Source: Rhodospirillales bacterium (GTDB lineage Bacteria; Pseudomonadota; Alphaproteobacteria; Rhodospirillales; JAPHRK01). Taken from it: 64,000 nt of DNA. The DNA lies in assembly GCA_026196105.1 (NCBI GenBank), contig JAPHRK010000011.1, positions 1 to 64,000 of the forward strand, read 5' to 3'. Below are positions 1 to 64,000 of this stretch, in pieces (the stretch's first letter is position 1; each line of letters starts with the position of its first letter). The notes below the pieces were generated by a model. The model searched no databases. It worked only from the letters and a program-made list of their open reading frames with translations, and had not been told where the DNA came from. The translations under genes were made by a program, and so were the position numbers.

Positions 1-1148
1 TCGGCAGTGGGCGATCAATTGATTTGAATGTCTCTGGCCCGGATTTGGAAAAAGTTCTCGAAGTTGCTTTGAGGGGCACGGGTAAGATCATGCAAACACT
101 TCCTATGGGGGAAGGAAATCAATTCCGCCCCAAACCTGGGTTGGAGCTAGGAGCCCCGGAAGTGCGGGTAATACCTGACCCGATACGCTTATCTGATAAT
201 GGTGTGACAGTACGAGAACTCGGCGCGACCATTGATGCCTTCAATGATGGGCTGCGGGTTGCTGAAGTGACTATTGGCGGCAAGCGGGTTGATCTTATGA
301 TCAAAGGCACTCAAGGCAAGATTAATGCAACTCAAGGGATTGAAAACCTCCCCGTTGTGACTAAGAGTGGAGATATCATTCCTGTAAGTTCAGTAGCCTC
401 TGTTGTCGTGACATCTGGCCCAACAGAAATTCGCCATCATGAGCGACAGCGCACTGTTACGTTGGAAGTTCGCCCAAGGCAGGATCTTCCTTTAGAAGCC
501 GCAATGGAAATGCTGCAAGAGAACGTAATCGATGCGTTGCGCGAGGAAGGGGTGCCTGCAGGTATCCAACTCGAAATGTCAGGAACAGCAGATAAGTTAA
601 CCGAAACATGGGACGCTATGGTGGTGGACTTGTTGATAGCGATTGCCATTGTTTATTTGGTAATGGCGGTGCTATTTGAAAGCTTCATCTACCCACTGAT
701 TATCTTACTTTCTGTTCCTCTAGCAACAGCTGGCGGTGTCGGTGGATTAGCATTCCTTAATACCTTTACGTATCATCCGTTGGATATGCTGACCCTCCTT
801 GGATTTGTCATCTTAGTCGGAATTGTGGTGAATAATGCCATCTTATTGGTTCACCAAACTCTCTACCATCAGCGAGAAGAAGGGATGCCAGTGGTTGAAG
901 CAATTTTAGCAGCGACCTCAAACCGTATCCGCCCAATCTTTATGTCTACTCTGACCAGTATTTTCGGCATGCTGCCTTTGGTACTGTTCCCAGGAGCGGG
1001 GTCTGAACTCTATCGAGGATTAGGTTCTGTTGTTGTTGGTGGGTTACTGCTTTCAGCCATCTTAACATTGGCAATCCTTCCTCCTTTACTGACCTTGGTT
1101 TCAGGATTGGTTAAAGAAAAAGTCGGGGTAAAACCTAGTGATCTATGA
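1..1148 (+). CDS. RND family efflux pump inner-membrane subunit, 3' part (5' end outside window)
   Basis: The reading frame is open from the first base (a TTG at 24 is in frame but the protein clearly continues upstream as GSGRSID), so this is the C-terminal part of a longer gene. The visible part has a periplasmic porter region (about residues 1-195) followed by a hydrophobic block with several membrane helices, including the VNNAILLVHQ stretch that resembles the conserved TM11 region of AcrB/HAE1-type proton-driven exporters, and a terminal IRPIFMSTLTSIFGMLPL segment. RND pumps export drugs, lipids or metals with a membrane-fusion partner and an outer-membrane channel; the partner is presumably upstream, outside the window. 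The substrate cannot be told. The last 11 bases overlap the next gene. Confidence 0.9.
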   Translation, partial: GSGRSIDLNVSGPDLEKVLEVALRGTGKIMQTLPMGEGNQFRPKPGLELGAPEVRVIPDPIRLSDNGVTVRELGATIDAFNDGLRVAEVTIGGKRVDLMIKGTQGKINATQGIENLPVVTKSGDIIPVSSVASVVVTSGPTEIRHHERQRTVTLEVRPRQDLPLEAAMEMLQENVIDALREEGVPAGIQLEMSGTADKLTETWDAMVVDLLIAIAIVYLVMAVLFESFIYPLIILLSVPLATAGGVGGLAFLNTFTYHPLDMLTLLGFVILVGIVVNNAILLVHQTLYHQREEGMPVVEAILAATSNRIRPIFMSTLTSIFGMLPLVLFPGAGSELYRGLGSVVVGGLLLSAILTLAILPPLLTLVSGLVKEKVGVKPSDL

Positions 1149-2271
1149 TTTTATTGTTGTTGGTGCTGGTATTGCCGGGGCTTCTGCCGCCTATGCATTG
1201 CTTGAGACCAGTCCAAGGGGCTTAAAAGTTCTTTTACTTGAACGAGAAGATATACCTGGCTTCCACAGTACGGGCCGTTCAGCCGCGCTTTATTCAGAAA
1301 CTTATGGCCATCCGGTAATCTCAGGGCTTACTCGCCTCAGTCGTCCTTTTTTTGACCAGCCACCGATGGGGTTTAGTGAACATCCAATTTTGACACCCCG
1401 AGGTGTTATGCTTGCTGGGGACAGTACACAAGCTCAAGAAGTTGAAGACCTCTACAACACCTTCAAAGATGATGTAGAGGGGCTTAAGCATATTTCAGGT
1501 GATGAAGCTCTTAAGCTTAATCCTGCCCTCAAAAAAGAAGCCGTGCATTCAGCAATGTTTGAGTCTCGCGCTATGGATATGGATGTGAACGCTCTTCATC
1601 AAGGGTTCCTTCGTGGCTTTAAAGCAAAAGGCGGGGAAGTGCTTAATAAAGCCGAAGTATCCTCGTTAGAGCGTCGTGGTAATATTTGGAGTGTGGAAAC
1701 AAGAGCGGGAGAATTCCAAGGTGGTGTCGTAATTAATGGGGCAGGTGCTTGGGTTGATGTTGTTGCAGAAATGGCAGAGCTTTCTCCTCTAGGATTTGTT
1801 CCAAAGCGCCGAACTGCCTTCACCTTTAAGGGACCTGAGAGCCTTGATCTCTCAGAAGCTCCCATGGTGGTTAATGTCAATGAAGACTATTATTTTAAGC
1901 CAGATGCGGGAGTGATAATTGGTTCACCGGCAGATGAAACACCTGTACCTCCTTGTGATGTTCAACCCGAAGAACTAGATATCGCTATCGCGGTAGATCT
2001 GTTGCAAAAGGCAACGGTTTTCGAGATTAGTCAAATTTTGACCAAATGGGCCGGGCTAAGGACTTTTGCCCCTGATAAAGTGCCTGTCGTTGGCAGTGCC
2101 CCTGCTGAGGACAGTTTTATCTGGGTTGCTGGGCAGGGTGGATATGGGATTATGACATCGTGGGGCATGGCAAGAGCGACAGCGTTGCTGGCTTTAGGTA
2201 TGGAATTTCCTGGCGAATTTAGCGATGCTGGCGTGACAGTGAATGCTTTGTCGCCTATGCGGTTTAGCTAG
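1138..2271 (+). CDS. FAD-dependent oxidoreductase, DAO (glycine/D-amino acid oxidase) family
   Basis: A 377-residue protein. The N-terminal dinucleotide-binding fold starts IVVGAGIAGASAAY (residues 6-19), followed by an acidic strand end (LLLEREDIPG) and a TGRSAA segment typical of DadA/GlyOx-like flavoproteins. The C-terminal GGYGIMTSWGMARA region matches the flavin-contacting end of the DAO fold. Such enzymes oxidise secondary or D-amino acids or related amines; the substrate is not predictable here. The start is GTG at 1138, because no in-frame ATG exists nearby and the motif begins at once; this overlaps the efflux pump gene by 11 bases, suggesting translational coupling. Confidence 0.85.
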   Translation: MIYDFIVVGAGIAGASAAYALLETSPRGLKVLLLEREDIPGFHSTGRSAALYSETYGHPVISGLTRLSRPFFDQPPMGFSEHPILTPRGVMLAGDSTQAQEVEDLYNTFKDDVEGLKHISGDEALKLNPALKKEAVHSAMFESRAMDMDVNALHQGFLRGFKAKGGEVLNKAEVSSLERRGNIWSVETRAGEFQGGVVINGAGAWVDVVAEMAELSPLGFVPKRRTAFTFKGPESLDLSEAPMVVNVNEDYYFKPDAGVIIGSPADETPVPPCDVQPEELDIAIAVDLLQKATVFEISQILTKWAGLRTFAPDKVPVVGSAPAEDSFIWVAGQGGYGIMTSWGMARATALLALGMEFPGEFSDAGVTVNALSPMRFS

Positions 2272-5200
2272 TTATTCTTCATGGTCCAATGTTTGTCTGA
2301 CATGGGTTGCCATATCGTCAAGATTATAAGGTTTACTCAAAAGGTTAGATGCTACGCGAGCCATATACGCGTTCTCTCCACTTAGGTATTCATCGTGTTT
2401 GTGAGTGAAGCCACTGGCGAGAAGTATTTTTAAGCTAGGATATGTTTGGTGAGCAGTGAGAGCTAATCTGTAACCATCATATTCCCCTGGCATGATGATA
2501 TCGCTGAACAACAAATCAATATCAGGATTGTTTTCTAAAATTTGAAGAGCTTGTTTCCCATTGGTGGCTGACAAGGTTTTGTAACCAAGAATTTCAAGGT
2601 TTGAGATGGCGATATCGAGTAGAGCCTCTTCATCATCAACCACGAGAACAGTCTCCGTTCCTCTTGGCGCAGAGGCGTCTTGACTGGTCTTGAGCGGTTG
2701 ATCTGTTTTTTGTTCAACGCGGGGAAGAAAAATTTGGATTGAAGTACCTTTGCCAAGCTCTGAATAAATTTTTAAATGTCCATTAGAGCGATTGACAAAC
2801 CCAAAGACCATACTGAGACCAAGTCCCGTCCCTTTGCCTTGTTCTTTTGTTGTGAAAAACGGTTCAATAGCATTTTCCTGAACGTGCTCTGTCATACCCT
2901 CTCCCGTATCGGTAACCGAAATCATGACATGATCTCCAGGTTTACTTCCGGGATTACTTTGGGTGAAGTCGTCATCAAGGACTTTGTTGGCGGTTTCAAA
3001 GGTAAGTGTCCCACCTTTTGGCATAGCATCACGAGCATTGAGAGAGAGGTTTAGAATTGCGTCTTCAAAATCACTGGGATCGATTGAAACGGACCATAAA
3101 TTTTTTGATAAATAAGTTTCGATTTTTATAGATGCCGTTAGTGATTTGGCAATTAACTCTTCCAGGTTTTCGATGAAATCATTTGGAGAAATCAGATGGC
3201 TTTCTTGTGGGAGTTTGCGTGAAAAGCCAAGAAGTTTTTTGGTGATATTCGCGCCACGCTCTGCACCACCAAGTGCCTTTTCAACTCGCTTTAATGCCTT
3301 TTCATCTTTGCTTACCATCCGTTGAAGCAATTCAAGATTACCCATGATGATGCCGAGGATATTGTTAAAATCATGAGCAATACCCCCCGTTAAATAACCT
3401 ACAGCTTCCATCTTCTGTGAACGCCGAACCTGATCTTCTAACATTTTGCGCTTTGTAATATCTCGACCAACCCCAAGAACACCAATCAATTTTCCTTGAG
3501 AATCGTGCACAGGTGTTTTCGCTGTTTCGATTAGTTCTTTATGATTATCTAATGCATAGGTAAGCTCTTTTTCGCTTATTACAGTGCCTTTTCTGGCGAT
3601 TGCCGCTTTGTCACTTTCGCGGAAAATATCAGCTTGTTTTTGACTAACAAAATCATAATCAGTCTTGCCGATAATTTCTGAACGTTTAGCCCCAAAAAGT
3701 TTTTCAAGACGTGGATTACAAGCCATGTAAGAGCCATCAAAATTTTTCATCCAAACAAGATCGGGTAGGGCATCGAACAACCCCCGTAGCAGGGCCTCAT
3801 TTTCACGTAGAGTATCAGCAGCTTTTTTGGTGGCAGTAATATCTTCTTTGACGGCGAGGTAATTGGTAATTGAGCCATCGGGAGTTTTAATAGGTGAAAT
3901 AGAGGCTGTTTCCCAATAAAGAGAGCCGTTTTTGTGCTTGTTATGGAACTCTCCATGCCATTCTTTGCCTGAAGTAATTGTCTCCCAAAGGTCTTTGTAT
4001 TCTTCTGCTGTTTTTTCTCCTGAACTTAAAATTCGAGGGTTCTTGCCTTTCACTTCTTCAAAACTATAGCCTGTTGTTGCCTCAAACTTGGGGTTAACAT
4101 ATTCAATGTCACCTTTTTCGTCGGTTATTACTACTGTGACGGGGCTTTGCTCGACAGCTTGTGATAGTTTTCTCACAGCTTCTTCGGCTTGGTTGTTTTC
4201 GGTAGTATCTGTCAAAATACCAATTAGGTGAGTGGGTTTTCCCAAATAATTTAGAATTGGGGAGATGGTGGCCGCTACAGGTACAATTTTACCTTTGGCC
4301 GTCTTGTTCTTAAACTCTCCTTGCCATGATTCTCCTTTATTTAAGTTATCCCACATTTCGAGGTAAACTGCCGCTCCTGTAAGGCCACTATTGAGAATGG
4401 AAGGGTTTTTCCCTAAGGCATCTTGAGGGGAAATACCAAAAATTTCTGTGAAGGCAGGGTTCACATACTGAATCTGTGCATTGCTATCAGTAATGATAAC
4501 CGAACTTGGAAACTGGTGTACTGCAGATGAGAGTAAGCGGACCTGTTCTTGGAGTGAGGAAGTTTTTAAATAATCGCGTATTAATGTGAGTGCTGATAAG
4601 ACAATTGCTAAGGTCGCTATAAGCAGTCCAATGATCAGGAACTGATTTTTGATAAACCATATTTTAAAAGTCTGACGGTGGTCAACGGAAACTAAAATTG
4701 CAAATGGGTATTTCCCCGAAAGTTTGATGGAAATATGTGATGCTGGAAAAAGAGATCCCTTCGTCTCAAGTAAAACTTCATCTTTTCCATCATTTATGAG
4801 TTCTTTTAATTCTTCTGTTCTTGTTTGGTGTGTCTTGAGGCCATGCTTAATCAGAGGGGTTCCATCAAATTTCAACAAACCAAATTGATCTCCTCTTTCA
4901 ATATTTAGTTCTGCAAAGAGATTTTGGATATAAGCTGAATTGAGAGCGACAATGAGCCAGTAGCTATGGGGGGTGTTTTCACTAGAAATTTTGAGTGCTA
5001 AAGGAATAAGAGAGCGCCTCGAATCATAGATTACTTTCTCCCCAATATAAGGGAGATAGCGACTTGATATTTGTTGTCCAATTTTAATCTTTGACACAAA
5101 AGTCTTTGTCTTACTTTGATCGAAAGTAAACCTCCTTAAATCTAACCGTTCTTTACCATTGCGGTTTGTATCGATTTTGATTTCTTGATCTTTTATAAGA

Positions 5201-5556
5201 ACTATTTGCCGGACATGTGGGGCAAAGCGAATAATTTCATTTATCCGGGCTTGGATTTTCGGGAGATTTGCATCTCCAGAGTCTAATGATTGGATGTCAT
5301 CGGTTAGAGAATGTAGGCTAATTTCAACAGATTCAATTGTTCTTGTAATGCTACTTTCAAGCATACGAGAATAGAACGTTGTTGCTTGTGAGCGGCTTGA
5401 TACTGTTTGCATAAAGCTAGACCACAACATGGTTCCGGCCAGAGAAGCTGATCCCAAAGCAATCACGAGACCCCAAAAAAGTATGCGACTTTTCTTAGGT
5501 TTTATATATATCCCCAACGTACCCATAGTCCCTATATCTCGTTTTATTATCCGCAA
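2272..5556 (-). CDS. Membrane-bound hybrid histidine kinase with three PAS domains and a receiver
   Basis: A 1094-residue sensor. Visible order: short cytoplasmic N-terminus, TM1 (about 27-45), extracytoplasmic sensor region (about 46-300), TM2 (about 305-326), PAS1 (340-455), PAS2 (463-577), PAS3 (585-705), HisKA dimerisation helix with H728 in GGIAHDFNNILG, HATPase with N box (NLSLNARDAMPKGG), DTGEGM and GKGTGLGLS, then a receiver with D1019 (LLFSDIIMPG) and K1075. The HDFNN phosphoacceptor context is typical of kinases with C-terminal receivers. No output regulator lies next to it. It is divergent from a periplasmic solute-binding protein with about 150 bases between them; a ligand-sensing link is possible but not shown. 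Confidence 0.93.
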   Translation of the reverse strand: MRIIKRDIGTMGTLGIYIKPKKSRILFWGLVIALGSASLAGTMLWSSFMQTVSSRSQATTFYSRMLESSITRTIESVEISLHSLTDDIQSLDSGDANLPKIQARINEIIRFAPHVRQIVLIKDQEIKIDTNRNGKERLDLRRFTFDQSKTKTFVSKIKIGQQISSRYLPYIGEKVIYDSRRSLIPLALKISSENTPHSYWLIVALNSAYIQNLFAELNIERGDQFGLLKFDGTPLIKHGLKTHQTRTEELKELINDGKDEVLLETKGSLFPASHISIKLSGKYPFAILVSVDHRQTFKIWFIKNQFLIIGLLIATLAIVLSALTLIRDYLKTSSLQEQVRLLSSAVHQFPSSVIITDSNAQIQYVNPAFTEIFGISPQDALGKNPSILNSGLTGAAVYLEMWDNLNKGESWQGEFKNKTAKGKIVPVAATISPILNYLGKPTHLIGILTDTTENNQAEEAVRKLSQAVEQSPVTVVITDEKGDIEYVNPKFEATTGYSFEEVKGKNPRILSSGEKTAEEYKDLWETITSGKEWHGEFHNKHKNGSLYWETASISPIKTPDGSITNYLAVKEDITATKKAADTLRENEALLRGLFDALPDLVWMKNFDGSYMACNPRLEKLFGAKRSEIIGKTDYDFVSQKQADIFRESDKAAIARKGTVISEKELTYALDNHKELIETAKTPVHDSQGKLIGVLGVGRDITKRKMLEDQVRRSQKMEAVGYLTGGIAHDFNNILGIIMGNLELLQRMVSKDEKALKRVEKALGGAERGANITKKLLGFSRKLPQESHLISPNDFIENLEELIAKSLTASIKIETYLSKNLWSVSIDPSDFEDAILNLSLNARDAMPKGGTLTFETANKVLDDDFTQSNPGSKPGDHVMISVTDTGEGMTEHVQENAIEPFFTTKEQGKGTGLGLSMVFGFVNRSNGHLKIYSELGKGTSIQIFLPRVEQKTDQPLKTSQDASAPRGTETVLVVDDEEALLDIAISNLEILGYKTLSATNGKQALQILENNPDIDLLFSDIIMPGEYDGYRLALTAHQTYPSLKILLASGFTHKHDEYLSGENAYMARVASNLLSKPYNLDDMATHVRQTLDHEE

Positions 5557-5706
5557 AGGTTGTAGAGACAGTAATTACTTTCTTTCATATTATTATAAAT
5601 TTAGAAAAGTGCAATAATAGTTGTAAATAAGAGTGTTTCTTTACTTCGTTTTTTAGATAATATGTGGAAATAAAGTATTGAGTTCTCCGCACGAAAGGGT
5701 AGGGCC

Positions 5707-6495
5707 ATGTATATGCGTTTAGTAGCATTTTTTATGCTTTTGTTTACGTGTACGGTTTTTGGTGCTCAGGCTGCGTCACGATTAGAGGCAGTCAAAGCAA
5801 GTGGAGAGGTTAAAGTCTGTATTTGGCCAGGCTATTTTGCCATTTCATATGAAAACCCCCGGACCTCAAAACTAGAGGGGATTGATATTGATATGTCTAA
5901 GGAGTTTGCAAAATCTTTAGGGGTTAAGCTGGCCTACGTGAAGAGTTCTTTTGCTAAGCTGATTGAAAATATGACTAATGGTGCTTGTGATATTGCCATG
6001 CATGGTGTGGCTGTTCGCAAAGATCGCAAAGAGCATATGGATTTTTCAGATAATCACCTTGTAAGTGGAATTTATGCGGTTTCAATGAAAGCCAATCTCG
6101 CCATTAAAAAATGGGACGATATTGATCAAGAAGGTAATGTCGTTGTCGTTCAAAAAGGCACTTATATGGAACCTGTGATGAAGGATTACCTCAAAAAAGC
6201 TGAGCTTTCTGTGGTTAATAGCTTTAAAGCAAGGGAACAAGAAGTCCAAAGTGGTCGGGCTGATGTTTTCATGACTGATTTCCCTTATGGTCGTCGAATG
6301 GTATCTTTAACCAACTGGGCACATTTGCTTGAGCCGCCAACACCCCTCTCGCCAACGCCTTATGCTTATGCTGTCCCTAAAGGAGATGCTCAATGGCTGG
6401 CCGTGGTGAATGCTTTTGTTAAGGCTGTTAAGGCTGACGGTCGACTGGCAAGTTCAGGGGCTAGACATGGGTTGACACCAATTGTCGCGCAGTAG
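5707..6495 (+). CDS. Periplasmic solute-binding protein, family 3 (amino acid-type), orphan
   Basis: A 262-residue exported protein. The signal peptide runs to about AQA at residues 20-22. The mature part shows the family 3 binding fold: VKVCIWPGYFAISYENP, then LEGIDIDMSKEFAKSLG, the NGACDIAMHGVAVRKDRKE hinge region with the arginine-containing ligand motif, and a second lobe with GRADVFMTDF. No permease or ATPase genes are adjacent, so it may feed a distant ABC transporter or act as a sensor input for the divergent histidine kinase (inference). The start ATG at 5707 follows an AAAGGGTAGGG stretch; a second in-frame ATG lies two codons later. Confidence 0.85.
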   Translation: MYMRLVAFFMLLFTCTVFGAQAASRLEAVKASGEVKVCIWPGYFAISYENPRTSKLEGIDIDMSKEFAKSLGVKLAYVKSSFAKLIENMTNGACDIAMHGVAVRKDRKEHMDFSDNHLVSGIYAVSMKANLAIKKWDDIDQEGNVVVVQKGTYMEPVMKDYLKKAELSVVNSFKAREQEVQSGRADVFMTDFPYGRRMVSLTNWAHLLEPPTPLSPTPYAYAVPKGDAQWLAVVNAFVKAVKADGRLASSGARHGLTPIVAQ

Positions 6496-6535
6496 GCGCT
6501 ATTAGGTTTCAAATTTTCCTGGACTAATTAATACT

Positions 6536-6560
6536 CAGAAGGGGTGTTTCATCCCTTCTG
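6536..6560. terminator. Hairpin between convergent genes
   Basis: CAGAAGGG and CCCTTCTG form an 8-bp stem around a 9-base loop and overlap the stop codon of the TusA-like gene. No long U-run follows on either strand, so it may be a weak bidirectional terminator or RNA end stabiliser. Confidence 0.35.
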
Positions 6561-6773
6561 GATTAGGACTGTCGTTATATCATCTGTTTCGGTACAGCTT
6601 AAAAAGCGATGCCCTTTCTCTTCACAAAGAATTTTAATATCTCGTTGTGCCATTGGGTCAGTCGCAAGAATTTCTAGAGTTTCGCCGGATGCCATATCTT
6701 TAAGAACTTTGCTTGTTCTGAGCACAGGGAGAGGGCATTTCATGCCTTTGGTGTCGAGAGATTTATCAGCCAT
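6549..6773 (-). CDS. TusA/SirA/YedF-family sulfur carrier protein
   Basis: A small protein (74 residues from the chosen start) with the family signature: LDTKGMKCPLPVLRTSKVL, in which the CPxP cysteine carries persulfide sulfur, followed by the GETLEILATDP strand and a GHRFLS segment. TusA-type proteins relay sulfur for tRNA thiolation, molybdenum cofactor maturation or sulfur oxidation. An in-frame ATG at 6833 would add 20 residues with no family similarity and no good ribosome site, so 6773 is preferred. It is divergent from an ArsR-type regulator with the cysteine spacing of persulfide sensors, which suggests control by sulfide or persulfide (inference). Confidence 0.88.
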   Translation of the reverse strand: MADKSLDTKGMKCPLPVLRTSKVLKDMASGETLEILATDPMAQRDIKILCEEKGHRFLSCTETDDITTVLIQKG

Positions 6774-6932
6774 AAGTAAAACAATTTTCTCTGTATTAAT
6801 GAAGATTGAACAGAAAGCTTGAGTTGTCTCCATTTGTTACTTTATTATTCCCTTATATGCAAATTGTCGAATTGACGTTTTAGCGTTTCGGGGGAGATGT
6901 TCCCTTGTTGGGAATATCGTGAGAGAGAGCTT

Positions 6933-7250
6933 ATGGAAACTACACTAGAATTACCTAACTTAGCAGATATGCAAAAAAATGCTCAACGGGCGAGCAATCT
7001 TCTAAAAGCCATGAGTAATGAGCATAGATTGATGGTTTTGTGCCAACTCCTTCATGGTGAAAGATCTGTAGGAGAGTTAGAGGAGATTATTGGTCTGAGC
7101 CAATCAGCTCTTTCCCAACACCTTGCTCGTTTGCGCAAAGATGATCTCGTGCAAACAAGGCGATCTGCTCAAACTATTTATTATTCTCTTGAGGGAGAAG
7201 AAGCTAAGCGGGTTATTGAAACCCTATATAGTCTTTATTGTGCAGTTTAG
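6933..7250 (+). CDS. ArsR-family regulator of the BigR/SqrR (persulfide-sensing) type
   Basis: A 105-residue winged-helix repressor. It shows the ArsR core: LLKAMSNEHRLMVLCQLLHGE, then the recognition helix GLSQSALSQHLARLRKDDLV and wing TRRSAQTIYYSL. Cysteines are at residues 37 and 103, 66 residues apart, the same spacing as the redox cysteine pair of SqrR (C41/C107) and BigR (C42/C108), which form a polysulfide bridge and release DNA. The start at 6933 follows GAGAGAGAG; an upstream in-frame ATG at 6897 has its GGGGAG only one base away, so it is less likely. Expected role: repressor of the divergent tusA-like gene and possibly of the next gene. Confidence 0.85.
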   Translation: METTLELPNLADMQKNAQRASNLLKAMSNEHRLMVLCQLLHGERSVGELEEIIGLSQSALSQHLARLRKDDLVQTRRSAQTIYYSLEGEEAKRVIETLYSLYCAV

Positions 7251-7259
7251 TTAAGGGGC

Positions 7260-8015
7260 ATGGTAAAGAAGTTTTTTCAATTTAGTTTGGCTTGCCTCAT
7301 TGCATTGATAATGACGCTTACTTCTTCTGTTTTAGTCGACGCACATGATCAAGGCGAACTTTATATCGTAGCAGAAAATTACCCTCCTTACGAAATGGAA
7401 AAGCCAGTTAAGGGGCAACAAGGCTTTGACTACGAAGTTGCAATGGAAATTTTTAAACGTCTTGGCTTTTCTCCTCGAATATATTTTTTACCGTGGAAAA
7501 GGGCTTTGCATGAGGCTCAATTAGGTAAAACCGTAGGTATTCTTACTTGTGCTTATCTCAAAAAGCGCGAGGAATTTATCATTTTCTCTGATCCCATTAG
7601 CAAGTTCACGAATGGGTTTTATATTAGAAAAAATTACGATGGTCCTCCCCCCTTATCGTTTGAAGATGTGAGAGATCAACAAGTAGGTTCAGTGACGGCT
7701 TATGAGAGTACTGAAGCTTTGATAAAAAAAGATATTATACCAATTGAAGCCCCTAATACAGAAAGTGCTATTTTGATGCTCAAGGCTTCGCGGTTCGACT
7801 ATCTATATGCCAATAAGGAAGTGACAGATTATGAAATTAAAAAATTAGAATTAACGGGCCTATTCACCTTTTATCCCATAGTTACTAAAGATTTCTATTT
7901 TTGTTTCAGTAGAAAATACCCAGGTATTAAAAAAATCGTCAAAGAGTTTAAAGACGCTATGTCAGTAATTAAAGCCAATGGTACCTTTGATAGAATTCAC
8001 GCGCAATATCGTTAA
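7260..8015 (+). CDS. Periplasmic solute-binding-like protein, family 3
   Basis: A 251-residue exported protein. A signal peptide (about residues 1-28, ending near VLVDA) precedes a family 3 fold: ELYIVAENYPPYEM, GFDYEVAMEIFKRLGF, FLPWKRALHEAQLGK and KREEFIIFSDPIS. This subgroup (transporter substrate-binding domain, HisJ-like) often lacks a linked transporter, as here. It starts 10 bases after the ArsR gene stop with an AAGGGG ribosome site, so the two are probably cotranscribed. The canonical arginine of amino-acid binders is not obvious, so the ligand may not be an amino acid. Confidence 0.8.
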   Translation: MVKKFFQFSLACLIALIMTLTSSVLVDAHDQGELYIVAENYPPYEMEKPVKGQQGFDYEVAMEIFKRLGFSPRIYFLPWKRALHEAQLGKTVGILTCAYLKKREEFIIFSDPISKFTNGFYIRKNYDGPPPLSFEDVRDQQVGSVTAYESTEALIKKDIIPIEAPNTESAILMLKASRFDYLYANKEVTDYEIKKLELTGLFTFYPIVTKDFYFCFSRKYPGIKKIVKEFKDAMSVIKANGTFDRIHAQYR

Positions 8016-8020
8016 ATTTT

Positions 8021-8566
8021 CTAACTAAACATCCCTGTAAGCAAATCTTGCTCGATATATTTTGGTCGGATAAAAGCGGCCAGACGATTGCAGTCAGTTT
8101 TCAAATCAGCCCAGTTATTAATTTCAGCAAAGATGATGGAAAGAGCCGCGGTAGGGTATTTGTTAGCTAAGCTCATACGAGCAACAGGAGAACCAAAAGC
8201 AGTTAAAGCTGTTGCGAGTTCTTCTGTCCCTGGATTATGTGCAATCATCATTGCGCTGTTAAACTCGTCAGAAAGGTTATGGAAAAAATTTAACATAAGT
8301 GCTGGGCTGGCAAGGTAAAGAGCTTCATCAAAAAATACAGGCGGTTGCTTAGAGAGTTTGGCCTGAACGAGGTCAAGAGTTTCTCTTGTTCTTGCCGCAG
8401 ATGAGCACAGAATAACATCAGGAATAAATTTTTCTTTTTCGATCATTTCACCCATCAAATTGGCAGCTTCGACTCCGCGACCATTTAAGACTCGGTCATG
8501 ATCTCCTAATGCAGGGTTTCCCCAATCTGACTTAGCGTGACGTAACAAATAAATGGTTTTTGTCAC
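8021..8566 (-). CDS. SixA-type phosphohistidine phosphatase (histidine phosphatase superfamily)
   Basis: A 181-residue cytoplasmic protein. It starts TKTIYLLRHAKSDWG, with the RHxxS/T-type catalytic histidine (H10); a second catalytic histidine is in MMIAHNPGTEELA, and CSSAARTRETLD gives the conserved arginine pair. These features place it in the SixA branch, which removes phosphate from phosphohistidine of signalling or PTS proteins. The start is GTG at 8566, preceded by GGGAG at good distance; a TTG 12 codons upstream is possible but has no site. It runs convergent to the solute-binding gene. Confidence 0.87.
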   Translation of the reverse strand: MTKTIYLLRHAKSDWGNPALGDHDRVLNGRGVEAANLMGEMIEKEKFIPDVILCSSAARTRETLDLVQAKLSKQPPVFFDEALYLASPALMLNFFHNLSDEFNSAMMIAHNPGTEELATALTAFGSPVARMSLANKYPTAALSIIFAEINNWADLKTDCNRLAAFIRPKYIEQDLLTGMFS

Positions 8567-8684
8567 CTTATTCTCCCGGTTTTTAGAATTATTGGATAAC
8601 AATGACCGATTTGAAAAGTTTTTTCCAGTAGGAGTGTTCTAGACCATGACACTGTTGATTTTTCAGAGTAGAATTTATAGTTCT

Positions 8685-8713
8685 TTGACATCAAAATAAT
8701 CAGGCCTTTATAG
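8685..8713 (+). promoter_or_regulatory. Sigma-70-like promoter upstream of ppk1
   Basis: TTGACA at 8685-8690 and TTATAG at 8708-8713 are separated by 17 bases, and the ppk1 start codon lies about 50 bases further on. A good match at -35 and a fair one at -10. Read from sequence only. Confidence 0.5.
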
Positions 8714-8761
8714 GCCCCAGAAGAAGAATTTCTTTAACTGACTTTAGGTGGGGAAACGAAA

Positions 8762-10945
8762 ATGACGACCGGGACAGCAACTTCCATGACCAAACCAGCA
8801 AGAACTACTGCAGTTAAGCCTACCAGTGTTACAATCAACTCTCCAAAACGGTTTATTAACCGTGAGCTATCTTGGCTTTCTTTTAATACTCGAGTACTTG
8901 AAGAGGCTTATAACAAGAGGCACCCCCTGCTGGAGCGCGTACGTTTCCTTTCTATTTCAGCCGCCAATCTGGATGAATTTTTCATGGTCAGGGTTGCAGG
9001 TATTGCAGGCCAAATTCATGCTGGTGTGACGACTGCAAGTCAAGATGGATTGTCTCCAACCCAACAACTCGATTCTATCCACAAATCGGCAATTAAACTT
9101 ATCAATGACCAACAAAAATGCTGGCACACTTTAACTGGGGAGTTAAGAACTGCAGGTGTCTATGTGGTTGACCCTAAAGAGCTTGATAAGAAAGATCTTG
9201 CTTGGCTGGATGACCATTTTGATAGTCGTATTTTTCCTGTTTTAACGCCACTAGCTATTGATCCGGCTCACCCTTTTCCCTTTATCCCTAACCTTGGGTT
9301 TGCCCTTGCTGTTATGCTTGAAGGAATGGAAGAAGGTGGCACACGTGAAGCTCTGATTCCTATCCCACATCTATTAGAGCGCTTTATTCGTTTGCCGGAA
9401 GATGGACAAAGCATCCGCTTTATTCCTCTGGAAACAGTTATTGGTCTTTATTTGGACCGATTATTCCCAGGCATGAAAGCCAAAATTGGGGGTCAGTTTA
9501 AAGTTATTCGCGATAGTGAGATGGAAATCGATGAAGAAGCCGCTGACTTGGTTGTGACTTTTGAATCGGCTTTGAAACAACGTAAACGTGGTTCGGTTAT
9601 TCGCATGACCGTGACCGACGGTATGCCTAAAGGGCTTCGCAAGGCTATTACAGCTGAACTTGGGGTGGAAGCTGATGATATGTTTGTTGTCGATGGGTTG
9701 CTTGGTCTTGTCGATATCAAGCAACTGATTGTTGATGACCGTTCAGACCTTCAGTTCAAACAATATAATGATAGATTTCCTGAACGTGTAAGAGATTTTG
9801 GTGGTGACTGTTTCGCGGCTATTCGTCAAAAAGATATTATTGTTCATCACCCCTATGAGAGCTTCGATGTGGTGGTTCAGTTTATTCGCCAAGCTTCATT
9901 AGACCCTGATGTGGTGGCAATTAAACAAACCCTCTATCGAACAAGTTCAAATTCCCCCATCATCGCAGCCCTGATTGAGGCTGCTGAAGCCGGTAAATCG
10001 GTGACGGCAATGGTTGAGTTGAAAGCCCGCTTTGATGAAGAAGCCAATATTCGTTGGGCCAGAGATTTGGAACGTGCAGGAGTTCAGGTTGTCTATGGGT
10101 TTGTTGATAAAAAAACCCATGCCAAGATTAATATGGTAGTGCGCCGTGAAGGGACTGAACTGCGGTCTTATGTTCACTTTGGAACGGGCAACTATCATCC
10201 GATTACGGCGAAGATTTATACAGACCTTTCTTTCTTTACCTGTGACCCTGCTCTTTGCCGGGATGCGGCGAAGGTATTCAACTATATGACGGGTTATGCC
10301 AAACCTGAGAAGCTGGAAAAAATTTCCATAGCCCCGCTTTTCCTGAAAAGGACTCTTTTAGAGGCGATTGACAAGGAAGTTGAGCATGCCAAAGCAGGAA
10401 AACCGGCGGGTGTTTGGGCCAAAATGAATTCTTTGGTGGAACCTGAAGTCATTGATGCTCTCTACCGTGCTTCACAAGCAGGTGTCCAAATTGATTTGAT
10501 TCTACGGGGTATTTGTTGCCTGCGACCTGGAGTCAAAGGGTTATCTGAGAATATCCGGGTTCGAAGTATTGTCGGGCGGTTCTTAGAGCACTCTCGCATT
10601 GTTTGCTTCGGCAACGGCCATAAACTTCCCTCTGCAAAAGCCAAGGTATATATCTCTTCTGCTGATTGGATGGGGAGGAACCTTAATGGTCGGGTGGAAA
10701 CCCTAATACCAATTGAAAACTCTACAGTGCATAAACAAGTTTTGAACCAGATTATGATTGCCAACCTCAAAGACCAAACACAGACTTGGATTTTGAATGC
10801 GGATGAAAGTTCAACACGGGTTAAAGCGTCAGAAGATGGTTTCTGTGCCCATACCTATTTCATGACTAACCCAAGTCTTTCAGGACGTGGACGCGCTTTG
10901 GAAGAAAGTGGTGCACCTCTTCTGCGCTTGGATACGACTAAATAA
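8762..10945 (+). CDS. ppk1: Polyphosphate kinase 1
   Basis: A 727-residue enzyme that reversibly transfers the gamma-phosphate of ATP to growing inorganic polyphosphate. Domain order is complete: N-terminal [19 protein letters not shown], the head domain, the C1 catalytic domain and C2. The phosphorylated histidine is H453 (KKTHAKINM) and the second essential histidine H472 ([10 protein letters not shown]); their spacing of 19 equals that of E. coli H435/H454. An extra 30 or so N-terminal residues rich in Thr precede the family start; the ATG at 8762 follows AGGTGGGG. It is 13 bases upstream of the exopolyphosphatase gene, the common ppk-ppx arrangement, so both sides of polyphosphate turnover are made together. 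Confidence 0.97.
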
Positions 10946-10958
10946 AGGATAAGACTAC

Positions 10959-12449
10959 ATGAGTGACTCCCCTTTGACTGCTACTCCTGAAGGGGGGATC
11001 GCGGTTATCGATATCGGTTCTAACACCGTTCGTATGGTTATCTATGACGGTTTCGCAAGGGTGCCTTTTCCTTTGTTTAATGAAAAGGCAACTTGCGGCT
11101 TAGGACGTGGAATTGCGGTAACAGGAAAGCTCAATCAAGAGGGGATTGAGTTGGCGCGCAAAGCTCTCACCCGCTTTAAAAAACTTGTTGATATTCTAGA
11201 AGTTGGTCAAGTTTCTATTCTGGCAACGGCTGCTGTTCGTGACGCTGAAGATGGGATGGGTTTTGCTGAAGAGGTGAAAGACCTCTTTGGTATTCCCGTT
11301 AGTGTATTAAGTGGAGCTGAAGAAGCTGAACTTGCGGCCCATGGTGTCGCTTGCGGGGTTCATAATGCTGATGGCATTGTTGCCGATATGGGCGGTGGCA
11401 GCCTTGATATCATTTATATCCATGGGGAAGCTTTTGGGAAGTGGGCAACTCTCCCATTGGGCCATTTGAGGGTCCAGGAAGCTTCTGGTGGAAACCAAAA
11501 TAAAGCCACCGATTTTATTGATGAGCATCTAGACCCTCTCGGGTGGCTAACAGAAAGTGGCAATCGTACCCTTTATATTGTGGGGGGCGCTTGGCGGGCG
11601 ATTGGCAAAGCTTTTATCCAAATGTCTCAATACCCTCTTAATGTTATCGATAATTATTCCATTAAGCGCCGTGATGCAGAACCTCTTTTAGAAGAGATTA
11701 TCAGGATGGAGCCAGACCAGCTTCTCGAATTTACCAGTATTCCAAAACGTCGCTCGATGGCATTGCCTTTGGCAGGGCTTGTGCTAAAGAAAATGATTGA
11801 TTTAGCTAGGCCGGAGAAGTTGGTTTTTACCGCATATTCTATGCGAGAAGGTAAATTCCTGACAACCTTACCGGAGAAGTATCGTCACGATGATCCTTTG
11901 CTGGCATCTTCCAAAAGGTTGGTACAGACAAGAGGGCGTTTTGCTGAGCATGGGCAAGAGCTGTACGACTGGATGTCACCGCTTTTTACGGATGAAACTG
12001 AGGCTGAAAAACGTATCCGGTTAGCCACTTGTTTGTTGAGTGATATTTCCTGGTTTGAGCATCAGGACTATCGGTCTGAACATGCCTTCCGTCGTATTAT
12101 TCGTCTCCCCTTTGCCGGGCTTAGTCATAGAGAACGGATCATGTTGGCCTATTCTGTGAGCTATCGTTACGATGGAGAGCCGAAGTTCTTTGCTGGGAGT
12201 GGCCTCGGTGCGGTTTTGGATAAGAAATCTGTCGATCGGGCCAGAGTAATCGGGGCTGCCCTACGGTTAGCCAATACGCTTTGTGGCGGTATCCCTAAAA
12301 TTCTCACAAAAACAGAGCTCGTTCTTCAGCAAGGAAAACTAGATCTACTCCTCCCCCCTGATGGGGTCATTTATGCGAGTGATCCGGTTCAGCGGCGGGT
12401 TGAAGCCTTGTTTGAAACCCTTCAGCAAGAAGAAGCTAACGGGGGTTGA
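10959..12449 (+). CDS. ppx: Exopolyphosphatase / guanosine pentaphosphate phosphatase family
   Basis: A 496-residue ASKHA-fold hydrolase. The first phosphate-binding loop is AVIDIGSNTVRMVIYDG, and the second is IVADMGGGSLDIIYI; both are diagnostic of Ppx/GppA. The C-terminal third looks like the HD-type helical domain found in longer Ppx proteins (RIRLATCLLSDISWFEHQDYR). It releases phosphate from polyphosphate ends or from pppGpp; the linkage to ppk1 favours polyphosphate. A short GGGGG/CCCCC hairpin overlaps its stop codon before the convergent RNase D gene. Confidence 0.95.
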   Translation: MSDSPLTATPEGGIAVIDIGSNTVRMVIYDGFARVPFPLFNEKATCGLGRGIAVTGKLNQEGIELARKALTRFKKLVDILEVGQVSILATAAVRDAEDGMGFAEEVKDLFGIPVSVLSGAEEAELAAHGVACGVHNADGIVADMGGGSLDIIYIHGEAFGKWATLPLGHLRVQEASGGNQNKATDFIDEHLDPLGWLTESGNRTLYIVGGAWRAIGKAFIQMSQYPLNVIDNYSIKRRDAEPLLEEIIRMEPDQLLEFTSIPKRRSMALPLAGLVLKKMIDLARPEKLVFTAYSMREGKFLTTLPEKYRHDDPLLASSKRLVQTRGRFAEHGQELYDWMSPLFTDETEAEKRIRLATCLLSDISWFEHQDYRSEHAFRRIIRLPFAGLSHRERIMLAYSVSYRYDGEPKFFAGSGLGAVLDKKSVDRARVIGAALRLANTLCGGIPKILTKTELVLQQGKLDLLLPPDGVIYASDPVQRRVEALFETLQQEEANGG

Positions 12450-12466
12450 TTGTCCCCCCATTCAAT

Positions 12467-13633
12467 TTAGGACGATCCTTCTAGCTCAATGATTTTGACC
12501 TTCTTGCCTTGAAGTTTAAGGCCGACTTTGCCGTTGCGAAGTTTATTAGCTTCAATGCCAAAGAGAGCGTTGCGCCAGCCGTGTAAAGCCGGGACATCAG
12601 CTTCTTCACCATAGGCCGCAATTTCTTCGATATCTTGGGATGAGGCAACCAATTTAGGGGCGACATCATTTTCTTGGCATTTAATTCTCAGCAAAACTTT
12701 GAGTAATTCAATAACAGGTGCAATGTTGCGTGGCAGGTCGCGTCTGGCAGGCATTTGTGGATATTCTTCTGCGGGCATGGCTAAGGCCTTTTCAACAGCC
12801 TTGAGCAGGGCTTCTCCGCCTTTTCCTTCTGCTAGACCTTTACCAAGACCACGAGTTCTTGCCAAATCTTTGACACTCGATGGGGCATGATGAGCAATTT
12901 CTAAAAGGGCTTCTTCACGTAGCATACGGTTGCGAGGGATGTTTTTACGTTGAGCTTCACTTTCACGCCAAGCGGCAACTTCACGTAAGATTGCGGCGAC
13001 TTTAGGCTTAAGGCTTTTGCCTTTTTTAATGCGCTTCCATGCGTTTCTTGGCTCTTGCTCGTATATGGCAGGATCCGTGAGGATTGCCATCTCTTCTTCA
13101 ACCCAACTAGAACGCTTACTTTTTTCTAATTCTGCTGAGAGCTTTTTATATATGTCCCGCAAATGGGTGACATCAGAAATTGCATAAGTGATTTGTTTGT
13201 TGGTCAATGGGCGATGCGACCAGTCCGTAAAGCGTGATGATTTATCTAACTGCTGGCCAGTTATTTTATTGACCAATGTTTCATAGCCAACCGATTCACC
13301 AAAACCACAGACCATCGCGGCGACTTGGGTATCAAACATGGGAGCAGGTAGCTCCCCCATGGATTTGTGAAAGATTTCCAGGTCTTGACGAGCAGCGTGG
13401 AAAACTTTGACAATATTAGTGTTTTTAAAGAGCTTATAGAGCGGCGATAGGTTAATTCCGTCAGCCAGTGGGTCGATGGCAGCTTCTGAATTTTCACCGG
13501 CTACTTGGATGAGACAAAGATGGGGCCAGTAGGTCTTCTCCCGCATAAACTCGGTGTCGACGGTGATATATTCTGCGGAATCAAGCGCCTCGCAAAAGGC
13601 CGTTAGTTCCTTAGTTTTTGTAATAACTTTCAT
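12467..13633 (-). CDS. rnd: Ribonuclease D
   Basis: A 388-residue 3'-5' exoribonuclease that trims tRNA and other stable RNA 3' ends. The DEDD catalytic signature is present: D26 and E28 in ITVDTEFMREKTYW, an Asp in FHAARQDLEIF, and the YxxxD end in TYAISDVTHLRDIY. An HRDC domain follows, with residues such as RESEAQRKNIPRNRMLREEALLEIA split across it. The start at 13633 (MKVITKTKE) is chosen because it follows AGGTGG and begins at the domain; an upstream in-frame start would add 18 unrelated residues. It is convergent with ppx. Confidence 0.95.
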   Translation of the reverse strand: MKVITKTKELTAFCEALDSAEYITVDTEFMREKTYWPHLCLIQVAGENSEAAIDPLADGINLSPLYKLFKNTNIVKVFHAARQDLEIFHKSMGELPAPMFDTQVAAMVCGFGESVGYETLVNKITGQQLDKSSRFTDWSHRPLTNKQITYAISDVTHLRDIYKKLSAELEKSKRSSWVEEEMAILTDPAIYEQEPRNAWKRIKKGKSLKPKVAAILREVAAWRESEAQRKNIPRNRMLREEALLEIAHHAPSSVKDLARTRGLGKGLAEGKGGEALLKAVEKALAMPAEEYPQMPARRDLPRNIAPVIELLKVLLRIKCQENDVAPKLVASSQDIEEIAAYGEEADVPALHGWRNALFGIEANKLRNGKVGLKLQGKKVKIIELEGSS

Positions 13634-13815
13634 GGGGCCACCTAATACACGGTTTTTTTGCATGAAGAAAGGGGAGAGCCAGAGCAAGTGTATGAAAATT
13701 TTTTCATGACCAAAGAAATTACAAAATTATCATATACTCTCTATTGCTCATGCGAATTACCGTAATTGCACAATATTGAAATACGATGGTATATTGCTCT
13801 TAAAAGGGGAGTTCT

Positions 13816-14748
13816 ATGAAGTGGTTTGGAATTGTTTTTATAGTTTTGGGTTTTGGTATAGCGCTCTATTTATGGAGCGATAAAGACAAGCTGTCGGACC
13901 AAGAGCTACAGACTCTGAAAACACAAATACACCAAGCGCTCAATGAGGAAAATGGTGAGCTTTATGACAAGTTGGCAAGCAAACTCTATAGACATGCTAC
14001 TGGCGATGAAATGCCCAATCGCCCAGGGGATTTTTTTGACCCAGAAGAGGTTATCAGTAAAAATGAATGTAAATTTGAAAGATTGATGGTTGATGTGTGG
14101 CCTGTACCCTTGGATAGGATATTCCAAGACACCTATCGATATGTAGCTCTTAAAGCATACCACCTCAGGGAGTACGCTAAGGATGCTCCAGGGATAGAAG
14201 ATCATATATTTATCAAACTTGAGAAATTTATATTGGGCTGTACCAAAGACTTAAATGGACCTCACAGCAAGCTCATGCAAGAAGCGATAGATTGGATCGG
14301 TAGCTGGGAAACGGCATCCGCAGATTGGATTTTTGATCAAGTGCTGTTTTATCGAAAGCAAGAGAAAAACAAGGAGACAATTTTTTTAGAGAAAGAATTA
14401 TCGGCAGTAGCTCTCGAAAAGGAGCACCCCCAAGCGATTTATGAAGACATTCAAAGAAGATTTGAATTAAATAATCGTCCTAGAGTATCCACTGGCATGT
14501 ACAATTTGGTGAAACTAGCGACATCCGGATATCTTCCCGCACAATTGGATATTGCCCAACGCTACCTTTATGGTGAAATTTTTGAACTTGATTATGCTAA
14601 AGCTGCCTTCTGGTATAAAAAGGCGATTGCAAATGGAGCGGAGGGCGAAGCCCGAAAGGCACTTACTCCGCTCCTTGCAAGCCTTAAAGCTACCGACTAC
14701 TTCCGGCTAAAGTATTGGGAGAACAGGAACGAATTCCCGCGTAAATAG
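13816..14748 (+). CDS. Membrane-anchored protein with a C-terminal Sel1-like repeat
   Basis: A 310-residue protein. One N-terminal hydrophobic segment (about residues 4-22) acts as a signal anchor, followed by a charged helical region I do not recognise. Near residues 225-285 a Sel1-like TPR motif appears: LATSGYLPAQLDIAQRYLYG then DYAKAAFWYKKAIANGA. Sel1 repeats mediate protein contacts, often in the envelope. It begins after AAAAGGGGAG and ends one base before the convergent gene at 14750. Specific function unknown. Confidence 0.65.
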   Translation: MKWFGIVFIVLGFGIALYLWSDKDKLSDQELQTLKTQIHQALNEENGELYDKLASKLYRHATGDEMPNRPGDFFDPEEVISKNECKFERLMVDVWPVPLDRIFQDTYRYVALKAYHLREYAKDAPGIEDHIFIKLEKFILGCTKDLNGPHSKLMQEAIDWIGSWETASADWIFDQVLFYRKQEKNKETIFLEKELSAVALEKEHPQAIYEDIQRRFELNNRPRVSTGMYNLVKLATSGYLPAQLDIAQRYLYGEIFELDYAKAAFWYKKAIANGAEGEARKALTPLLASLKATDYFRLKYWENRNEFPRK

Positions 14749-14749
14749 G

Positions 14750-16132
14750 CTACTTGTCTTCCTCGCCCTCACTATCTTCACCACCGCCATTTTTACAGTC
14801 ACGATATGCTACATCAGCTTCAAGGGCCTTTTCCCTGAGCACTTCCTGCTCTTTAAGCTTTGCATCATATTCAATTTCTTTCTCTTTTATTTCTGCTTTT
14901 TTTGCTTTTATTTCCGCCTCGACTTCTCTAATCTTTTGTTTTTTTTGCACCATCCCATCAATGTTTTTTTGCCCTCTTTCTTCCGTGAATTCATAAAATT
15001 CACGGAAAATGCGCATTTTTTTAAGCAACGGGTTCTTTGGAATTCCCCGAATTCTATCTCTCTGCCTATTTTCTTCTTTATCTTCAGTCTCACCGTTGGA
15101 AGAGAAATCGCTGCTTGGTCGTGCCTTGATTTCTTCAAGTTTATTTTCCAACGACTCTTGTTCTTCTTTCAGTTTCTCAATTTCCCCACCAATTTTGATT
15201 GACTCGTTATGTGCCTTATCATGTGCTTGCCAAGCATCATGCAGTTTCCAATATAGCTCTTCACAAGGCTTAGGCTTGTCGCGGTCATCTTCAACTGGAC
15301 CTGGATCAGGATATTCATCTTCCCCTCCGGGGTCATCTGGGCCGGGTTTGTTTGGGTCTGGTTGTTCGGGTTCTTTTGGTTGATCTGGTTCATCAGGGGT
15401 ATCAGGTCCGTCCGGTACATCGGGTGTTGAATCCCCTTCATCATCACTCATGGCGCGGGCATATAGGGCCCGATGGAGGTTGTCTGGAATGCGCTTTGCC
15501 AGGGCTTTATGGAATTTTACTGCCGTTTCCGGAGCATCATCCTCCAGTTGCCGCATAAGATGGGAAACTTCAGCCTTACCTGCTACTCCATAGTTGAGTG
15601 CAGCATCAGCAACAAAGCGGCTTATATTGTCATGATTGCGGGATTCCGTCATACCACGCGCAAGTCGATTAGTTGCTCCAAAGGTAGGCGCATCGACACG
15701 ACGGCTGGGAACAATATTGGCAGATTTTTTATCCGCAAGGGCTGTAATTGTGGGACCACTGGGATTAAGCACCCCGTCCTTTTTCAGCCCCGCTTGTTCC
15801 TGATAATTCATAATAGCGGATTTTAAGCCACTGTCATATTTGCCTGTGGGCTTGCTAGCCCTGATTGGATCAAGATAACCATTTTCCCCAAGAGAGCGCT
15901 CAATCTTCTCTACATCATATTCACTGTTTGTTCTTTTATCTCCAACAGGGAAATTAAGGTTATAATCTCCTGAAAAATTATGGTTCTTTTTTTTTATTGG
16001 CTCTAAACCGGAAAGAAAACTGTCATAAAGAGTCATCACATTGGTCCCATATTCAGTTAAATTAGTAATACGCAGCGCCATTTGGAAAAATTTGGTCGCC
16101 GAATTTGCTTTCTTATATCTGCAAATGAGCAC
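14750..16132 (-). CDS. Unassigned protein: possible peptidoglycan-binding-like domain, Asp/Pro-rich linker, coiled coil
   Basis: Up to 460 residues. I do not recognise the whole protein. A segment around residues 72-130 (KIERSLGENGYLDP, then SGLKSAIMNYQEQAGL and DGVLNPSG) resembles the peptidoglycan-binding type 1 fold. From about 230 to 290 runs a D/P/E/Q-rich linker with DxPDxP-like steps, then a long charged coiled coil (about 300-450) with a short insertion. No signal peptide is obvious. The start is uncertain: GTG at 16132, ATG at 16081 and ATG at 16036 are all in frame and none has a strong ribosome site. The architecture would suit a tail- or envelope-associated structural protein, but no phage genes surround it. 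Confidence 0.6.
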   Translation of the reverse strand: MLICRYKKANSATKFFQMALRITNLTEYGTNVMTLYDSFLSGLEPIKKKNHNFSGDYNLNFPVGDKRTNSEYDVEKIERSLGENGYLDPIRASKPTGKYDSGLKSAIMNYQEQAGLKKDGVLNPSGPTITALADKKSANIVPSRRVDAPTFGATNRLARGMTESRNHDNISRFVADAALNYGVAGKAEVSHLMRQLEDDAPETAVKFHKALAKRIPDNLHRALYARAMSDDEGDSTPDVPDGPDTPDEPDQPKEPEQPDPNKPGPDDPGGEDEYPDPGPVEDDRDKPKPCEELYWKLHDAWQAHDKAHNESIKIGGEIEKLKEEQESLENKLEEIKARPSSDFSSNGETEDKEENRQRDRIRGIPKNPLLKKMRIFREFYEFTEERGQKNIDGMVQKKQKIREVEAEIKAKKAEIKEKEIEYDAKLKEQEVLREKALEADVAYRDCKNGGGEDSEGEEDK

Positions 16133-16249
16133 AAAAAGGGAACGTAATCAATAAAAATACAGAAAATTTTCCTATTATAGGAGTTTTATGTGACTGTTAA
16201 GTCACAGATGTTTAGCCAAATTCAGCCCGTAGCTACTTCAGCCCCAAAA

Positions 16250-16274
16250 AGTAATTAGGGTTTCCCTGATTACT
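16250..16274. promoter_or_regulatory. Inverted repeat in the leader of the MFS gene
   Basis: AGTAATTAGGG and CCCTGATTACT form an 11-bp arm pair with one mismatch around a 3-base centre, about 58 bases before the MFS start. It may be an operator or a leader hairpin. No regulator gene is adjacent. Confidence 0.35.
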
Positions 16275-16331
16275 CTAAAAAGAGGAATGCTTAGGCGTTT
16301 TCATTTTTATGAAATGCTATATCAAGGAGCT

Positions 16332-17525
16332 ATGAAACAGGTGTCTTCTTCAGTTCCTTTGATTATTCCGATTGTGTTGGTTGCTGCGAGTGCGGCGAGT
16401 GTTTTCTCAACCGATCTCTACACCCCAAGCCTTCCTCACCTCCCGGAGTATTTTGGCACAACGGCTTCAATGGTTCAGTTGAGTATGAGCTTAAACCTAG
16501 CAGCTTTTGCTTTTGCTCAACTTATTCATGGGCCTTTAGCTGATGGGTTTGGGCGGCGAGGTGTTATTTTGTGGGGGATGATTCTCTTTATCTTAGCCAG
16601 TGTGGGCTGTGCTTTGAGTGAATCTATTTCCAGCCTTATTTTCTTTCGGATTATGCAAGGGCTGACAATTTCAGCTGAAGCTGTTGTCGTGATGGTTGTG
16701 ATCCGGGACCTTTGGGACGAAGTGGCTGGGGCTAAGGTGATGGCTGCTTATGGTATGTCGATTTCAATGGCCCCGGCGATTGGGCCAATTATTGGTGGAT
16801 ATATTCATGTGACATGGGGATGGCAGGCAAACTTTTGGCTTTTGGTTGGCTTAGCGTGCCTTTGTACGGTGGGCTTGTGGCGGTATTTGCCAGAAACGGG
16901 CGTACCAGACCGAGCAGCCCTTAAGCCACGGCGAGTACTTGCTGATTTTGCGGCCTTGATGGCTAACCGAACTTATATGGGGTACACCGTTTTAGCTGGA
17001 ATGGTCATGTGTGGTCTGTTTGCTTACATAACGGAAGGCCCCTTTCTTTTAATTAAGCGTCACGGGGTACCAACAGAACAGTTTGGGTATTATCAGGCCG
17101 CTATTGTTGCCGCTTATTTCTGTGGCAGTTTATTTGCTAATCGCGTTATGACCCGCTTTGGAATTGAGAAAGTTCTTAGATTGGGTATTACTTGCGAACT
17201 TGTGGGAGGCGCTGGCTTCCTTGTATTAGTTTGGACAGGATTTGAAACACCTTATACCCTGAGCGGTGCTATGAGTTTCTTTGCCTTTGGCTTGGGTTTG
17301 GTTTTTTCTACCGCCCCTATGCGCGCTTTGACGGTTGCTAAGGCAGGCCGAGGGTCGGCGGCAGCTCTTCTTGGCGCAACTGAAATGGGTTTGGGAGCGC
17401 TTGGCGCTTTAGCTGTTGGGGTACTCCATGATGGGACAGCGGCTCCCGTAGCTTATGTCCTTTCTGGTAGTGCTATTTTGGGCCTATTGATTTACGTCAT
17501 GGGGATCAGAAAACCCTCCCTGTAA
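16332..17525 (+). CDS. MFS drug-resistance transporter, Bcr/CflA type
   Basis: A 397-residue, 12-helix inner-membrane exporter. Early motif STDLYTPSLPHLPEYFGT is typical of Bcr/CflA proteins, followed by the loop 2-3 motif GPLADGFGRRGVILWG and the TM4-5 stretch RIMQGLTISAEAVVVMVVIRD. GMSISMAPAIGPIIGGY is the drug/H+ antiporter motif C region. Start at ATG 16332 because it follows a perfect AAGGAG; an in-frame ATG at 16287 would add 15 residues. Exports unknown compounds by proton antiport. The next gene starts about 40 bases downstream. Confidence 0.9.
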   Translation: MKQVSSSVPLIIPIVLVAASAASVFSTDLYTPSLPHLPEYFGTTASMVQLSMSLNLAAFAFAQLIHGPLADGFGRRGVILWGMILFILASVGCALSESISSLIFFRIMQGLTISAEAVVVMVVIRDLWDEVAGAKVMAAYGMSISMAPAIGPIIGGYIHVTWGWQANFWLLVGLACLCTVGLWRYLPETGVPDRAALKPRRVLADFAALMANRTYMGYTVLAGMVMCGLFAYITEGPFLLIKRHGVPTEQFGYYQAAIVAAYFCGSLFANRVMTRFGIEKVLRLGITCELVGGAGFLVLVWTGFETPYTLSGAMSFFAFGLGLVFSTAPMRALTVAKAGRGSAAALLGATEMGLGALGALAVGVLHDGTAAPVAYVLSGSAILGLLIYVMGIRKPSL

Positions 17526-17564
17526 AAGGGGATGACCGATTTGACTTAAAAAGAGATGCCCTAG

Positions 17565-18176
17565 ATGAAATACCCTGACTTTTTCGATCAAGCCCCTACC
17601 GTTACTTTGCGCGATCCTTTAAGCGCCTTTTTAGGCAGCTTTGATGAAGGGCTGGTGGAATATAAATATGTAGATGCGGTTAAGCTTGCTGGGCACTCTT
17701 GCCCAACTGTTGCGGGTGCTTATTTGATGACGGTGAAGGCCATCAAAGCTCTTTATGGAGACGAAGTGCCAGAACGAGGCGCAATCCGAGCTTCATTTCC
17801 AGATAGTTTAGATGAGGGCGTTACTGGGGTAATGGCTTCAGTGATTACTTTGCTGACAGGAGCAACTGCAGAGAGCGGCTTTAAAGGGATTGGTCCTAAT
17901 TTTGACCGCCGGGACTTGCTGTCTTTCGATATGGAAATGGATTGTGATATTGCTTTTGAACGGGTTGATACAGGCGCTCGAGTCGAAGTTACCTTTGCGG
18001 CTTATACTGTTCCAATGGAAGAACAAACTCGCGGGCTGCTCGGCCAGCTGATTTCAGGGCAAGGAGATAGCGAAACTGCTCAGAAATTTCAAAGTCAGTG
18101 GCAGGAACGTGTACGTAAAATCTTAGTCGATCATGTTAACGATGAAACTTTAATACAGGTAAGAAAGACAAATTAA
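17565..18176 (+). CDS. FmdE-like domain protein
   Basis: A 203-residue soluble protein. The segment KLAGHSCPTVAGAYLMTVKA followed by IKALYGDEVPERG matches the opening of the FmdE family (first seen beside formylmethanofuran dehydrogenase genes), whose G-H-x-C-P motif contributes metal or ligand contacts. The C-terminal zinc-ribbon of archaeal members is absent. Bacterial homologues without methanofuran metabolism are of unknown role. It probably shares a transcript with the MFS gene. Its stop overlaps that of the convergent small gene by four bases. Confidence 0.7.
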   Translation: MKYPDFFDQAPTVTLRDPLSAFLGSFDEGLVEYKYVDAVKLAGHSCPTVAGAYLMTVKAIKALYGDEVPERGAIRASFPDSLDEGVTGVMASVITLLTGATAESGFKGIGPNFDRRDLLSFDMEMDCDIAFERVDTGARVEVTFAAYTVPMEEQTRGLLGQLISGQGDSETAQKFQSQWQERVRKILVDHVNDETLIQVRKTN

Positions 18177-18364
18177 GCAGCATGCGCCTGGACAATTTCT
18201 TCAACTTGAGTTCTGGCGGCGTTGTCTTCAACTCCATCCATAGCAGCAAGCATCATAGCCGCTGCGACAATTGCTTCCCGATGGGCATCGTCGATTGAAA
18301 TGCCTTTCTCGGTCGCTTCATCAAAAGCTTCATCGTAAATGTTCATTGTCGTTGTTACGTCCAT
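18173..18364 (-). CDS. Small acidic hypothetical protein (63 residues)
   Basis: A 63-residue, Ala- and acid-rich helical protein (middle part DDAHREAIVAAAMMLAAMDG). No family recognised; composition and codon use look like real coding sequence, and the start follows a GAGGGTTGCC stretch. It ends in a four-base stop-to-stop overlap with the FmdE-like gene. Confidence 0.55.
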   Translation of the reverse strand: MDVTTTMNIYDEAFDEATEKGISIDDAHREAIVAAAMMLAAMDGVEDNAARTQVEEIVQAHAA

Positions 18365-18483
18365 GGCAACCCTCAGTATTATATTTTAACGACTAGAGAG
18401 TATTAGAATCTGGAATGGTTAACAAAACACTACATATTGTGTTTTTGAGCTTTAATTTTTTCTAAATTTGGAAGGTAGGGGCG

Positions 18484-18519
18484 AAAAAAGCCTTCCAGCG
18501 TTTAAGCTATGAAGGCTTT
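18484..18519 (-). terminator. Intrinsic terminator of the cold-shock gene
   Basis: On the minus strand AAAGCCTTC pairs with GAAGGCTTT and is followed by a U-run, about 38 bases past the cold-shock stop codon. Confidence 0.8.
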
Positions 18520-18556
18520 CAATATTAATTAACGGCTTAACAATACCGTTGGAAAG

Positions 18557-18766
18557 TTAGTCTGATACAGAGAGATTGTCTGCGCTTTGCTTGCCGCCGC
18601 GGCCTTCAATCAACTCGTAGGAAACTTTCTGTCCTTCTTTCAGACCTTTTAGGCCTGCTGCTTGGACGGCGGTAATATGAACAAAGGCGTCCGCCCCACC
18701 TTCATCAGGCTCAATAAATCCGTAACCCTTCGTTGTATTGAACCATTTAACCGTACCCGTAGCCAT
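18557..18766 (-). CDS. Cold-shock domain protein (CspA family)
   Basis: A 69-residue single-domain RNA/ssDNA-binding protein. It begins MATGTVKWFNTTKGYGFIEP, giving the RNP1 motif KGYGFI, with RNP2 as DAFVHITAV. It melts RNA secondary structure at low temperature or in growth transitions. The start at 18766 has a GAGGTG site; a longer in-frame reading to 18904 lies in the leader and is not protein-like. The leader between the start and about 18900 is long and G/C-rich, as in cspA genes whose 5' UTR controls translation by temperature. Confidence 0.93.
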   Translation of the reverse strand: MATGTVKWFNTTKGYGFIEPDEGGADAFVHITAVQAAGLKGLKEGQKVSYELIEGRGGKQSADNLSVSD

Positions 18767-18951
18767 TTCTGCACCTCGTAAAAACCGTGATCGTAAGTCG
18801 GGGTAACCCCGTGTTAGTAATAGTCTATCTGCAATACAGGTGATCAGAAACGGTTTCCCCTTGCGGCACGTCCCCTCCCTACGCCTGTCTTTGTAGACCG
18901 ACACAGTTATTCGTGCACAACCTGAGAAATCTGTCCAGTGAAATTCGTATT

Positions 18952-18977
18952 AAGGCATCAAGAAATGCCTTTTTTTT
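18952..18977 (+). terminator. Orphan intrinsic terminator between csp and pcaD
   Basis: AAGGCAT and ATGCCTT form a 7-bp stem around a 6-base loop (CAAGAA), followed by eight or so Ts on the plus strand. No plus-strand gene precedes it for over 700 bases, so it ends either a short RNA starting near 18900 or an attenuated leader of the enol-lactonase gene. Confidence 0.6.
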
Positions 18978-19070
18978 ACTCATTTTGAGGATTTTAGGCC
19001 AGAATCATTGAAGTTTTGTTGTGCAACTGGCACATTTTTTAAAGCTGAATTGTTTAAAAGGATTCTGGAA

Positions 19071-19859
19071 ATGATGGTCAAAGCAAGGGGTATTAGGTTC
19101 AATGTTGACATTCTTGGGCCTGAAAATGCACCTGTTGTTATGCTTAGTAATTCATTGGCGACGACCATGGATATGTGGCAGTTGCAGCTCCCGGCTTTGA
19201 CAGAAAAATATCGTGTTGTTCGATACGATATGCGTGGACATGGACAAACTGAGGTCACGAAAGAGGCCTACACACTGGAAGGTTTGGCCGAAGATGCTAT
19301 TGCTCTAATGGATGCCTTGGAACTAGATAAGGTGAATTTTGTTGGCCTTTCTATCGGCGGTATGATTGGGCAAGTGATTGCTCTTAACTTTCCTGAGCGT
19401 TTAAATAGTTTGGTAATTTGCTCATCAACCAGTTCATTAAGTTTTGCAGACCCGGTAGTTTGGGAAGAGCGGATGGGCTCTGTTCAAAGTGGCGGAATGG
19501 CCGCTCAAGCTCAAAATACCATTGAGCGCTGGCTTTCGGCACCCTTTATCGCTGACAATAAGGATGTTGTTCGGCAAGTTAGAGAGATGATTGAAGCGAC
19601 ACCTGTTGATGGCTATATCGCAAGTTGTCGTGCACTCTTGGCTTTTCATATTACAGAGCGCCTCCCTTCTATCGATCTTCCAGTTCTAGTTATGCCGGGT
19701 GCGTTAGATCAAGCGACCCCACCGATTTTATCAGAAATTATTCATGAAAATATTCCAGGTTCAATCCTGAAGGTTATTGAAGATGCTGCTCATCTGACGA
19801 ACATCCAGCAATCAGCAATATTTAACAAAAGCCTGCTGAATTTTCTTGAGGGTGTGTGA
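19071..19859 (+). CDS. pcaD: 3-oxoadipate enol-lactonase-like alpha/beta hydrolase
   Basis: A 262-residue soluble hydrolase. The catalytic triad is visible: S94 in VGLSIGGMIG, D213 in GALDQATPP and H241 in EDAAHLTN. The N-terminal ILGPENAPVVMLSNSLATT and YDMRGHGQTE match PcaD, which hydrolyses 3-oxoadipate enol-lactone in the protocatechuate branch of the beta-ketoadipate pathway. No other pca gene is adjacent, so the exact substrate is less certain. Start ATG at 19071 follows AAAAGGA; the longer reading from 19008 adds residues outside the family. Confidence 0.78.
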   Translation: MMVKARGIRFNVDILGPENAPVVMLSNSLATTMDMWQLQLPALTEKYRVVRYDMRGHGQTEVTKEAYTLEGLAEDAIALMDALELDKVNFVGLSIGGMIGQVIALNFPERLNSLVICSSTSSLSFADPVVWEERMGSVQSGGMAAQAQNTIERWLSAPFIADNKDVVRQVREMIEATPVDGYIASCRALLAFHITERLPSIDLPVLVMPGALDQATPPILSEIIHENIPGSILKVIEDAAHLTNIQQSAIFNKSLLNFLEGV

Positions 19860-19983
19860 TGAGGCTGATTGGTTACTCGAGAAAAGATCGGCATTAAAGA
19901 AAGAGCTAAGGCCTGCGCCTACTACTGATTTGGAAGATAAAGCCACTTTATAGCTAACTATGTTTAGGCAAAGATGACATTAG

Positions 19984-20018
19984 AAAAAAGGCCCTGTAGA
20001 TATTTTCTACAGAGCCTT
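19984..20018 (-). terminator. Intrinsic terminator of the yceI operon
   Basis: On the minus strand AAGGCTCTGTAGA pairs with TCTACAGGGCCTT (one mismatch) and is followed by six Us, about 28 bases after the YceI stop. Confidence 0.85.
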
Positions 20019-20045
20019 GTTTCCAAATATTAAGTAGGGAAGGCG

Positions 20046-20633
20046 TTACTGTTTAATGCCTTCGATTGTAATATAGATTTCAACTTCTTTTGATGCTGGA
20101 CCAAGGTTTTTGGTGATGCCAAAGTCCGCAAGGGCGAATTTAGTTGTACCTTCGAAGCCGCGACGCAAACCACCCCAAGGATCCTTACCTCCGCTGATGT
20201 GTTTGACTTTCAAAGTAAGCGGCTTAGTGATACCTCTAAGGGTAAAGTCACCTGTGACATCAGCAGTTCCATCTCCTGTTACTTTAACTGCGGTGCTGAC
20301 AAATGTCGCCTTAGGGAACTTATCGACTTCTAAAAAGTCTGCACTGCGAAGATGCTTATCGCGTTTGGCATGATTGCTATCAACGCTGCTGGTATCAATT
20401 TCAACACTCACTTTTGCAGCGGCGGGGTTGTTTTCATCAACATCAAAAGAACCGCTAAAGTTATTGAAGGTGCCAAGTAGATAACTGAACCCCAGGTGGG
20501 AAATCTTAAATTGGATAAAGGCGTGGGCACCCTGAGTATCCATTTTATAGGTATCTGCCTGAGCCTGCTGTGTCGTTATAGCGAAGAGAAGCGCTAAGGC
20601 CAAAGAAGTTGATTTAATTAGTGATTTTATCAT
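20046..20633 (-). CDS. YceI-family periplasmic protein
   Basis: A 195-residue exported protein. A signal peptide ends near QQAQA (residues 22-26); the mature protein begins DTYKMDTQGAHAFIQFKISH, and later RSADFLEVDKFPKATFVST and DFTLRGITKPLTLKV are YceI hallmarks. The fold is a lipocalin-like barrel that binds isoprenoid chains such as ubiquinone precursors. It follows the cytochrome b561 gene by 29 bases, the usual pairing in proteobacteria. Confidence 0.92.
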   Translation of the reverse strand: MIKSLIKSTSLALALLFAITTQQAQADTYKMDTQGAHAFIQFKISHLGFSYLLGTFNNFSGSFDVDENNPAAAKVSVEIDTSSVDSNHAKRDKHLRSADFLEVDKFPKATFVSTAVKVTGDGTADVTGDFTLRGITKPLTLKVKHISGGKDPWGGLRRGFEGTTKFALADFGITKNLGPASKEVEIYITIEGIKQ

Positions 20634-20662
20634 GTGTGAATTCCTTCGTAATTTTTACAGTT

Positions 20663-21214
20663 CTATTTTTCAGGAAAAATCATTCGACGCAGAGTTTCTC
20701 CTTTGTCGAGGAAATGGTGTTTCAAGGCTCCTCCAGCATGAAGCGCGATTATGGCAACCGTAGCATAGGCAACATACTTATGAACTAGCCCGGCTGTATC
20801 TGCCATCTTCTTTTGTGGCTCTAATATAGCCGGAACTGAGAACCAATCAAAGACTGGAATAGCTTTCCCATCGGCAGAGGAAATCAAGTACCCGCTGATA
20901 AAGATAATGACAGGAAGTAAATAGAGAGCAACGTGAGCTATTTTTGCTCCCCAAACTTCTAAAGAATGAAGCCCCTTTTCAGGTTCAGGATTAACTCCGC
21001 TCAATCTCCAATAAGACCTAAAAAGAAAAAGGCCAGCTAATAAAAGTCCTATCGATTCATGGACGATGGGCCCTTTTGTATACCAGGGATCATAGTATCC
21101 TAAATCCATCATATAGAATCCGAGTCCAAACAACCCCAAAAAAGTAAGGGCAAAGACCCAATGCATACCTATGGCGACCAAACCATATCCATTTTCAGTG
21201 TTGCGCGTTTTCAT
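20663..21214 (-). CDS. Cytochrome b561
   Basis: A 183-residue inner-membrane dihaem protein with four helices. Histidines suited to haem ligation occur in GMHWVFALTF, GPIVHESIGL, KIAHVALYLL and VHKYVAYATVAIIALHAGGALKHH (quoted in part). The family moves electrons between quinol and periplasmic acceptors, including superoxide in CybB. Upstream partner of the yceI gene in one operon. Confidence 0.92.
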   Translation of the reverse strand: MKTRNTENGYGLVAIGMHWVFALTFLGLFGLGFYMMDLGYYDPWYTKGPIVHESIGLLLAGLFLFRSYWRLSGVNPEPEKGLHSLEVWGAKIAHVALYLLPVIIFISGYLISSADGKAIPVFDWFSVPAILEPQKKMADTAGLVHKYVAYATVAIIALHAGGALKHHFLDKGETLRRMIFPEK

Positions 21215-21380
21215 CTAAAATGTTCCGTTGTTTAAGGCCATAAGAGTTGATTCTTGCCTTTGTTCTCCTAAAAGTTGGCTAATTTACTTAAAAAAACAAG
21301 ATCAGCTTTAGCAAATAATTGTTTCTTTAAATGGCCTAATTTATCTTTTTTAAGAATTTTGCAAAAAAAATCCTGACCCC

Positions 21381-21407
21381 CCTCTCGCCAAAGCTTGCTT
21401 TGAGAGG
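21381..21407. repeat. Hairpin in the leader of the MCP-tip gene
   Basis: CCTCT then CAAAGC pair with GCTTTG then AGAGG, with a 3-base bulge and a 2-base turn. It lies about 70 bases before the MCP-tip start. No U-run on the plus strand. Role unknown. Confidence 0.4.
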
Positions 21408-21475
21408 TATAAGCAGTTTTAGTGATAAGCAATTTATGAGGCTCACACCTCAACAATAGTGTGCCGGAGGGGACA

Positions 21476-21799
21476 ATGAACGAATATCAAGAAGAAAATC
21501 ATACGACACAAACAATTGATGTTGCGGAATTCAAGGCTGATATTGATGAACTGGCCGCTGAAATTGAACGTGTGGGTAATGTGGCACTAGAAATTGATAA
21601 TATTGCTAAGCAAACCAATCTGCTTGCTTTGAATGCGACCATTGAGGCCGCTCGTGCTGGCGATGCTGGTAAAGGGTTCGCGGTTGTTGCTTCTGAAGTT
21701 AAGACCCTTTCAGGTCAAACAGAAAAAGCAACTTCAGAAATTACCGATGTTGTGAATATTTTGCGTAAGAAAGTTGCGAGCCTTAATACTAAGCTCTAG
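21476..21799 (+). CDS. Stand-alone chemoreceptor signalling tip (MCP hairpin only)
   Basis: A 107-residue soluble protein consisting almost only of the MCP hairpin: [20 protein letters not shown], then the tip [20 protein letters not shown] and [10 protein letters not shown]. In full receptors this tip contacts CheA and CheW. Here there is no sensor, membrane helix, HAMP or methylation helix; the arms are each about 40 residues. The ATG at 21476 follows a strong GGAGGGG and the gene has its own terminator, so it looks expressed. It could dock to CheA/CheW arrays, act as a dominant competitor, or be a recent remnant of the decayed receptor nearby. Confidence 0.75.
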
Positions 21800-21822
21800 A
21801 ACAACGAATAAATCTATTTCTG

Positions 21823-21857
21823 AAACGGCCTAGGAATCAATCTTGGGCCGTTTTTTG
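21823..21857 (+). terminator. Intrinsic terminator of the MCP-tip gene
   Basis: AAACGGCC pairs with GGCCGTTT around a 15-base loop, followed by Ts, about 24 bases after the stop codon. Confidence 0.85.
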
Positions 21858-21870
21858 TTAAGGGGGGACG

Positions 21871-22374
21871 ATGAAAAAGGTACTTAAGCTGATGGTTATT
21901 AAATTAGTATTTTTAGCGATTGTTATTGGCGTTATTAGAGTAACCCCAATTTGGAACTCTTTGCTGTCTGCAGGGAAATACCAAAAAGTTGATTTTGCGT
22001 CGTTGGTTTTGACCAAAAAGCCCAACCAGTTTTTAATTTGCCCACAAGATTATTGCCCTTCTGCTAAGGCTCATAAAATAAGCCCTGTTTTTCAAGTTCC
22101 CGCGATAAAATTATCAGAAGCATTCGATCAGGTGATTAAAGCACAAAAGAGTATCAGTGATATGGTGCGAATTGATCAATCAACTGATTTTGTTGTTCGG
22201 ACCCCCCTTATTGGTTGGCCTGACCGAGTGACTGTTCAAATAATTCCTATAAGTGAAAGTGAAAGCACCTTGGCTATCTATAGCCGTTCTGTTTATGGCC
22301 GTTCAGACTTTAGCGTAAATGAAAAAAGAATAGCGCAATGGCTTGAAGAGCTGGAAAAACAATTGGCCGCCTAA
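21871..22374 (+). CDS. DUF1499 family protein
   Basis: A 167-residue protein with an N-terminal membrane anchor (about residues 4-24). The segment NQFLICPQDYCPSAKAHKISPVF (given here as LICPQDYCPSAK) and later VVRTPLIGWPDRVTVQIIP and STLAIYSRSVYGRSD match DUF1499. Function is unknown. Start follows AAGGGGGGACG. It sits between the MCP-tip gene and the decayed receptor gene, with no obvious link to either. Confidence 0.8.
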   Translation: MKKVLKLMVIKLVFLAIVIGVIRVTPIWNSLLSAGKYQKVDFASLVLTKKPNQFLICPQDYCPSAKAHKISPVFQVPAIKLSEAFDQVIKAQKSISDMVRIDQSTDFVVRTPLIGWPDRVTVQIIPISESESTLAIYSRSVYGRSDFSVNEKRIAQWLEELEKQLAA

Positions 22375-22454
22375 ACACTGAGTATTAGGTTTTATGTTTA
22401 ATTATATTTACTTAAAAAGCGGGTAAAATAAGAGATCAGAAGATTATTAATCTT

Positions 22455-23146
22455 ATGATTTCGGTGGACGATGAATTACCATTGGTAAATGATGACAGTG
22501 ATACCTTGAAAACCTTGCCTGATATTCGTGACCTGATGTGCTGTTGTCGATTGAAAATCTCGGTGCCGAATATTCTTCCCTGAGTGATCTTATCCAGGGC
22601 AATTACTATAACCGTCCTCTTCCTTATTGAGACATTTCTCGAAGCTTTGGGTGATAAAACACAGACATTATAATCAGGGTTTTCTCAACTGAAGGGATTG
22701 CTAAAACGGTTTCGGGCAATATTGGGGATGTAGCGGCTACGTCAAAATCAACTAATGAAAAAGCGACCCATCAGTTGCAGGGAGCTGAAGAAGTTGGTGT
22801 TAGAGTCCAGGGGATGCGTGAGCGCCTTGAAGAAATCATGCGTGATGCCAGTGATCCTCGGATGAGTAAACGTTATACTATTGATACTTTGGTGACAGTC
22901 ACTATTGATGGAAAAAGTAAAGATTGCTTGATGAATGATATTGCCCGTAGTGGAGCAGCTATCCTTGATCGTGAGTTGGGAGCTAATAATGGTAATGAGT
23001 TTGAGGTTGAAATACCAAGGATGGGGTCTGTAAAAGGAAGAGTGGTTGCACTCACTGAAGGATCTACCCATATCAGGTTAGATTTAGACGATGATACATT
23101 TGAAGCTCTTGATAAAATGATTACTGATCGTTTTGGGGCGATTTGA
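22455..23146 (+). pseudogene. Decayed chemoreceptor gene with C-terminal PilZ domain
   Basis: From about 22658 to 23146 one frame reads through the end of an MCP methylation helix (TEGIAKTVSGNIGDVAATSK) directly into a PilZ-like domain (KRYTIDTLVTVTIDG, NDIARSGAAI, GRVVALTEGSTHIRLDL). Upstream, short blocks of coding-like sequence appear in other frames, for example DVLLSIENLGAEYSSL from 22535, separated by stops at 22582, 22628 and 22655. No convincing start with a ribosome site exists for the open part. In the PilZ part the usual RxxxR is RYTID, lacking the second arginine for cyclic-di-GMP. The simplest reading is a frameshifted, 5'-deleted receptor gene; translation of the PilZ part from an internal start remains possible. 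The STAS gene starts 20 bases further on. Confidence 0.65.
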
Positions 23147-23166
23147 GAAGAATATGGGAAGATAAA

Positions 23167-23469
23167 ATGCAACATTCGATTGATTCAGAAAATGGGAACA
23201 TTATCCTTAAGCTCAGTGGTCAGTTTACGGCACAAGACCGTAGGGGATTTGATGATGTAATAAAGTCAGTGCTTATAAAAGACGGAGCATCTGTCCAGGT
23301 AGAACTCGATGAGTTGCTTTATATGGATTCAGTTGGTTTAGGCATGTTAATTACCCTCAGAGCCGAGGTTGAAAAGGCCAGTAAAAGTATTTGCCTATGC
23401 AATCCAACTGGTGACGTCAAAGAGGCTTTGTTTCTTGCCTGCTTTGATCGGTTGTTTGAGATTAAGTAA
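23167..23469 (+). CDS. STAS-domain protein (anti-sigma factor antagonist type)
   Basis: A 100-residue single STAS domain. The phosphorylatable serine is S55 in LYMDSVGLGMLI, preceded by the strand VQVELDELL; the N-terminal ENGNIILKLSGQFTAQD gives the first strands. Such proteins relieve an anti-sigma or bind partner kinases or receptors depending on phosphorylation. ATG at 23167 follows GGGAAG; an in-frame TTG at 23143 overlaps the previous frame and is less likely. No anti-sigma or phosphatase gene is nearby. Confidence 0.85.
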   Translation: MQHSIDSENGNIILKLSGQFTAQDRRGFDDVIKSVLIKDGASVQVELDELLYMDSVGLGMLITLRAEVEKASKSICLCNPTGDVKEALFLACFDRLFEIK

Positions 23470-23481
23470 TCAAAAGCTCCT

Positions 23482-23940
23482 CTAGTCAACAAAACTAACA
23501 GGGATACCATTCCATTTTTTGATAGCTTTAATGGCGAAGCTTGAATTCACTCGGTCAACGCCTGGGAAATGGATAAGGTCGTTGCGCAGGAATTGGTCAA
23601 AGTGATTAACATCTTTGACCATGACATGAAGTAGATAGTCTTGCTCGCCCGTCATAGCGTAACAATCGACAACTTCATCGCGACGCATAATTTCCGCTTC
23701 AAATTCTTCTGCCTCGTGGAGATCGAGAGCGACATAGACAAATACGTTGAGTCCAATGCCGACACTCGCTGGGTTTACGACAGCGCTATAACCTTCAATC
23801 ACCCCACTTTCTTCCATTTGGCGCACCCGTCGCCAACAAGGGGATGTTGTCAAACCAACTTTCTCGGATAGTTCTGCCATTGGCATTCTACCGTTGTTTT
23901 GCAACTCCCTTAAAATCTTGCGATCATATGCATCAGTCAT
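23482..23940 (-). CDS. Lrp/AsnC-family transcriptional regulator
   Basis: A 152-residue regulator. N-terminal helix-turn-helix: YDRKILRELQNNGRMPMAEL and GLTTSPCWRRVRQMEESGVI. The C-terminal RAM ligand domain has AMTGEQDYLLHVMVKD and FPGVDRVNSSFAI. Lrp proteins sense amino acids. It is divergent from the indolepyruvate oxidoreductase gene across a 249-base AT-rich gap with inverted repeats, so it probably controls aromatic amino acid degradation (inference). Confidence 0.93.
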   Translation of the reverse strand: MTDAYDRKILRELQNNGRMPMAELSEKVGLTTSPCWRRVRQMEESGVIEGYSAVVNPASVGIGLNVFVYVALDLHEAEEFEAEIMRRDEVVDCYAMTGEQDYLLHVMVKDVNHFDQFLRNDLIHFPGVDRVNSSFAIKAIKKWNGIPVSFVD

Positions 23941-24027
23941 GATAAGGTAATATTTTCCAATAATTATATAAATACGAAATATATATAGCTTATAATTGTT
24001 AATTTAAGGCAAAAAAGCAAAGATTTT

Positions 24028-24054
24028 CTAGGATAAAACAGTTTATCATCCTAG
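24028..24054. promoter_or_regulatory. Inverted repeat, candidate Lrp operator
   Basis: CTAGGATAAA and TTTATC-A-TCCTAG form 10-bp arms around ACAG with one extra base, lying between the Lrp gene and the oxidoreductase gene. Candidate binding site by position and symmetry only. Confidence 0.4.
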
Positions 24055-24093
24055 GAACGATAAATAGATCGCTAAATGCGGTTTTGGGAGGCT

Positions 24094-24115
24094 AAAAGTC
24101 GGTAATTCGACTTTT
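24094..24115. promoter_or_regulatory. Perfect palindrome AAAAGTCG-N6-CGACTTTT
   Basis: Perfect 8-bp arms around GTAATT, 74 bases upstream of the oxidoreductase start. The core AAGTCG...CGACTT recurs in the leader of the TRAP transporter operon at 48025-48043. It may be an operator or a leader hairpin. Confidence 0.45.
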
Positions 24116-24189
24116 CCAACTGTAGAATTATTTTAATACCGGTTAATTATATGTGTTTTAGAAAAACTGGTTAGCGAAACGCCACAGGT

Positions 24190-27100
24190 ATGTCTTCGGC
24201 AAGGGCCAAGACCCTAAGGCACGGAATATTGGAAGTGAATTTAGCTACTACATTAGACGACAAATACACCATCGGCGACGGACGCCTTTACATGACGGGC
24301 GTTCAAGCACTAACTCGTCTCCCCCTTATTCAAGCTCAAAGAGATAAAGAAGCCGGATTGAATACAGCCGGGTTTGTTTCTGGCTATCGGGGTTCTCCTC
24401 TTGCAGGCTATGACCAAGCCCTTTGGTTGGCAAAGGATCACCTTTTAAAACACGGAGTTAAGTTTCAGCCAGCTGTAAATGAAGAACTCGCAGCAACGGC
24501 CGTTATTGGCACTCAACAAGTTAATAACTATCCTTCAGCTAAGGTTGATGGTGTTTTTGCTATTTGGTATGGCAAAGGACCAGGCCTTGACCGAGCTTCA
24601 GATGCTATGAAGCATGCAAACCTGCTTGGCTCCTCTAAAAATGGCGGTGTTCTCGTCGTGGTAGGTGATGACCACGGAGCTGTTTCATCGGCAACAGCGC
24701 ATCAATGTGAATATCTTATGTCTTCCTGGATGATGCCTGTCCTTCATCCTGCTAGTGTTCAAGAATATCTAGATTACGGAATTCTGGGTCTGGCGATGTC
24801 CAGGTTCTCAGGTTGCTATGTTGGATTTAAGGCGGTTTCAGAAGTGGTGGAAACGTCGGCGACCGTTGATGCTTCCATTCATAACCTCCATATAATCACA
24901 CCTGAATTTGATACTCCAGCAACGGGTCTCCATGCTCGGTGGCCTGATCCTCAGTTGATGCAAGAAGAACGAATGATCAATCATAAAATCCGGGCTGTAA
25001 AAGCATTTGCTCGAGCCAATGGTATTGATCGCGCCATCTGGGAAAATCCAAAAGCTAAAATTGGGATTGTTTCAACAGGAAAGGCCTATACCGATCTTGC
25101 CCAAGCCCTTGATGACATGGGAATTGGTGAAACAGAAGCCGCTGGATTAGGGTTGAAACTTTATAAAGTTGGAATGCCTTGGCCTTTAGAAGAGCAAGGT
25201 ATCATGGAGTTCGCTCGTGGTTTAGATACCGTGCTGGTCATTGAAGAAAAACGCCCAATTATTGAAGAGCAACTTAAAGCAATCTTGTATGCTCTTCCTG
25301 ATGCAGAACGCCCCAATATTTTAGGTAAACAAGACAGTAAGGGTGAAAAGCTTCTTCCCTCTAATGGTGAGTTAAATCCAGGCCAGATCGTTGGGGTTTT
25401 AGCAAATGCTTTGCCGTCGCTGGCCTCAACAGACATGGCGAAAAACCATATCACCTTTTTAGATGAAAAGCGTAAGGCGTTAGCTACCCAGCCTTTAGCA
25501 ATTCGCCCCCCTTATTTTTGTTCCGGTTGTCCCCATAGTACCTCAACAAAAGTACCAGAAGGAAGCCGGGCCTTAGCAGGAACGGGGTGTCATTTAATGG
25601 CGGCTTTTACTAATCCGCAGACATCTAGTCTCATCCAAATGGGCGGTGAAGGGATTAACTGGTTAGGGCAAGAGCCATATGTTGAGGAAGGCCATATTTT
25701 CCAAAACTTAGGAGATGGAACCTATGTTCACTCAGGTAGCTTGGCGATACGCCAAGCAGTAGCAGCGAACTCTAACATCACCTATAAAATTCTCTATAAT
25801 GACGCCGTTGCTATGACAGGTGGACAACCTTTTGAAGGTGGCCCGAGTGCTGCCAATATTGCACACCAGATTTTCCATGAAGGTGTTGGTCGTATTGCTG
25901 TTGTTTATGATGATGTGGAAGGAACGCCAGATCGAGGGAGCTTCCCGCCGATTGCGACTTTCCACCATCGTAAAGAGCTGGATCAGCTTCAAAAGCAAAT
26001 GCGGACCCACAAAGGGGTCTCCATCATCATTTATATCCAAACATGTGCCGCAGAGAAACGTCGTCGTCGTCGTCGGGGTGATCATCCTGACCCCATCAAA
26101 CGGGTCTATATTAACAAGCGGGTTTGTGAAGGTTGTGGAGATTGCTCTATTCAATCTAATTGCATTCCGGTCATGCCAGTTGAAACCCAATGGGGGCGCA
26201 AGCGGCATATTGACCAATCTTCATGCAATAAAGATTTTAGCTGCGTGAATGGTTTTTGCCCGGCTTTTGTCACCCTTGAAGGCGCAGAAGTAAAATCTAA
26301 AAGCGGGACTTCTATTGAGCCACCTAAGAACATTCCTGCTCCAAAGGTACCTTCATTGGACAAGCCTTATGGCATCCTTATTGGGGGCATTGGTGGCACT
26401 GGTGTGGTGACAATTGGCCAGCTTCTTGGTATGGCGGCTCTTATTGAAGGAAAGGGAGCTTCAGTTCTCGACTTCACCGGGTTGGCTCAAAAAGGTGGTG
26501 GGGTTTTAACTCATTTACGTCTTGCTAAAACTCCTGAAGCTATCCGGTCTGCCCGTCTGCCTATTGGCGGGGCTGATTTGCTCTTGGCAGGGGATATGGT
26601 TGTTGTTTCCAATAACGAAGCCATTTCTACCCTCCGCGAGGGACATACAAAAGCCGTGGTTAATTCCATGCTCTTGCCGACAGCTGTAACGGTTCTTCAA
26701 CCCGATTTCTCTGTGGATGATAAGCCGTTGAGAAATGTGATTGAAAAATCAGTTGGTACGAACAATGCAACTTTCCTAAATGCTACCAAAATTGCCGAAA
26801 GCCTGACAGGGAATGCTATTACGGCTAATGTATTCCTGCTTGGATATGCCTATCAACTTGGGGCTATTCCTTTAGGTTTAGAATCAATCCTTCGGGCGAT
26901 TGAGCTTAATAAAGTGAGTGTAGAAGCCAATAAACAGTGCTTTACCTGGGGACGTTATGCGGCCCATGACCCCGAAGGCTTAAAAGAAATTGTTGGTCGC
27001 TTGGATGTTGATCGAGTGCCTGAAGAAAGCTTTGAACAGTTGTTTGAGCGTTTGAGCAACGACTTAGTACGTTACCAAGATCAAGCTTATGCAGAACGTT

Positions 27101-27672
27101 TCAAAGCTTTTGTCAACAAGGTGAAAGCATTTGGCGGAGGTGAAGCTTTAGATGAGGCGGTTGCTCGTTCATTATATCGCTTGATGGCTCATAAAGATGA
27201 ATATGAAGTAGCGCAACTTCATATGGACAGCGGGTTTATGGAAGAGTTGAAGGAGAACTTCTCTGGAGACTTCAAAGTAAACTTCCATATGGCCCCGGAT
27301 TTAAGTTTTAATCGTGATCCGAAAACGGGGAACCTGAAAAAAAGAGCATATGGGCCTTGGATGGGGAACATCTTGAAAATCATCACGAAACTCAAAGGAC
27401 TTCGTGGTGGTTTCTTTGACCCATTCAGCCGTTTTGAAGAGCGGAAAATGGCGCGAAGGCTTATTGCCGAGTATGAAAAAAATATTGAAGAATTGCTAGC
27501 AGGGCTCACGAAGGATAATCTGAACCTTGCTATTGAAATTGCCCAAATCCCTATGGAAATTAGAGGGTACGGGCATATTAAGGCTGCGACAATAAATGCA
27601 GCTGAGAAAAAACAGGTGGAACTGCTAAGCCAGTTTCGCTCGAATAAACAGGAGGCTTTAGCAGCGGAGTAA
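24190..27672 (+). CDS. Indolepyruvate:ferredoxin oxidoreductase, one-chain form
   Basis: A 1160-residue fused enzyme that decarboxylates aryl-2-oxoacids (indolepyruvate, phenylpyruvate) to aryl-acetyl-CoA and reduces ferredoxin. Order: alpha-type pyrimidine-binding domain (DDKYTIGDGRLYMTGVQAL start), TPP-binding domain (PPYFCSGCPHSTSTKVPEG, GGEGINWLGQ), a ferredoxin-like insert with C646, C649, C652, C658 and C679, C685, C690, and the gamma domain (GILIGGIGGTGVVTIGQLLG). The Arg-rich stretch before the cluster region is normal for the family. Length matches the fused form used by aerobes. It is divergent from an Lrp regulator and upstream of trpB2 and an aromatic aminotransferase. Confidence 0.94.
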   Translation: MSSARAKTLRHGILEVNLATTLDDKYTIGDGRLYMTGVQALTRLPLIQAQRDKEAGLNTAGFVSGYRGSPLAGYDQALWLAKDHLLKHGVKFQPAVNEELAATAVIGTQQVNNYPSAKVDGVFAIWYGKGPGLDRASDAMKHANLLGSSKNGGVLVVVGDDHGAVSSATAHQCEYLMSSWMMPVLHPASVQEYLDYGILGLAMSRFSGCYVGFKAVSEVVETSATVDASIHNLHIITPEFDTPATGLHARWPDPQLMQEERMINHKIRAVKAFARANGIDRAIWENPKAKIGIVSTGKAYTDLAQALDDMGIGETEAAGLGLKLYKVGMPWPLEEQGIMEFARGLDTVLVIEEKRPIIEEQLKAILYALPDAERPNILGKQDSKGEKLLPSNGELNPGQIVGVLANALPSLASTDMAKNHITFLDEKRKALATQPLAIRPPYFCSGCPHSTSTKVPEGSRALAGTGCHLMAAFTNPQTSSLIQMGGEGINWLGQEPYVEEGHIFQNLGDGTYVHSGSLAIRQAVAANSNITYKILYNDAVAMTGGQPFEGGPSAANIAHQIFHEGVGRIAVVYDDVEGTPDRGSFPPIATFHHRKELDQLQKQMRTHKGVSIIIYIQTCAAEKRRRRRRGDHPDPIKRVYINKRVCEGCGDCSIQSNCIPVMPVETQWGRKRHIDQSSCNKDFSCVNGFCPAFVTLEGAEVKSKSGTSIEPPKNIPAPKVPSLDKPYGILIGGIGGTGVVTIGQLLGMAALIEGKGASVLDFTGLAQKGGGVLTHLRLAKTPEAIRSARLPIGGADLLLAGDMVVVSNNEAISTLREGHTKAVVNSMLLPTAVTVLQPDFSVDDKPLRNVIEKSVGTNNATFLNATKIAESLTGNAITANVFLLGYAYQLGAIPLGLESILRAIELNKVSVEANKQCFTWGRYAAHDPEGLKEIVGRLDVDRVPEESFEQLFERLSNDLVRYQDQAYAERFKAFVNKVKAFGGGEALDEAVARSLYRLMAHKDEYEVAQLHMDSGFMEELKENFSGDFKVNFHMAPDLSFNRDPKTGNLKKRAYGPWMGNILKIITKLKGLRGGFFDPFSRFEERKMARRLIAEYEKNIEELLAGLTKDNLNLAIEIAQIPMEIRGYGHIKAATINAAEKKQVELLSQFRSNKQEALAAE

Positions 27673-27787
27673 CCCAACTTGTTGCTAAGGTTATGTAAAT
27701 AAACATGAATTGTGGTTGGCATTGGGGCTGACTCGTAGTACCAATTAACCACAGAATTATTTAGTAAATGCTATGGGAGGCAAATAC

Positions 27788-29155
27788 ATGAGCGATCAAA
27801 TTAAGTACAATCTTACAGAAGACCAAATGCCTAAAACCTGGTACAATATTCAGGCTGATTTACCTGTACCAATGTTGCCACCACTTCATCCTGGTACAGG
27901 TCAGCCTATTGGACCGGAAGACCTAGCGCCATTGTTCCCGATGGCTTTGATTATGCAGGAAGTAACTCAGGAACGCGAAATTGAAATCCCTGATCCAGTT
28001 CGGGATATTTTATTCCAGTGGCGCCCATCAACAATGTTCCGGGCACGCCGTTTGGAAAAGGCTTTAGATACACCAGCAAAAATTTACTATAAATATGAGG
28101 GCGTAAGCCCAGCTGGTAGCCACAAGCCAAACACGGCTATTGCTCAAGCTTTTTACAATAAAGAAGAAGGAACCAAAAAGCTGACCACCGAAACTGGTGC
28201 TGGCCAATGGGGCTCATCGATCTCTCTTGCTGGTGCTTTCTTTGGTTTAGAAGTCGACGTTTACATGGTGAAGGTTTCTTATAACCAAAAACCATACCGT
28301 CGTGCTTTGATGGAAACCTATGGCGGACGTTGTGTTGCAAGCCCAAGTACAGAAACAGCTTCGGGTCGAGCAATTCTTGAACAAGACCCTAACTCAACAG
28401 GTAGCTTGGGTATCGCCATTTCTGAAGCCGTTGAAATGGCAGCTCAGAATGATGACACCAAATACGCTTTAGGGAGTGTTCTTTCCCACGTTCTATTGCA
28501 CCAATCCATTGTTGGCTTGGAAGCTATGAAACAAATGGAAATGGCTGACGATTATCCAGATGTGATTGTTGGTTGTGCTGGTGGTGGTTCAAACTTAGCC
28601 GGTATTACTTTCCCATTCTTGGGTAAAAAATTACGTGAAGGTGGCAACACCCGTTTTGTTGCTGTTGAACCTGCCAACTGTCCTTCATTGACCCGTGGTA
28701 AATATGCTTACGATTTTGGTGACACCGCTCACCTGACCCCACTGGTTAAAATGCACACCTTAGGTAACTCTTTCGTGCCTCCTGGCATCCATGCTGGTGG
28801 CTTGCGTTATCACGGTATGGCACCTTTGCTTAGCCACGTTTATGACCAAGGCATGATGGAAGCGAAAGCTTATCACCAAACTGAGTGCTTTGCCGCTGCT
28901 GTCGAGTTTGCTCGGGCTGAAGGTATTGTTCCTGCTCCTGAATCAAGCCACGCTGTTAAAGGCGCAATTGATGAAGCTCTTCGTTGCAAAGCTGAAGGTA
29001 AGTCTGAAACCATCTTGTTCAACCTGTCTGGACACGGGCACTTTGACATGGCGGCCTATACAGACTTCTTCGCAGGTAACCTTGAAGATCGTGATTATGA
29101 TCAAGGTTGTTTGGACGCTTCTTTGGCTTCATTGCCAGATGTTGCTGCTGAATAA
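27788..29155 (+). CDS. Tryptophan synthase beta chain-like protein, TrpB2 type
   Basis: A 455-residue PLP enzyme. K113 in SPAGSHKPNTA is the PLP lysine and GCAGGGSNLAG binds the phosphate; TTETGAGQWGSS is the TrpB active-site loop. The long N-terminal part (YNIQADLPVPMLPPLHPGT) marks the TrpB2 branch, which usually lacks a linked TrpA and is thought to use free indole plus serine or to serve salvage. ATG at 27788 follows GGGAGG. It stands between indolepyruvate oxidoreductase and aromatic aminotransferase, which suggests a role in aromatic amino acid turnover rather than the main biosynthetic operon (inference). Confidence 0.92.
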   Translation: MSDQIKYNLTEDQMPKTWYNIQADLPVPMLPPLHPGTGQPIGPEDLAPLFPMALIMQEVTQEREIEIPDPVRDILFQWRPSTMFRARRLEKALDTPAKIYYKYEGVSPAGSHKPNTAIAQAFYNKEEGTKKLTTETGAGQWGSSISLAGAFFGLEVDVYMVKVSYNQKPYRRALMETYGGRCVASPSTETASGRAILEQDPNSTGSLGIAISEAVEMAAQNDDTKYALGSVLSHVLLHQSIVGLEAMKQMEMADDYPDVIVGCAGGGSNLAGITFPFLGKKLREGGNTRFVAVEPANCPSLTRGKYAYDFGDTAHLTPLVKMHTLGNSFVPPGIHAGGLRYHGMAPLLSHVYDQGMMEAKAYHQTECFAAAVEFARAEGIVPAPESSHAVKGAIDEALRCKAEGKSETILFNLSGHGHFDMAAYTDFFAGNLEDRDYDQGCLDASLASLPDVAAE

Positions 29156-29170
29156 GTAGCAATACCAATA

Positions 29171-29210
29171 AAAAATGGGGTGACGGGTCTTTCGTCACCC
29201 CATTTTTCTT
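29171..29210 (+). terminator. Strong intrinsic terminator after trpB2
   Basis: AAAATGGGGTGACG pairs with CGTCACCCCATTTT around a short loop and is followed by T-rich sequence. It separates trpB2 from the aminotransferase gene. Confidence 0.9.
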
Positions 29211-29283
29211 TCGTTTTTCGGTTTTTAGGATTACCTATTAGCGCATTCGATTCTTTTCCAATTCAAATTATAGCAGGCGTCTC

Positions 29284-30486
29284 ATGTTTGAAAATCTGAA
29301 ACCCCTTCCGGACGATCCCATTCTTGGTCTTATGGTGGCATACAATGCCGACCCCAACCCTAATAAAATTGACTTAGGTGTTGGTGTTTATAAAGACGAA
29401 GACGGTAAAACAACTATCATGGACGCCGTTAAAAAGGCGGAAAAGGTCCGTTGGGAACAAGAAGATACAAAGACATATGTTGGTATTCCTGGTGAAGCTG
29501 CTTACAACGATGCCATGCACGAGCTCATCTTAGGTAAAGGCCATGCGGCTTTAAAAGATGGACGTGTTAAGGGCGCACAGACCCCAGGTGGTTGTGGTGC
29601 TTTGAGCATGGCGGCTGGTTTCCTCAAAAGGGCTAATGAAAATACCACTGTTTGGGTGAGTACCCCAACCTGGGCTAATCACATTCCGCTGATTGGAACC
29701 GTTGGCCTCGCCATCAAAGAATATGCTTACTTTGACCAAGCTAACAGTGCTGTCGATTTTGATGCCATGATGAGTGACCTTCAAAAAGTTCCCGCTGGTG
29801 ATGTGGTTTTGATCCACGGTGCTTGCCACAACCCAACCGGTGCTGATCTCAACAATGATCAATGGGATGCGGTCACCGACTTGGCTGAGAAAAACGGTTT
29901 TACCCCTATGATCGACTTGGCCTACCAAGGTTTTGGTAAAGGCTTGGAACCTGATGCTTATGGGGCTCGCCTTATGGCTGAACGTCTGCCAGAGGTCGTT
30001 ATTGCCGCTTCATGCTCTAAGAACTTCGGTCTGTATCGGGAGCGGACTGGTGAGTTGATGATCATTGGTAGAAATGCCGAGCAGACCAACATTAGCGCCA
30101 GTCAAGCTTACAGCGTTATCCGCAGCAATTACTCCATGCCACCAGCGCACGGTGGTGCCTTGGTGCGAATTATTCTTGAGGATGCTGACCTTCGTGCTAA
30201 CTGGGAAGCTGAGCTCAAAGGCATGTGTGGTCGTATCAACGACCTACGCACCTTGTTCCGCGATAAGATGAATGACCGGGGCCATGACTTTAGCTTCATC
30301 GCCAAGCAAAACGGTATGTTCTCTTTCCTTGGAATTTCCAAAGAACAAGTACACCGTCTGCGTGATGAATATGGCATCTATATTGTTGATTCTAGCCGCG
30401 TAAATGTCGCTGGTATCAACAGCAAAAACATTGACTATTTAGCCGACGCTATTGCCTCCGTTCTTTTGCAAACTTCGGTTAATTGA
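29284..30486 (+). CDS. Aromatic/aspartate aminotransferase, class I
   Basis: A 400-residue PLP enzyme. K246 in AASCSKNFGLYRERTG forms the Schiff base; HGACHNPTGADL and DLAYQGFGKGLE are class I landmarks, and SSRVNVAGI holds the carboxylate-binding arginine. It is of the AspC/TyrB subgroup, converting aspartate or aromatic amino acids and 2-oxoglutarate to oxoacids and glutamate. Its neighbours favour the aromatic role, supplying arylpyruvates to the ferredoxin oxidoreductase. It has its own terminators on both sides and so its own transcript. Confidence 0.92.
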   Translation: MFENLKPLPDDPILGLMVAYNADPNPNKIDLGVGVYKDEDGKTTIMDAVKKAEKVRWEQEDTKTYVGIPGEAAYNDAMHELILGKGHAALKDGRVKGAQTPGGCGALSMAAGFLKRANENTTVWVSTPTWANHIPLIGTVGLAIKEYAYFDQANSAVDFDAMMSDLQKVPAGDVVLIHGACHNPTGADLNNDQWDAVTDLAEKNGFTPMIDLAYQGFGKGLEPDAYGARLMAERLPEVVIAASCSKNFGLYRERTGELMIIGRNAEQTNISASQAYSVIRSNYSMPPAHGGALVRIILEDADLRANWEAELKGMCGRINDLRTLFRDKMNDRGHDFSFIAKQNGMFSFLGISKEQVHRLRDEYGIYIVDSSRVNVAGINSKNIDYLADAIASVLLQTSVN

Positions 30487-30513
30487 ACCTAAGTTGCTCT
30501 AAGTTGTGAAATT

Positions 30514-30557
30514 AAAGCCCGTTGTTACTATGTATGGTAGGATGACGGGCTTTTTTT
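30514..30557 (+). terminator. Intrinsic terminator after the aminotransferase gene
   Basis: AAAGCCCGT pairs with ACGGGCTTT, followed by a run of seven Ts. It lies just before the FecR-like gene. Confidence 0.85.
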
Positions 30558-30574
30558 ATCTTGAAGGGATGTTG

Positions 30575-31222
30575 ATGATGAACCGACGTAGTTTTATGGG
30601 AAAAATTATGGTAACTGCAGCTACTTTTCTCTTCCCGTGGACAGCTCAAGCCCAAGGCAAGAAGGGGATAGTCCGTCAGGATGGCATCATCTATATCAAT
30701 GGCGTTCTTGCTGTTGTCGGAGACGAAGTAAAACCTGGAGACCGGGTGGAAACAGGGCCTGGTGCAAAAAGTGTTATCGTTCTTGATGAAGATGCTTTTT
30801 TACTACGGGAAAATACCCAAGTGCAGTTCCCTGACGAAAGCACGGCGGAGAAAGTACTTAAAGTGATCTCGGGTGGTATTCTCTCGGTCTTTGGCCCTAA
30901 GAAGCTTGTTCTTGATACGCCTGTTGCCACAATCGGAATCCGTGGTACAGGACTTTATGTGCGGATTGACCAAGGCCGTGTCTATGCCTGTCTGTGCTAT
31001 GGGGAAGCTGACTTGCGATCAAAACAAAACCCTGCAGTTCAAGAACGCCTTAAAACATCTCACCATGATGCCCCGCGTTATATCTATGGTCAACGTGATG
31101 GAAACCTGATTGAGAAAGCCCCTATTGAAGATCATACGGATGCTGAACTCATCATGTTGGAAGGGCTTGTTAATCGTGTGCCACCATTTGGAAAAGAACC
31201 ACTCGGATACCAATTTCAATAG
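30575..31222 (+). CDS. Exported FecR-domain protein with Tat-like signal
   Basis: A 215-residue protein. The N-terminus NRRSFMGK followed by a hydrophobic stretch to WTAQAQG is a twin-arginine-like signal. The mature part carries a FecR-like beta domain: VLAVVGDEVKPGDRVETGPG, AKSVIVLDEDAFLLRE and TPVATIGIRGTGLYVR. Unlike true FecR anti-sigma regulators it has no cytoplasmic N-domain and no sigma factor or receptor gene beside it. Start 30575 follows GAAGGG; adjacent ATG codons at 30569 and 30578 are possible. Role unknown, periplasmic. Confidence 0.75.
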   Translation: MMNRRSFMGKIMVTAATFLFPWTAQAQGKKGIVRQDGIIYINGVLAVVGDEVKPGDRVETGPGAKSVIVLDEDAFLLRENTQVQFPDESTAEKVLKVISGGILSVFGPKKLVLDTPVATIGIRGTGLYVRIDQGRVYACLCYGEADLRSKQNPAVQERLKTSHHDAPRYIYGQRDGNLIEKAPIEDHTDAELIMLEGLVNRVPPFGKEPLGYQFQ

Positions 31223-31316
31223 AGCTATCTGATAATTGAATAGGCTCTATTTTAGATAGTCAGAAAAGGGAAGTTTCTGACAAACTTATGAAATTTGGAG
31301 ATGGTTTATAGGGGAT

Positions 31317-31352
31317 AAAAAAATTACCGCACTGTTGGTACCAGTGCGGTAA
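31317..31352 (-). terminator. Intrinsic terminator of ppk2
   Basis: TTACCGCACTG and CAGTGCGGTAA form a perfect 11-bp stem around a 7-base loop; on the minus strand it is followed by seven Us, just past the ppk2 stop. Confidence 0.9.
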
Positions 31353-31363
31353 CGATTGTCATT

Positions 31364-32332
31364 TTACATATGTGGTGTGAGGTAACTTGCGGTTCCTTCT
31401 TCAGATTTTTCGTAAATATCTGAAGCTGCACCAACGATCAAGGGATCGGGAGGGCAGGCAATTTTGGTGTCTTTGTTTGGATAAGGAATATGGTGGAGGA
31501 AGTGGCGCATACAGTTGATGCGAGCACGTTTTTTGTCGTCTGATTTAACCACTGTCCAAGGAGCATGTGCTGTATCTGTATAGAAGAACATAGCCTTTTT
31601 AGCTTCTGTATAATCATCCCACTTATCTAAAGATTGCATATCAATCGGGCTGAGTTTCCATTGTTTAAGCCGGTTAATGCGTCTTGATTCAAAGCGCCGG
31701 CGTTGCTCTTCGCGGCTAACTGAGAACCAATATTTGAACATCTTAATGCCATCGTTAACCAGCATACGCTCAACGTCAGGAACTTGGCGCATAAATTCCA
31801 TATATTCAGTCGGCGTGCAAAAATTCATCACCCGCTCAACACCAGCTCGGTTGTACCAAGATCTATCAAAGAGGATCATTTCACCCTTTGTTGGCAGATG
31901 TTTTATATAACGCTGAAAATACCACTGACCGGATTCCTGATTGGTCGGTTTTTCAAGCGCAACGACGTGAGCTTCACGGGGGTTGAGGTGTTCCATAAAG
32001 CGCTTGATAGTCCCACCCTTACCAGCTGCGTCGCGACCTTCAAAGAGCAGAAGGGTTCGTTCACCTGCTTCACGCACATAAGCTTGAACTTTTAGAAGTT
32101 CAACTTGGAGTTCCGTTTTTTGCTTTTCGTAAGTTTGACGGGACATCTTGCGTTTGTAGGGGTAGTTTCCGCTTTTAAAATTTTCGAGGAAGGTTTCCCT
32201 TGCGGTCTTATGGTGGAGTTGGGTTTCTTTTGTCGGGGAGGTGGCGGCCTTAATTGGAGTGTGTTTTTTAGCAGGTTCTTTTTTGGTGGATTGAGGGGCC
32301 GTTTTTTTTGTTGATTTTACTTGATCGTCCAT
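31364..32332 (-). CDS. ppk2: Polyphosphate kinase 2 family protein
   Basis: A 322-residue P-loop enzyme. A Lys/Thr/Pro-rich N-terminal tail (about 45 residues) precedes the catalytic core: Walker A LLFEGRDAAGKGGTIKRF (about 95-112), lid residues, and the Walker B-like ILFDRSWYNRAGVERV. The C-terminal DKKRARINCMRHFLHHIPY is characteristic of the class I PPK2 family, which phosphorylates nucleoside diphosphates (ADP or GDP) with polyphosphate. Together with ppk1-ppx about 20 kb away it gives both polyphosphate synthesis and use. Confidence 0.94.
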   Translation of the reverse strand: MDDQVKSTKKTAPQSTKKEPAKKHTPIKAATSPTKETQLHHKTARETFLENFKSGNYPYKRKMSRQTYEKQKTELQVELLKVQAYVREAGERTLLLFEGRDAAGKGGTIKRFMEHLNPREAHVVALEKPTNQESGQWYFQRYIKHLPTKGEMILFDRSWYNRAGVERVMNFCTPTEYMEFMRQVPDVERMLVNDGIKMFKYWFSVSREEQRRRFESRRINRLKQWKLSPIDMQSLDKWDDYTEAKKAMFFYTDTAHAPWTVVKSDDKKRARINCMRHFLHHIPYPNKDTKIACPPDPLIVGAASDIYEKSEEGTASYLTPHM

Positions 32333-32450
32333 ATCTTCCTCTTATTGCAATTTCTTTTCGATTGGAGTGCATAACTCACGTACACAGTTTACACTAAATT
32401 GACGCTAAAGAGGAGTGCAGTTTTAGCAAGGCTCTAATGTGCTAAGGGTA

Positions 32451-33026
32451 TTATTCGTTGATGCCGATACCGCTGGAAGCCAGGGTAAAATAAGTTTCAA
32501 TAAGTTCAGGAATAGGTACGTCTTTTGCCGGGTCATACCAACGGGCTAACCAGTTGCACATGCCGATGTAGGCAAAGGCAGACATCTTAGCATTGATGTT
32601 TTTCTTAAACTCGCCTTTTTCCTGGCCTTCTTCAACAAGCTCAATCCAAAGTTGGCTATACTCATCCCACACCCGGCGGAGCTCACTTAGCTTGGCATCG
32701 TTGCGGAAAAAATGTTCTTCCCGTAAAGCGACGCTCATTTCTAGGTAGGTAGGGTTGAAGGCATTGAGATGCGTTTGAATAGCTCCATGGAGTTTTTCCA
32801 TCGAACTCATATTGCCGCGCATAACTCCCTTCATATTCATAAGCAAGGTGGTACTGGAAGGGAGGATAACTTCGAGTAAAATGTCGCCGCGGCTTTTGAA
32901 ATAGTAATAAACGCCTTCACGTTTGATCCCGACAGCTTTCGCAATGTCCTCAATGGAGGTGTTGGCAACCCCTTGACGATCAAAGACTTCTGCTGCCCGT
33001 CTTAAAATTTCTCTGCGACGACTCAT
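32451..33026 (-). CDS. TetR-family repressor of the acyl-CoA catabolic operon
   Basis: A 191-residue regulator. The N-terminal helix-turn-helix reads RREILRRAAEVFDRQGVANT and IEDIAKAVGIKREGVYYYFKS, the standard TetR form. The C-terminal ligand domain is helical and unassigned. It is divergent from the thiolase-led operon across 236 bases that contain at least four TTTTAC-N5/6-GTAAAA sites, the nearest starting three bases upstream of its own start codon, so it probably represses both itself and the operon and is released by an acyl-CoA or the substrate (inference). Confidence 0.92.
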   Translation of the reverse strand: MSRRREILRRAAEVFDRQGVANTSIEDIAKAVGIKREGVYYYFKSRGDILLEVILPSSTTLLMNMKGVMRGNMSSMEKLHGAIQTHLNAFNPTYLEMSVALREEHFFRNDAKLSELRRVWDEYSQLWIELVEEGQEKGEFKKNINAKMSAFAYIGMCNWLARWYDPAKDVPIPELIETYFTLASSGIGINE

Positions 33027-33028
33027 TG

Positions 33029-33169
33029 TTTTACATACCGTATTTTACAAACCGTAAAAGGACTCTCAGGGTGAGGTCCTGCCCGTATCTATTTTTTACT
33101 GTATGTAAAGGCTTTGCGCTTGGCAAGCGTTAATTTTACAGGTGTGTAAAAAACTTGTTTACAGGTGTG
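33029..33169. promoter_or_regulatory. Cluster of TetR-type operator sites
   Basis: Site A 33029-33045 (TTTTAC ATACC GTATTT, imperfect), B 33043-33059 (TTTTAC AAACC GTAAAA, perfect arms), C 33094-33110 (TTTTAC TGTAT GTAAAG), D 33134-33151 (TTTTACA GGTG TGTAAAA, perfect). A fifth partial copy, TTTACAGGTGTG at 33158-33169, directly repeats the left part of D. They occupy the gap between the TetR gene and the operon. Confidence 0.75.
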
Positions 33170-33262
33170 GTTGATTTGGGTTACTTTAAGCTTCAAGAAA
33201 TATACATAGTCGTCAGTCGGGTGGGGTGGCGCGGGTTAAGTTTTAGACAGGAGTATGGAAAC

Positions 33263-34465
33263 GTGTTGTACAAAGCTGAAATTCCTTATGGTGCTTATTG
33301 GTCTTCTCCATTTTCTCGCTGGCAAGGGTCGCTAGCTAATCTTCATGCGGTGAAGTTTGGGGCGGATACTGCGAAGAAAGAGTTGGAGAAAAGAAACATC
33401 CCTGTCGATGATTTTGATTATGCTGTGCTTGGTTCGAGCGTTCCGCAAAAAGGTTCTTTTTATGGGGCTCCTTGGTTAGCAGGTCTTGTTGGTGCGGATA
33501 AAGCTGGTGGGCCGATGATCTATCAAGCATGTGCGACTGGTGTTCGTACCTTGCTTTCTGCTGTGCAGGAAATTGAAGTCGGTATGGCAGAGAAAGCCCT
33601 GGTGGTGAATGCTGATCGTACCTCTAATGGCCCTCACATTCTATATCCAAACCCATCTGGTCCCGGTGGAACAGGCGATAGTGAAAATTGGGTGATGGAT
33701 AACTTCTCTTGTGATCCATTAGGTGGTCACTCTATGCTGCAAACCGCTGAGAACGTTGCCAAGAAACATCAGGTTTCAACTGAAGCTCAGCATGAAGTTG
33801 TTTTACGTCGTACAGAGCAGTATCAAGCTGCTTGTGCTGATGATCATGCTTTCCATAAGCGGTATATGACACTTCCTTTTGAAGTTCCTGATCCCCGTTT
33901 CCGCAAGGTGCGCAACACCCTTGAGGGTGATGAAGGAATCACCATCTCTACGGCTGAAGGTTTGGCAAAGCTTAAGCCTGTTATGCCTGATGGGACAGTG
34001 ACCTTTGGTGGTCAAACTCACCCCGCAGACGGTAATGCTGGCTTGGTTGTGACGACTCCAGAGCGCGCTAAGGAATTGAGTAAAGATTCAAGTATCCGTA
34101 TTCGCATTCACGGTTTTGGTTTGGCGCGTGCAGAAAGGGCTCATATGCCTGAGGCGACTATCCCCGCTGCAACACGGGCCTTGGCTCAAGCTGGTATGTC
34201 TATTGATAAGATGGATGCCATTACCTCGCACAATCCATTTGCAGTAAACGATATCGTTTTTGCTAAAGAAATGGGTTGGGACCCAATGAACATGAATAAC
34301 TTTGGTTGTTCGTTGATTTGGGGCCATCCACAAGCACCAACAGGCACCCGTTCAATTATTGAACTCATTGAAGAGTTGGCGATGCGTGGAGGTGGTTACG
34401 GTTTGTTTGAAGGTTGTGCTGCTGGCGATACAGCTATGGCCGTTGTTATTCAGGTCGGTGAATAG
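33263..34465 (+). CDS. Thiolase (acetyl-CoA acyltransferase family)
   Basis: A 400-residue thiolase. The catalytic triad is intact: C90 in YQACATGVRTLL, H355 in IWGHPQAPTGTR and C385 in EGCAAGDTAMAV; the H-to-C spacing of 30 equals that of Zoogloea thiolase, and HNPFAVND holds a further active-site histidine (H323). It cleaves a 3-oxoacyl-CoA with CoA, or condenses acyl-CoAs. Start GTG at 33263 follows AGGAG; the longer frame from 33155 lies over the operators and is not thiolase-like. First gene of the operon, nine bases before the ligase gene. Confidence 0.9.
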   Translation: MLYKAEIPYGAYWSSPFSRWQGSLANLHAVKFGADTAKKELEKRNIPVDDFDYAVLGSSVPQKGSFYGAPWLAGLVGADKAGGPMIYQACATGVRTLLSAVQEIEVGMAEKALVVNADRTSNGPHILYPNPSGPGGTGDSENWVMDNFSCDPLGGHSMLQTAENVAKKHQVSTEAQHEVVLRRTEQYQAACADDHAFHKRYMTLPFEVPDPRFRKVRNTLEGDEGITISTAEGLAKLKPVMPDGTVTFGGQTHPADGNAGLVVTTPERAKELSKDSSIRIRIHGFGLARAERAHMPEATIPAATRALAQAGMSIDKMDAITSHNPFAVNDIVFAKEMGWDPMNMNNFGCSLIWGHPQAPTGTRSIIELIEELAMRGGGYGLFEGCAAGDTAMAVVIQVGE

Positions 34466-34474
34466 GTTCCGGCA

Positions 34475-35998
34475 ATGGATATTTCCGATTGGATAGATCG
34501 GCGGGCTGTCTTTTCTCCTGATAAAGCAGCGATCCGCTTTAAAGGGGAAAGCGTTTCTTATAAAGCGTTATCCGAAAAGGTGGGGCACTTAACCTCTGTG
34601 CTTCGCGGTGCCCTTGGTATTCAAAAAGGGGCCCGTGTCGCCTATCTCGGGTACAATAGCCCCGAGCTTGTCGCTTTGGTTTTTGCCTGTGCTCGTGTCG
34701 GGGCGATCTTCTTGCCGATGAATTGGCGTTTAGCTGGCCCTGAACATGCTTATGTGTTGAGCGATTCTGAGCCTGCAGCCATTTTTGTTGAAGAAGAGTT
34801 TGCAGATACCCTGGATGGGATCAGTCAGGATATTCCTGAGAGCCATATTGTTAAGTTTGGTATCGCACGAGATGGCTGGCATTCATATGAAACGTTGATG
34901 AACCTGTCTTCTGGTGGTCGCCAGCGTGACCCTCGAGTGAGTTACGATGATCCTGCTTTGCTGGTTTATACCTCTGGCACCACGGGCCGACCTAAAGGGG
35001 CGGTGTTGACACAAAATGCACTCTTCTACGCTGCCGTAAATAGTGCCCACATGCATGATATGACCAGCCAAGACATTGTGTTGACCACATTACCTATGTT
35101 CCATGTCGGCGGCATGAATATCCAAACCTTGCCTGCCCTTCATGCCGGGGCAACTGTGGTGCTACAAGATAAGTTTGATGTGAACGGTACCTATGCCGAT
35201 ATCGAAACCGAAAAGGTAACTTTGACCACGTTAGTCCCCGCCCAATTGGGCGGCATGATGGCCGACCCTCGGTGGAAAAAATCTAAATTTAAATCTTTAA
35301 GAAGCATCTCGACGGGCTCAACATTGGTGCCAGAGGCTTTGACTGAAGCCGTACATGCCAAAGGACTCCCGTTGTTGCAGGTTTATGGGTCGACTGAAAC
35401 ATCCCCCATCGCTGTGTTTTTGGTGGCTGATGATGCCGATAATCGTATCGGTTCAACAGGGAAATGTGCGGTTCATTGTGACATGAGGATTGTTGACAAT
35501 GAAGGTAATGATCTCCCCGTTGGTGAGTCAGGTGAAATTCTAATTAAAGGCCCAAATGTTTTGATAGCCTATTGGAATAATCCTGAAGCAACAGCAGAAG
35601 CCTTAAAAGATGGCTGGTTCCATACAGGCGATATTGGGCATCAGGACGAAGAGGGTTTTCTCTTCGTTGATGACCGAAAGAAAGACATGATTATTTCTGG
35701 CGGTGAAAATATCTATCCTGCCGCTTTGGAAAATATACTGGCGGAAAGCGGAGACCTCATTGAGGCCTCTGTTGTTGGGCGTGATGACGAGAAATGGGGT
35801 GAAGTGCCTGTAGTCGTCGCCGTTCGCAAGTCTGAAAAAATAACTGAGAGCGAAGTTAAAGCCCTGTTCAAGGGCAAGATCGCCAAATTTCAGCATCCCA
35901 AGGACGTGTTCTTTGTTGAGCAACTTCCGAGGAATGCTATGGGCAAAATCGTAAAAGATGAAATTAGAACAATGGTTCGTGACGGGAGCTTAAATTAA
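34475..35998 (+). CDS. Acyl-CoA synthetase (AMP-forming ligase)
   Basis: A 507-residue ANL-superfamily ligase. Motif A3 is YTSGTTGRPKG (165-175), A5 is QVYGSTETSPI, A7 is GWFHTGDIGHQDEEG, A8 covers RKKDMIISGGENIYP and the catalytic lysine is K491 in PRNAMGKIVK. It activates a free carboxylic acid to its CoA thioester with ATP. Size and motifs fit the medium-chain/fatty or aryl-acid branch; the substrate is presumably the entry acid of this pathway. Its stop is followed directly by the HyuA start. Confidence 0.93.
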   Translation: MDISDWIDRRAVFSPDKAAIRFKGESVSYKALSEKVGHLTSVLRGALGIQKGARVAYLGYNSPELVALVFACARVGAIFLPMNWRLAGPEHAYVLSDSEPAAIFVEEEFADTLDGISQDIPESHIVKFGIARDGWHSYETLMNLSSGGRQRDPRVSYDDPALLVYTSGTTGRPKGAVLTQNALFYAAVNSAHMHDMTSQDIVLTTLPMFHVGGMNIQTLPALHAGATVVLQDKFDVNGTYADIETEKVTLTTLVPAQLGGMMADPRWKKSKFKSLRSISTGSTLVPEALTEAVHAKGLPLLQVYGSTETSPIAVFLVADDADNRIGSTGKCAVHCDMRIVDNEGNDLPVGESGEILIKGPNVLIAYWNNPEATAEALKDGWFHTGDIGHQDEEGFLFVDDRKKDMIISGGENIYPAALENILAESGDLIEASVVGRDDEKWGEVPVVVAVRKSEKITESEVKALFKGKIAKFQHPKDVFFVEQLPRNAMGKIVKDEIRTMVRDGSLN

Positions 35999-38116
35999 AT
36001 GACAATGAAAATAGGCATCGACGTCGGGGGGACATTCACCGACTTCCTTTTTGTGAAAGAAGGAGAAGACCCTAAGATTTTTAAAACCCTCTCCACCCCC
36101 AGTGATCCCTCCATCGCCGTAATGAATGGCCTGAAGGATATCGCTGCGAGTGTTGATCCAGATATGGCGCTAAACGATTTTGTATCTCAAGTGGATACCA
36201 TTGTTCATGGCACCACTGTGACCACCAACGCGACCCTGACAAGAAGGGGGGCCAAATCAGGCCTTATCACGACCAAGGGTGTCCGGGATGCCTTGGAGAT
36301 GCGTCGAGGTATTCGGGAAGAGCAATATAACAACCGTTACACCAATGTTGAGCCTCTCGTTGAGCGTTACCTCCGTATAGGTGTTGAAGGTCGCTTAGAT
36401 CGTAATGGTAAAGAGGTTGATCCTCTTAACCTTGATGATGTCCGTGCTGCAGTTAAATTGTTCAAAAAAGAAGACGTTAAAGCAGTCGCTATCTGCTTCA
36501 TGAATTCCTTTGCTAACCCTGAGCAAGAACAAGCCGCTGCCGACTTGGTCCGCAAGGAAATGCCTGAGGCTTATCTCACGGTTTCTTCTGATTTGCTCCC
36601 CTCTATTCGTTTTTACGAGCGGGTGAGCTCCACTGCGCTAAACACCTACATTGGCCCTATTCTTGATCACTACCTCAACCAACTCCAAGATCGCCTCAAA
36701 GAGGCTGGCTTTGGTGGTTTGTTGCTTATCATGCAATCAAATGGTGGCGTTATGTCACCAGATGTTGCGCGTGAAAAAGCTGCCCTAACCTTGCTCTCAG
36801 GTCCGGCTGCTGGTCCTGGCGCTGGTTTGGTGTATGCACAGGCTCACGGCGAAGATAAGTGTATTGTTACTGATATGGGCGGTACCAGTTTCGAAGCCGC
36901 TCTTGTGGTTGATGGCCCGATCATGGTGAATGAAGGTGAAATTGATCGTCACCGTATCGCTCTGCCTATGCTTGGTATCCATACCATTGGTGCTGGCGGT
37001 GGTTCTGTCGGCTGGATTGATGAAGGCGGCTTGCTCCGTATGGGGCCAGAAAGTGCGGGTGCTGATCCCGGACCTGCTTGTTATCAGAAAGGTGGTGCCA
37101 AACCTGCCACCACTGATGCCAATGTTATTCTTGGTTACTTAAACCCCGGCTTCTTTGCAGGCGGTAAAATGTCTTTGGACGTTGACGCCTCACGCAAAGC
37201 TGTTGAAGAGCATGTTGCTAAGCCACTTGGTTTGACCATCGAAGAAGCTGCTGCTGGTATGTACCGGGTTGCTTGTAACAACATGGCGCAAGGTGTTCGG
37301 GAAGTGACCATCAAACGTGGTTTTGATCCACGGGAATTCCCCATGATCGTGGCTGGTGGTGCTGGACCAATTCACTCTTGCACGATTTGCGAAGAGTTAG
37401 AAGCGCCTTTCCAGATTGTTCCACGGGCAAGCTCGATCCTTTGTGCTGTCGGCATGTTGATGAGCGATCTTAAACATGATTTTGTTCGTACATATGTCTC
37501 CCCACTTGTTGGCGCAGATTGGTCGACGTTAGGTAAAATCATTGGTGATATGAAAGGCGAGGGCGCGAAACTCCTGACCGAAGAACGTATTGCAGAAGAC
37601 CAGCGGGAATACTTCATCAAGTTTGATTGTCGCTACCTCAAACAATTTCATGAGGTCTCTTTCGTCGTTCCGGCGGATGCCTTTGATGCCAAAGATGAGC
37701 AGGCAATCGCTGAAGCGTTCCATGCTGAGCATAACCGTCTTTACGGTTACTCTCTCAAAGGAGATGAAACGGCTCCTGTTGAAATCATTAACGTTCGTGT
37801 TCAGGCGGTGGGTCAAGCTGACAAACCTAACTTTGCGGCGGAAGAATACAACGGCAATGATGCGAGCCACGCCCGTAAAGGTGAACGCCCAGTTTATGTG
37901 CCTGAGGATAATGAATTTAAAACCGTCTCAATTTTCGATGGTCATGATTTGAAATACGGCAACCACATTGAAGGCCCGGCGATGATCGAGTCTGAAACTA
38001 CTGCGATTTTTGTCAGCGGTTCATTTAACTGTGTTGTCGATAAGCTGGGTTCGTACGCCCTTTATAAAAAAGGCCGTGAAGACCTTGTTGCTGCTACTCT
38101 GAAGGGAGAAGGATAA
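35999..38116 (+). CDS. Hydantoinase/oxoprolinase/acetone carboxylase alpha-type subunit (HyuA-like)
   Basis: A 705-residue ASKHA-fold ATPase subunit. It begins KIGIDVGGTFTDFLFVKEG, then IVHGTTVTTNATLTRRGAKS, and later VTDMGGTSFEAALV and the GAGGGSVGWID segment, all typical of HyuA/AcxA. With a B subunit these proteins couple ATP to ring opening of lactams/hydantoins or to carboxylation of ketones. Which reaction applies is open: there is no gamma subunit gene of acetone carboxylase here. One-base overlap (TAATG) with HyuB. Confidence 0.92.
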   Translation: MTMKIGIDVGGTFTDFLFVKEGEDPKIFKTLSTPSDPSIAVMNGLKDIAASVDPDMALNDFVSQVDTIVHGTTVTTNATLTRRGAKSGLITTKGVRDALEMRRGIREEQYNNRYTNVEPLVERYLRIGVEGRLDRNGKEVDPLNLDDVRAAVKLFKKEDVKAVAICFMNSFANPEQEQAAADLVRKEMPEAYLTVSSDLLPSIRFYERVSSTALNTYIGPILDHYLNQLQDRLKEAGFGGLLLIMQSNGGVMSPDVAREKAALTLLSGPAAGPGAGLVYAQAHGEDKCIVTDMGGTSFEAALVVDGPIMVNEGEIDRHRIALPMLGIHTIGAGGGSVGWIDEGGLLRMGPESAGADPGPACYQKGGAKPATTDANVILGYLNPGFFAGGKMSLDVDASRKAVEEHVAKPLGLTIEEAAAGMYRVACNNMAQGVREVTIKRGFDPREFPMIVAGGAGPIHSCTICEELEAPFQIVPRASSILCAVGMLMSDLKHDFVRTYVSPLVGADWSTLGKIIGDMKGEGAKLLTEERIAEDQREYFIKFDCRYLKQFHEVSFVVPADAFDAKDEQAIAEAFHAEHNRLYGYSLKGDETAPVEIINVRVQAVGQADKPNFAAEEYNGNDASHARKGERPVYVPEDNEFKTVSIFDGHDLKYGNHIEGPAMIESETTAIFVSGSFNCVVDKLGSYALYKKGREDLVAATLKGEG

Positions 38117-39786
38117 TGAGTAAAGTTGATCCAATCCTACTGTCTGTTTATGCGCGTACCTTTAAGTCCATCACCGACGAAATGTCTATGTCGGTGCAGA
38201 TGACCACGCGTTCACCCATCTTGTGTGAAGCGAAAGACTTTGTTACCGGACTGTATGACGCAGAAGGTAATATGCTGGAGCAGACCGAGAACTTGCCGAT
38301 CCTGGCTTTCTCATTGGCTCCTGTTTGTAAGTACATCATTGAATATTACGAGGGCGATTTTAGCCCTGGAGACGTGATCTTCCACAACGATGTGTTTAGC
38401 CTCGGTAATCAAAACAACGACGTTGCTGTATTCAAGCCGATCTTCCACGAAGAGACACTTGTTGGTTGGGCTGCGGTTAAAGGACACCAAGCTGATATCG
38501 GCGGTAACGTTCGCGGTGGCTATAACCCAAATGCAACGGAAGTCTGGCAGGAAGCCTTGCGTATTCCTCCGGTTAAAGTTTACGAAGGCGGCAAGCTCAA
38601 AAAAGACGTTTGGGATTTGATCTTCGCCAATATCCGCCTCGACATTGTTTCTCACGATATGCGGGCTCAAATGGGGGCTTGTACTGTGGGCGAACGTCGC
38701 TTGCAGGATGTGATTAAGAAGTATGGTCTTGAGAGCTACAACGCTCACAAAGCCGCTTTGTTTGAAGCATCTCGCAAAATGATGGAAGCGGAACTCAGCC
38801 AAATTCCTAACGGTGTTTATAACGGCGAAGGCATGATTTACTTCGATGGCCATAACCAAGGCACGGAGTTTACCATCCGGGTTGAGATCACCGTTATGGA
38901 TAAGAGTATCAAGTTTGATTACAGCAAAACAGATGCTCAAACCGATGGCTTTGTGAACGGTACTTTCACCTCAAGCGCTTCCGCGACAATTTTGACGTTG
39001 CTGCAAATGGTTAACCCGGACATCCCTCACAACGAGGGCATGATCAAGCCAATGGAAATTATTATTCCAGAAGGTACGGTGCTTAATGCTAGCTATCCGA
39101 AAGCAACCACCTTTGGTAACCACCTTTGCCCACCAAATGCGGATGCTATCATCCGCGCCCTAGCCCCAGTTATTCCTGACCGGGTAACAGCTGGCTGGAA
39201 CAACCTTCTCTGCTCGTTGACCACTGGCCACGATGAAGAGAAGGGTGATGATTACGTGGATATTGGCTTCATGGGTCTTAAGGGTGGCTCCGGCGCGATG
39301 ATCGGAACCGATGGTTATGACCATATTGGAATGATTGACGCTTCTGGTGGGTTACTTGATCAAGATTATGAAATGTTCGAACAAACCACGCCCCATCTGC
39401 TAACAAAACATGAATTCCTTGAAGATTCTGCCGGTGCCGGACAGTGGCGCGGTGGCTTGGGTGTTGAGACTGAATTTGTTATCGGCTCTGAAGATACCCA
39501 GTTGGTTACCTTCGGTGATGGTGATTTTGAAGCTGCTTTTGGTCTCAATGGTGGTGAGGGTAGTATCCTCAATATTATTGAGATGACCTACCCAGATGGC
39601 ACGCATGTTGTTCCTAATAATAAAGATCTGATTGAGGGTGTTCCTAAAGGAACCGTCTATCACCAAATCGCTGGTGGCGGGGGCGGAAATGGCGATCCTA
39701 AAAAACGGGATCGGGAATTATTGAAACGCGAAGTGCGCAACGGCATTATTTCAGAAGCAATGGCGAGGGACAGTTATGGACTTTGA
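38116..39786 (+). CDS. Hydantoinase B/oxoprolinase-type subunit (HyuB-like)
   Basis: A 556-residue partner of HyuA. Landmarks: EMSMSVQMTTRSPILCEAKD, PGDVIFHNDVFSLGNQNNDV and GHQADIGGNVRGG, where the aspartate and histidine residues build the metal site, and later the GGGGNGDPKKRD end. In characterised enzymes this subunit carries the hydrolase or carboxylase centre. The two genes overlap, so a fixed A:B complex is expected. It overlaps the next gene by 11 bases. Confidence 0.92.
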   Translation: MSKVDPILLSVYARTFKSITDEMSMSVQMTTRSPILCEAKDFVTGLYDAEGNMLEQTENLPILAFSLAPVCKYIIEYYEGDFSPGDVIFHNDVFSLGNQNNDVAVFKPIFHEETLVGWAAVKGHQADIGGNVRGGYNPNATEVWQEALRIPPVKVYEGGKLKKDVWDLIFANIRLDIVSHDMRAQMGACTVGERRLQDVIKKYGLESYNAHKAALFEASRKMMEAELSQIPNGVYNGEGMIYFDGHNQGTEFTIRVEITVMDKSIKFDYSKTDAQTDGFVNGTFTSSASATILTLLQMVNPDIPHNEGMIKPMEIIIPEGTVLNASYPKATTFGNHLCPPNADAIIRALAPVIPDRVTAGWNNLLCSLTTGHDEEKGDDYVDIGFMGLKGGSGAMIGTDGYDHIGMIDASGGLLDQDYEMFEQTTPHLLTKHEFLEDSAGAGQWRGGLGVETEFVIGSEDTQLVTFGDGDFEAAFGLNGGEGSILNIIEMTYPDGTHVVPNNKDLIEGVPKGTVYHQIAGGGGGNGDPKKRDRELLKREVRNGIISEAMARDSYGL

Positions 39787-40909
39787 GCTTTCTGAAGAGC
39801 AGAGGGCCATTCAGGATACCTTCGCCCGGTTCTGTGATGAGCGCATAGCGCCACAAGCAGAAGCGTTGGATGAAGCCCATGCCTACCCCAAAGAGTTGGT
39901 CGAAGAACTTGGAGAACTAGGTTTTTACGGCTTTCGCTACAGTGAAGAGTCTGGAGGATCAGGTCTTGATCTCTTGACCTATACCTTAGCTATTGAGGAA
40001 ATCTCTCGTGGCTCAATGTCTTTGGCAGGTGCAGTGACCATGCAATCGCTCATGGGAACCAAGTTTCTGGAGATGCTCGGTAATGAGGACATTCGCACCC
40101 GTTTGTTCCAACCCGCTCTTGAAGGCAAAAAGATCGGTGGCATCTGCATGACTGAGCCAAATGCCGGGTCTGATTTGGGAAGCCTCGCAACTACGGCAAC
40201 CAAAGTTGACGGCGGCTGGGTTCTCAATGGTCAAAAGATTTGGATTACCGCTGCGCCTAATGCTGATTTTTTCACCGTCTTTGCTCGTGCTGGCGAAGAG
40301 AAGAAGCTCACCATCTTCCTGGTAGAGAAAGATTTCAAAGGCTTGGTTGTTGGCCGTTCCATTGAGAAAATGGGCGTTTGGGCTTTGCCGACTTCTGAAC
40401 TGGCTTTGGATGACTGTTTTGTCCCTGACACCCACATGCTGAGTAAAGAAGTAGGTGATGGCGAACAGCACCTTCGCAAGCTCTTAGCTGAGATCAGGAT
40501 TGTAACGGGAGCTTTAGCTGTTGGTCTTGGTCGGGCGGCATTAGACTCTGCCATTCAATATGCTGGTGAGCGTAAACAATTTGGCAAAGCGATTAATCGC
40601 TTTCAGGCGATCCAGCTAAAACTTGCAGATATGGCAACAGAGCTTGAAGCCGCAGGTCATCTTGTGCGCTATGCAGCTTGGCTCAAAGACAACGACAAGC
40701 CGCACCATAAACAAGCAGCTATGGCGAAGCTTTTTGCTTCTGAAACGGCTGCTAAGGTTGCGGATCAAGCCGCACGGGTTTCAGCCTCTTACGGCTTTGC
40801 AATGGAATACCCGTTCCAACGTTATTTACGTGATGTTCGTTTCACCCTGATCGGTGGTGGAACCAGTGAAATTCTTAAATTGATAATCGCGAAGGAGCTT
40901 TCTTCATGA
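39776..40909 (+). CDS. Acyl-CoA dehydrogenase-family flavoprotein
   Basis: A 377-residue member. Signatures: CMTEPNAGSDLGSLAT (124-139), WVLNGQKIWITAAPNADF and RKQFGKAINRFQAIQ. The usual catalytic glutamate of the YEGT motif is replaced: the segment is FTLIGGGTSEILK (358-368), with G361 in its place. Isovaleryl-type enzymes have the base on another helix; here the nearest candidate is E239 in LLAEIRIV, one position off by my alignment. It may use a branched substrate, or not be a classical dehydrogenase. Four-base ATGA overlap with the B12 subunit gene. Confidence 0.88.
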   Translation: MDFELSEEQRAIQDTFARFCDERIAPQAEALDEAHAYPKELVEELGELGFYGFRYSEESGGSGLDLLTYTLAIEEISRGSMSLAGAVTMQSLMGTKFLEMLGNEDIRTRLFQPALEGKKIGGICMTEPNAGSDLGSLATTATKVDGGWVLNGQKIWITAAPNADFFTVFARAGEEKKLTIFLVEKDFKGLVVGRSIEKMGVWALPTSELALDDCFVPDTHMLSKEVGDGEQHLRKLLAEIRIVTGALAVGLGRAALDSAIQYAGERKQFGKAINRFQAIQLKLADMATELEAAGHLVRYAAWLKDNDKPHHKQAAMAKLFASETAAKVADQAARVSASYGFAMEYPFQRYLRDVRFTLIGGGTSEILKLIIAKELSS

Positions 40910-41301
40910 GTGACAAAAAGATCAGAGTATTGATCGCCAAACCAGGTCTAGATGGTCACGATCAAGGGGCTAAAGTAGTTGTTCGTGCCCTGATGGATGC
41001 GGGTATGGAGGTCATCTATACAGGGCTTCGTCAATCCCCTGAAGCGGTTGCTAATACTGCGGCTCAGGAAGATGTGGATGTGATTGGCCTATCCAGCATG
41101 GCAGGCTCGCATCTTTCGTTTTGCAAGCGCTTGAAGGTCCTTATCGATGAAAACGGTATTGACGATAAGCTATGGCTTGTCGGTGGCAATATCCCACCAC
41201 AAGACCATGAAGAAGTTTTGAAAATCGGTGTTGATGCCATCTTTGCTCAAGGCAGCAAAATGGAAACCTTCATTGAGTATATCCGGGAGAACGTCAAATG
41301 A
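40906..41301 (+). CDS. B12-binding small subunit of an acyl-CoA mutase
   Basis: A 131-residue cobalamin-binding protein. It starts with the base-off/His-on motif: GLDGHDQGAKVV, with D16-x-H18-x-x-G21, H18 being the lower cobalt ligand, followed by DVIGLSSMAGSH and the LVGGNIPPQDH segment of the Rossmann-like fold. It is the separate small chain found in archaeal methylmalonyl-CoA mutase, isobutyryl-CoA mutase and 2-hydroxyisobutyryl-CoA mutase. ATGA overlaps on both sides show tight coupling with its neighbours. Confidence 0.94.
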   Translation: MSDKKIRVLIAKPGLDGHDQGAKVVVRALMDAGMEVIYTGLRQSPEAVANTAAQEDVDVIGLSSMAGSHLSFCKRLKVLIDENGIDDKLWLVGGNIPPQDHEEVLKIGVDAIFAQGSKMETFIEYIRENVK

Positions 41302-42902
41302 GTTACCGTTTAGATGATGGTCGGGTAGTTAATGAATCTGGCATTGAAATTAAAACCAGCTACGGCCCCGAAGATGTAGAGGCAAGTGGGGGCACTGAGA
41401 TGATCGGTGAGCCGGGGCAATACCCATTTACCCGTGGCATCCACAAAGACATGTATCGCAAACGCCCCTTTACAATGCGCCAGTACGCTGGCTTTGGTAA
41501 TCCGGCCGATACCAATGAGCGGTTTAAATATTTGATCTCTAATGGTCAAACCGGCCTTAATGTGGCCTTTGATCTACCCACCCAAATTGGGTTGGATTCG
41601 GATGACCCAATGGCCGATGGTGAAATTGGTCGGGTAGGTATGTCTATTGATACCTTAAAGGATTTTGAAATCGCCTTTGACGGGATTGATCTAGAAAAAA
41701 TAACTGTTTCTATGACCATCAACGGTTCTGCTGCTATTGCCATCGCGATGTATTTAGCCATGGCGGAAAAGCGGGGCTATGATGTTTCCAAACTTCGTGG
41801 CACAGCGCAAAACGATATCCTCAAAGAATTCATTGGTCGTGGTACCTGGATTTTCCCGGTCGAAGCCTCCGTGAAGCTTGTTGTTGATACCATTGAGTAT
41901 TGCGCTAAGAATGCACCAAAATACAGCCCGGTCAGTGTTTGCGGTTATCACATTCGTGAGTCTGGTGCTAACCCGGCTCAAGAGATCGCTTATGCTTTCT
42001 GTATTGCTAAAGCTTATGCCGACGAAACCCTCAAGCGTGGTCTCGATATTGATGAGTTTGCCGGGCGTCTATCCTATAACCTCAACCTCTTTGGCTCCCT
42101 TTGGGAGCAGGTTGCTAAATTCCGGGCCGCTCGTGGTCTGTGGGCCAAGATCATTAAAGAAGAATACGGCGCTACTGATCCAAAATCCATGTGGCTGCGG
42201 ATGATTGCTGGCGGCGGCGGCGGCGGTTTGACTTTTGAACAGCCTGAAGTAAATATCGTTCGTGGCGCTTATTATGCCTTGATTTCGGCTCTGTCTGGCA
42301 CCCAAACCATGGCTCTTTGTTCTTACGATGAAGCTTACACCATCCCCACCGAATATTCAGCTCGGGTTTCTTTGCGGACCATGCAGTTGTTGGTCGAAGA
42401 AATGGGTTTAGCTGATACGGTCGATCCTATGGCTGGCTCTTATTATATGGAGACCATGACCAACCAAATCCGGGACAAGATTGTTGAGATTATGAAAGAC
42501 GTGGATGACCAAGGCGGTATCATCAAACTGGTCTCCACAGGTGAAATCCAATCGGCTGTTTCTTCTCAAGCTTACACCATGCAGAAAGACATCCAAGAAG
42601 GTCGCTTTAAGAAGGTCGGTGTTAACTGTTACGAGATGGAAGAAGAAGAGAAGGAAGTTGAGTTCCATCCTTATAACGAGGAAGACGCCAAGTTTCAGAT
42701 TAAAAGCATGAACAAGGTGAAATCCGAGCGCGACCAAGGTGCCGTTGATACGGCCCTGGCGAAGGTTAAAGCGGCTGCTAAAAATGATGAAAATACAATG
42801 CCAGCGATTGTTGAGGCGGTAAAAGCCTACGCTTCAGTTGGTGAAATTACCAATGCCCTCACCGATGTCTTCGGACATTACCAAGAACCGATCCGGTTTT
42901 AG
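41298..42902 (+). CDS. B12-dependent acyl-CoA mutase large subunit, unassigned specificity
   Basis: A 534-residue TIM-barrel chain. Aligning by eye to Propionibacterium methylmalonyl-CoA mutase gives Y63 for Tyr89 (TMRQYAGFG), Q171 for Gln197, R181 for Arg207 (EFIGRGTWIFP) and Y217/H218 for Tyr243/His244. Tyr89 and Arg207 bind the substrate carboxylate; isobutyryl- and hydroxyisobutyryl-CoA mutases change both. So a carboxylate-bearing substrate (methylmalonyl-like) is favoured. However, the loop that carries His328 and Gln330 is replaced here by I303-A304 and six glycines (305-310). Such a loop is unlike the characterised enzymes I can recall. It carbon-skeleton-rearranges an acyl-CoA together with the small subunit. 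Confidence 0.92.
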   Translation: MSYRLDDGRVVNESGIEIKTSYGPEDVEASGGTEMIGEPGQYPFTRGIHKDMYRKRPFTMRQYAGFGNPADTNERFKYLISNGQTGLNVAFDLPTQIGLDSDDPMADGEIGRVGMSIDTLKDFEIAFDGIDLEKITVSMTINGSAAIAIAMYLAMAEKRGYDVSKLRGTAQNDILKEFIGRGTWIFPVEASVKLVVDTIEYCAKNAPKYSPVSVCGYHIRESGANPAQEIAYAFCIAKAYADETLKRGLDIDEFAGRLSYNLNLFGSLWEQVAKFRAARGLWAKIIKEEYGATDPKSMWLRMIAGGGGGGLTFEQPEVNIVRGAYYALISALSGTQTMALCSYDEAYTIPTEYSARVSLRTMQLLVEEMGLADTVDPMAGSYYMETMTNQIRDKIVEIMKDVDDQGGIIKLVSTGEIQSAVSSQAYTMQKDIQEGRFKKVGVNCYEMEEEEKEVEFHPYNEEDAKFQIKSMNKVKSERDQGAVDTALAKVKAAAKNDENTMPAIVEAVKAYASVGEITNALTDVFGHYQEPIRF

Positions 42903-42915
42903 GAGCTTGAAAAAT

Positions 42916-43779
42916 ATGAGTGAAATACAAAATTATGAAACGCCAAATTCGGTTTCCGAAGCGGCCGACATTCTTGCCAAAGGGGATGTGACCATCCTGG
43001 CTGGCGGAACCGATTTGATGGTGCAAGTGGATGCTGGACGGGTTGAATATAAATCTACCTTGATGAATATCCGCCGGGTTGAGGGGTTACGGGGCATTTC
43101 TGACGAAGGTGATCACCTTCGTGTTGGGGCATTAACGACAATAACCGACTTGCTTGAAAGTGATTTAATTGCCGAGCATGGTACGATTTTGACGGAAGCT
43201 GCTGATGCTTTTGCATCTGTGCAAATTCGCAATGCTGGTACCATCGGTGGCAATATCTCCAATGCGTCTCCCGCTGGCGATACCTTGGTGCCTCTGGTAG
43301 TACTCAACGCAGAAGTCGAGTTGGCATCAAAGCCGAATGGATCAATCGTTACTCGAACTATCCCAATTAAAGATTATTTTACTGGACCAGGTAAAACCAA
43401 AAAAGAAGACAGTGAGCTATTGGTAGCGGTGATTATCCCAAAACCCGCTGCTGGTTTTGTCTCGACCTTTGATAAGTTTGGTAGCCGTCCGGCGCTTGAT
43501 ATTTCCACGGTCTCCGTCGGTCTTGGCGGTGTGCTTAAAGACGGTGCGCTTACAGATGTACGGGTGGCTTTTGGGGCGGTTGCTCCTGTGCCGCTCAAAG
43601 CAACGGCAACGGAAGCAGCGACTGAAGGCAAAAAGCTCGATGAAGCAACAATTGATGCCATTGCTGCTACGGCGAAAGATGAGGTTAATCCCATCGACGA
43701 TGTGCGGGCCACTGCTTGGTACCGCAAAGAAATGATTGAAAGTTCAATGAAAAAGGTGCTCCGCCATGTCAGCAAATAA
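42916..43779 (+). CDS. Molybdenum hydroxylase FAD subunit (XdhB/CoxM family)
   Basis: A 287-residue flavin subunit of a xanthine dehydrogenase-family enzyme. FAD contacts: ILAGGTDLMVQVDAGR and the loop AGTIGGNISNASPAGDT. It lacks the cysteine insertion that marks 4-hydroxybenzoyl-CoA reductase, so the complex is more likely a hydroxylase or dehydrogenase than a dearomatising reductase. Start ATG 42916 follows the AGGAG that includes the mutase stop. It overlaps the iron-sulfur subunit gene by 14 bases. Confidence 0.93.
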   Translation: MSEIQNYETPNSVSEAADILAKGDVTILAGGTDLMVQVDAGRVEYKSTLMNIRRVEGLRGISDEGDHLRVGALTTITDLLESDLIAEHGTILTEAADAFASVQIRNAGTIGGNISNASPAGDTLVPLVVLNAEVELASKPNGSIVTRTIPIKDYFTGPGKTKKEDSELLVAVIIPKPAAGFVSTFDKFGSRPALDISTVSVGLGGVLKDGALTDVRVAFGAVAPVPLKATATEAATEGKKLDEATIDAIAATAKDEVNPIDDVRATAWYRKEMIESSMKKVLRHVSK

Positions 43780-44254
43780 AAAGATGCTTACTCGTGAAAT
43801 TAATTTCACCCTTAACGGTAGTCCTGTCCAGGTGTCCGTTCCTGTTGCCGAGAATGCTCTGATCATGCTGCGGGAAGAGCTTAACCTTACCGGAACCAAA
43901 TATGGTTGTGGTGAAGGCGAGTGCGGTGCTTGCTCCATTTTGATGGACGGTGAGTCTGTTAATGCCTGCCTGATGTTTGCTGTTGATTGTGATGGCCGTG
44001 AAATTGTTACTGTCGAAGGCCTTGCCCAAGATGAGGTCAATGACCAGCTAAGAGATGCCTTTGTTGAAAAGGGCGCTGTTCAATGTGGCTTCTGTTCACC
44101 AGGAATGATGATCGCAGCCAAAGCATTGCTCGACAAGAAACCCAACGCTAACCGCGATGAAATCAAACGTGGCTTAGAAGGTAATATCTGTCGCTGCACA
44201 GGCTATGTGAAAATTATTGATGCAGTAGCTGCCGTTAGCGGAACCAACCAGTAG
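43766..44254 (+). CDS. Molybdenum hydroxylase 2Fe-2S subunit (XdhC/CoxS family)
   Basis: A 162-residue electron-transfer subunit with two clusters: the plant-type site GCGEGECGACSILMDG...NAC and the helical site QCGFCSPGMM...NICRCTGY. All eight cysteines are present. It passes electrons from the molybdenum centre to FAD. Sits between the FAD and molybdenum subunit genes, the medium-small-large order known from CO dehydrogenase-like operons. Confidence 0.95.
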   Translation: MSANKKMLTREINFTLNGSPVQVSVPVAENALIMLREELNLTGTKYGCGEGECGACSILMDGESVNACLMFAVDCDGREIVTVEGLAQDEVNDQLRDAFVEKGAVQCGFCSPGMMIAAKALLDKKPNANRDEIKRGLEGNICRCTGYVKIIDAVAAVSGTNQ

Positions 44255-44265
44255 GAGAGCTTGAT

Positions 44266-46587
44266 ATGCCGACAATTGAAAAAGAATCCCTGATTGGTAA
44301 GCGCGTCCCTAAAATGGATGCCCCAGAAAAAGCTGCCGGACGGACACGTTATGTCCATGACATGAATCTACCGGGTCAGCTCATTGGTAAAATTCTTCGT
44401 ACTGACCGTATCCATGCCAAAATTCTCAGTATGGATACTAGTGCGGCGGAAGCATTGCCGGGCGTAAAAGCCGTTATTACGGCGAAAGATATGCCAGCAA
44501 AAATGCTGGGTCTGAATAACGATAATCCTCCTTTAAAGGGCGATAAAGTTCGGGCTGAACGTGATGAGATTGCCGCTGTTGCTGCTATCACAGAAGAGAT
44601 TGCTCTAGAAGCCCTTAAGCTGATTAAGGTTGAATATGAAGACTTACCAACTTTATTTGACCCACGTGAGTCAGAAAAAGAAGGTGCGCCCCATATTCAG
44701 GAAAGCAAAGACAGCAACGTCTGCATGGAATTTGAATATGAACATGGCGATGCTGCGAAAGCTGAAACCGAGGCTGATTTTGTTATCGAAGATACCTTTA
44801 AGCTCCACTACGTGACCCATGCTTGTATGGGCGTCAGTGGTGTTATAGCTGATTTTGATAATATCACAGGCAACTTGACCCTTCATTCCAATACTCAAGT
44901 TCCTTTCCTGCATAAAAGAGAATTTTCTGAAGTCTTGGAAATGGATCCTAGTCGTATTCGGATTATTCAGCCTCCGATTGGCGGTGGGTTTGGCTCTAAA
45001 TTGGATATCTATCCCTTTGAGCCTATCGCAGTAATTCTGGCGAAAAAGTCACGCTGTCCAGTGAAAATTGTCTTCACCCGTGAAGAAGAATTCATGGCAT
45101 CGCCAACCCGTCAGCCAGCTTATATCAATCTGCGCAGTGGCGTGAAGAAAGATGGAACCATTACCTCACGGGTCTTTGATTCCCTTCTTGATAATGGGGC
45201 GTACACTTCATGGGGGGCAACTATTCCTTTCGTGATGATGCAAACCGCTTCGTCATTCTATCGGGTTACCGATTGCCAATATGCCACGAAAGCTGTTTAC
45301 ACCAATAATCCAACCGCTGGTTCTTTCCGGGGTTATGGTAACCTGCAAGCTACTTTTGCCATTGAACAGCATATGGATAAGATGGCTGAAGCTGTTGGTA
45401 TGGATCCTCTTGAGTTCCGCCTCAAGAATGCTCAAGAAGCAGGTGAAGTGACAGGCCAAGGCATGCACTTTAAAACTTGTGGTTTTAAAGAGTGCTTGAG
45501 CACAGCGGGTGAAAAGAGTGATTTCAGCCGTAAGTTTGCTGAAAATAATGCCAATCGTGGGAACGGCAACCCGGTCAAAAAAGGTATCGGCATGGCCTCG
45601 ATGCTCCATGTGGGCGGCGGAGCGAAAATCTATCCCTCAGACGGTTGCGGTACCATCCTCAAAATGGATGACTTCGGCCATGTAACCATTTTGACTGGTG
45701 CTTCTGAAATTGGGCAGGGATCTGAAACCGTTCTGTCTCAATTGGTTTGTGAAGAACTCGGTGTCCCTCTTTCTGCGGTGACCGTGGTAAACAATGACAC
45801 GGACATTACTCCCTGGGATGTAGGCGTCCACGCTTCTCGGACCACCTTTATTGGCGGTAATGCGGCCATTGGTGCAGCAAAATTGGCAAAAGCTAAAGTG
45901 CTTGAGTCAGCTTCCCAAGTCTCCAACATTCCAGCCGATCAGTTGGATATGCGGGGCGGTTGTATTGTTCGAGCTGATGATGGTGAAGTTATTATGCAGC
46001 TTGGCAAACTCCTTCGCGGCATGCACTTCAAAGACAAAGCTGAGTTGGTGACCACTTCTTTTTATTATGAACCGCCTTCAGTCCACCAAGACAAAGGCTT
46101 CAAAGGTGATGTGTCAGCAGCTTATGCTTGGGCAACTCATGTTGTTGAAGTTGAAGTAGATACTGAAACCGGGATTGTGACCCTGGATAAAGTAACTGCG
46201 GCTCATGATGTTGGTCGTGTACTTAATGAAATGAGCCTTGAAGGGCAAATTGAAGGCGGCATTATTATGGGGCAAGGTTATGCACTGACCGAAGACTTGT
46301 TGGTCAAAGAAGGTCGGGTGATAACGCCTAACTTCCGGGACTATAAAATGGTCACTGCGCCTGAGATTCCTGAAATTGACCTGAGTTTCATTGAAACTCA
46401 AGACGGTGAAGGGCCACAAGGAGCTAAAGGTGTGGGTGAAGCGCCTTCAATCTGTATGGCTGCCGCAGTAGGGAACGCTATCTACAATGCGACGGGCGTT
46501 CGGATTTATGAAGCTCCTTACACACCTGAGAAAGTCTATCGGGCTCTTAAAGGGGCTGTGGAAGCACCTTCCATGGCTGCGGAGTAA
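44266..46587 (+). CDS. Molybdenum hydroxylase molybdopterin-binding subunit (XdhA/CoxL family)
   Basis: A 773-residue catalytic subunit. Markers: [20 protein letters not shown] at the start, [49 protein letters not shown] and the catalytic glutamate in [16 protein letters not shown]. The AYRCSFR loop of true CO dehydrogenase is absent (here AGSFRGYG), so CO is not the substrate. The family inserts water-derived oxygen into N-heterocycles, aldehydes or acyl-CoAs. Which of these applies here is unknown; the operon suggests an acid or its CoA ester, or a heterocycle that HyuAB then opens. Confidence 0.94.
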
Positions 46588-46595
46588 TCAACAAG

Positions 46596-47786
46596 ATGAA
46601 AAAGCGTACAGTTCTTTCAATGGAACAAGCCCTGAGCATGCCGTCGGCGACCCTTCGGTTTGCTCAATTGGGCTGGCGGGTGATCCGCATTGAAGCCACG
46701 CCTTTTGGTAAAGGTCTCCCCGGAGACCCCAACCGTTATATTGGTGCCAACGTGGTCGATGATGATCGCCGAACCTATTTCATTGCCCCAAATGTGGGGA
46801 AAGAGGCCATTGCGCTCAACTTGAAAGACCCGGAAGGGCAAGCCGTGCTGCATAAAATCATCCAGGAATTAGAGGTGGATGTCTTTTGCTGTAATACTTT
46901 GCCCTCTCGGTATGAGGCTTTTGGAATCGATTACGGTACTCTAAAAGGTGTGAAAGAAGACATCATCTGGGCGGGGGTTTCTGCCATGGGACCAGAATAT
47001 CCAAATGTCCCGGGATATGATCCTGCTATACAAGCCATGGCGGGTTATATGGAGTTAACGGGGACTGCTGACGGTCCACCTATGTTGTCAGGTGTTCCGA
47101 TGATTGATCTTAAAGCTGGTGATGAAGTCTTTGCAGGGGTCTGTTTGGCTTTGGCAGAGCGCGCCGAAACGGGGAAAGGCACTCGAATTGATGTTTCGAT
47201 GCTGCAAGCGGCTGCTTCTTGGTTGATTACAACCCTGCCATTGTTGGATTTTGATTGTGACCCATCAGAAATCACTCGTTGTGGTAACGAACACCGTAAA
47301 TTTATCCCAACAAATGCTTATCCAACGGCTGATGGCTTTATATATATGGCAATTGGCAATGATGTTCAGTGGAAACGGTTGTCTGAAATTCCAAAATTTG
47401 CCTCAATTGCTAACGAGGTTCGGGGAACGAATGATGGTCGCCATAAAGAGAGAGAATCCATCCATAAAGATGTAGCGGCGGTAACAATTCAGTATGAAAC
47501 TAAGGAAATTGCGGCTGATTTTGCGGCTGCGACTATCCCTCATGCACCGATTCACGACATTCCACAGGTGTCAAACCTTGGTGCCTTAAGAGATAAATTA
47601 ACAAAAACCGCAACACCTGAGGGAAAAACTATTCGTATGCAGCCTCCCGCAGTTGATATTGTGGGCGGAAAAACAGAATTGTCCTTTCCCGCGAAGTATT
47701 CTCAACACACAAATGAGGTGCTTTCACAGGCTGGATACTCTGATGAGCAGCGCAAAGATTTGTTAAGTAGAGGAGTTATTGCTTAA
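46596..47786 (+). CDS. Class III CoA-transferase (CaiB/BaiF family)
   Basis: A 396-residue interlocked-dimer CoA-transferase. The nucleophilic aspartate is D171 in [15 protein letters not shown], followed by the family [17 protein letters not shown] helix. The N-terminal Rossmann part is slightly shortened: the usual opening strand before [18 protein letters not shown] is divergent. It moves CoA between acids, sparing ATP, and could recycle CoA from a product such as succinyl- or acetyl-CoA. Last gene of the operon, eight bases after the molybdenum subunit gene. Confidence 0.92.
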
Positions 47787-48149
47787 ATTTAGCCTTATTC
47801 TTGCCTCTTTAATTATTAAAATAGAGAGTGAGGTTAATAAGTTATAAAGCTTTTTTTATCGATACAAAAATAAATATGTAATTCGGTACTTAAAAACCGG
47901 TTTGCAAAACATTGAATGTTCGCTATGCTAACAATCAATGTTAAACGCCCCTCCAATTAAAGGGCTTATAAGGAAAAGGTTATTCTTTGCCTTGTGAAAC
48001 TATTGGAATATAAGGGTGAGTAACAAGTCGTTTAAATCGACTTTCTGGGTCTCAAAATATTCCACACAGGGGAATAGAGGCTTGGTTATATTAAATTGAG
48101 GCTTTAACGGCGCACAGGCAAAGTGCTTGTGCCACTTGGGAGGACTAAA
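47787..48149 (+). promoter_or_regulatory. TRAP operon leader with possible switching hairpins
   Basis: This 363-base gap holds no gene. Near its end GGAATAT (48005-48011) can pair with ATATTCC (48057-48063), enclosing the palindrome AAGTCG-TTTAAAT-CGACTT (48025-48043). The same TATTCC (48058-48063) can instead pair with GGAATA (48071-48076). The two outer pairings exclude each other, as in a regulatory leader. GGGAGG before the dctP start is the ribosome site. Confidence 0.4.
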
Positions 48150-49172
48150 ATGAAGAAATTTGTAACCGTTGTAACAGGCGCCGCTATTGGCGTTGCCATG
48201 ATGGCCGGTTCAGCAGCTGCTGCTGACATGAAACTAACCATGTCATCTTGGTTGCCAGCGAAACACGTTATTCCTGCAAAGATGATGCAGCCTTGGATCG
48301 ACAAAGTTGCTGAAGCAACCGAAGGTCGTGTGAAAATTAGAATGTTGAAAAAAGGCCTTGGTCACCCAAAGGTCCACTTCGACATTGCTAAAGATGGTCT
48401 GGCTGACGTTACCTATTCAGTACACGGCTATACCCCTGGTCGTTTCTCCATGACCAAAGCTGCTGAATTTCCTTTCTTAGGTGATAGTGCTGAAGCTACT
48501 TCTGTTGCTTATTGGCGTGTTTACAAAAAACATCTGGAAAAAGTAAACGAGCATAAAGGTGTTAAGTTGCTTGGTCTGATGACCCATGGTCCAGGACAAA
48601 TTCACAACTCTAAAAAAGACATCAACGACGTAGCTGATTTCAAAGGTATGAAATTCCGCATCGGTGGTGGTGTTGTTGCTGAAGTCACCAAATCCTTGGG
48701 TATGACCCCACTGTTGGCTTCTGCTACCAAAAACTACGAATATCTTTCAAATGGTGTTGCTGACGGAACCCTGCTTCCTAAAGATTCCATTCCAGCTTTC
48801 AAAATCACCAAGCTTGTTCCACACACAACCATCATTCCTGGTGGATTGTACAATACCAGCTTCTTCCTGGTTATGAACCAAGCTAAATGGGACAAAATCT
48901 CTCCTGCTGATCAAAAAGCAATTGAAGCTGTTTCAGGTGAAGCTTTTGCTAAAGCTTCTGGCGCTGCATGGGATGCAGCTGATGCATCTGGTTTAGCTGA
49001 AATGAAAGCTAACGGTAACAGCGTTAAACCTGCTGGCGATAACCTGATGAAACAAATCGCTGGTGCAACCAATCACATCGAAGCCGCTTGGGTTAAAGCT
49101 GCTACTGAAAAAGGTGTAGATGGTGCTGGTGCTATGATGATGTTCCGCAGCGAAGTTAAGAACTATAAATAG
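48150..49172 (+). CDS. dctP: TRAP transporter solute-binding protein (DctP type)
   Basis: A 340-residue periplasmic protein. Signal peptide to about AAAA at residue 25, then MKLTMSSWLPAKHVIPAKMM. The ligand-carboxylate arginine is expected in FKGMKFRIGGGVVAEVTKSLG (R in KFRIGG). DctP proteins bind carboxylates or related acids and deliver them to DctQM. Start ATG 48150 follows GGGAGG. Codon use is more biased than in neighbours, suggesting high expression. Its position after the acyl-CoA operon suggests it imports that pathway's acid (inference). Confidence 0.93.
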   Translation: MKKFVTVVTGAAIGVAMMAGSAAAADMKLTMSSWLPAKHVIPAKMMQPWIDKVAEATEGRVKIRMLKKGLGHPKVHFDIAKDGLADVTYSVHGYTPGRFSMTKAAEFPFLGDSAEATSVAYWRVYKKHLEKVNEHKGVKLLGLMTHGPGQIHNSKKDINDVADFKGMKFRIGGGVVAEVTKSLGMTPLLASATKNYEYLSNGVADGTLLPKDSIPAFKITKLVPHTTIIPGGLYNTSFFLVMNQAKWDKISPADQKAIEAVSGEAFAKASGAAWDAADASGLAEMKANGNSVKPAGDNLMKQIAGATNHIEAAWVKAATEKGVDGAGAMMMFRSEVKNYK

Positions 49173-49176
49173 TTCT

Positions 49177-49689
49177 ATGACTTCTCTTGAACAAAAAAGC
49201 AATCAAGGTGGACTTGGGGAAAGGCTCTGGCATAAGCTGGAGTCTATCCTCGGCTTCCTTGCAGCTGTACTCATTTTCATCTTGATGGCTTTGACGTTCA
49301 TTGATGTCGTCGGGCGGCAATTTGATTATCCACTTCCCGGTGGACTTGAGATTACTGAAATTATGATGGGGGCCGTTATTTTTTTAGGGCTTCCGCTGGT
49401 GACTGCAGACAATGGTCATGTAGCCGTCGATCTTTTGGACAACCTTGTTCCACAGAATTGGAAAGCGCTTCAGCAATTCTTTATTAACGTGCTAGGTGCA
49501 GTTGTTTTGGCGGTTGTAAGCTATAAACTTTGGGGGCGTGCCCACGAAACTTTGGAGTATGGCGATAATACCGCTTACTTACAAATTCCCTTAGCGCCGC
49601 TGGTTTTCTTTATGTCAGTTATGTCAGGAATGACATGCCTCATTTTCATCGGTCTTTCTATATTGGCCTTTAAAAAGCACAATTCATAA
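49177..49689 (+). CDS. dctQ: TRAP transporter small permease (DctQ type)
   Basis: A 170-residue membrane protein with four helices; ALTFIDVVGRQFDYPLPGG and the ITEIMMGAVIFLGLPLV stretch are DctQ hallmarks. Starts four bases after the dctP stop. It pairs with DctM to form the membrane part of a sodium-driven tripartite transporter. Confidence 0.92.
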   Translation: MTSLEQKSNQGGLGERLWHKLESILGFLAAVLIFILMALTFIDVVGRQFDYPLPGGLEITEIMMGAVIFLGLPLVTADNGHVAVDLLDNLVPQNWKALQQFFINVLGAVVLAVVSYKLWGRAHETLEYGDNTAYLQIPLAPLVFFMSVMSGMTCLIFIGLSILAFKKHNS

Positions 49690-49730
49690 TTTTTGAATTA
49701 TTTAGTAACCCCTAACCGGAAATATTTACG

Positions 49731-51023
49731 GTGGAAGCATCACTTATTGGATTTGTGGTCCTACTAGGATTAGTTTTTATACGAATTCCTATCGCGATCG
49801 CAATGGCTGTAGTTGGCTTTGTTGGCTTTGGCTACATGGTTAATTTTAACGCTTCGTTTTCAATGACCTCACAAGTCGCGCTTGAGACAGGCATGGAATA
49901 CAGCCTTTCTGTTATTCCTTTGTTTATTCTCATGGGTAACTTTGTTACTGAGGCAGGGTTGTCTAAACAACTCTATGCAGCATCAAATGCATTTTTGGGT
50001 CACCGTCGTGGTGGTTTGGCTATGGCAACTGTTGTTGCTTGCGGTGGCTTTAGTGCGATTTGTGGTAGCTCATTGGCAACTGCTGCGACCATGGCGAAAG
50101 TTGCGATGCCCTCCATGCGTAAGTATGGTTATGCTGACAGCTTAGCTTCTGGTTCAATTGCCGCGGGCGGTACATTGGGAATTCTCATTCCGCCAAGTGT
50201 GATCCTTGTTCTTTATGGTATCATTACTGAATCTGATATCGGCAAACTCTTTATGGCTGGTATTTTACCAGGTTTGCTGGGGGTACTTTGCTATCTTGGG
50301 GCAGTAAGTGTCGCTACACGCATTAACCCTGCACTTGGTCCAAGAGGTGAAAGAACTCCTTGGACAGGTCGTATTCAAGCCCTTAAAGGTGTATGGGGGG
50401 TTCTAACCCTGTTTGTCCTTGTCATGGGCGGTATTTATGGTGGTTTCTTCACCCCTACTGAAGCGGCTGGTATCGGTGCAGCTGGTGGCTTCTTCTTTGC
50501 CTTTTTTAAAGGTCGGCTTACAAAGACACATTTGATTGAGGTGCTGACAGCTTCTGTTAAGACAACAGCGATGATTTTCACCGTGCTGATCGGTGCAACC
50601 ATGTTCTCAAACTTTATCAATATTGCCGGTTTGCCAGATGCTTTAGCTGATTGGGCAACAAGTTTTGATATCTCCCCACTGGCGATTGTTGCTCTTGTGG
50701 TTCTGATCTATTTGATCCTTGGTTGTGTGCTTGAAAGCCTTTCCATGATCTTGCTGACAGTTCCGATCTTCTACCCCATGATGGCAGCCCTTGGGTTTGA
50801 CCTCATCTGGTTTGGTATTTTGGTTGTTGTCGTCACAGAAATTAGCTTGATTACGCCGCCGATAGGGTTGAACGTGTTTGTTCTAAAAGCCGTCTTGCCG
50901 GATGTAACCACTAAAACTATCTTTAAAGGGGTAACACCTTTTTGGATTGCGGATATCATTCGGTTAGCTTTGGTTGTTTTTATCCCTGCTATCTCTTTGT
51001 ATCTACCGAGTTTGATGGGGTAA
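49731..51023 (+). CDS. dctM: TRAP transporter large permease (DctM type)
   Basis: A 430-residue, many-helix transport subunit. Landmarks: VIPLFILMGNFVTEAGLSKQ, GGFSAICGSSLATAATMAKV, ASGSIAAGGTLGILIPPSVI and the C-terminal EISLITPPIGLNVFVLK. It moves substrate with sodium. Start GTG at 49731, 41 bases after dctQ, with only a weak ribosome site. Confidence 0.94.
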   Translation: MEASLIGFVVLLGLVFIRIPIAIAMAVVGFVGFGYMVNFNASFSMTSQVALETGMEYSLSVIPLFILMGNFVTEAGLSKQLYAASNAFLGHRRGGLAMATVVACGGFSAICGSSLATAATMAKVAMPSMRKYGYADSLASGSIAAGGTLGILIPPSVILVLYGIITESDIGKLFMAGILPGLLGVLCYLGAVSVATRINPALGPRGERTPWTGRIQALKGVWGVLTLFVLVMGGIYGGFFTPTEAAGIGAAGGFFFAFFKGRLTKTHLIEVLTASVKTTAMIFTVLIGATMFSNFINIAGLPDALADWATSFDISPLAIVALVVLIYLILGCVLESLSMILLTVPIFYPMMAALGFDLIWFGILVVVVTEISLITPPIGLNVFVLKAVLPDVTTKTIFKGVTPFWIADIIRLALVVFIPAISLYLPSLMG

Positions 51024-51068
51024 CTGACCGATTAACAAGAGGGAGTAAAGGAGCTGTTTAAAGCTGCT

Positions 51069-52223
51069 GTGTTTGTCAGTGGGTTTCGTCCCTTTTACTT
51101 CCTTGGGACCCTTTACGCACCTTTATTGGTGTTGATTTGGCTCGCTGAGTATTCTGGCTTGGCGGGCTTTTCTTCTTCTGAAATAAGCCTTTCTCAATGG
51201 CACGGTCACGAGATGCTCTTTGGCTTTGCCGCCGCCGTAATTAGTGGCTTTCTCCTCACAGCTCTACCTGGGTGGGCCGCCACTCCTGAAATTCATGGCG
51301 CAAAGCTTGCCTTCCTCAGTTTTCTTTGGTTAGCAGGGCGGGTCGTTTTTTGGTTTTCTGCTCAGTTGCCTTTGCCTTTAGTTGCCATTGTCGACTCGTC
51401 TCTTTTTCTTTTTATGGCTTTGTTTTTTGTGCCGGGTTTAAGACAAGCTAAGAGTAAACTTTACTGGGCGCTCATCCCAATATTGTTATGGTTTTTTGGC
51501 TGTAATGTGGCTTTCTATTGGGCTTTGGCTCAAGGGGCATCACACCAAGCCGACCAAGCATTGATGGCTAAAGTCTACGGCCTTATTTTGCTGTACAGTA
51601 TTGTCGCCGGAATACTGGTTCCGTCTTTCACGGAGACAGCTTTGAAAGCTAAAAAATGGCAAGGGCGTATGACCATTCTTCCCTGGTTGGAGTGGGCCGC
51701 TGTTGGTACGGCATTTGTCTATGGATTGACTGGATTACTGTACAAGGGAAGTGAATTTGCTATCTGGGCAGCACTCGTTGCTCTTGTTATTCACAGTTTT
51801 AGGTTTTCTAGGTGGAAGGGGCTTAAGGTCGCCGATACACCGATGGTCTTTATCCTCCATGTTGGGTACGCCTGGATGTTAGGGGCGTTTCTCCTTCGGG
51901 CCTTAGGGGATTATGGCCTTAACATCCCCGACATGTCCCATGTTCATGCTTATACAATAGGGGCGCTCGGGTTAATGAAAATTGGTTTAATGACTCGTGT
52001 CGCCCTGAAGCATACGGGCCGACCATTAAACCCAAGCAATCTGGTTTTGATGGCTTATGCCTTGATTTTCTTCGCTGCTTGCATCCGCCTTTACGCACCT
52101 TATTCAGCCGTTGAACCTGCTATGATGGGGTTGTCTTCTCTAGCTTGGGCTTTGGGCTTTGGCATCTACTTCTTCAGTTATGGTCGTTTGTTTCTCGTTC
52201 CTAGTTTGCCACGTAAGGGCTAA
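51069..52223 (+). CDS. NnrS family membrane protein
   Basis: A 384-residue, about 12-helix haem- and copper-containing type membrane protein. FRPFYFLGTLYAPL, SQWHGHEMLFGFAAAVISGFLLTALPGW and HVHAYTIGALGLMKIGLMTR match NnrS, which lessens nitric oxide stress on iron metabolism. GTG at 51069 comes just after an in-frame stop at 51060, so no longer start is possible. AAGGAG lies 15 bases upstream. It follows dctM by 45 bases and may be cotranscribed. Its stop overlaps the convergent gene by four bases. Confidence 0.9.
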   Translation: MFVSGFRPFYFLGTLYAPLLVLIWLAEYSGLAGFSSSEISLSQWHGHEMLFGFAAAVISGFLLTALPGWAATPEIHGAKLAFLSFLWLAGRVVFWFSAQLPLPLVAIVDSSLFLFMALFFVPGLRQAKSKLYWALIPILLWFFGCNVAFYWALAQGASHQADQALMAKVYGLILLYSIVAGILVPSFTETALKAKKWQGRMTILPWLEWAAVGTAFVYGLTGLLYKGSEFAIWAALVALVIHSFRFSRWKGLKVADTPMVFILHVGYAWMLGAFLLRALGDYGLNIPDMSHVHAYTIGALGLMKIGLMTRVALKHTGRPLNPSNLVLMAYALIFFAACIRLYAPYSAVEPAMMGLSSLAWALGFGIYFFSYGRLFLVPSLPRKG

Positions 52224-54487
52224 TCCATATCGAAGAAATCAAGGGTGGAAACAACAGAGAAGATCTCTGTTGTTCCTTCAATATAGACTCGTAAAACACC
52301 ATATTCTAAATCAGGAAAATTGCTGCGAATATCGTCAATTTCTCTAAGCTCAAAGACACTAATTTCTTTCGTGTCGGGATTTTGGCGGCGCCATTGGGCA
52401 ATTTTACTTATGTTGTTGCCCTTAAGTAAGGTTCTGACTTTGCGCTCAGAACTGAGGCTGGGGGAGCCGTAAAGTTTAGTGTAATGGGCAAGGAGTGTAA
52501 TGTAAGAGCCTCTTGGGAAGAGGGTGTAAAGCCGTGTAGCAACCTCTCCGTCAAATTGAATTAGCCCTTTTGCTCCCCGATAAACAACATTGCTGATATT
52601 GAAATGAGGCCTCAGATAACCATCCCAATTTGCTTTGACCATACAATAGTGTTTTGTCTTCTTGGCCTTGGCAACGCAGACGGGTTTTTGTTTACCTAAG
52701 ATATTTTGAATTGTCTCACCCAATAACAAGTTTGTCCCTAAGCCAATTTTAGCAGCCATAAATGCTGGTGATGCTTCGATAACAGATTCTGTGGCCGGTG
52801 GCAGGCTTGCCAGTTGGGAAAAATCAGCTTTCGTTAGAACAGGTGCTGCAGGAGGCTCTCCATCAGATTTATTGCCTGTTTCTTTCTCAGCCTCATCAGT
52901 AGCGATCAGTGTTTCCATGCTAGGGGGAGAGAACAAGTTAGTAATTCTATTCTTCATACGGTCAAAAAAGCCAGGGGTTGGCTCTGTTGGTGTTTCACGT
53001 TCTACGCTGACAATACGACTTGGCTCTTCAGCGGGGTTGGAGGCAGCTTTGGGTGATGGATTTAATTCTTCAACGGTTGGTTCTGTAATCGAGGGAGCTA
53101 CCGGTTTTTCAGTAAACCTAGGCTGAGGAATAGTAGGGGATGGTGCTTCTGGATGGAACGGAGAAGCTTTCTCTGTAACCAATGGCTTTGTTGACTCACT
53201 GTCTAACTTCTTTTGTGCTGGGGCATCAGGCTCTTCGTTTAGTATATCTTTGATGCCTTCAGAGAGCTTTGATAACAGTCCTGGTTGTTCTTGAGGAGCG
53301 GGTAGTTCTTCAACCACCTCTTTTTCAGCCTTTAATTGTTCAAGAGTTGTCAGGCGTTCTGTTGGCGCTATTTTGAGAGGCTCCGAAGGGACGCTCAACT
53401 GTGGTTTAGCACGTAACGGTTCAGTTTTTTCAGTCGGCGTTTTAGGGCGTACGGTTTTAAGTTCAACTGGTGCAGGTTTGGTAACAATCTTTTCTGGCAC
53501 TACTTCAGCAGGTTTTTCAGGTGTAGCTACAACAGAGTTAGGTTTAGGTGGCTCTTCTTTTAAGATACCTTGAAGTTTTGAAAGAAAGCTGGGTTTATCC
53601 TCTCCCACCTTGCTGGCAACCGCTTTAGGCTCTGTCTTTTTTGAAGGCTCAGGAGATAACTCAGGCTTGAGTTCAACAGATTTGGATTTAACCTTGATAG
53701 GTTCAGGATTCTCTGGGGCAATAGGCGGTTCTGCTTGTTTCAGAACTTCTTTGACGGTCTCAACTTTAACTTCGACCTTTTTGGGTTCAGGAATTTTGAG
53801 CTCAACTTTCGCTGGCTTTGGTTTTTCAGATGTGAAGAGGTTAGAAAGCTTGTTGCCAAGCTGTGAGAGGAAGTCAGGTTCTTCTTTTGTTGGCGCTGAG
53901 ATTGTCGCTAAATTTTTAGGAAGATCAGGCTTTAGCTCAGGTGCAACAATTTTTGTTTCAACAGGTTTAGGCTGTTCGGCTTTCACCTCAGCAGGTTTTT
54001 CTTCTGTTTTTACGGGGGCTGCCTCAATGCTTGGTTCAATTTTTGGCTCTACAACGGGTTTAACTTTTGTCTCGATTTTAACGGGGGTGCTTTCTTCAGG
54101 TTTAGATTTATTTGAGAAGAAATCAGTTAACCCATCTTTGAGGTTGCTGAAAACGCCTGGTTTATTGGCGGGCTCTACAGTTGGTTTTGTGAGCTTTGCA
54201 GGTGCAGGAACTGGTTTAGGCGGTAGAGCAATCTTAGGTGTTTCAATAACTGGAGGTGCCACTTGCGGCGTTAATTGAGGGATATCTGGAGTAACCATGG
54301 GGGCTGGTGCAGCAACAGGTGCTGTTGGGGCGTGGCCTAAAACGGGTGGAGCAGTCGGCGAAAGAGCATTGGGATCAAATGGATCTGGTCCAGCAGCTTG
54401 TGATGGGCTGTTAGCAATCAAGCTTGCCACTAAAACTGTTCCTGTAATAGTGATGATTTTACCAGTAAACGTCACGGTATTCCTCAA
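52220..54487 (-). CDS. Exported Pro/Lys/Glu-rich protein with five spaced amphipathic motifs
   Basis: A 755-residue protein I do not recognise. A signal peptide or anchor (about 8-32, ending SQAA) leads into a P/K/E/V-rich disordered body. Within it a motif of the form P-x-F/L-L/F-S-x-L/M-x-x-x-I/L-x-x-I/L-F/L occurs at about 110-124, 204-218, 299-309, 402-416 and 505-519, spaced 94-103 residues. From about 590 to 755 a folded basic domain follows (KANWDGYLRPHFN, GAKGLIQFDGEVATRLY, GVLRVYIEGTTEIF), with cysteines C604 and C615. It is divergent, with a 245-base gap, from the giant repeat protein. Could be an envelope scaffold; no function claimed. Confidence 0.75.
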   Translation of the reverse strand: MRNTVTFTGKIITITGTVLVASLIANSPSQAAGPDPFDPNALSPTAPPVLGHAPTAPVAAPAPMVTPDIPQLTPQVAPPVIETPKIALPPKPVPAPAKLTKPTVEPANKPGVFSNLKDGLTDFFSNKSKPEESTPVKIETKVKPVVEPKIEPSIEAAPVKTEEKPAEVKAEQPKPVETKIVAPELKPDLPKNLATISAPTKEEPDFLSQLGNKLSNLFTSEKPKPAKVELKIPEPKKVEVKVETVKEVLKQAEPPIAPENPEPIKVKSKSVELKPELSPEPSKKTEPKAVASKVGEDKPSFLSKLQGILKEEPPKPNSVVATPEKPAEVVPEKIVTKPAPVELKTVRPKTPTEKTEPLRAKPQLSVPSEPLKIAPTERLTTLEQLKAEKEVVEELPAPQEQPGLLSKLSEGIKDILNEEPDAPAQKKLDSESTKPLVTEKASPFHPEAPSPTIPQPRFTEKPVAPSITEPTVEELNPSPKAASNPAEEPSRIVSVERETPTEPTPGFFDRMKNRITNLFSPPSMETLIATDEAEKETGNKSDGEPPAAPVLTKADFSQLASLPPATESVIEASPAFMAAKIGLGTNLLLGETIQNILGKQKPVCVAKAKKTKHYCMVKANWDGYLRPHFNISNVVYRGAKGLIQFDGEVATRLYTLFPRGSYITLLAHYTKLYGSPSLSSERKVRTLLKGNNISKIAQWRRQNPDTKEISVFELREIDDIRSNFPDLEYGVLRVYIEGTTEIFSVVSTLDFFDMD

Positions 54488-54732
54488 TCTTTAACCCCAT
54501 TAAAATCATTCCCATCGTAAGGAAATTTAAACCCCTTGTAATCATTATAGATCAGTTGGGTAAAGAGGAGAACTCCCTCTTTGCTGAAAAGAATCGATTT
54601 TAAAGATAAAATGACCATGTATTAGGGCCATAGCCTCCTTAATGCGTGGTGTTATGGTTTCAGTGCAAACCGTGGTATATTGCGACCTGTAAGGATTTTT
54701 CCATAGAGTCGCTGTGCGAGGGGCAGTTAAAA

Positions 54733-57700
54733 ATGGTTAAAACAGATTCAGCTAAGGGTGATGGAGCTAAGCATCCAGTCGAATTGGCCGAGGTAAGTAA
54801 AATACCTATGGCAAATGGTTCGGAGAGCAAGAACACCAAACCGTCTGAAAGTGAGACAATTCCGTCTACTGCGGATGGTTCGCTCATTGGGCGCGACCAA
54901 TATACCCCTCCTTTCTATGTGCGCTATAAGCTCCTAACCCTCCTTGGTATTTCCCTCAGTGCCGGGTGGGTTTTGGCGGCTTACTCCTATGTGGAGCGTT
55001 CTCTAGGTTGGACAAACTTAGAAGAATTAATGTTACACGAAGTCGGTGGCCTTGCCGCTGGTATTGTGACTCCTTTGGCTTTGCTATGGTTGGTCATTGC
55101 TAACCTAGAACGAGGGCGGCAACTTCAAACCGAGGCCGCAGCCTTACGGTTTTATTTAGATCGATTAATTTATCCAACTGATGCTGCAGGTGACCGAGTG
55201 CGTGAAGTTACAGACTCCCTGCGCATTCAAGCTCGTGCTCTTACCGAAGCTTCAGAACGTGCTGCTGAGCGGGCTGTTCAAGTGGATGGAATGATTGAAA
55301 AACGAGCCAAAGCCCTTTCGAACGTTGCTGAACAAGCAGATCTTAAAGGTAAAGAAGTCGGAGAAGCTTTGCGCCGTCAGGCTGAAGATTTGGTTTTCGT
55401 TTCAGATCGGGCAATTTCCAAAGCCAGAGAAGCCGGAAATATTCTCCATCACCAATCCCATGATCTGATCAACGTCTCTCAACAGGCTTCTGCTAGAACG
55501 GAGAGCATTGCTGAGATTTTGCAAACCCGTGGGCAAGAGTTGATGCAGGTTGCTGATGACGCATCAGTAAAGGCAAAGGAAACCTCCGAGCTTTTCCGTG
55601 AGCGGACATCACAACTGCAAAATGTTGCTAAAGAATCCACCATCGAAGCTGAAAAGGTTGATTCTCTTCTTAGTAACCGTACTCAAAGTTTGATTAATGT
55701 TTCTGATGAGGCCCTAGACAAGGTTAAAGCGGGGGCCGACCTGATGCGTAGTCATTCAGAGGACCTCTCGAAACGAACAGAACGTGCATCAATCCAAGCG
55801 GACATTATGAGCGAGACCTTGCGCCGTCAAGCTGAAGACCTTGCTAGTATCGCCAAGCAAGTGAGCAAACAGACCTCAGAAATTGAAGCTAACCTGGGTC
55901 ACCAAAACCATACTCTGAATACTACCTCAGATAACGTGGCAGAGCGGGTTAAATTCATGAACCAGGCTCTTAAAGAACAGGCCAATGAGTTGCTTTCGAC
56001 CTCAGAAGAAGTTCTGCTTCGGGTTAGGAACACTGGTGAACAGTTTGATAAAAATAAAACTGAGATGTTTAGTGCTGCAGATGCAGCTGCTGATAAAACC
56101 GGAAAGGTTGGCAAGTCACTCTCCGGCGTTGCTGATAACCTGAATTCGGTATCTGGTGAAGTCTTGGACAAAGTCACTAAAGTAGGTGAAGTCTTAAAAG
56201 ATAACACCAAGGTTTTGGAAAACACGTCTGAAAGAGCCGTGGGCAGTGTCGATGTTGCTGGTGAGACCTTACGCCAACGTACAGACGAACTGGCGAAACT
56301 TTCAGATTTGGCTTCTACCCGAATGCGGACTGTCGGTGATATTCTTGATCATAATTCTCAATCACTGACCTCAGCCTCATCTAAAGCGACAGAAGATATT
56401 CGCAATGCTTCTGAAATTCTTCACGATAACACAAGGGCGCTCACGCAAGCCTCTAACACGGGTGCAGATGGAATTTCTGCAGTTTCAAAAGCTTTGGAAA
56501 GTGAGTTAGAGGTCGTTTCTAATGTTTCTGCCAAGGCAAAAGGTTATAGCGAAGATGTTCAGCGTAATTTATTAGATATTACTGAAACGTCTGAAACAGC
56601 TTCTGTTAAATTGCGAAATTATAGTGACTCGGTTCAAGTTCAAACAGAACGCCTTGGAGATGTTTCGACAAAAGCTGGCGACCATGTTCAAAATATGGCT
56701 GCTGTACTGAAAGAACAGTCGAGCAACCTTATAAAAGCTGGTGATACCGCAACATCACGTGTTGAAGAAGTTGGCCGCAGCCTTTCAACTCAAGCATCTA
56801 AACTTGCTGCGGTTTCTGAAGGTGTGGCTGACCGCCTTGAAGGAGTTGCAGGAAAACTCAAAGATCGTTCAGGCCAACTTACAACTGTTTCTGAAGTCAC
56901 CATGGCCCGGATGGATGACATCCTCCATAAATTGACTGAACAGTCTGAAGGGGTCTCTGGGGCAAGTGATCATGCTGTTGCTCAGGTTGATCGGGCGGGA
57001 GCTGCACTGCATCGTCATTCACGAGATATGACCACTGTCTCTGATCGTGCTGCAACCTTGATGGGGCTTGTGGCTGATGCCTTGCGTCGTCACTCAAGTG
57101 ATTTGGATGGAGCTTCTCAACTCGCCTCTGATAGAGTTTCCGCTGTTGGTATTGAACTAGAAAAACGTTCAGAGTCTCTGGCTCAAGCAACTGAAAAAGG
57201 AATTCGTGAATTAAGCGGCCTTGGGGATGCAATGGAAGATCGGGCTTCTGGTTTGACCTTCACCTCCGAGAAGCTCTCAACAAAAGTTGGTAGTATTATT
57301 GAAGAGTTGGGTGGGCATCTTGAAGAGCTTGAAAAATCCACCGAACAAGCCACAGGCAAACTGGAAGAAGTCGGGAAAACGGTTATTCTTCGGGCGCAAG
57401 ATGCTGAAACCATATCAGGACAAGCTCTTGGTCGATTGGATGAGGTTGGGAATGCTCTAGGGCGTCGTGTTGAACAAGTTGTTACGGCAACCAATCTGAC
57501 AGAAGAAAAACTTGTTAGTATTAGCACGATCTTGGACCAACGTTGTGCTGAGCTAGAACAAACATCCGCTGCGGCAAAGGGGCATATGAATGCTTTCTTT
57601 GAAACGTTGAAAGATCAAAAAACTGGTCTTGCCGATACTTCGGAACAGGCAACCGCGGAATTGGCTAAAGTAAGTGATAATTTGGCTGAGAGTTCTCGTG

Positions 57701-58893
57701 AGTTAACCTCTTCAGTCGACAAAGCAGCCGCTCTTATGTCCCTCGTCACAGATGGAATGCAACGCCAAGGGCAAGAAGTTTCAAATGCAGCCGAGTACAC
57801 CTCCGGTAAGGTCAACATGGTTGCTGATGCCTTAAATCGTAACCTTGAGAATTTAAGAAATGCATCGCAAAAAACCATCGAACATTTAGATCAATCTGGC
57901 CTTGGTGTTCGTGAGCGAATGAAAGGGCTTGCCGAGGATACAGATAAAGTAGCGTCCAAGATTGACCATGTTGCCAAATCTCTAGACCAGAGAAATTCTC
58001 AGCTTGGAGTTTCTACCAGCACAGCAATGGAAAAACTCAACCACGTTGGCGAGAGTTTGAGACAAAGAGCTGAAGATGCGGCTAATATTACCACTCAAAC
58101 GGTTTCAAGGCTGGCACATGCTGAAGAAATTATGCGTCGCCAGGCCCAAGCTACCAGCCGAGAAGGTGATGAAGTTTCGCAAAAACTTGAGATAAACACC
58201 TCTGCCCTGAAGCAAGAAATGCAAGATTTAACGACAACCTTTAACCGGGCTCTTGCAAGTATCAACGCTATTGGTGATGTTTTAGAAGAGAATAGCGATA
58301 AGGCAAACGGCTTGTCTGATCAAGCCGTAGCTCGAATTGAAAATGTCCAAAAAGCTTTGCACAAGAGCACAGATAATTTCTCAGAAACGGCGAATGCGAT
58401 TGCGGCACAAGGTAGTGATCTTTCAAAAACGCTTCAAGCTCATACCTCTGAATTGACCTCAGCTTCTCGGGATGCGGCTCGCTTGACCAAGGCTTTGAAA
58501 GAGCATCATGATAACGTTGGTGCAGAAGATTTCATGCGTACGTCATCTCTCATTCAAGAGAGCTTGCAGTCTATTGCTGTTGATATTACCCGTATTTTGG
58601 AAATTAGCATCACAGAGGATGATTGGAAGCGTTACACCAAAGGTGATAAAGGTATCTTTGTACGTAAGTTGGTTGGCTTTAGGGATAAAAATAAACTTCC
58701 GCTTATTAAACAAAAGTTTGAGAAAGACAGTGAATTCCGGGAGTATATTGACCGCTTCATTTTACAATATAATAACCTGCTATCAAAAGCAGCCCGAGGG
58801 GACCATAGTGGGGCTCTTACAGCTACCTTCCAAACCTCTGATGTGGGTAAACTACATACCCTGCTGAGCAAGGCTCTAGGACGGGAAGCTTAG
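54733..58893 (+). CDS. Giant two-TM protein with 44 tandem 25-residue helical repeats
   Basis: A 1386-residue protein of no family I can name. A polar tail (1-62) precedes TM1 (about 66-85) and TM2 (about 104-123); the LERGRQ after TM2 predicts a cytoplasmic body. Residues 163-1258 are 44 tandem units of 25 residues in exact register, except unit 19 with 21. Each begins with L/M/V/I/F, then hydrophobic residues near positions 8, 11, 15, 19 and 22, with S/T/A-D/E around 12-13 and V/A-G/A near 22-23. A distinct 128-residue C-terminal domain follows (TEDDWKRYTKGDKGIFVRKL). 25 residues over seven turns suits a continuous coiled coil. Start at 54733 follows GAGGGG; an earlier in-frame start adds 29 unlikely residues. 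Confidence 0.85.
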   Translation: MVKTDSAKGDGAKHPVELAEVSKIPMANGSESKNTKPSESETIPSTADGSLIGRDQYTPPFYVRYKLLTLLGISLSAGWVLAAYSYVERSLGWTNLEELMLHEVGGLAAGIVTPLALLWLVIANLERGRQLQTEAAALRFYLDRLIYPTDAAGDRVREVTDSLRIQARALTEASERAAERAVQVDGMIEKRAKALSNVAEQADLKGKEVGEALRRQAEDLVFVSDRAISKAREAGNILHHQSHDLINVSQQASARTESIAEILQTRGQELMQVADDASVKAKETSELFRERTSQLQNVAKESTIEAEKVDSLLSNRTQSLINVSDEALDKVKAGADLMRSHSEDLSKRTERASIQADIMSETLRRQAEDLASIAKQVSKQTSEIEANLGHQNHTLNTTSDNVAERVKFMNQALKEQANELLSTSEEVLLRVRNTGEQFDKNKTEMFSAADAAADKTGKVGKSLSGVADNLNSVSGEVLDKVTKVGEVLKDNTKVLENTSERAVGSVDVAGETLRQRTDELAKLSDLASTRMRTVGDILDHNSQSLTSASSKATEDIRNASEILHDNTRALTQASNTGADGISAVSKALESELEVVSNVSAKAKGYSEDVQRNLLDITETSETASVKLRNYSDSVQVQTERLGDVSTKAGDHVQNMAAVLKEQSSNLIKAGDTATSRVEEVGRSLSTQASKLAAVSEGVADRLEGVAGKLKDRSGQLTTVSEVTMARMDDILHKLTEQSEGVSGASDHAVAQVDRAGAALHRHSRDMTTVSDRAATLMGLVADALRRHSSDLDGASQLASDRVSAVGIELEKRSESLAQATEKGIRELSGLGDAMEDRASGLTFTSEKLSTKVGSIIEELGGHLEELEKSTEQATGKLEEVGKTVILRAQDAETISGQALGRLDEVGNALGRRVEQVVTATNLTEEKLVSISTILDQRCAELEQTSAAAKGHMNAFFETLKDQKTGLADTSEQATAELAKVSDNLAESSRELTSSVDKAAALMSLVTDGMQRQGQEVSNAAEYTSGKVNMVADALNRNLENLRNASQKTIEHLDQSGLGVRERMKGLAEDTDKVASKIDHVAKSLDQRNSQLGVSTSTAMEKLNHVGESLRQRAEDAANITTQTVSRLAHAEEIMRRQAQATSREGDEVSQKLEINTSALKQEMQDLTTTFNRALASINAIGDVLEENSDKANGLSDQAVARIENVQKALHKSTDNFSETANAIAAQGSDLSKTLQAHTSELTSASRDAARLTKALKEHHDNVGAEDFMRTSSLIQESLQSIAVDITRILEISITEDDWKRYTKGDKGIFVRKLVGFRDKNKLPLIKQKFEKDSEFREYIDRFILQYNNLLSKAARGDHSGALTATFQTSDVGKLHTLLSKALGREA
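55219..58506 (+). repeat. 75-base coding repeat array (44 units of 25 codons)
   Basis: The units are diverged at DNA level (no long identical runs seen), but the protein register is kept without gaps except for one four-codon deletion in unit 19. This shows selection for length phase rather than recent duplication. Confidence 0.85.
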
Positions 58894-58920
58894 AGCAAGT
58901 CCAGACTTACTTGCTCTAAG
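58889..58920. terminator. 12-bp hairpin between convergent genes
   Basis: CTTAGAGCAAGT and ACTTGCTCTAAG form a perfect stem around an 8-base loop; the first arm contains the stop codon of the repeat protein. Placed to end transcripts from both sides, although U-runs are poor. Confidence 0.6.
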
Positions 58921-58934
58921 GCTTAGTTTATCCC

Positions 58935-59945
58935 CTAATCAACCGTCCAGGTTTTACCGGATGCCAAAAGTTGTTTGACGTTTTTGCCCGGAGCTTTAGG
59001 AACTGCTCTGACAGCTTCTTCATAAGGTGTTCCTGGGTCACAGAAGAGAACACCAAGGGCTACAGGAAAATCAGGGCCTTCCATTGCAGCTAGCATGGTT
59101 GCCATGGTTCGGTTGGTTTCATCATGAACAAGAATGTCAGATTCTGTAACACCATCTTCTCCGATGGTGACCTTTTGTAATTCCAAAGTTCCGGGCTTAA
59201 TCAAGAGGCCGTATTGGTTGTCTTTTCCCCATGTCAAAGGAGTCCCATGTTCAACATGAATTTGATTGTCAGCACCTGTTTTCTTGTCGGTGAAATCGCT
59301 GAATGTTTGATCATTGAAGACCACACAATTTTGGAAAATCTCTACAAAAGACGCGCCTTTATGGGCATGAGCGCGTTTTAAAACTGAAGAGAGGGGTTTG
59401 TGGGCGATATCAATGGCACGGGCAACAAAGCGAGCATTTGCTCCCAAGGCAAAAGCACAAGGAGAGATCGGGCTATCGATTGAACCTAAGGGGGACGATG
59501 GTGTACGGAGGCCCGGCTTTGAGGTTGGCGAATATTGCCCTTTGGTCAAACCATAGATTTCATTGTTAAACAGCAAGACCTGGACGTTTACATTCCTACG
59601 CAATACATGAAGCATGTGGTTGCCACCAATGCTCAACCCATCACCGTCGCCTGTGATAATCCAGACATCGAGTTCTGGGTTTGAGAGCTTAACGCCGCTT
59701 GCTATGGCTGGGGCACGACCATGAATGGTATGGAAACCATATGTTGACATATAGTAAGGAAACCGTGATGAACAGCCAATGCCTGAAACAAACACAGTGT
59801 TTTCAGGTCGGGCTCCGATCTCAGGTAAGGTTTTCTGCATGGTTTTTAAGATGGCGTAATCGCCGCAACCGGGGCACCAGCGGACTTCTTGATCTGAAGC
59901 AAAATCTTTGGCGTTAAGTTCTTCGGGGGGGCTGATCATATTCAT
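58935..59945 (-). CDS. korB: 2-oxoacid:ferredoxin oxidoreductase beta subunit (KorB)
   Basis: A 336-residue TPP-binding subunit. VRWCPGCGDYAILKTMQK opens the fold; GDGDGLSIGGNHMLHVLRRN is the TPP/Mg motif, followed by FNNEIYGLTKGQYSPTS. With KorA it converts 2-oxoglutarate to succinyl-CoA with ferredoxin reduction. Start ATG 59945 follows GGAGAATTAAG, one base after the korA stop. Substrate by family: 2-oxoglutarate most likely. Confidence 0.93.
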   Translation of the reverse strand: MNMISPPEELNAKDFASDQEVRWCPGCGDYAILKTMQKTLPEIGARPENTVFVSGIGCSSRFPYYMSTYGFHTIHGRAPAIASGVKLSNPELDVWIITGDGDGLSIGGNHMLHVLRRNVNVQVLLFNNEIYGLTKGQYSPTSKPGLRTPSSPLGSIDSPISPCAFALGANARFVARAIDIAHKPLSSVLKRAHAHKGASFVEIFQNCVVFNDQTFSDFTDKKTGADNQIHVEHGTPLTWGKDNQYGLLIKPGTLELQKVTIGEDGVTESDILVHDETNRTMATMLAAMEGPDFPVALGVLFCDPGTPYEEAVRAVPKAPGKNVKQLLASGKTWTVD

Positions 59946-59946
59946 C

Positions 59947-61806
59947 TTAATTCTCCAACGCTTGATGCGCTGCCTCGACAATTTCACTTACTTTAAAAGG
60001 TTGTCCGGTGACTTTGTTGACCCCTTCAACTGGGAGCAAATATTGGGCTCGCAACAAGGTGGTTAGTTGGCCTGCATTAAGTTCTGGGACAATAACCTTG
60101 TCATATCCCTTTAGTAGGTCCTCTAAATTCTCTGGCAAGGGCCAGATGTGGCGTAGGTGGATATGGGAGACATCCAACCCTTTTTGCCTCAACTGCTCGA
60201 CCCCTTTGTGGATGGCACCATATGTGGAGCCCCAACCAACGACAGCCAATTTACCTTTTTCAGCCCCCAAACAAACATCCTGCTTGGGAATATCTTTGCG
60301 AATGCCATTAACTTTGTCGTGGCGGGCATCGGTCATGCGCTGGTGATTGGCAGCATCATAAGAGATGTTGCCGCTGTCATAGTCTTTTTCTAAACCACCA
60401 ATACGGTGCTCCAATCCTGGAGTACCAGGAACTGCCCAATTACGTGCTAAGGTTTCTGGGTCTCGCAAGAAGGGGTGATATCCCTCTGGTTCTTTGCGAT
60501 GGGTAACTGGGAAAGGTTCGTAACTATCAAAATCAGGAATTTTCCAAGGCTCTGAGGAATTTCCCAAAGTACCATCCATAAGCATGATAACCGGGGTCAT
60601 ATATTTGGTAGCAAGACGAGAAGCTTCGATGGCGACGTCAAAGCAGTCTGCCGGCGTAGAGGCAGAAACCACAGGAAGAGGGGTGTCGCCGTTGCGACCA
60701 AAGACAGCCTGGTGCAAGTCAGATTGTTCGGCTTTAGTGGGAAGGCCCGTTGAAGGCCCCCCACGCTGAACATTAACGATGACCAATGGAAGTTCTGCAC
60801 TTACAGCCAAGCCAATAGCTTCGGTTTTTAACGCAACACCAGGGCCGGAGCTGGTCGTAACACCTAGGTTTCCTGCATAGGCGGCTCCAATTGCTGAACA
60901 AATAGCGGCGATTTCATCCTCAGCCTGGAAATTGACAATGCCATAGTCTGTCATCGTGGCGAGTTGGTGAAGAATATTTGAAGCAGGAGTAATGGGGTAG
61001 GAACCAAGGAACAGTTCCAGGTTGGAAAGTTCAGCGCCAGCGTAGAGACCCCATGCGGCAGCTTCACTTCCAGTAATAGTCCGATAAAGCCCTGTTTCAG
61101 GTTCGCTTTTGTCCAGGGTGTACTGTTTTAAGCCTGCACCAAGTTCAGTTGTTTCACCATAAGCGTGTCCGGCATTAAGCGCGCGGAGGTTTGCTTCAAC
61201 AATTTCTGGTTTTTTAGCAAACTTGGTTTCGATCCAGTCGGCAACAGATTTGCGGCTGCGACCAAACATCCACAGGATAAGGCCAAGGGTCCAAACGTTT
61301 TTGCACCGCAATCCTTCTTTCTTAGAAAGACCGACCTCGCTCACCGCATCCATGGTGAGTTTGGTGATATCAAGCTCAATGAGATTGACTGAATCCAAAG
61401 CTTTATCACTTAGGGGGTGATTTTCATAACCAGCTTTCTTGATGTTTTTCTCAGTAAAGGCCCCTGTATCAATCAGCAAGGTACCACCTTCGCGGAGTTG
61501 TTCTTGGTTAACTTTCAAGGCTGCAGGGTTAAGAGCAACCAGAACGTCCGGTTCATCCCCAGCGGTAAGGATTTCGGAAGGGCCAAAGTTTATCTGGTAT
61601 GCCGATACACCGTATGTAGTACCGATGGGTGCACGTATTTCTGCTGGATAATCAGGGAAAGTTGAAAGGTCATCCCCAAAAAGAGCTGTAGATTCTGCAA
61701 ATTTATTTCCAACTAACTGGATTCCATCACCGGAGTCTCCGGCGAAGCGAATCACTACGGAATCTAATGAATCCGTTGTACTTTGTTGGGTCGTTTCGGT
61801 TACCAT
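59947..61806 (-). CDS. korA: 2-oxoacid:ferredoxin oxidoreductase alpha subunit with fused gamma domain (KorA)
   Basis: A 619-residue chain. The gamma domain is at the N-terminus (VVIRFAGDSGDGIQLVGNKF, residues 17-36) and the alpha domain follows (NLELFLGSYPITPASNILHQ, GVTTSSGPGVALKTEAIGLA, then VNVQRGGPSTGLPTKAEQSD). This gamma-alpha fusion is normal for the two-chain KorAB of aerobic bacteria. Works with KorB and ferredoxin in an oxygen-tolerant variant of the TCA step. Confidence 0.94.
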   Translation of the reverse strand: MVTETTQQSTTDSLDSVVIRFAGDSGDGIQLVGNKFAESTALFGDDLSTFPDYPAEIRAPIGTTYGVSAYQINFGPSEILTAGDEPDVLVALNPAALKVNQEQLREGGTLLIDTGAFTEKNIKKAGYENHPLSDKALDSVNLIELDITKLTMDAVSEVGLSKKEGLRCKNVWTLGLILWMFGRSRKSVADWIETKFAKKPEIVEANLRALNAGHAYGETTELGAGLKQYTLDKSEPETGLYRTITGSEAAAWGLYAGAELSNLELFLGSYPITPASNILHQLATMTDYGIVNFQAEDEIAAICSAIGAAYAGNLGVTTSSGPGVALKTEAIGLAVSAELPLVIVNVQRGGPSTGLPTKAEQSDLHQAVFGRNGDTPLPVVSASTPADCFDVAIEASRLATKYMTPVIMLMDGTLGNSSEPWKIPDFDSYEPFPVTHRKEPEGYHPFLRDPETLARNWAVPGTPGLEHRIGGLEKDYDSGNISYDAANHQRMTDARHDKVNGIRKDIPKQDVCLGAEKGKLAVVGWGSTYGAIHKGVEQLRQKGLDVSHIHLRHIWPLPENLEDLLKGYDKVIVPELNAGQLTTLLRAQYLLPVEGVNKVTGQPFKVSEIVEAAHQALEN

Positions 61807-62020
61807 TTAAATGTCATCCATCGTTATTCAGAGCCTTAATCTCAAATATATAGATGTCATAAATATATTGAGAACCAATAGCAAAGATTAAAATAATTCT
61901 AATTAGCTTATTTGGTGTTAATTTCTGAATAGTCTACACAATAAAAGTTGATAATGAGTTGCTTGAACCAAACTCTTTTATCCGCCAAGTTGTTATCTTC
62001 ATATTGTGGGAGAATTATTC

Positions 62021-63040
62021 ATGGCTGAAAAGCCTCTTGTTGTTGTGTCAGGAGCCTCTGGTTATATTGCGCTTCACGTCATCAAACAATTGTTAGAGCA
62101 AGGTTACCCCGTGCGGGGAACAATGCGGACGATGTCTCGGACTACCAGCATACAAACCGCTTTGGCTAAACATGTTGATGTCGGCGCCCTTTCATTTGTT
62201 GAAACAGATTTGCTTTCAGATAAAGGCTGGGAAGATGCGATGTTGGGGGCTGAGTATCTCATCCATGTGGCTTCCCCCGTTCCTGCCCATGCACCGAAGA
62301 ATGAAAATGACGTTATTGTCCCTGCTAGAGACGGGGCTTTGCGTGCCTTAAAGGCTGCTCATAAGGCTGGTGTTAAGCGGGTGGTGTTGACCTCATCCGT
62401 TGCGGCAATTTATGCAGGTCGAAATGAAAGCCGGCCTTATACTGAAGAGGATTGGAGTGACCTTACTAAACCGATCGATGGTTATTCAGCTTATGCAAAG
62501 AGTAAAACGCTTGCTGAGCAAGCCGCTTGGGACTTTGCTAATGAAAACCAACTAGAATTGTCGGTCATAAATCCGTCGATGGTTCTTGGCCCGCTGATCG
62601 ATCCTGATGGCAGTGCATCCATTGAGATTATCAAACGAGTGGTTGAAGGTAAATTACCAGGTTGGCCTCGTTTAGGGTTTTCCTTTGTTGATGTTCGTGA
62701 CGTGGCGGAAGCCCATATCAAAGCAATGGTTACCCCTGATGCTGCGGGGAAACGTTATATCTGCTCCCATGAATATCTCTGGTTGGCAGAGATCGCCAAA
62801 ATCTTAAAACCACACTTAGCACCTAAGGGAAGAAAGATTAAAACGTGGCAAATGCCTGATTGGTTGATCAAAGGTATCGCTAACTTTGACAAAACGGTTC
62901 GTATGGTTGTGAGTGGTTTAGGGAAAAAGAATGTCATGGATTCCTCAAGAATAAGAAATGAATTAGACTGGAATCCAAGAGATATTAACCAAACTATTTG
63001 TGAGACTGCTGATAGCCTCATAGAACATAAAGTTGTTTAG
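62021..63040 (+). CDS. NAD(P)-dependent reductase, extended SDR (dihydroflavonol reductase-like)
   Basis: A 339-residue Rossmann-fold enzyme. VVVSGASGYIALHVIKQLL is the nucleotide motif (G-x-x-G-x-x-A variant), VLTSSVAAIYAG and GYSAYAKSKTLAEQAAWDF give S and YxxxK of the active site, and VDVRDVAEAHIKAM is typical of the DFR/aldehyde reductase branch. It reduces aldehydes or ketones; substrate unknown. ATG 62021 follows GGGAG. Probably cotranscribed with the DUF1330 gene 19 bases on. Confidence 0.88.
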   Translation: MAEKPLVVVSGASGYIALHVIKQLLEQGYPVRGTMRTMSRTTSIQTALAKHVDVGALSFVETDLLSDKGWEDAMLGAEYLIHVASPVPAHAPKNENDVIVPARDGALRALKAAHKAGVKRVVLTSSVAAIYAGRNESRPYTEEDWSDLTKPIDGYSAYAKSKTLAEQAAWDFANENQLELSVINPSMVLGPLIDPDGSASIEIIKRVVEGKLPGWPRLGFSFVDVRDVAEAHIKAMVTPDAAGKRYICSHEYLWLAEIAKILKPHLAPKGRKIKTWQMPDWLIKGIANFDKTVRMVVSGLGKKNVMDSSRIRNELDWNPRDINQTICETADSLIEHKVV

Positions 63041-63059
63041 ATTTAGGAGCTAAAAGAAC

Positions 63060-63356
63060 ATGTCAGCTTATTATGTGATTGTTGATGTTAAAATTGATGA
63101 CCCAGACGAGTACAAAAAATATATGGAAAAAGCCAAGCCTATTTCGGAGAAATTTGGCGGAGAATATTTAGTCCGTGGTGGTGAGTTTAATGTTCTTGAA
63201 GGTGATTATTTTACACCTCGGCGTTTGGTTTTAGTCCGTTTCCCGAGCAAAGAAGCCGCTGATGGTTTCTATAACTCCCCGGAGTACCAAGAAGCTCGTG
63301 CTATTCGCCTTCCTGTAAGTGATATGGTGATGGTTGGGGTTGAAGGTTTTGAGTAA
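63060..63356 (+). CDS. DUF1330 family protein
   Basis: A 98-residue dimeric alpha/beta-barrel-type small protein. AYYVIVDVKIDDPDEYKKYM and GGEYLVRGGEFNVLEGD and VRFPSKEAADGFYNSPEY are the family markers. Function not known for the family. Preceded by AGGAG. Confidence 0.9.
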   Translation: MSAYYVIVDVKIDDPDEYKKYMEKAKPISEKFGGEYLVRGGEFNVLEGDYFTPRRLVLVRFPSKEAADGFYNSPEYQEARAIRLPVSDMVMVGVEGFE

Positions 63357-63507
63357 TGAAATCGGTTGGTTTGGCCTTTAAATATCTGTGATAGTTGCGC
63401 GTTTTTACTTTCAGTACTATCTAATGATGGCGTTGTAGACCTTGTTATACCCTTAGCATCTATGATGTGCATTAGTTCACAAGTTAATTTAGGGAGGGGA
63501 TAAGCCA

Positions 63508-64000
63508 GTGGATGTTTCATCTTTTATAGAAGGGTCGACAGTATTTTTTATTGTCTTTGTTATCTTAGGCCTGACTTTGGTCTATATGGGAGCCAAGATT
63601 GTCCCTCAGGGTATGGAATTTCCTGTTGAACGGCTAGGTAAATATACAAAGACCTTAGCGCCGGGGCTCCACATTATTATCCCCTTTATTGATAGAGTTG
63701 CTTACGAAACGAATATGCGTGAGAGGGTGATGGATGTTCCCTCTCAAGAAATCATCACAAAAGATAACGCCATGGTGACCGTTGATGGGGTTATCTTCTT
63801 TCAAGTTTTAGACGCCGCACAGGCTTCATATGAGGTGAATAATTTAGAAGTCGCGATCCTAAATTTGACCATGACAAATATTCGTACAGTTATGGGCTCC
63901 ATGGATTTGGATGAGCTGTTATCCCAGCGGGACCGGATCAATGACCGCCTATTGACTGTTGTTGATCATGCGACCAATACTTGGGGTGTTAAGGTTACCC
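63508..64000 (+). CDS. SPFH/band 7 (stomatin/QmcA-type) membrane protein, 5' part
   Basis: The frame starts at GTG 63508 after AGGGAGGGG and stays open to the window edge (164 codons). An N-terminal membrane segment (about 10-28) is followed by VPQGMEFPVERLGKYTKTLA and PGLHIIIPFIDRVAYETNMR, then DVPSQEIITKDNAMVTVDGV and RTVMGSMDLDELLSQRDRIN, all stomatin/QmcA hallmarks. Such proteins form large membrane-microdomain cages, usually with a linked NfeD protein; that gene would lie outside the window. Confidence 0.93.
   Translation, partial: MDVSSFIEGSTVFFIVFVILGLTLVYMGAKIVPQGMEFPVERLGKYTKTLAPGLHIIIPFIDRVAYETNMRERVMDVPSQEIITKDNAMVTVDGVIFFQVLDAAQASYEVNNLEVAILNLTMTNIRTVMGSMDLDELLSQRDRINDRLLTVVDHATNTWGVKVT

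Follow-up and report, generated by a model that had tools for sequence, protein, structure and literature searches.

What is encoded by the 1386-residue open reading frame at positions 54733-58893 of a Rhodospirillales genome (contig JAPHRK010000011.1, assembly GCA_026196105.1), and why should a membrane protein be built almost entirely from one short helical unit? An initial annotation, made from the sequence of the 64,000-nt stretch analysed here (the window), had read the frame as a giant membrane protein of 44 in-register 25-residue repeats with an anchor at one end and a folded domain at the other. The question reaches beyond this locus: proteins of the GPR/RgsE/TipN kind help to set where alphaproteobacteria build their poles, and they too are giant and repetitive.

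Results

Gene and domain layout

The frame opens with an ATG at 54733, nine bases 3' of a GAGGGG element, and ends with a stop at 58893. Its features, all on the forward strand, are as follows.

54718-54723, + strand: GAGGGG, likely ribosome-binding site of the ATG at 54733 (direct reading of the sequence)
54733-58893, + strand: CDS of a membrane-anchored rod protein of the GPR/RgsE family, 1386 aa (open reading frame; homologues present in 49 of 60 genomes from the order)
54733-54918, + strand: N-terminal tail, residues 1-62, poorly conserved and predicted cytoplasmic (alignment, charges)
54916-55302, + strand: conserved transmembrane (TM) domain and start of the rod, residues 62-190, matching S. 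meliloti RgsE (profile comparisons)
54931-54987, + strand: TM helix 1, residues 67-85 (hydropathy; helical in the AlphaFold model)
54988-55041, + strand: short acidic loop, predicted periplasmic, residues 86-103, where relatives carry L-x-PHE (alignments, charges)
55042-55098, + strand: TM helix 2, residues 104-122, with a conserved TP (hydropathy, alignments)
55180-58494, + strand: helical rod, residues ~150-1254, with a period of 25 residues (periodicity, homologue comparison)
56569-56631, + strand: sole register slip, a 21-residue unit, residues 613-633 (profile phase, unit listing)
58495-58890, + strand: conserved C-terminal domain, residues 1255-1386 (132 residues), predicted all-helical (profile searches, AlphaFold)

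The two N-terminal TM helices and the folded C-terminal domain had both been anticipated, and both are recovered here, the former by hydropathy and the latter in an all-helical AlphaFold model of seven helices with a pLDDT of 84. When searched against PDB sequences the C-terminal profile returned nothing below E 0.1, Foldseek with the C-terminal model gave no match below 1e-3, and VIA-align retrieved generic helical bundles only (best Z 6.8); we assign no fold to this small, predicted helical domain and make no claim that its fold is novel.

The gene is flanked by those for a TRAP transporter, NnrS and KorAB; we found no conserved partner gene beside it, and the neighbourhood offers no functional hint. 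The neighbours of the relatives' genes, named from annotation or by eye, are mostly metabolic (tetrapyrrole, heme, cytochrome bc1) and vary by clade. The window yielded no tRNA or Rfam match, and a PHROGs search with the 1386-aa protein returned nothing.

A rod with a 25-residue period

The central claim of the initial annotation, a 25-residue, seven-turn plan kept in register through 44 units, holds nearly to the residue. Hydropathy autocorrelation over residues 163-1258 reaches 0.53, 0.51 and 0.54 at lags of 25, 50 and 75, respectively, whereas the best lag in 200 shuffles never exceeded 0.15 (0.12 when single residues were shuffled, 0.13 for 7-residue blocks and 0.15 for 11-residue blocks). 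The Fourier peak of the rod lies at 3.570 residues, that is, 25/7, with a power of 155, and the strongest of the remaining peaks are harmonics of 25. The consensus unit, LxxQxxxLxxVSxxAxxKVxxVGxx, is hydrophobic at each of the positions proposed earlier (1, 8, 11, 15, 19 and 22) and also at position 25.

The phase of the repeat, followed with a profile trained on units 1-18 alone, keeps offset 0 between about residues 133 and 600 and offset +4 between about residues 603 and 1225, beyond which the signal fades. This is the single four-residue slip that had been described, and it resolves into the 21-residue unit 613-633, three heptads in place of 25 residues, after which the next unit begins at V634. 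The proposed extent of the rod, residues 163-1258, survives in part: the in-register repeat is as stated, but the rod starts earlier, at about residue 150, just after a conserved YP (residues 147-148) that closes the helix preceding it, and the last one or two of the 44 units are degenerate.

Both ends match RgsE

Homologues in the order are, in the best cases, 30-36% identical over their full length, and the cultured relative Magnetovibrio blakemorei MV-1 carries one. The C-terminal domain occurs in 105 of 289 alphaproteobacterial genomes and in 59 of the 249 genomes of a phylum-wide sample, all 59 of them from Alphaproteobacteria and none from elsewhere in that sample; the open frames that contain it range from ~330 to ~2,870 aa.

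A tblastn search of plasmid records connected this domain (E 5e-18) to LZK74_25975 of Sinorhizobium meliloti Ak57, a protein of 2,089 aa which is annotated as 'kinesin' and whose gene adjoins those of the cytochrome bc1 complex. Given its length, which equals that published for RgsE (2,089 aa; PMC7327166), we take this protein to be RgsE (SMc00190). Aligned to RgsE with hhalign, the C-terminal profile scores a probability of 99.8% and an E of 1.2e-28, with 36% identity over 116 columns, and the TM domain an E of 1.1e-6 and a probability of 91%, with 27% identity over 90 columns; hmmsearch recovers the TM domain with an E of 7e-7. Between the two ends lies a 1,064-residue rod, the very long helical region that is a trait of the GPR/RgsE family. 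By both of its end domains, sequence comparison thus places the 1386-aa protein in this family. The earlier statement that no named family has this plan must therefore be withdrawn, as RgsE is itself a homologue of Agrobacterium GPR, the growth pole ring protein (42% identity; PMC7327166). We found no mention of a 25/7 periodicity in the papers on the family that we consulted.

Distant RgsE homologues in Rhodospirillales and Emcibacterales have already been reported by Krol et al. 2020, by whose account the other Rgs proteins go undetected in Rhodospirillales (PMC7327166), so that the partner network there must differ. RgsE is a cytoplasmic, membrane-anchored protein that sits at the growing pole and interacts with TolQ, RgsA and RgsS (PMC7327166), and GPR assembles at the growth pole into a ring of 200 nm, with two N-terminal TM helices as its anchor and a C terminus that is required for function (PMC8262873).

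Rod length is held to the residue

Taken between the two anchor domains, and so independently of the repeat alignment, the rod measures exactly 1,064 residues in 19 distinct Rhodospirillales proteins. These include 13 lineages that are less than 50% identical, and compared in pairs without gaps their rods are 30.5% identical at the median and 22.5% at the lowest. Mean rod identity is 30.6% at shift 0, falls to ~19-20% at shifts of 25-75 and to 6-11% out of phase; since identity is highest at shift 0, unit n matches unit n, with no net gain or loss of units among the 19. Elsewhere in the order rods differ by -7, +7, +11, +44, +55, +200 (8x25) and -171 (6x25+21) residues, most differences being whole heptads, hendecads or units, with the exceptions of one of -1 and of some larger, unexplained ones. 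Other clades have fixed lengths of their own: 15 proteins, as little as 25% identical, share a rod of 654 residues, three share one of 774, and three members of one clade share one of 893.

Does such constancy speak for one extended helix or for compact packing? In an AlphaFold model of residues 62-700, nearly helical throughout but with a pLDDT of 57 that is too weak for overall shape, the chain bends at about residues 250, 430 and 576, and some units carry a glycine, often at position 23. These features would suit a rod whose units fold back into antiparallel bundles, spectrin- or apolipoprotein-like, to form a compact stalk with a constant length dictated by bundle packing. We nonetheless consider such folding back unlikely. 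The modelled bends sit in the least certain parts of the model, where pLDDT drops under 50, and spurious bending of coiled coils is a known fault of AlphaFold (PMC11676326). Moreover, the surface pattern does not change from unit to unit, no loop-like unit recurs at intervals, and proline is absent from residues 163-1258 and from the rod in all 20 of the 20 proteins compared (the 1386-aa protein and 19 homologues). Constant length and the lack of proline are what would be expected of a mechanically continuous coiled coil under selection for length, and the sequences suggest as much, with both counts applying within the GPR/RgsE-type family only. We accordingly read the rod as a probable extended, continuous helix.

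Rod types and the apolipoprotein similarity

The size of GPR was earlier tied to apolipoprotein-like lipid binding, and RgsE indeed matches the Apolipoprotein A1/A4/E family (PF01442) with 257.8 bits and an E of 7.6e-77. The 1386-aa protein scores 20 bits against a cut-off of 90, on which ground we rejected its membership of PF01442, and the Magnetovibrio homologue gives no match. Both traits of the Rhizobiales GPR/RgsE subtype, the 11/22-residue PF01442 rod and the proline-rich, low-complexity linker ahead of the C terminus, are absent from the 1386-aa protein.

A tree of the C-terminal domain groups the hendecad rods in one clade (support 100/91), places 25-residue rods in most other lineages and holds a third, intermediate set; midpoint-rooted, built from 132 columns and with some very long branches, it does not fix the direction of rod change. 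With hendecad rods confined to a single clade, the apolipoprotein similarity is a property of that clade's rod and not of the whole family's. On these data the similarity looks like a by-product of one clade's hendecad rod, and the two ends like the conserved parts of the family.

The same evidence bears on the proposal, made for GPR from its apolipoprotein similarity, of a rod that lies along the membrane as an amphipathic, lipid-binding helix. A narrow hydrophobic stripe does run along the whole rod of the 1386-aa protein, as that proposal would have it, but its spacing (7/3/4/4/3/4, with Leu at positions 1 and 8) resembles a coiled-coil core, and PF01442-like hendecads restricted to one clade give no ground for a shared lipid-binding function. 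For the Rhodospirillales rod, we hold lipid binding of this kind to be improbable.

Other whole-protein Pfam and NCBIfam matches (Mce, ZorA, SMC and DUF1664) are all sub-threshold and reflect coil similarity only. An SMC identity was rejected, as no ATPase head appears in the Pfam matches and the NCBIfam SMC match covers the coil only. A further candidate was a stator tail or a defence protein like ZorA, the Zorya component whose long helical tail extends from a membrane motor into the cytoplasm. This reading finds an echo in a weak NCBIfam match (residues 846-1078, E 4e-4) but is exceedingly improbable, given that this match covers coil without a motor domain and scores 18.7 versus 190 bits, that no MotA/TolQ/ExbB domain turns up in Pfam matches up to E = 1, that neither ZorB nor another partner lies next door, and that most of the order carries one core-type gene per genome.

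Discussion

In the reading that we favor, with some reserve, the 1386-aa protein represents the GPR/RgsE family in Rhodospirillales and is probably a polar scaffold: cytoplasmic, tethered to the membrane, and with a coiled-coil rod whose length is constrained. A two-helix hairpin would anchor it in the inner membrane, with almost its whole mass on the cytoplasmic side. Through its 25-residue repeats the rod would carry a single hydrophobic stripe for every seven turns of helix, and copies of the protein would therefore most likely coil around one another at length, with only a slight left-handed twist; it is from this stripe that we infer an oligomeric coiled coil. Fully extended, the rod would span ~160 nm (1,064-1,096 residues x 0.1485 nm) and may keep the C-terminal domain, which probably binds a partner, a constant distance away from the membrane. 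TolQ, with which RgsE interacts, would be the obvious first candidate.

The expected site of action is the division site or the new pole, where the protein would organise envelope and polarity proteins. This polar location and function would hold by analogy with GPR and RgsE, the only members for which localisation at the pole and an effect of loss on cell shape are known (PMC8262873, PMC7327166). As MreB and PopZ are both found in the genome that encodes the 1386-aa protein, a role as a TipN-like pole landmark is likelier than one in MreB-independent polar growth. The period and length of the rod differ from those of RgsE and GPR, so functional details may not carry over.

That the protein might act as a ruler, one of the roles floated in the initial annotation, gains support, though not proof, from the conserved rod length, which points to some fixed-distance action. 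A bolder version can be put forward tentatively: the protein could be a molecular ruler in the strict sense, an unbroken ~160-nm 25/7 coiled coil whose length is selected to the exact residue and which holds the C-terminal domain fixed from the new-pole membrane. The whole family could then be a toolkit of fixed ends joined by rods of clade-specific length (~70 to 2,350 residues) and periodicity, which would set the reach of the polar scaffold. A length held to the residue over deep divergence in any case yields a testable hypothesis, that what matters is reach or register and not lipid binding, and M. blakemorei is a cultured organism suited to testing rod length by whole 25-residue units.

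Comparison with known systems brings out both what is shared and what is particular to the Rhodospirillales rod. RgsE has a homologous TM hairpin, a long helical rod and a homologous C-terminal domain in the same order, but it is longer, with a rod of ~1,710 residues versus 1,064, and its rod follows an 11/22-residue period (3.654 residues per turn, versus 25 and 3.570 here). RgsE also has 18 prolines between its anchors, where the 1386-aa protein's rod has none, and its gene has different neighbours. GPR (Atu1348 of A. tumefaciens), compared here through RgsE, likewise combines two N-terminal TM helices, a giant helical cytoplasmic region and a functionally essential C terminus, whereas its 2,115 aa include repeats that resemble apolipoproteins and, close to the C terminus, a stretch rich in proline (PMC8262873).

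TipN of Caulobacter crescentus is likened to these proteins by statements in the literature: it has been called analogous to GPR (PMC13170164), and GPR similar to TipN (PMC8546619). With 882 aa (PMC13170164) its rod must be much shorter, and homologues of about its size (~880 aa) that carry both end domains do exist in Alphaproteobacteria. Finally, the arms of SMC proteins are a mechanical analogue and not a relative. The 1386-aa protein differs from SMC in having neither head nor hinge, in its membrane anchor and in its 25-residue period, but SMC arms, long coiled coils whose natural lengths form discrete classes on functional grounds, set a precedent for a coiled coil tuned in length (PMC5344682).

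Rod length and end domains

The sister proteins encoded at loci L095 and L100 differ by one 171-residue deletion near the slip, the single 21-residue unit that interrupts the rod's 25-residue period; the deleted length is that of six regular units of 25 residues together with the shorter one of 21. One alphaproteobacterial family, f53 (L162 and L163; also L066 and L067), has compact proteins of 330-377 aa that carry both the N-terminal transmembrane domain and the C-terminal domain; in the two proteins checked most closely these are joined by almost no rod and the 25-residue periodicity is absent, so the end domains of the GPR/RgsE family can occur without a rod. A second, shorter protein (~414-519 aa) with the same transmembrane domain is found in genomes G003/G049 and G029 (L070, L071); it has no clear long rod.

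Seven MAG contigs titled 'Candidatus Marinimicrobia' (L126, L129, L132, L136, L141, L142, L145) encode a 654-residue-rod protein nearly identical to that of Rhodospirillaceae MAGs, and their titles are therefore probably wrong.

Genes divergent from the rod gene

The window gene has a divergently oriented neighbor:

52220-54487, minus strand, 755-aa ORF

Its product is rich in Pro, Lys and Glu, with about five short amphipathic motifs within a low-complexity stretch (e.g. FLSQLGNKLSNLFTSEKPKP, FLSKLQGILKEEPPKP and GLLSKLSEGIKDILNEEP) and a C-terminal region of ~150 aa. It had no matches in Pfam or NCBIfam; matches in 25 of the 40 genomes searched, its own included, fall chiefly in the C-terminal region.

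No Hpt phosphotransfer gene was seen adjoining the window gene. In Sinorhizobium and Sphingomonas, a single-domain Hpt gene lies directly upstream of the homolog, in divergent orientation, as at three loci:

L072, 3087-3455, minus strand, Hpt gene
L073, 2664-2957, minus strand, Hpt gene
L063, divergent Hpt gene

The L072 record (S. meliloti Ak57, CP090106.1, 3.7 Mb) is labeled plasmid pSymB; it contains RgsE, folP and cytochrome bc1 genes and thus looks like a chromosome filed as a plasmid.
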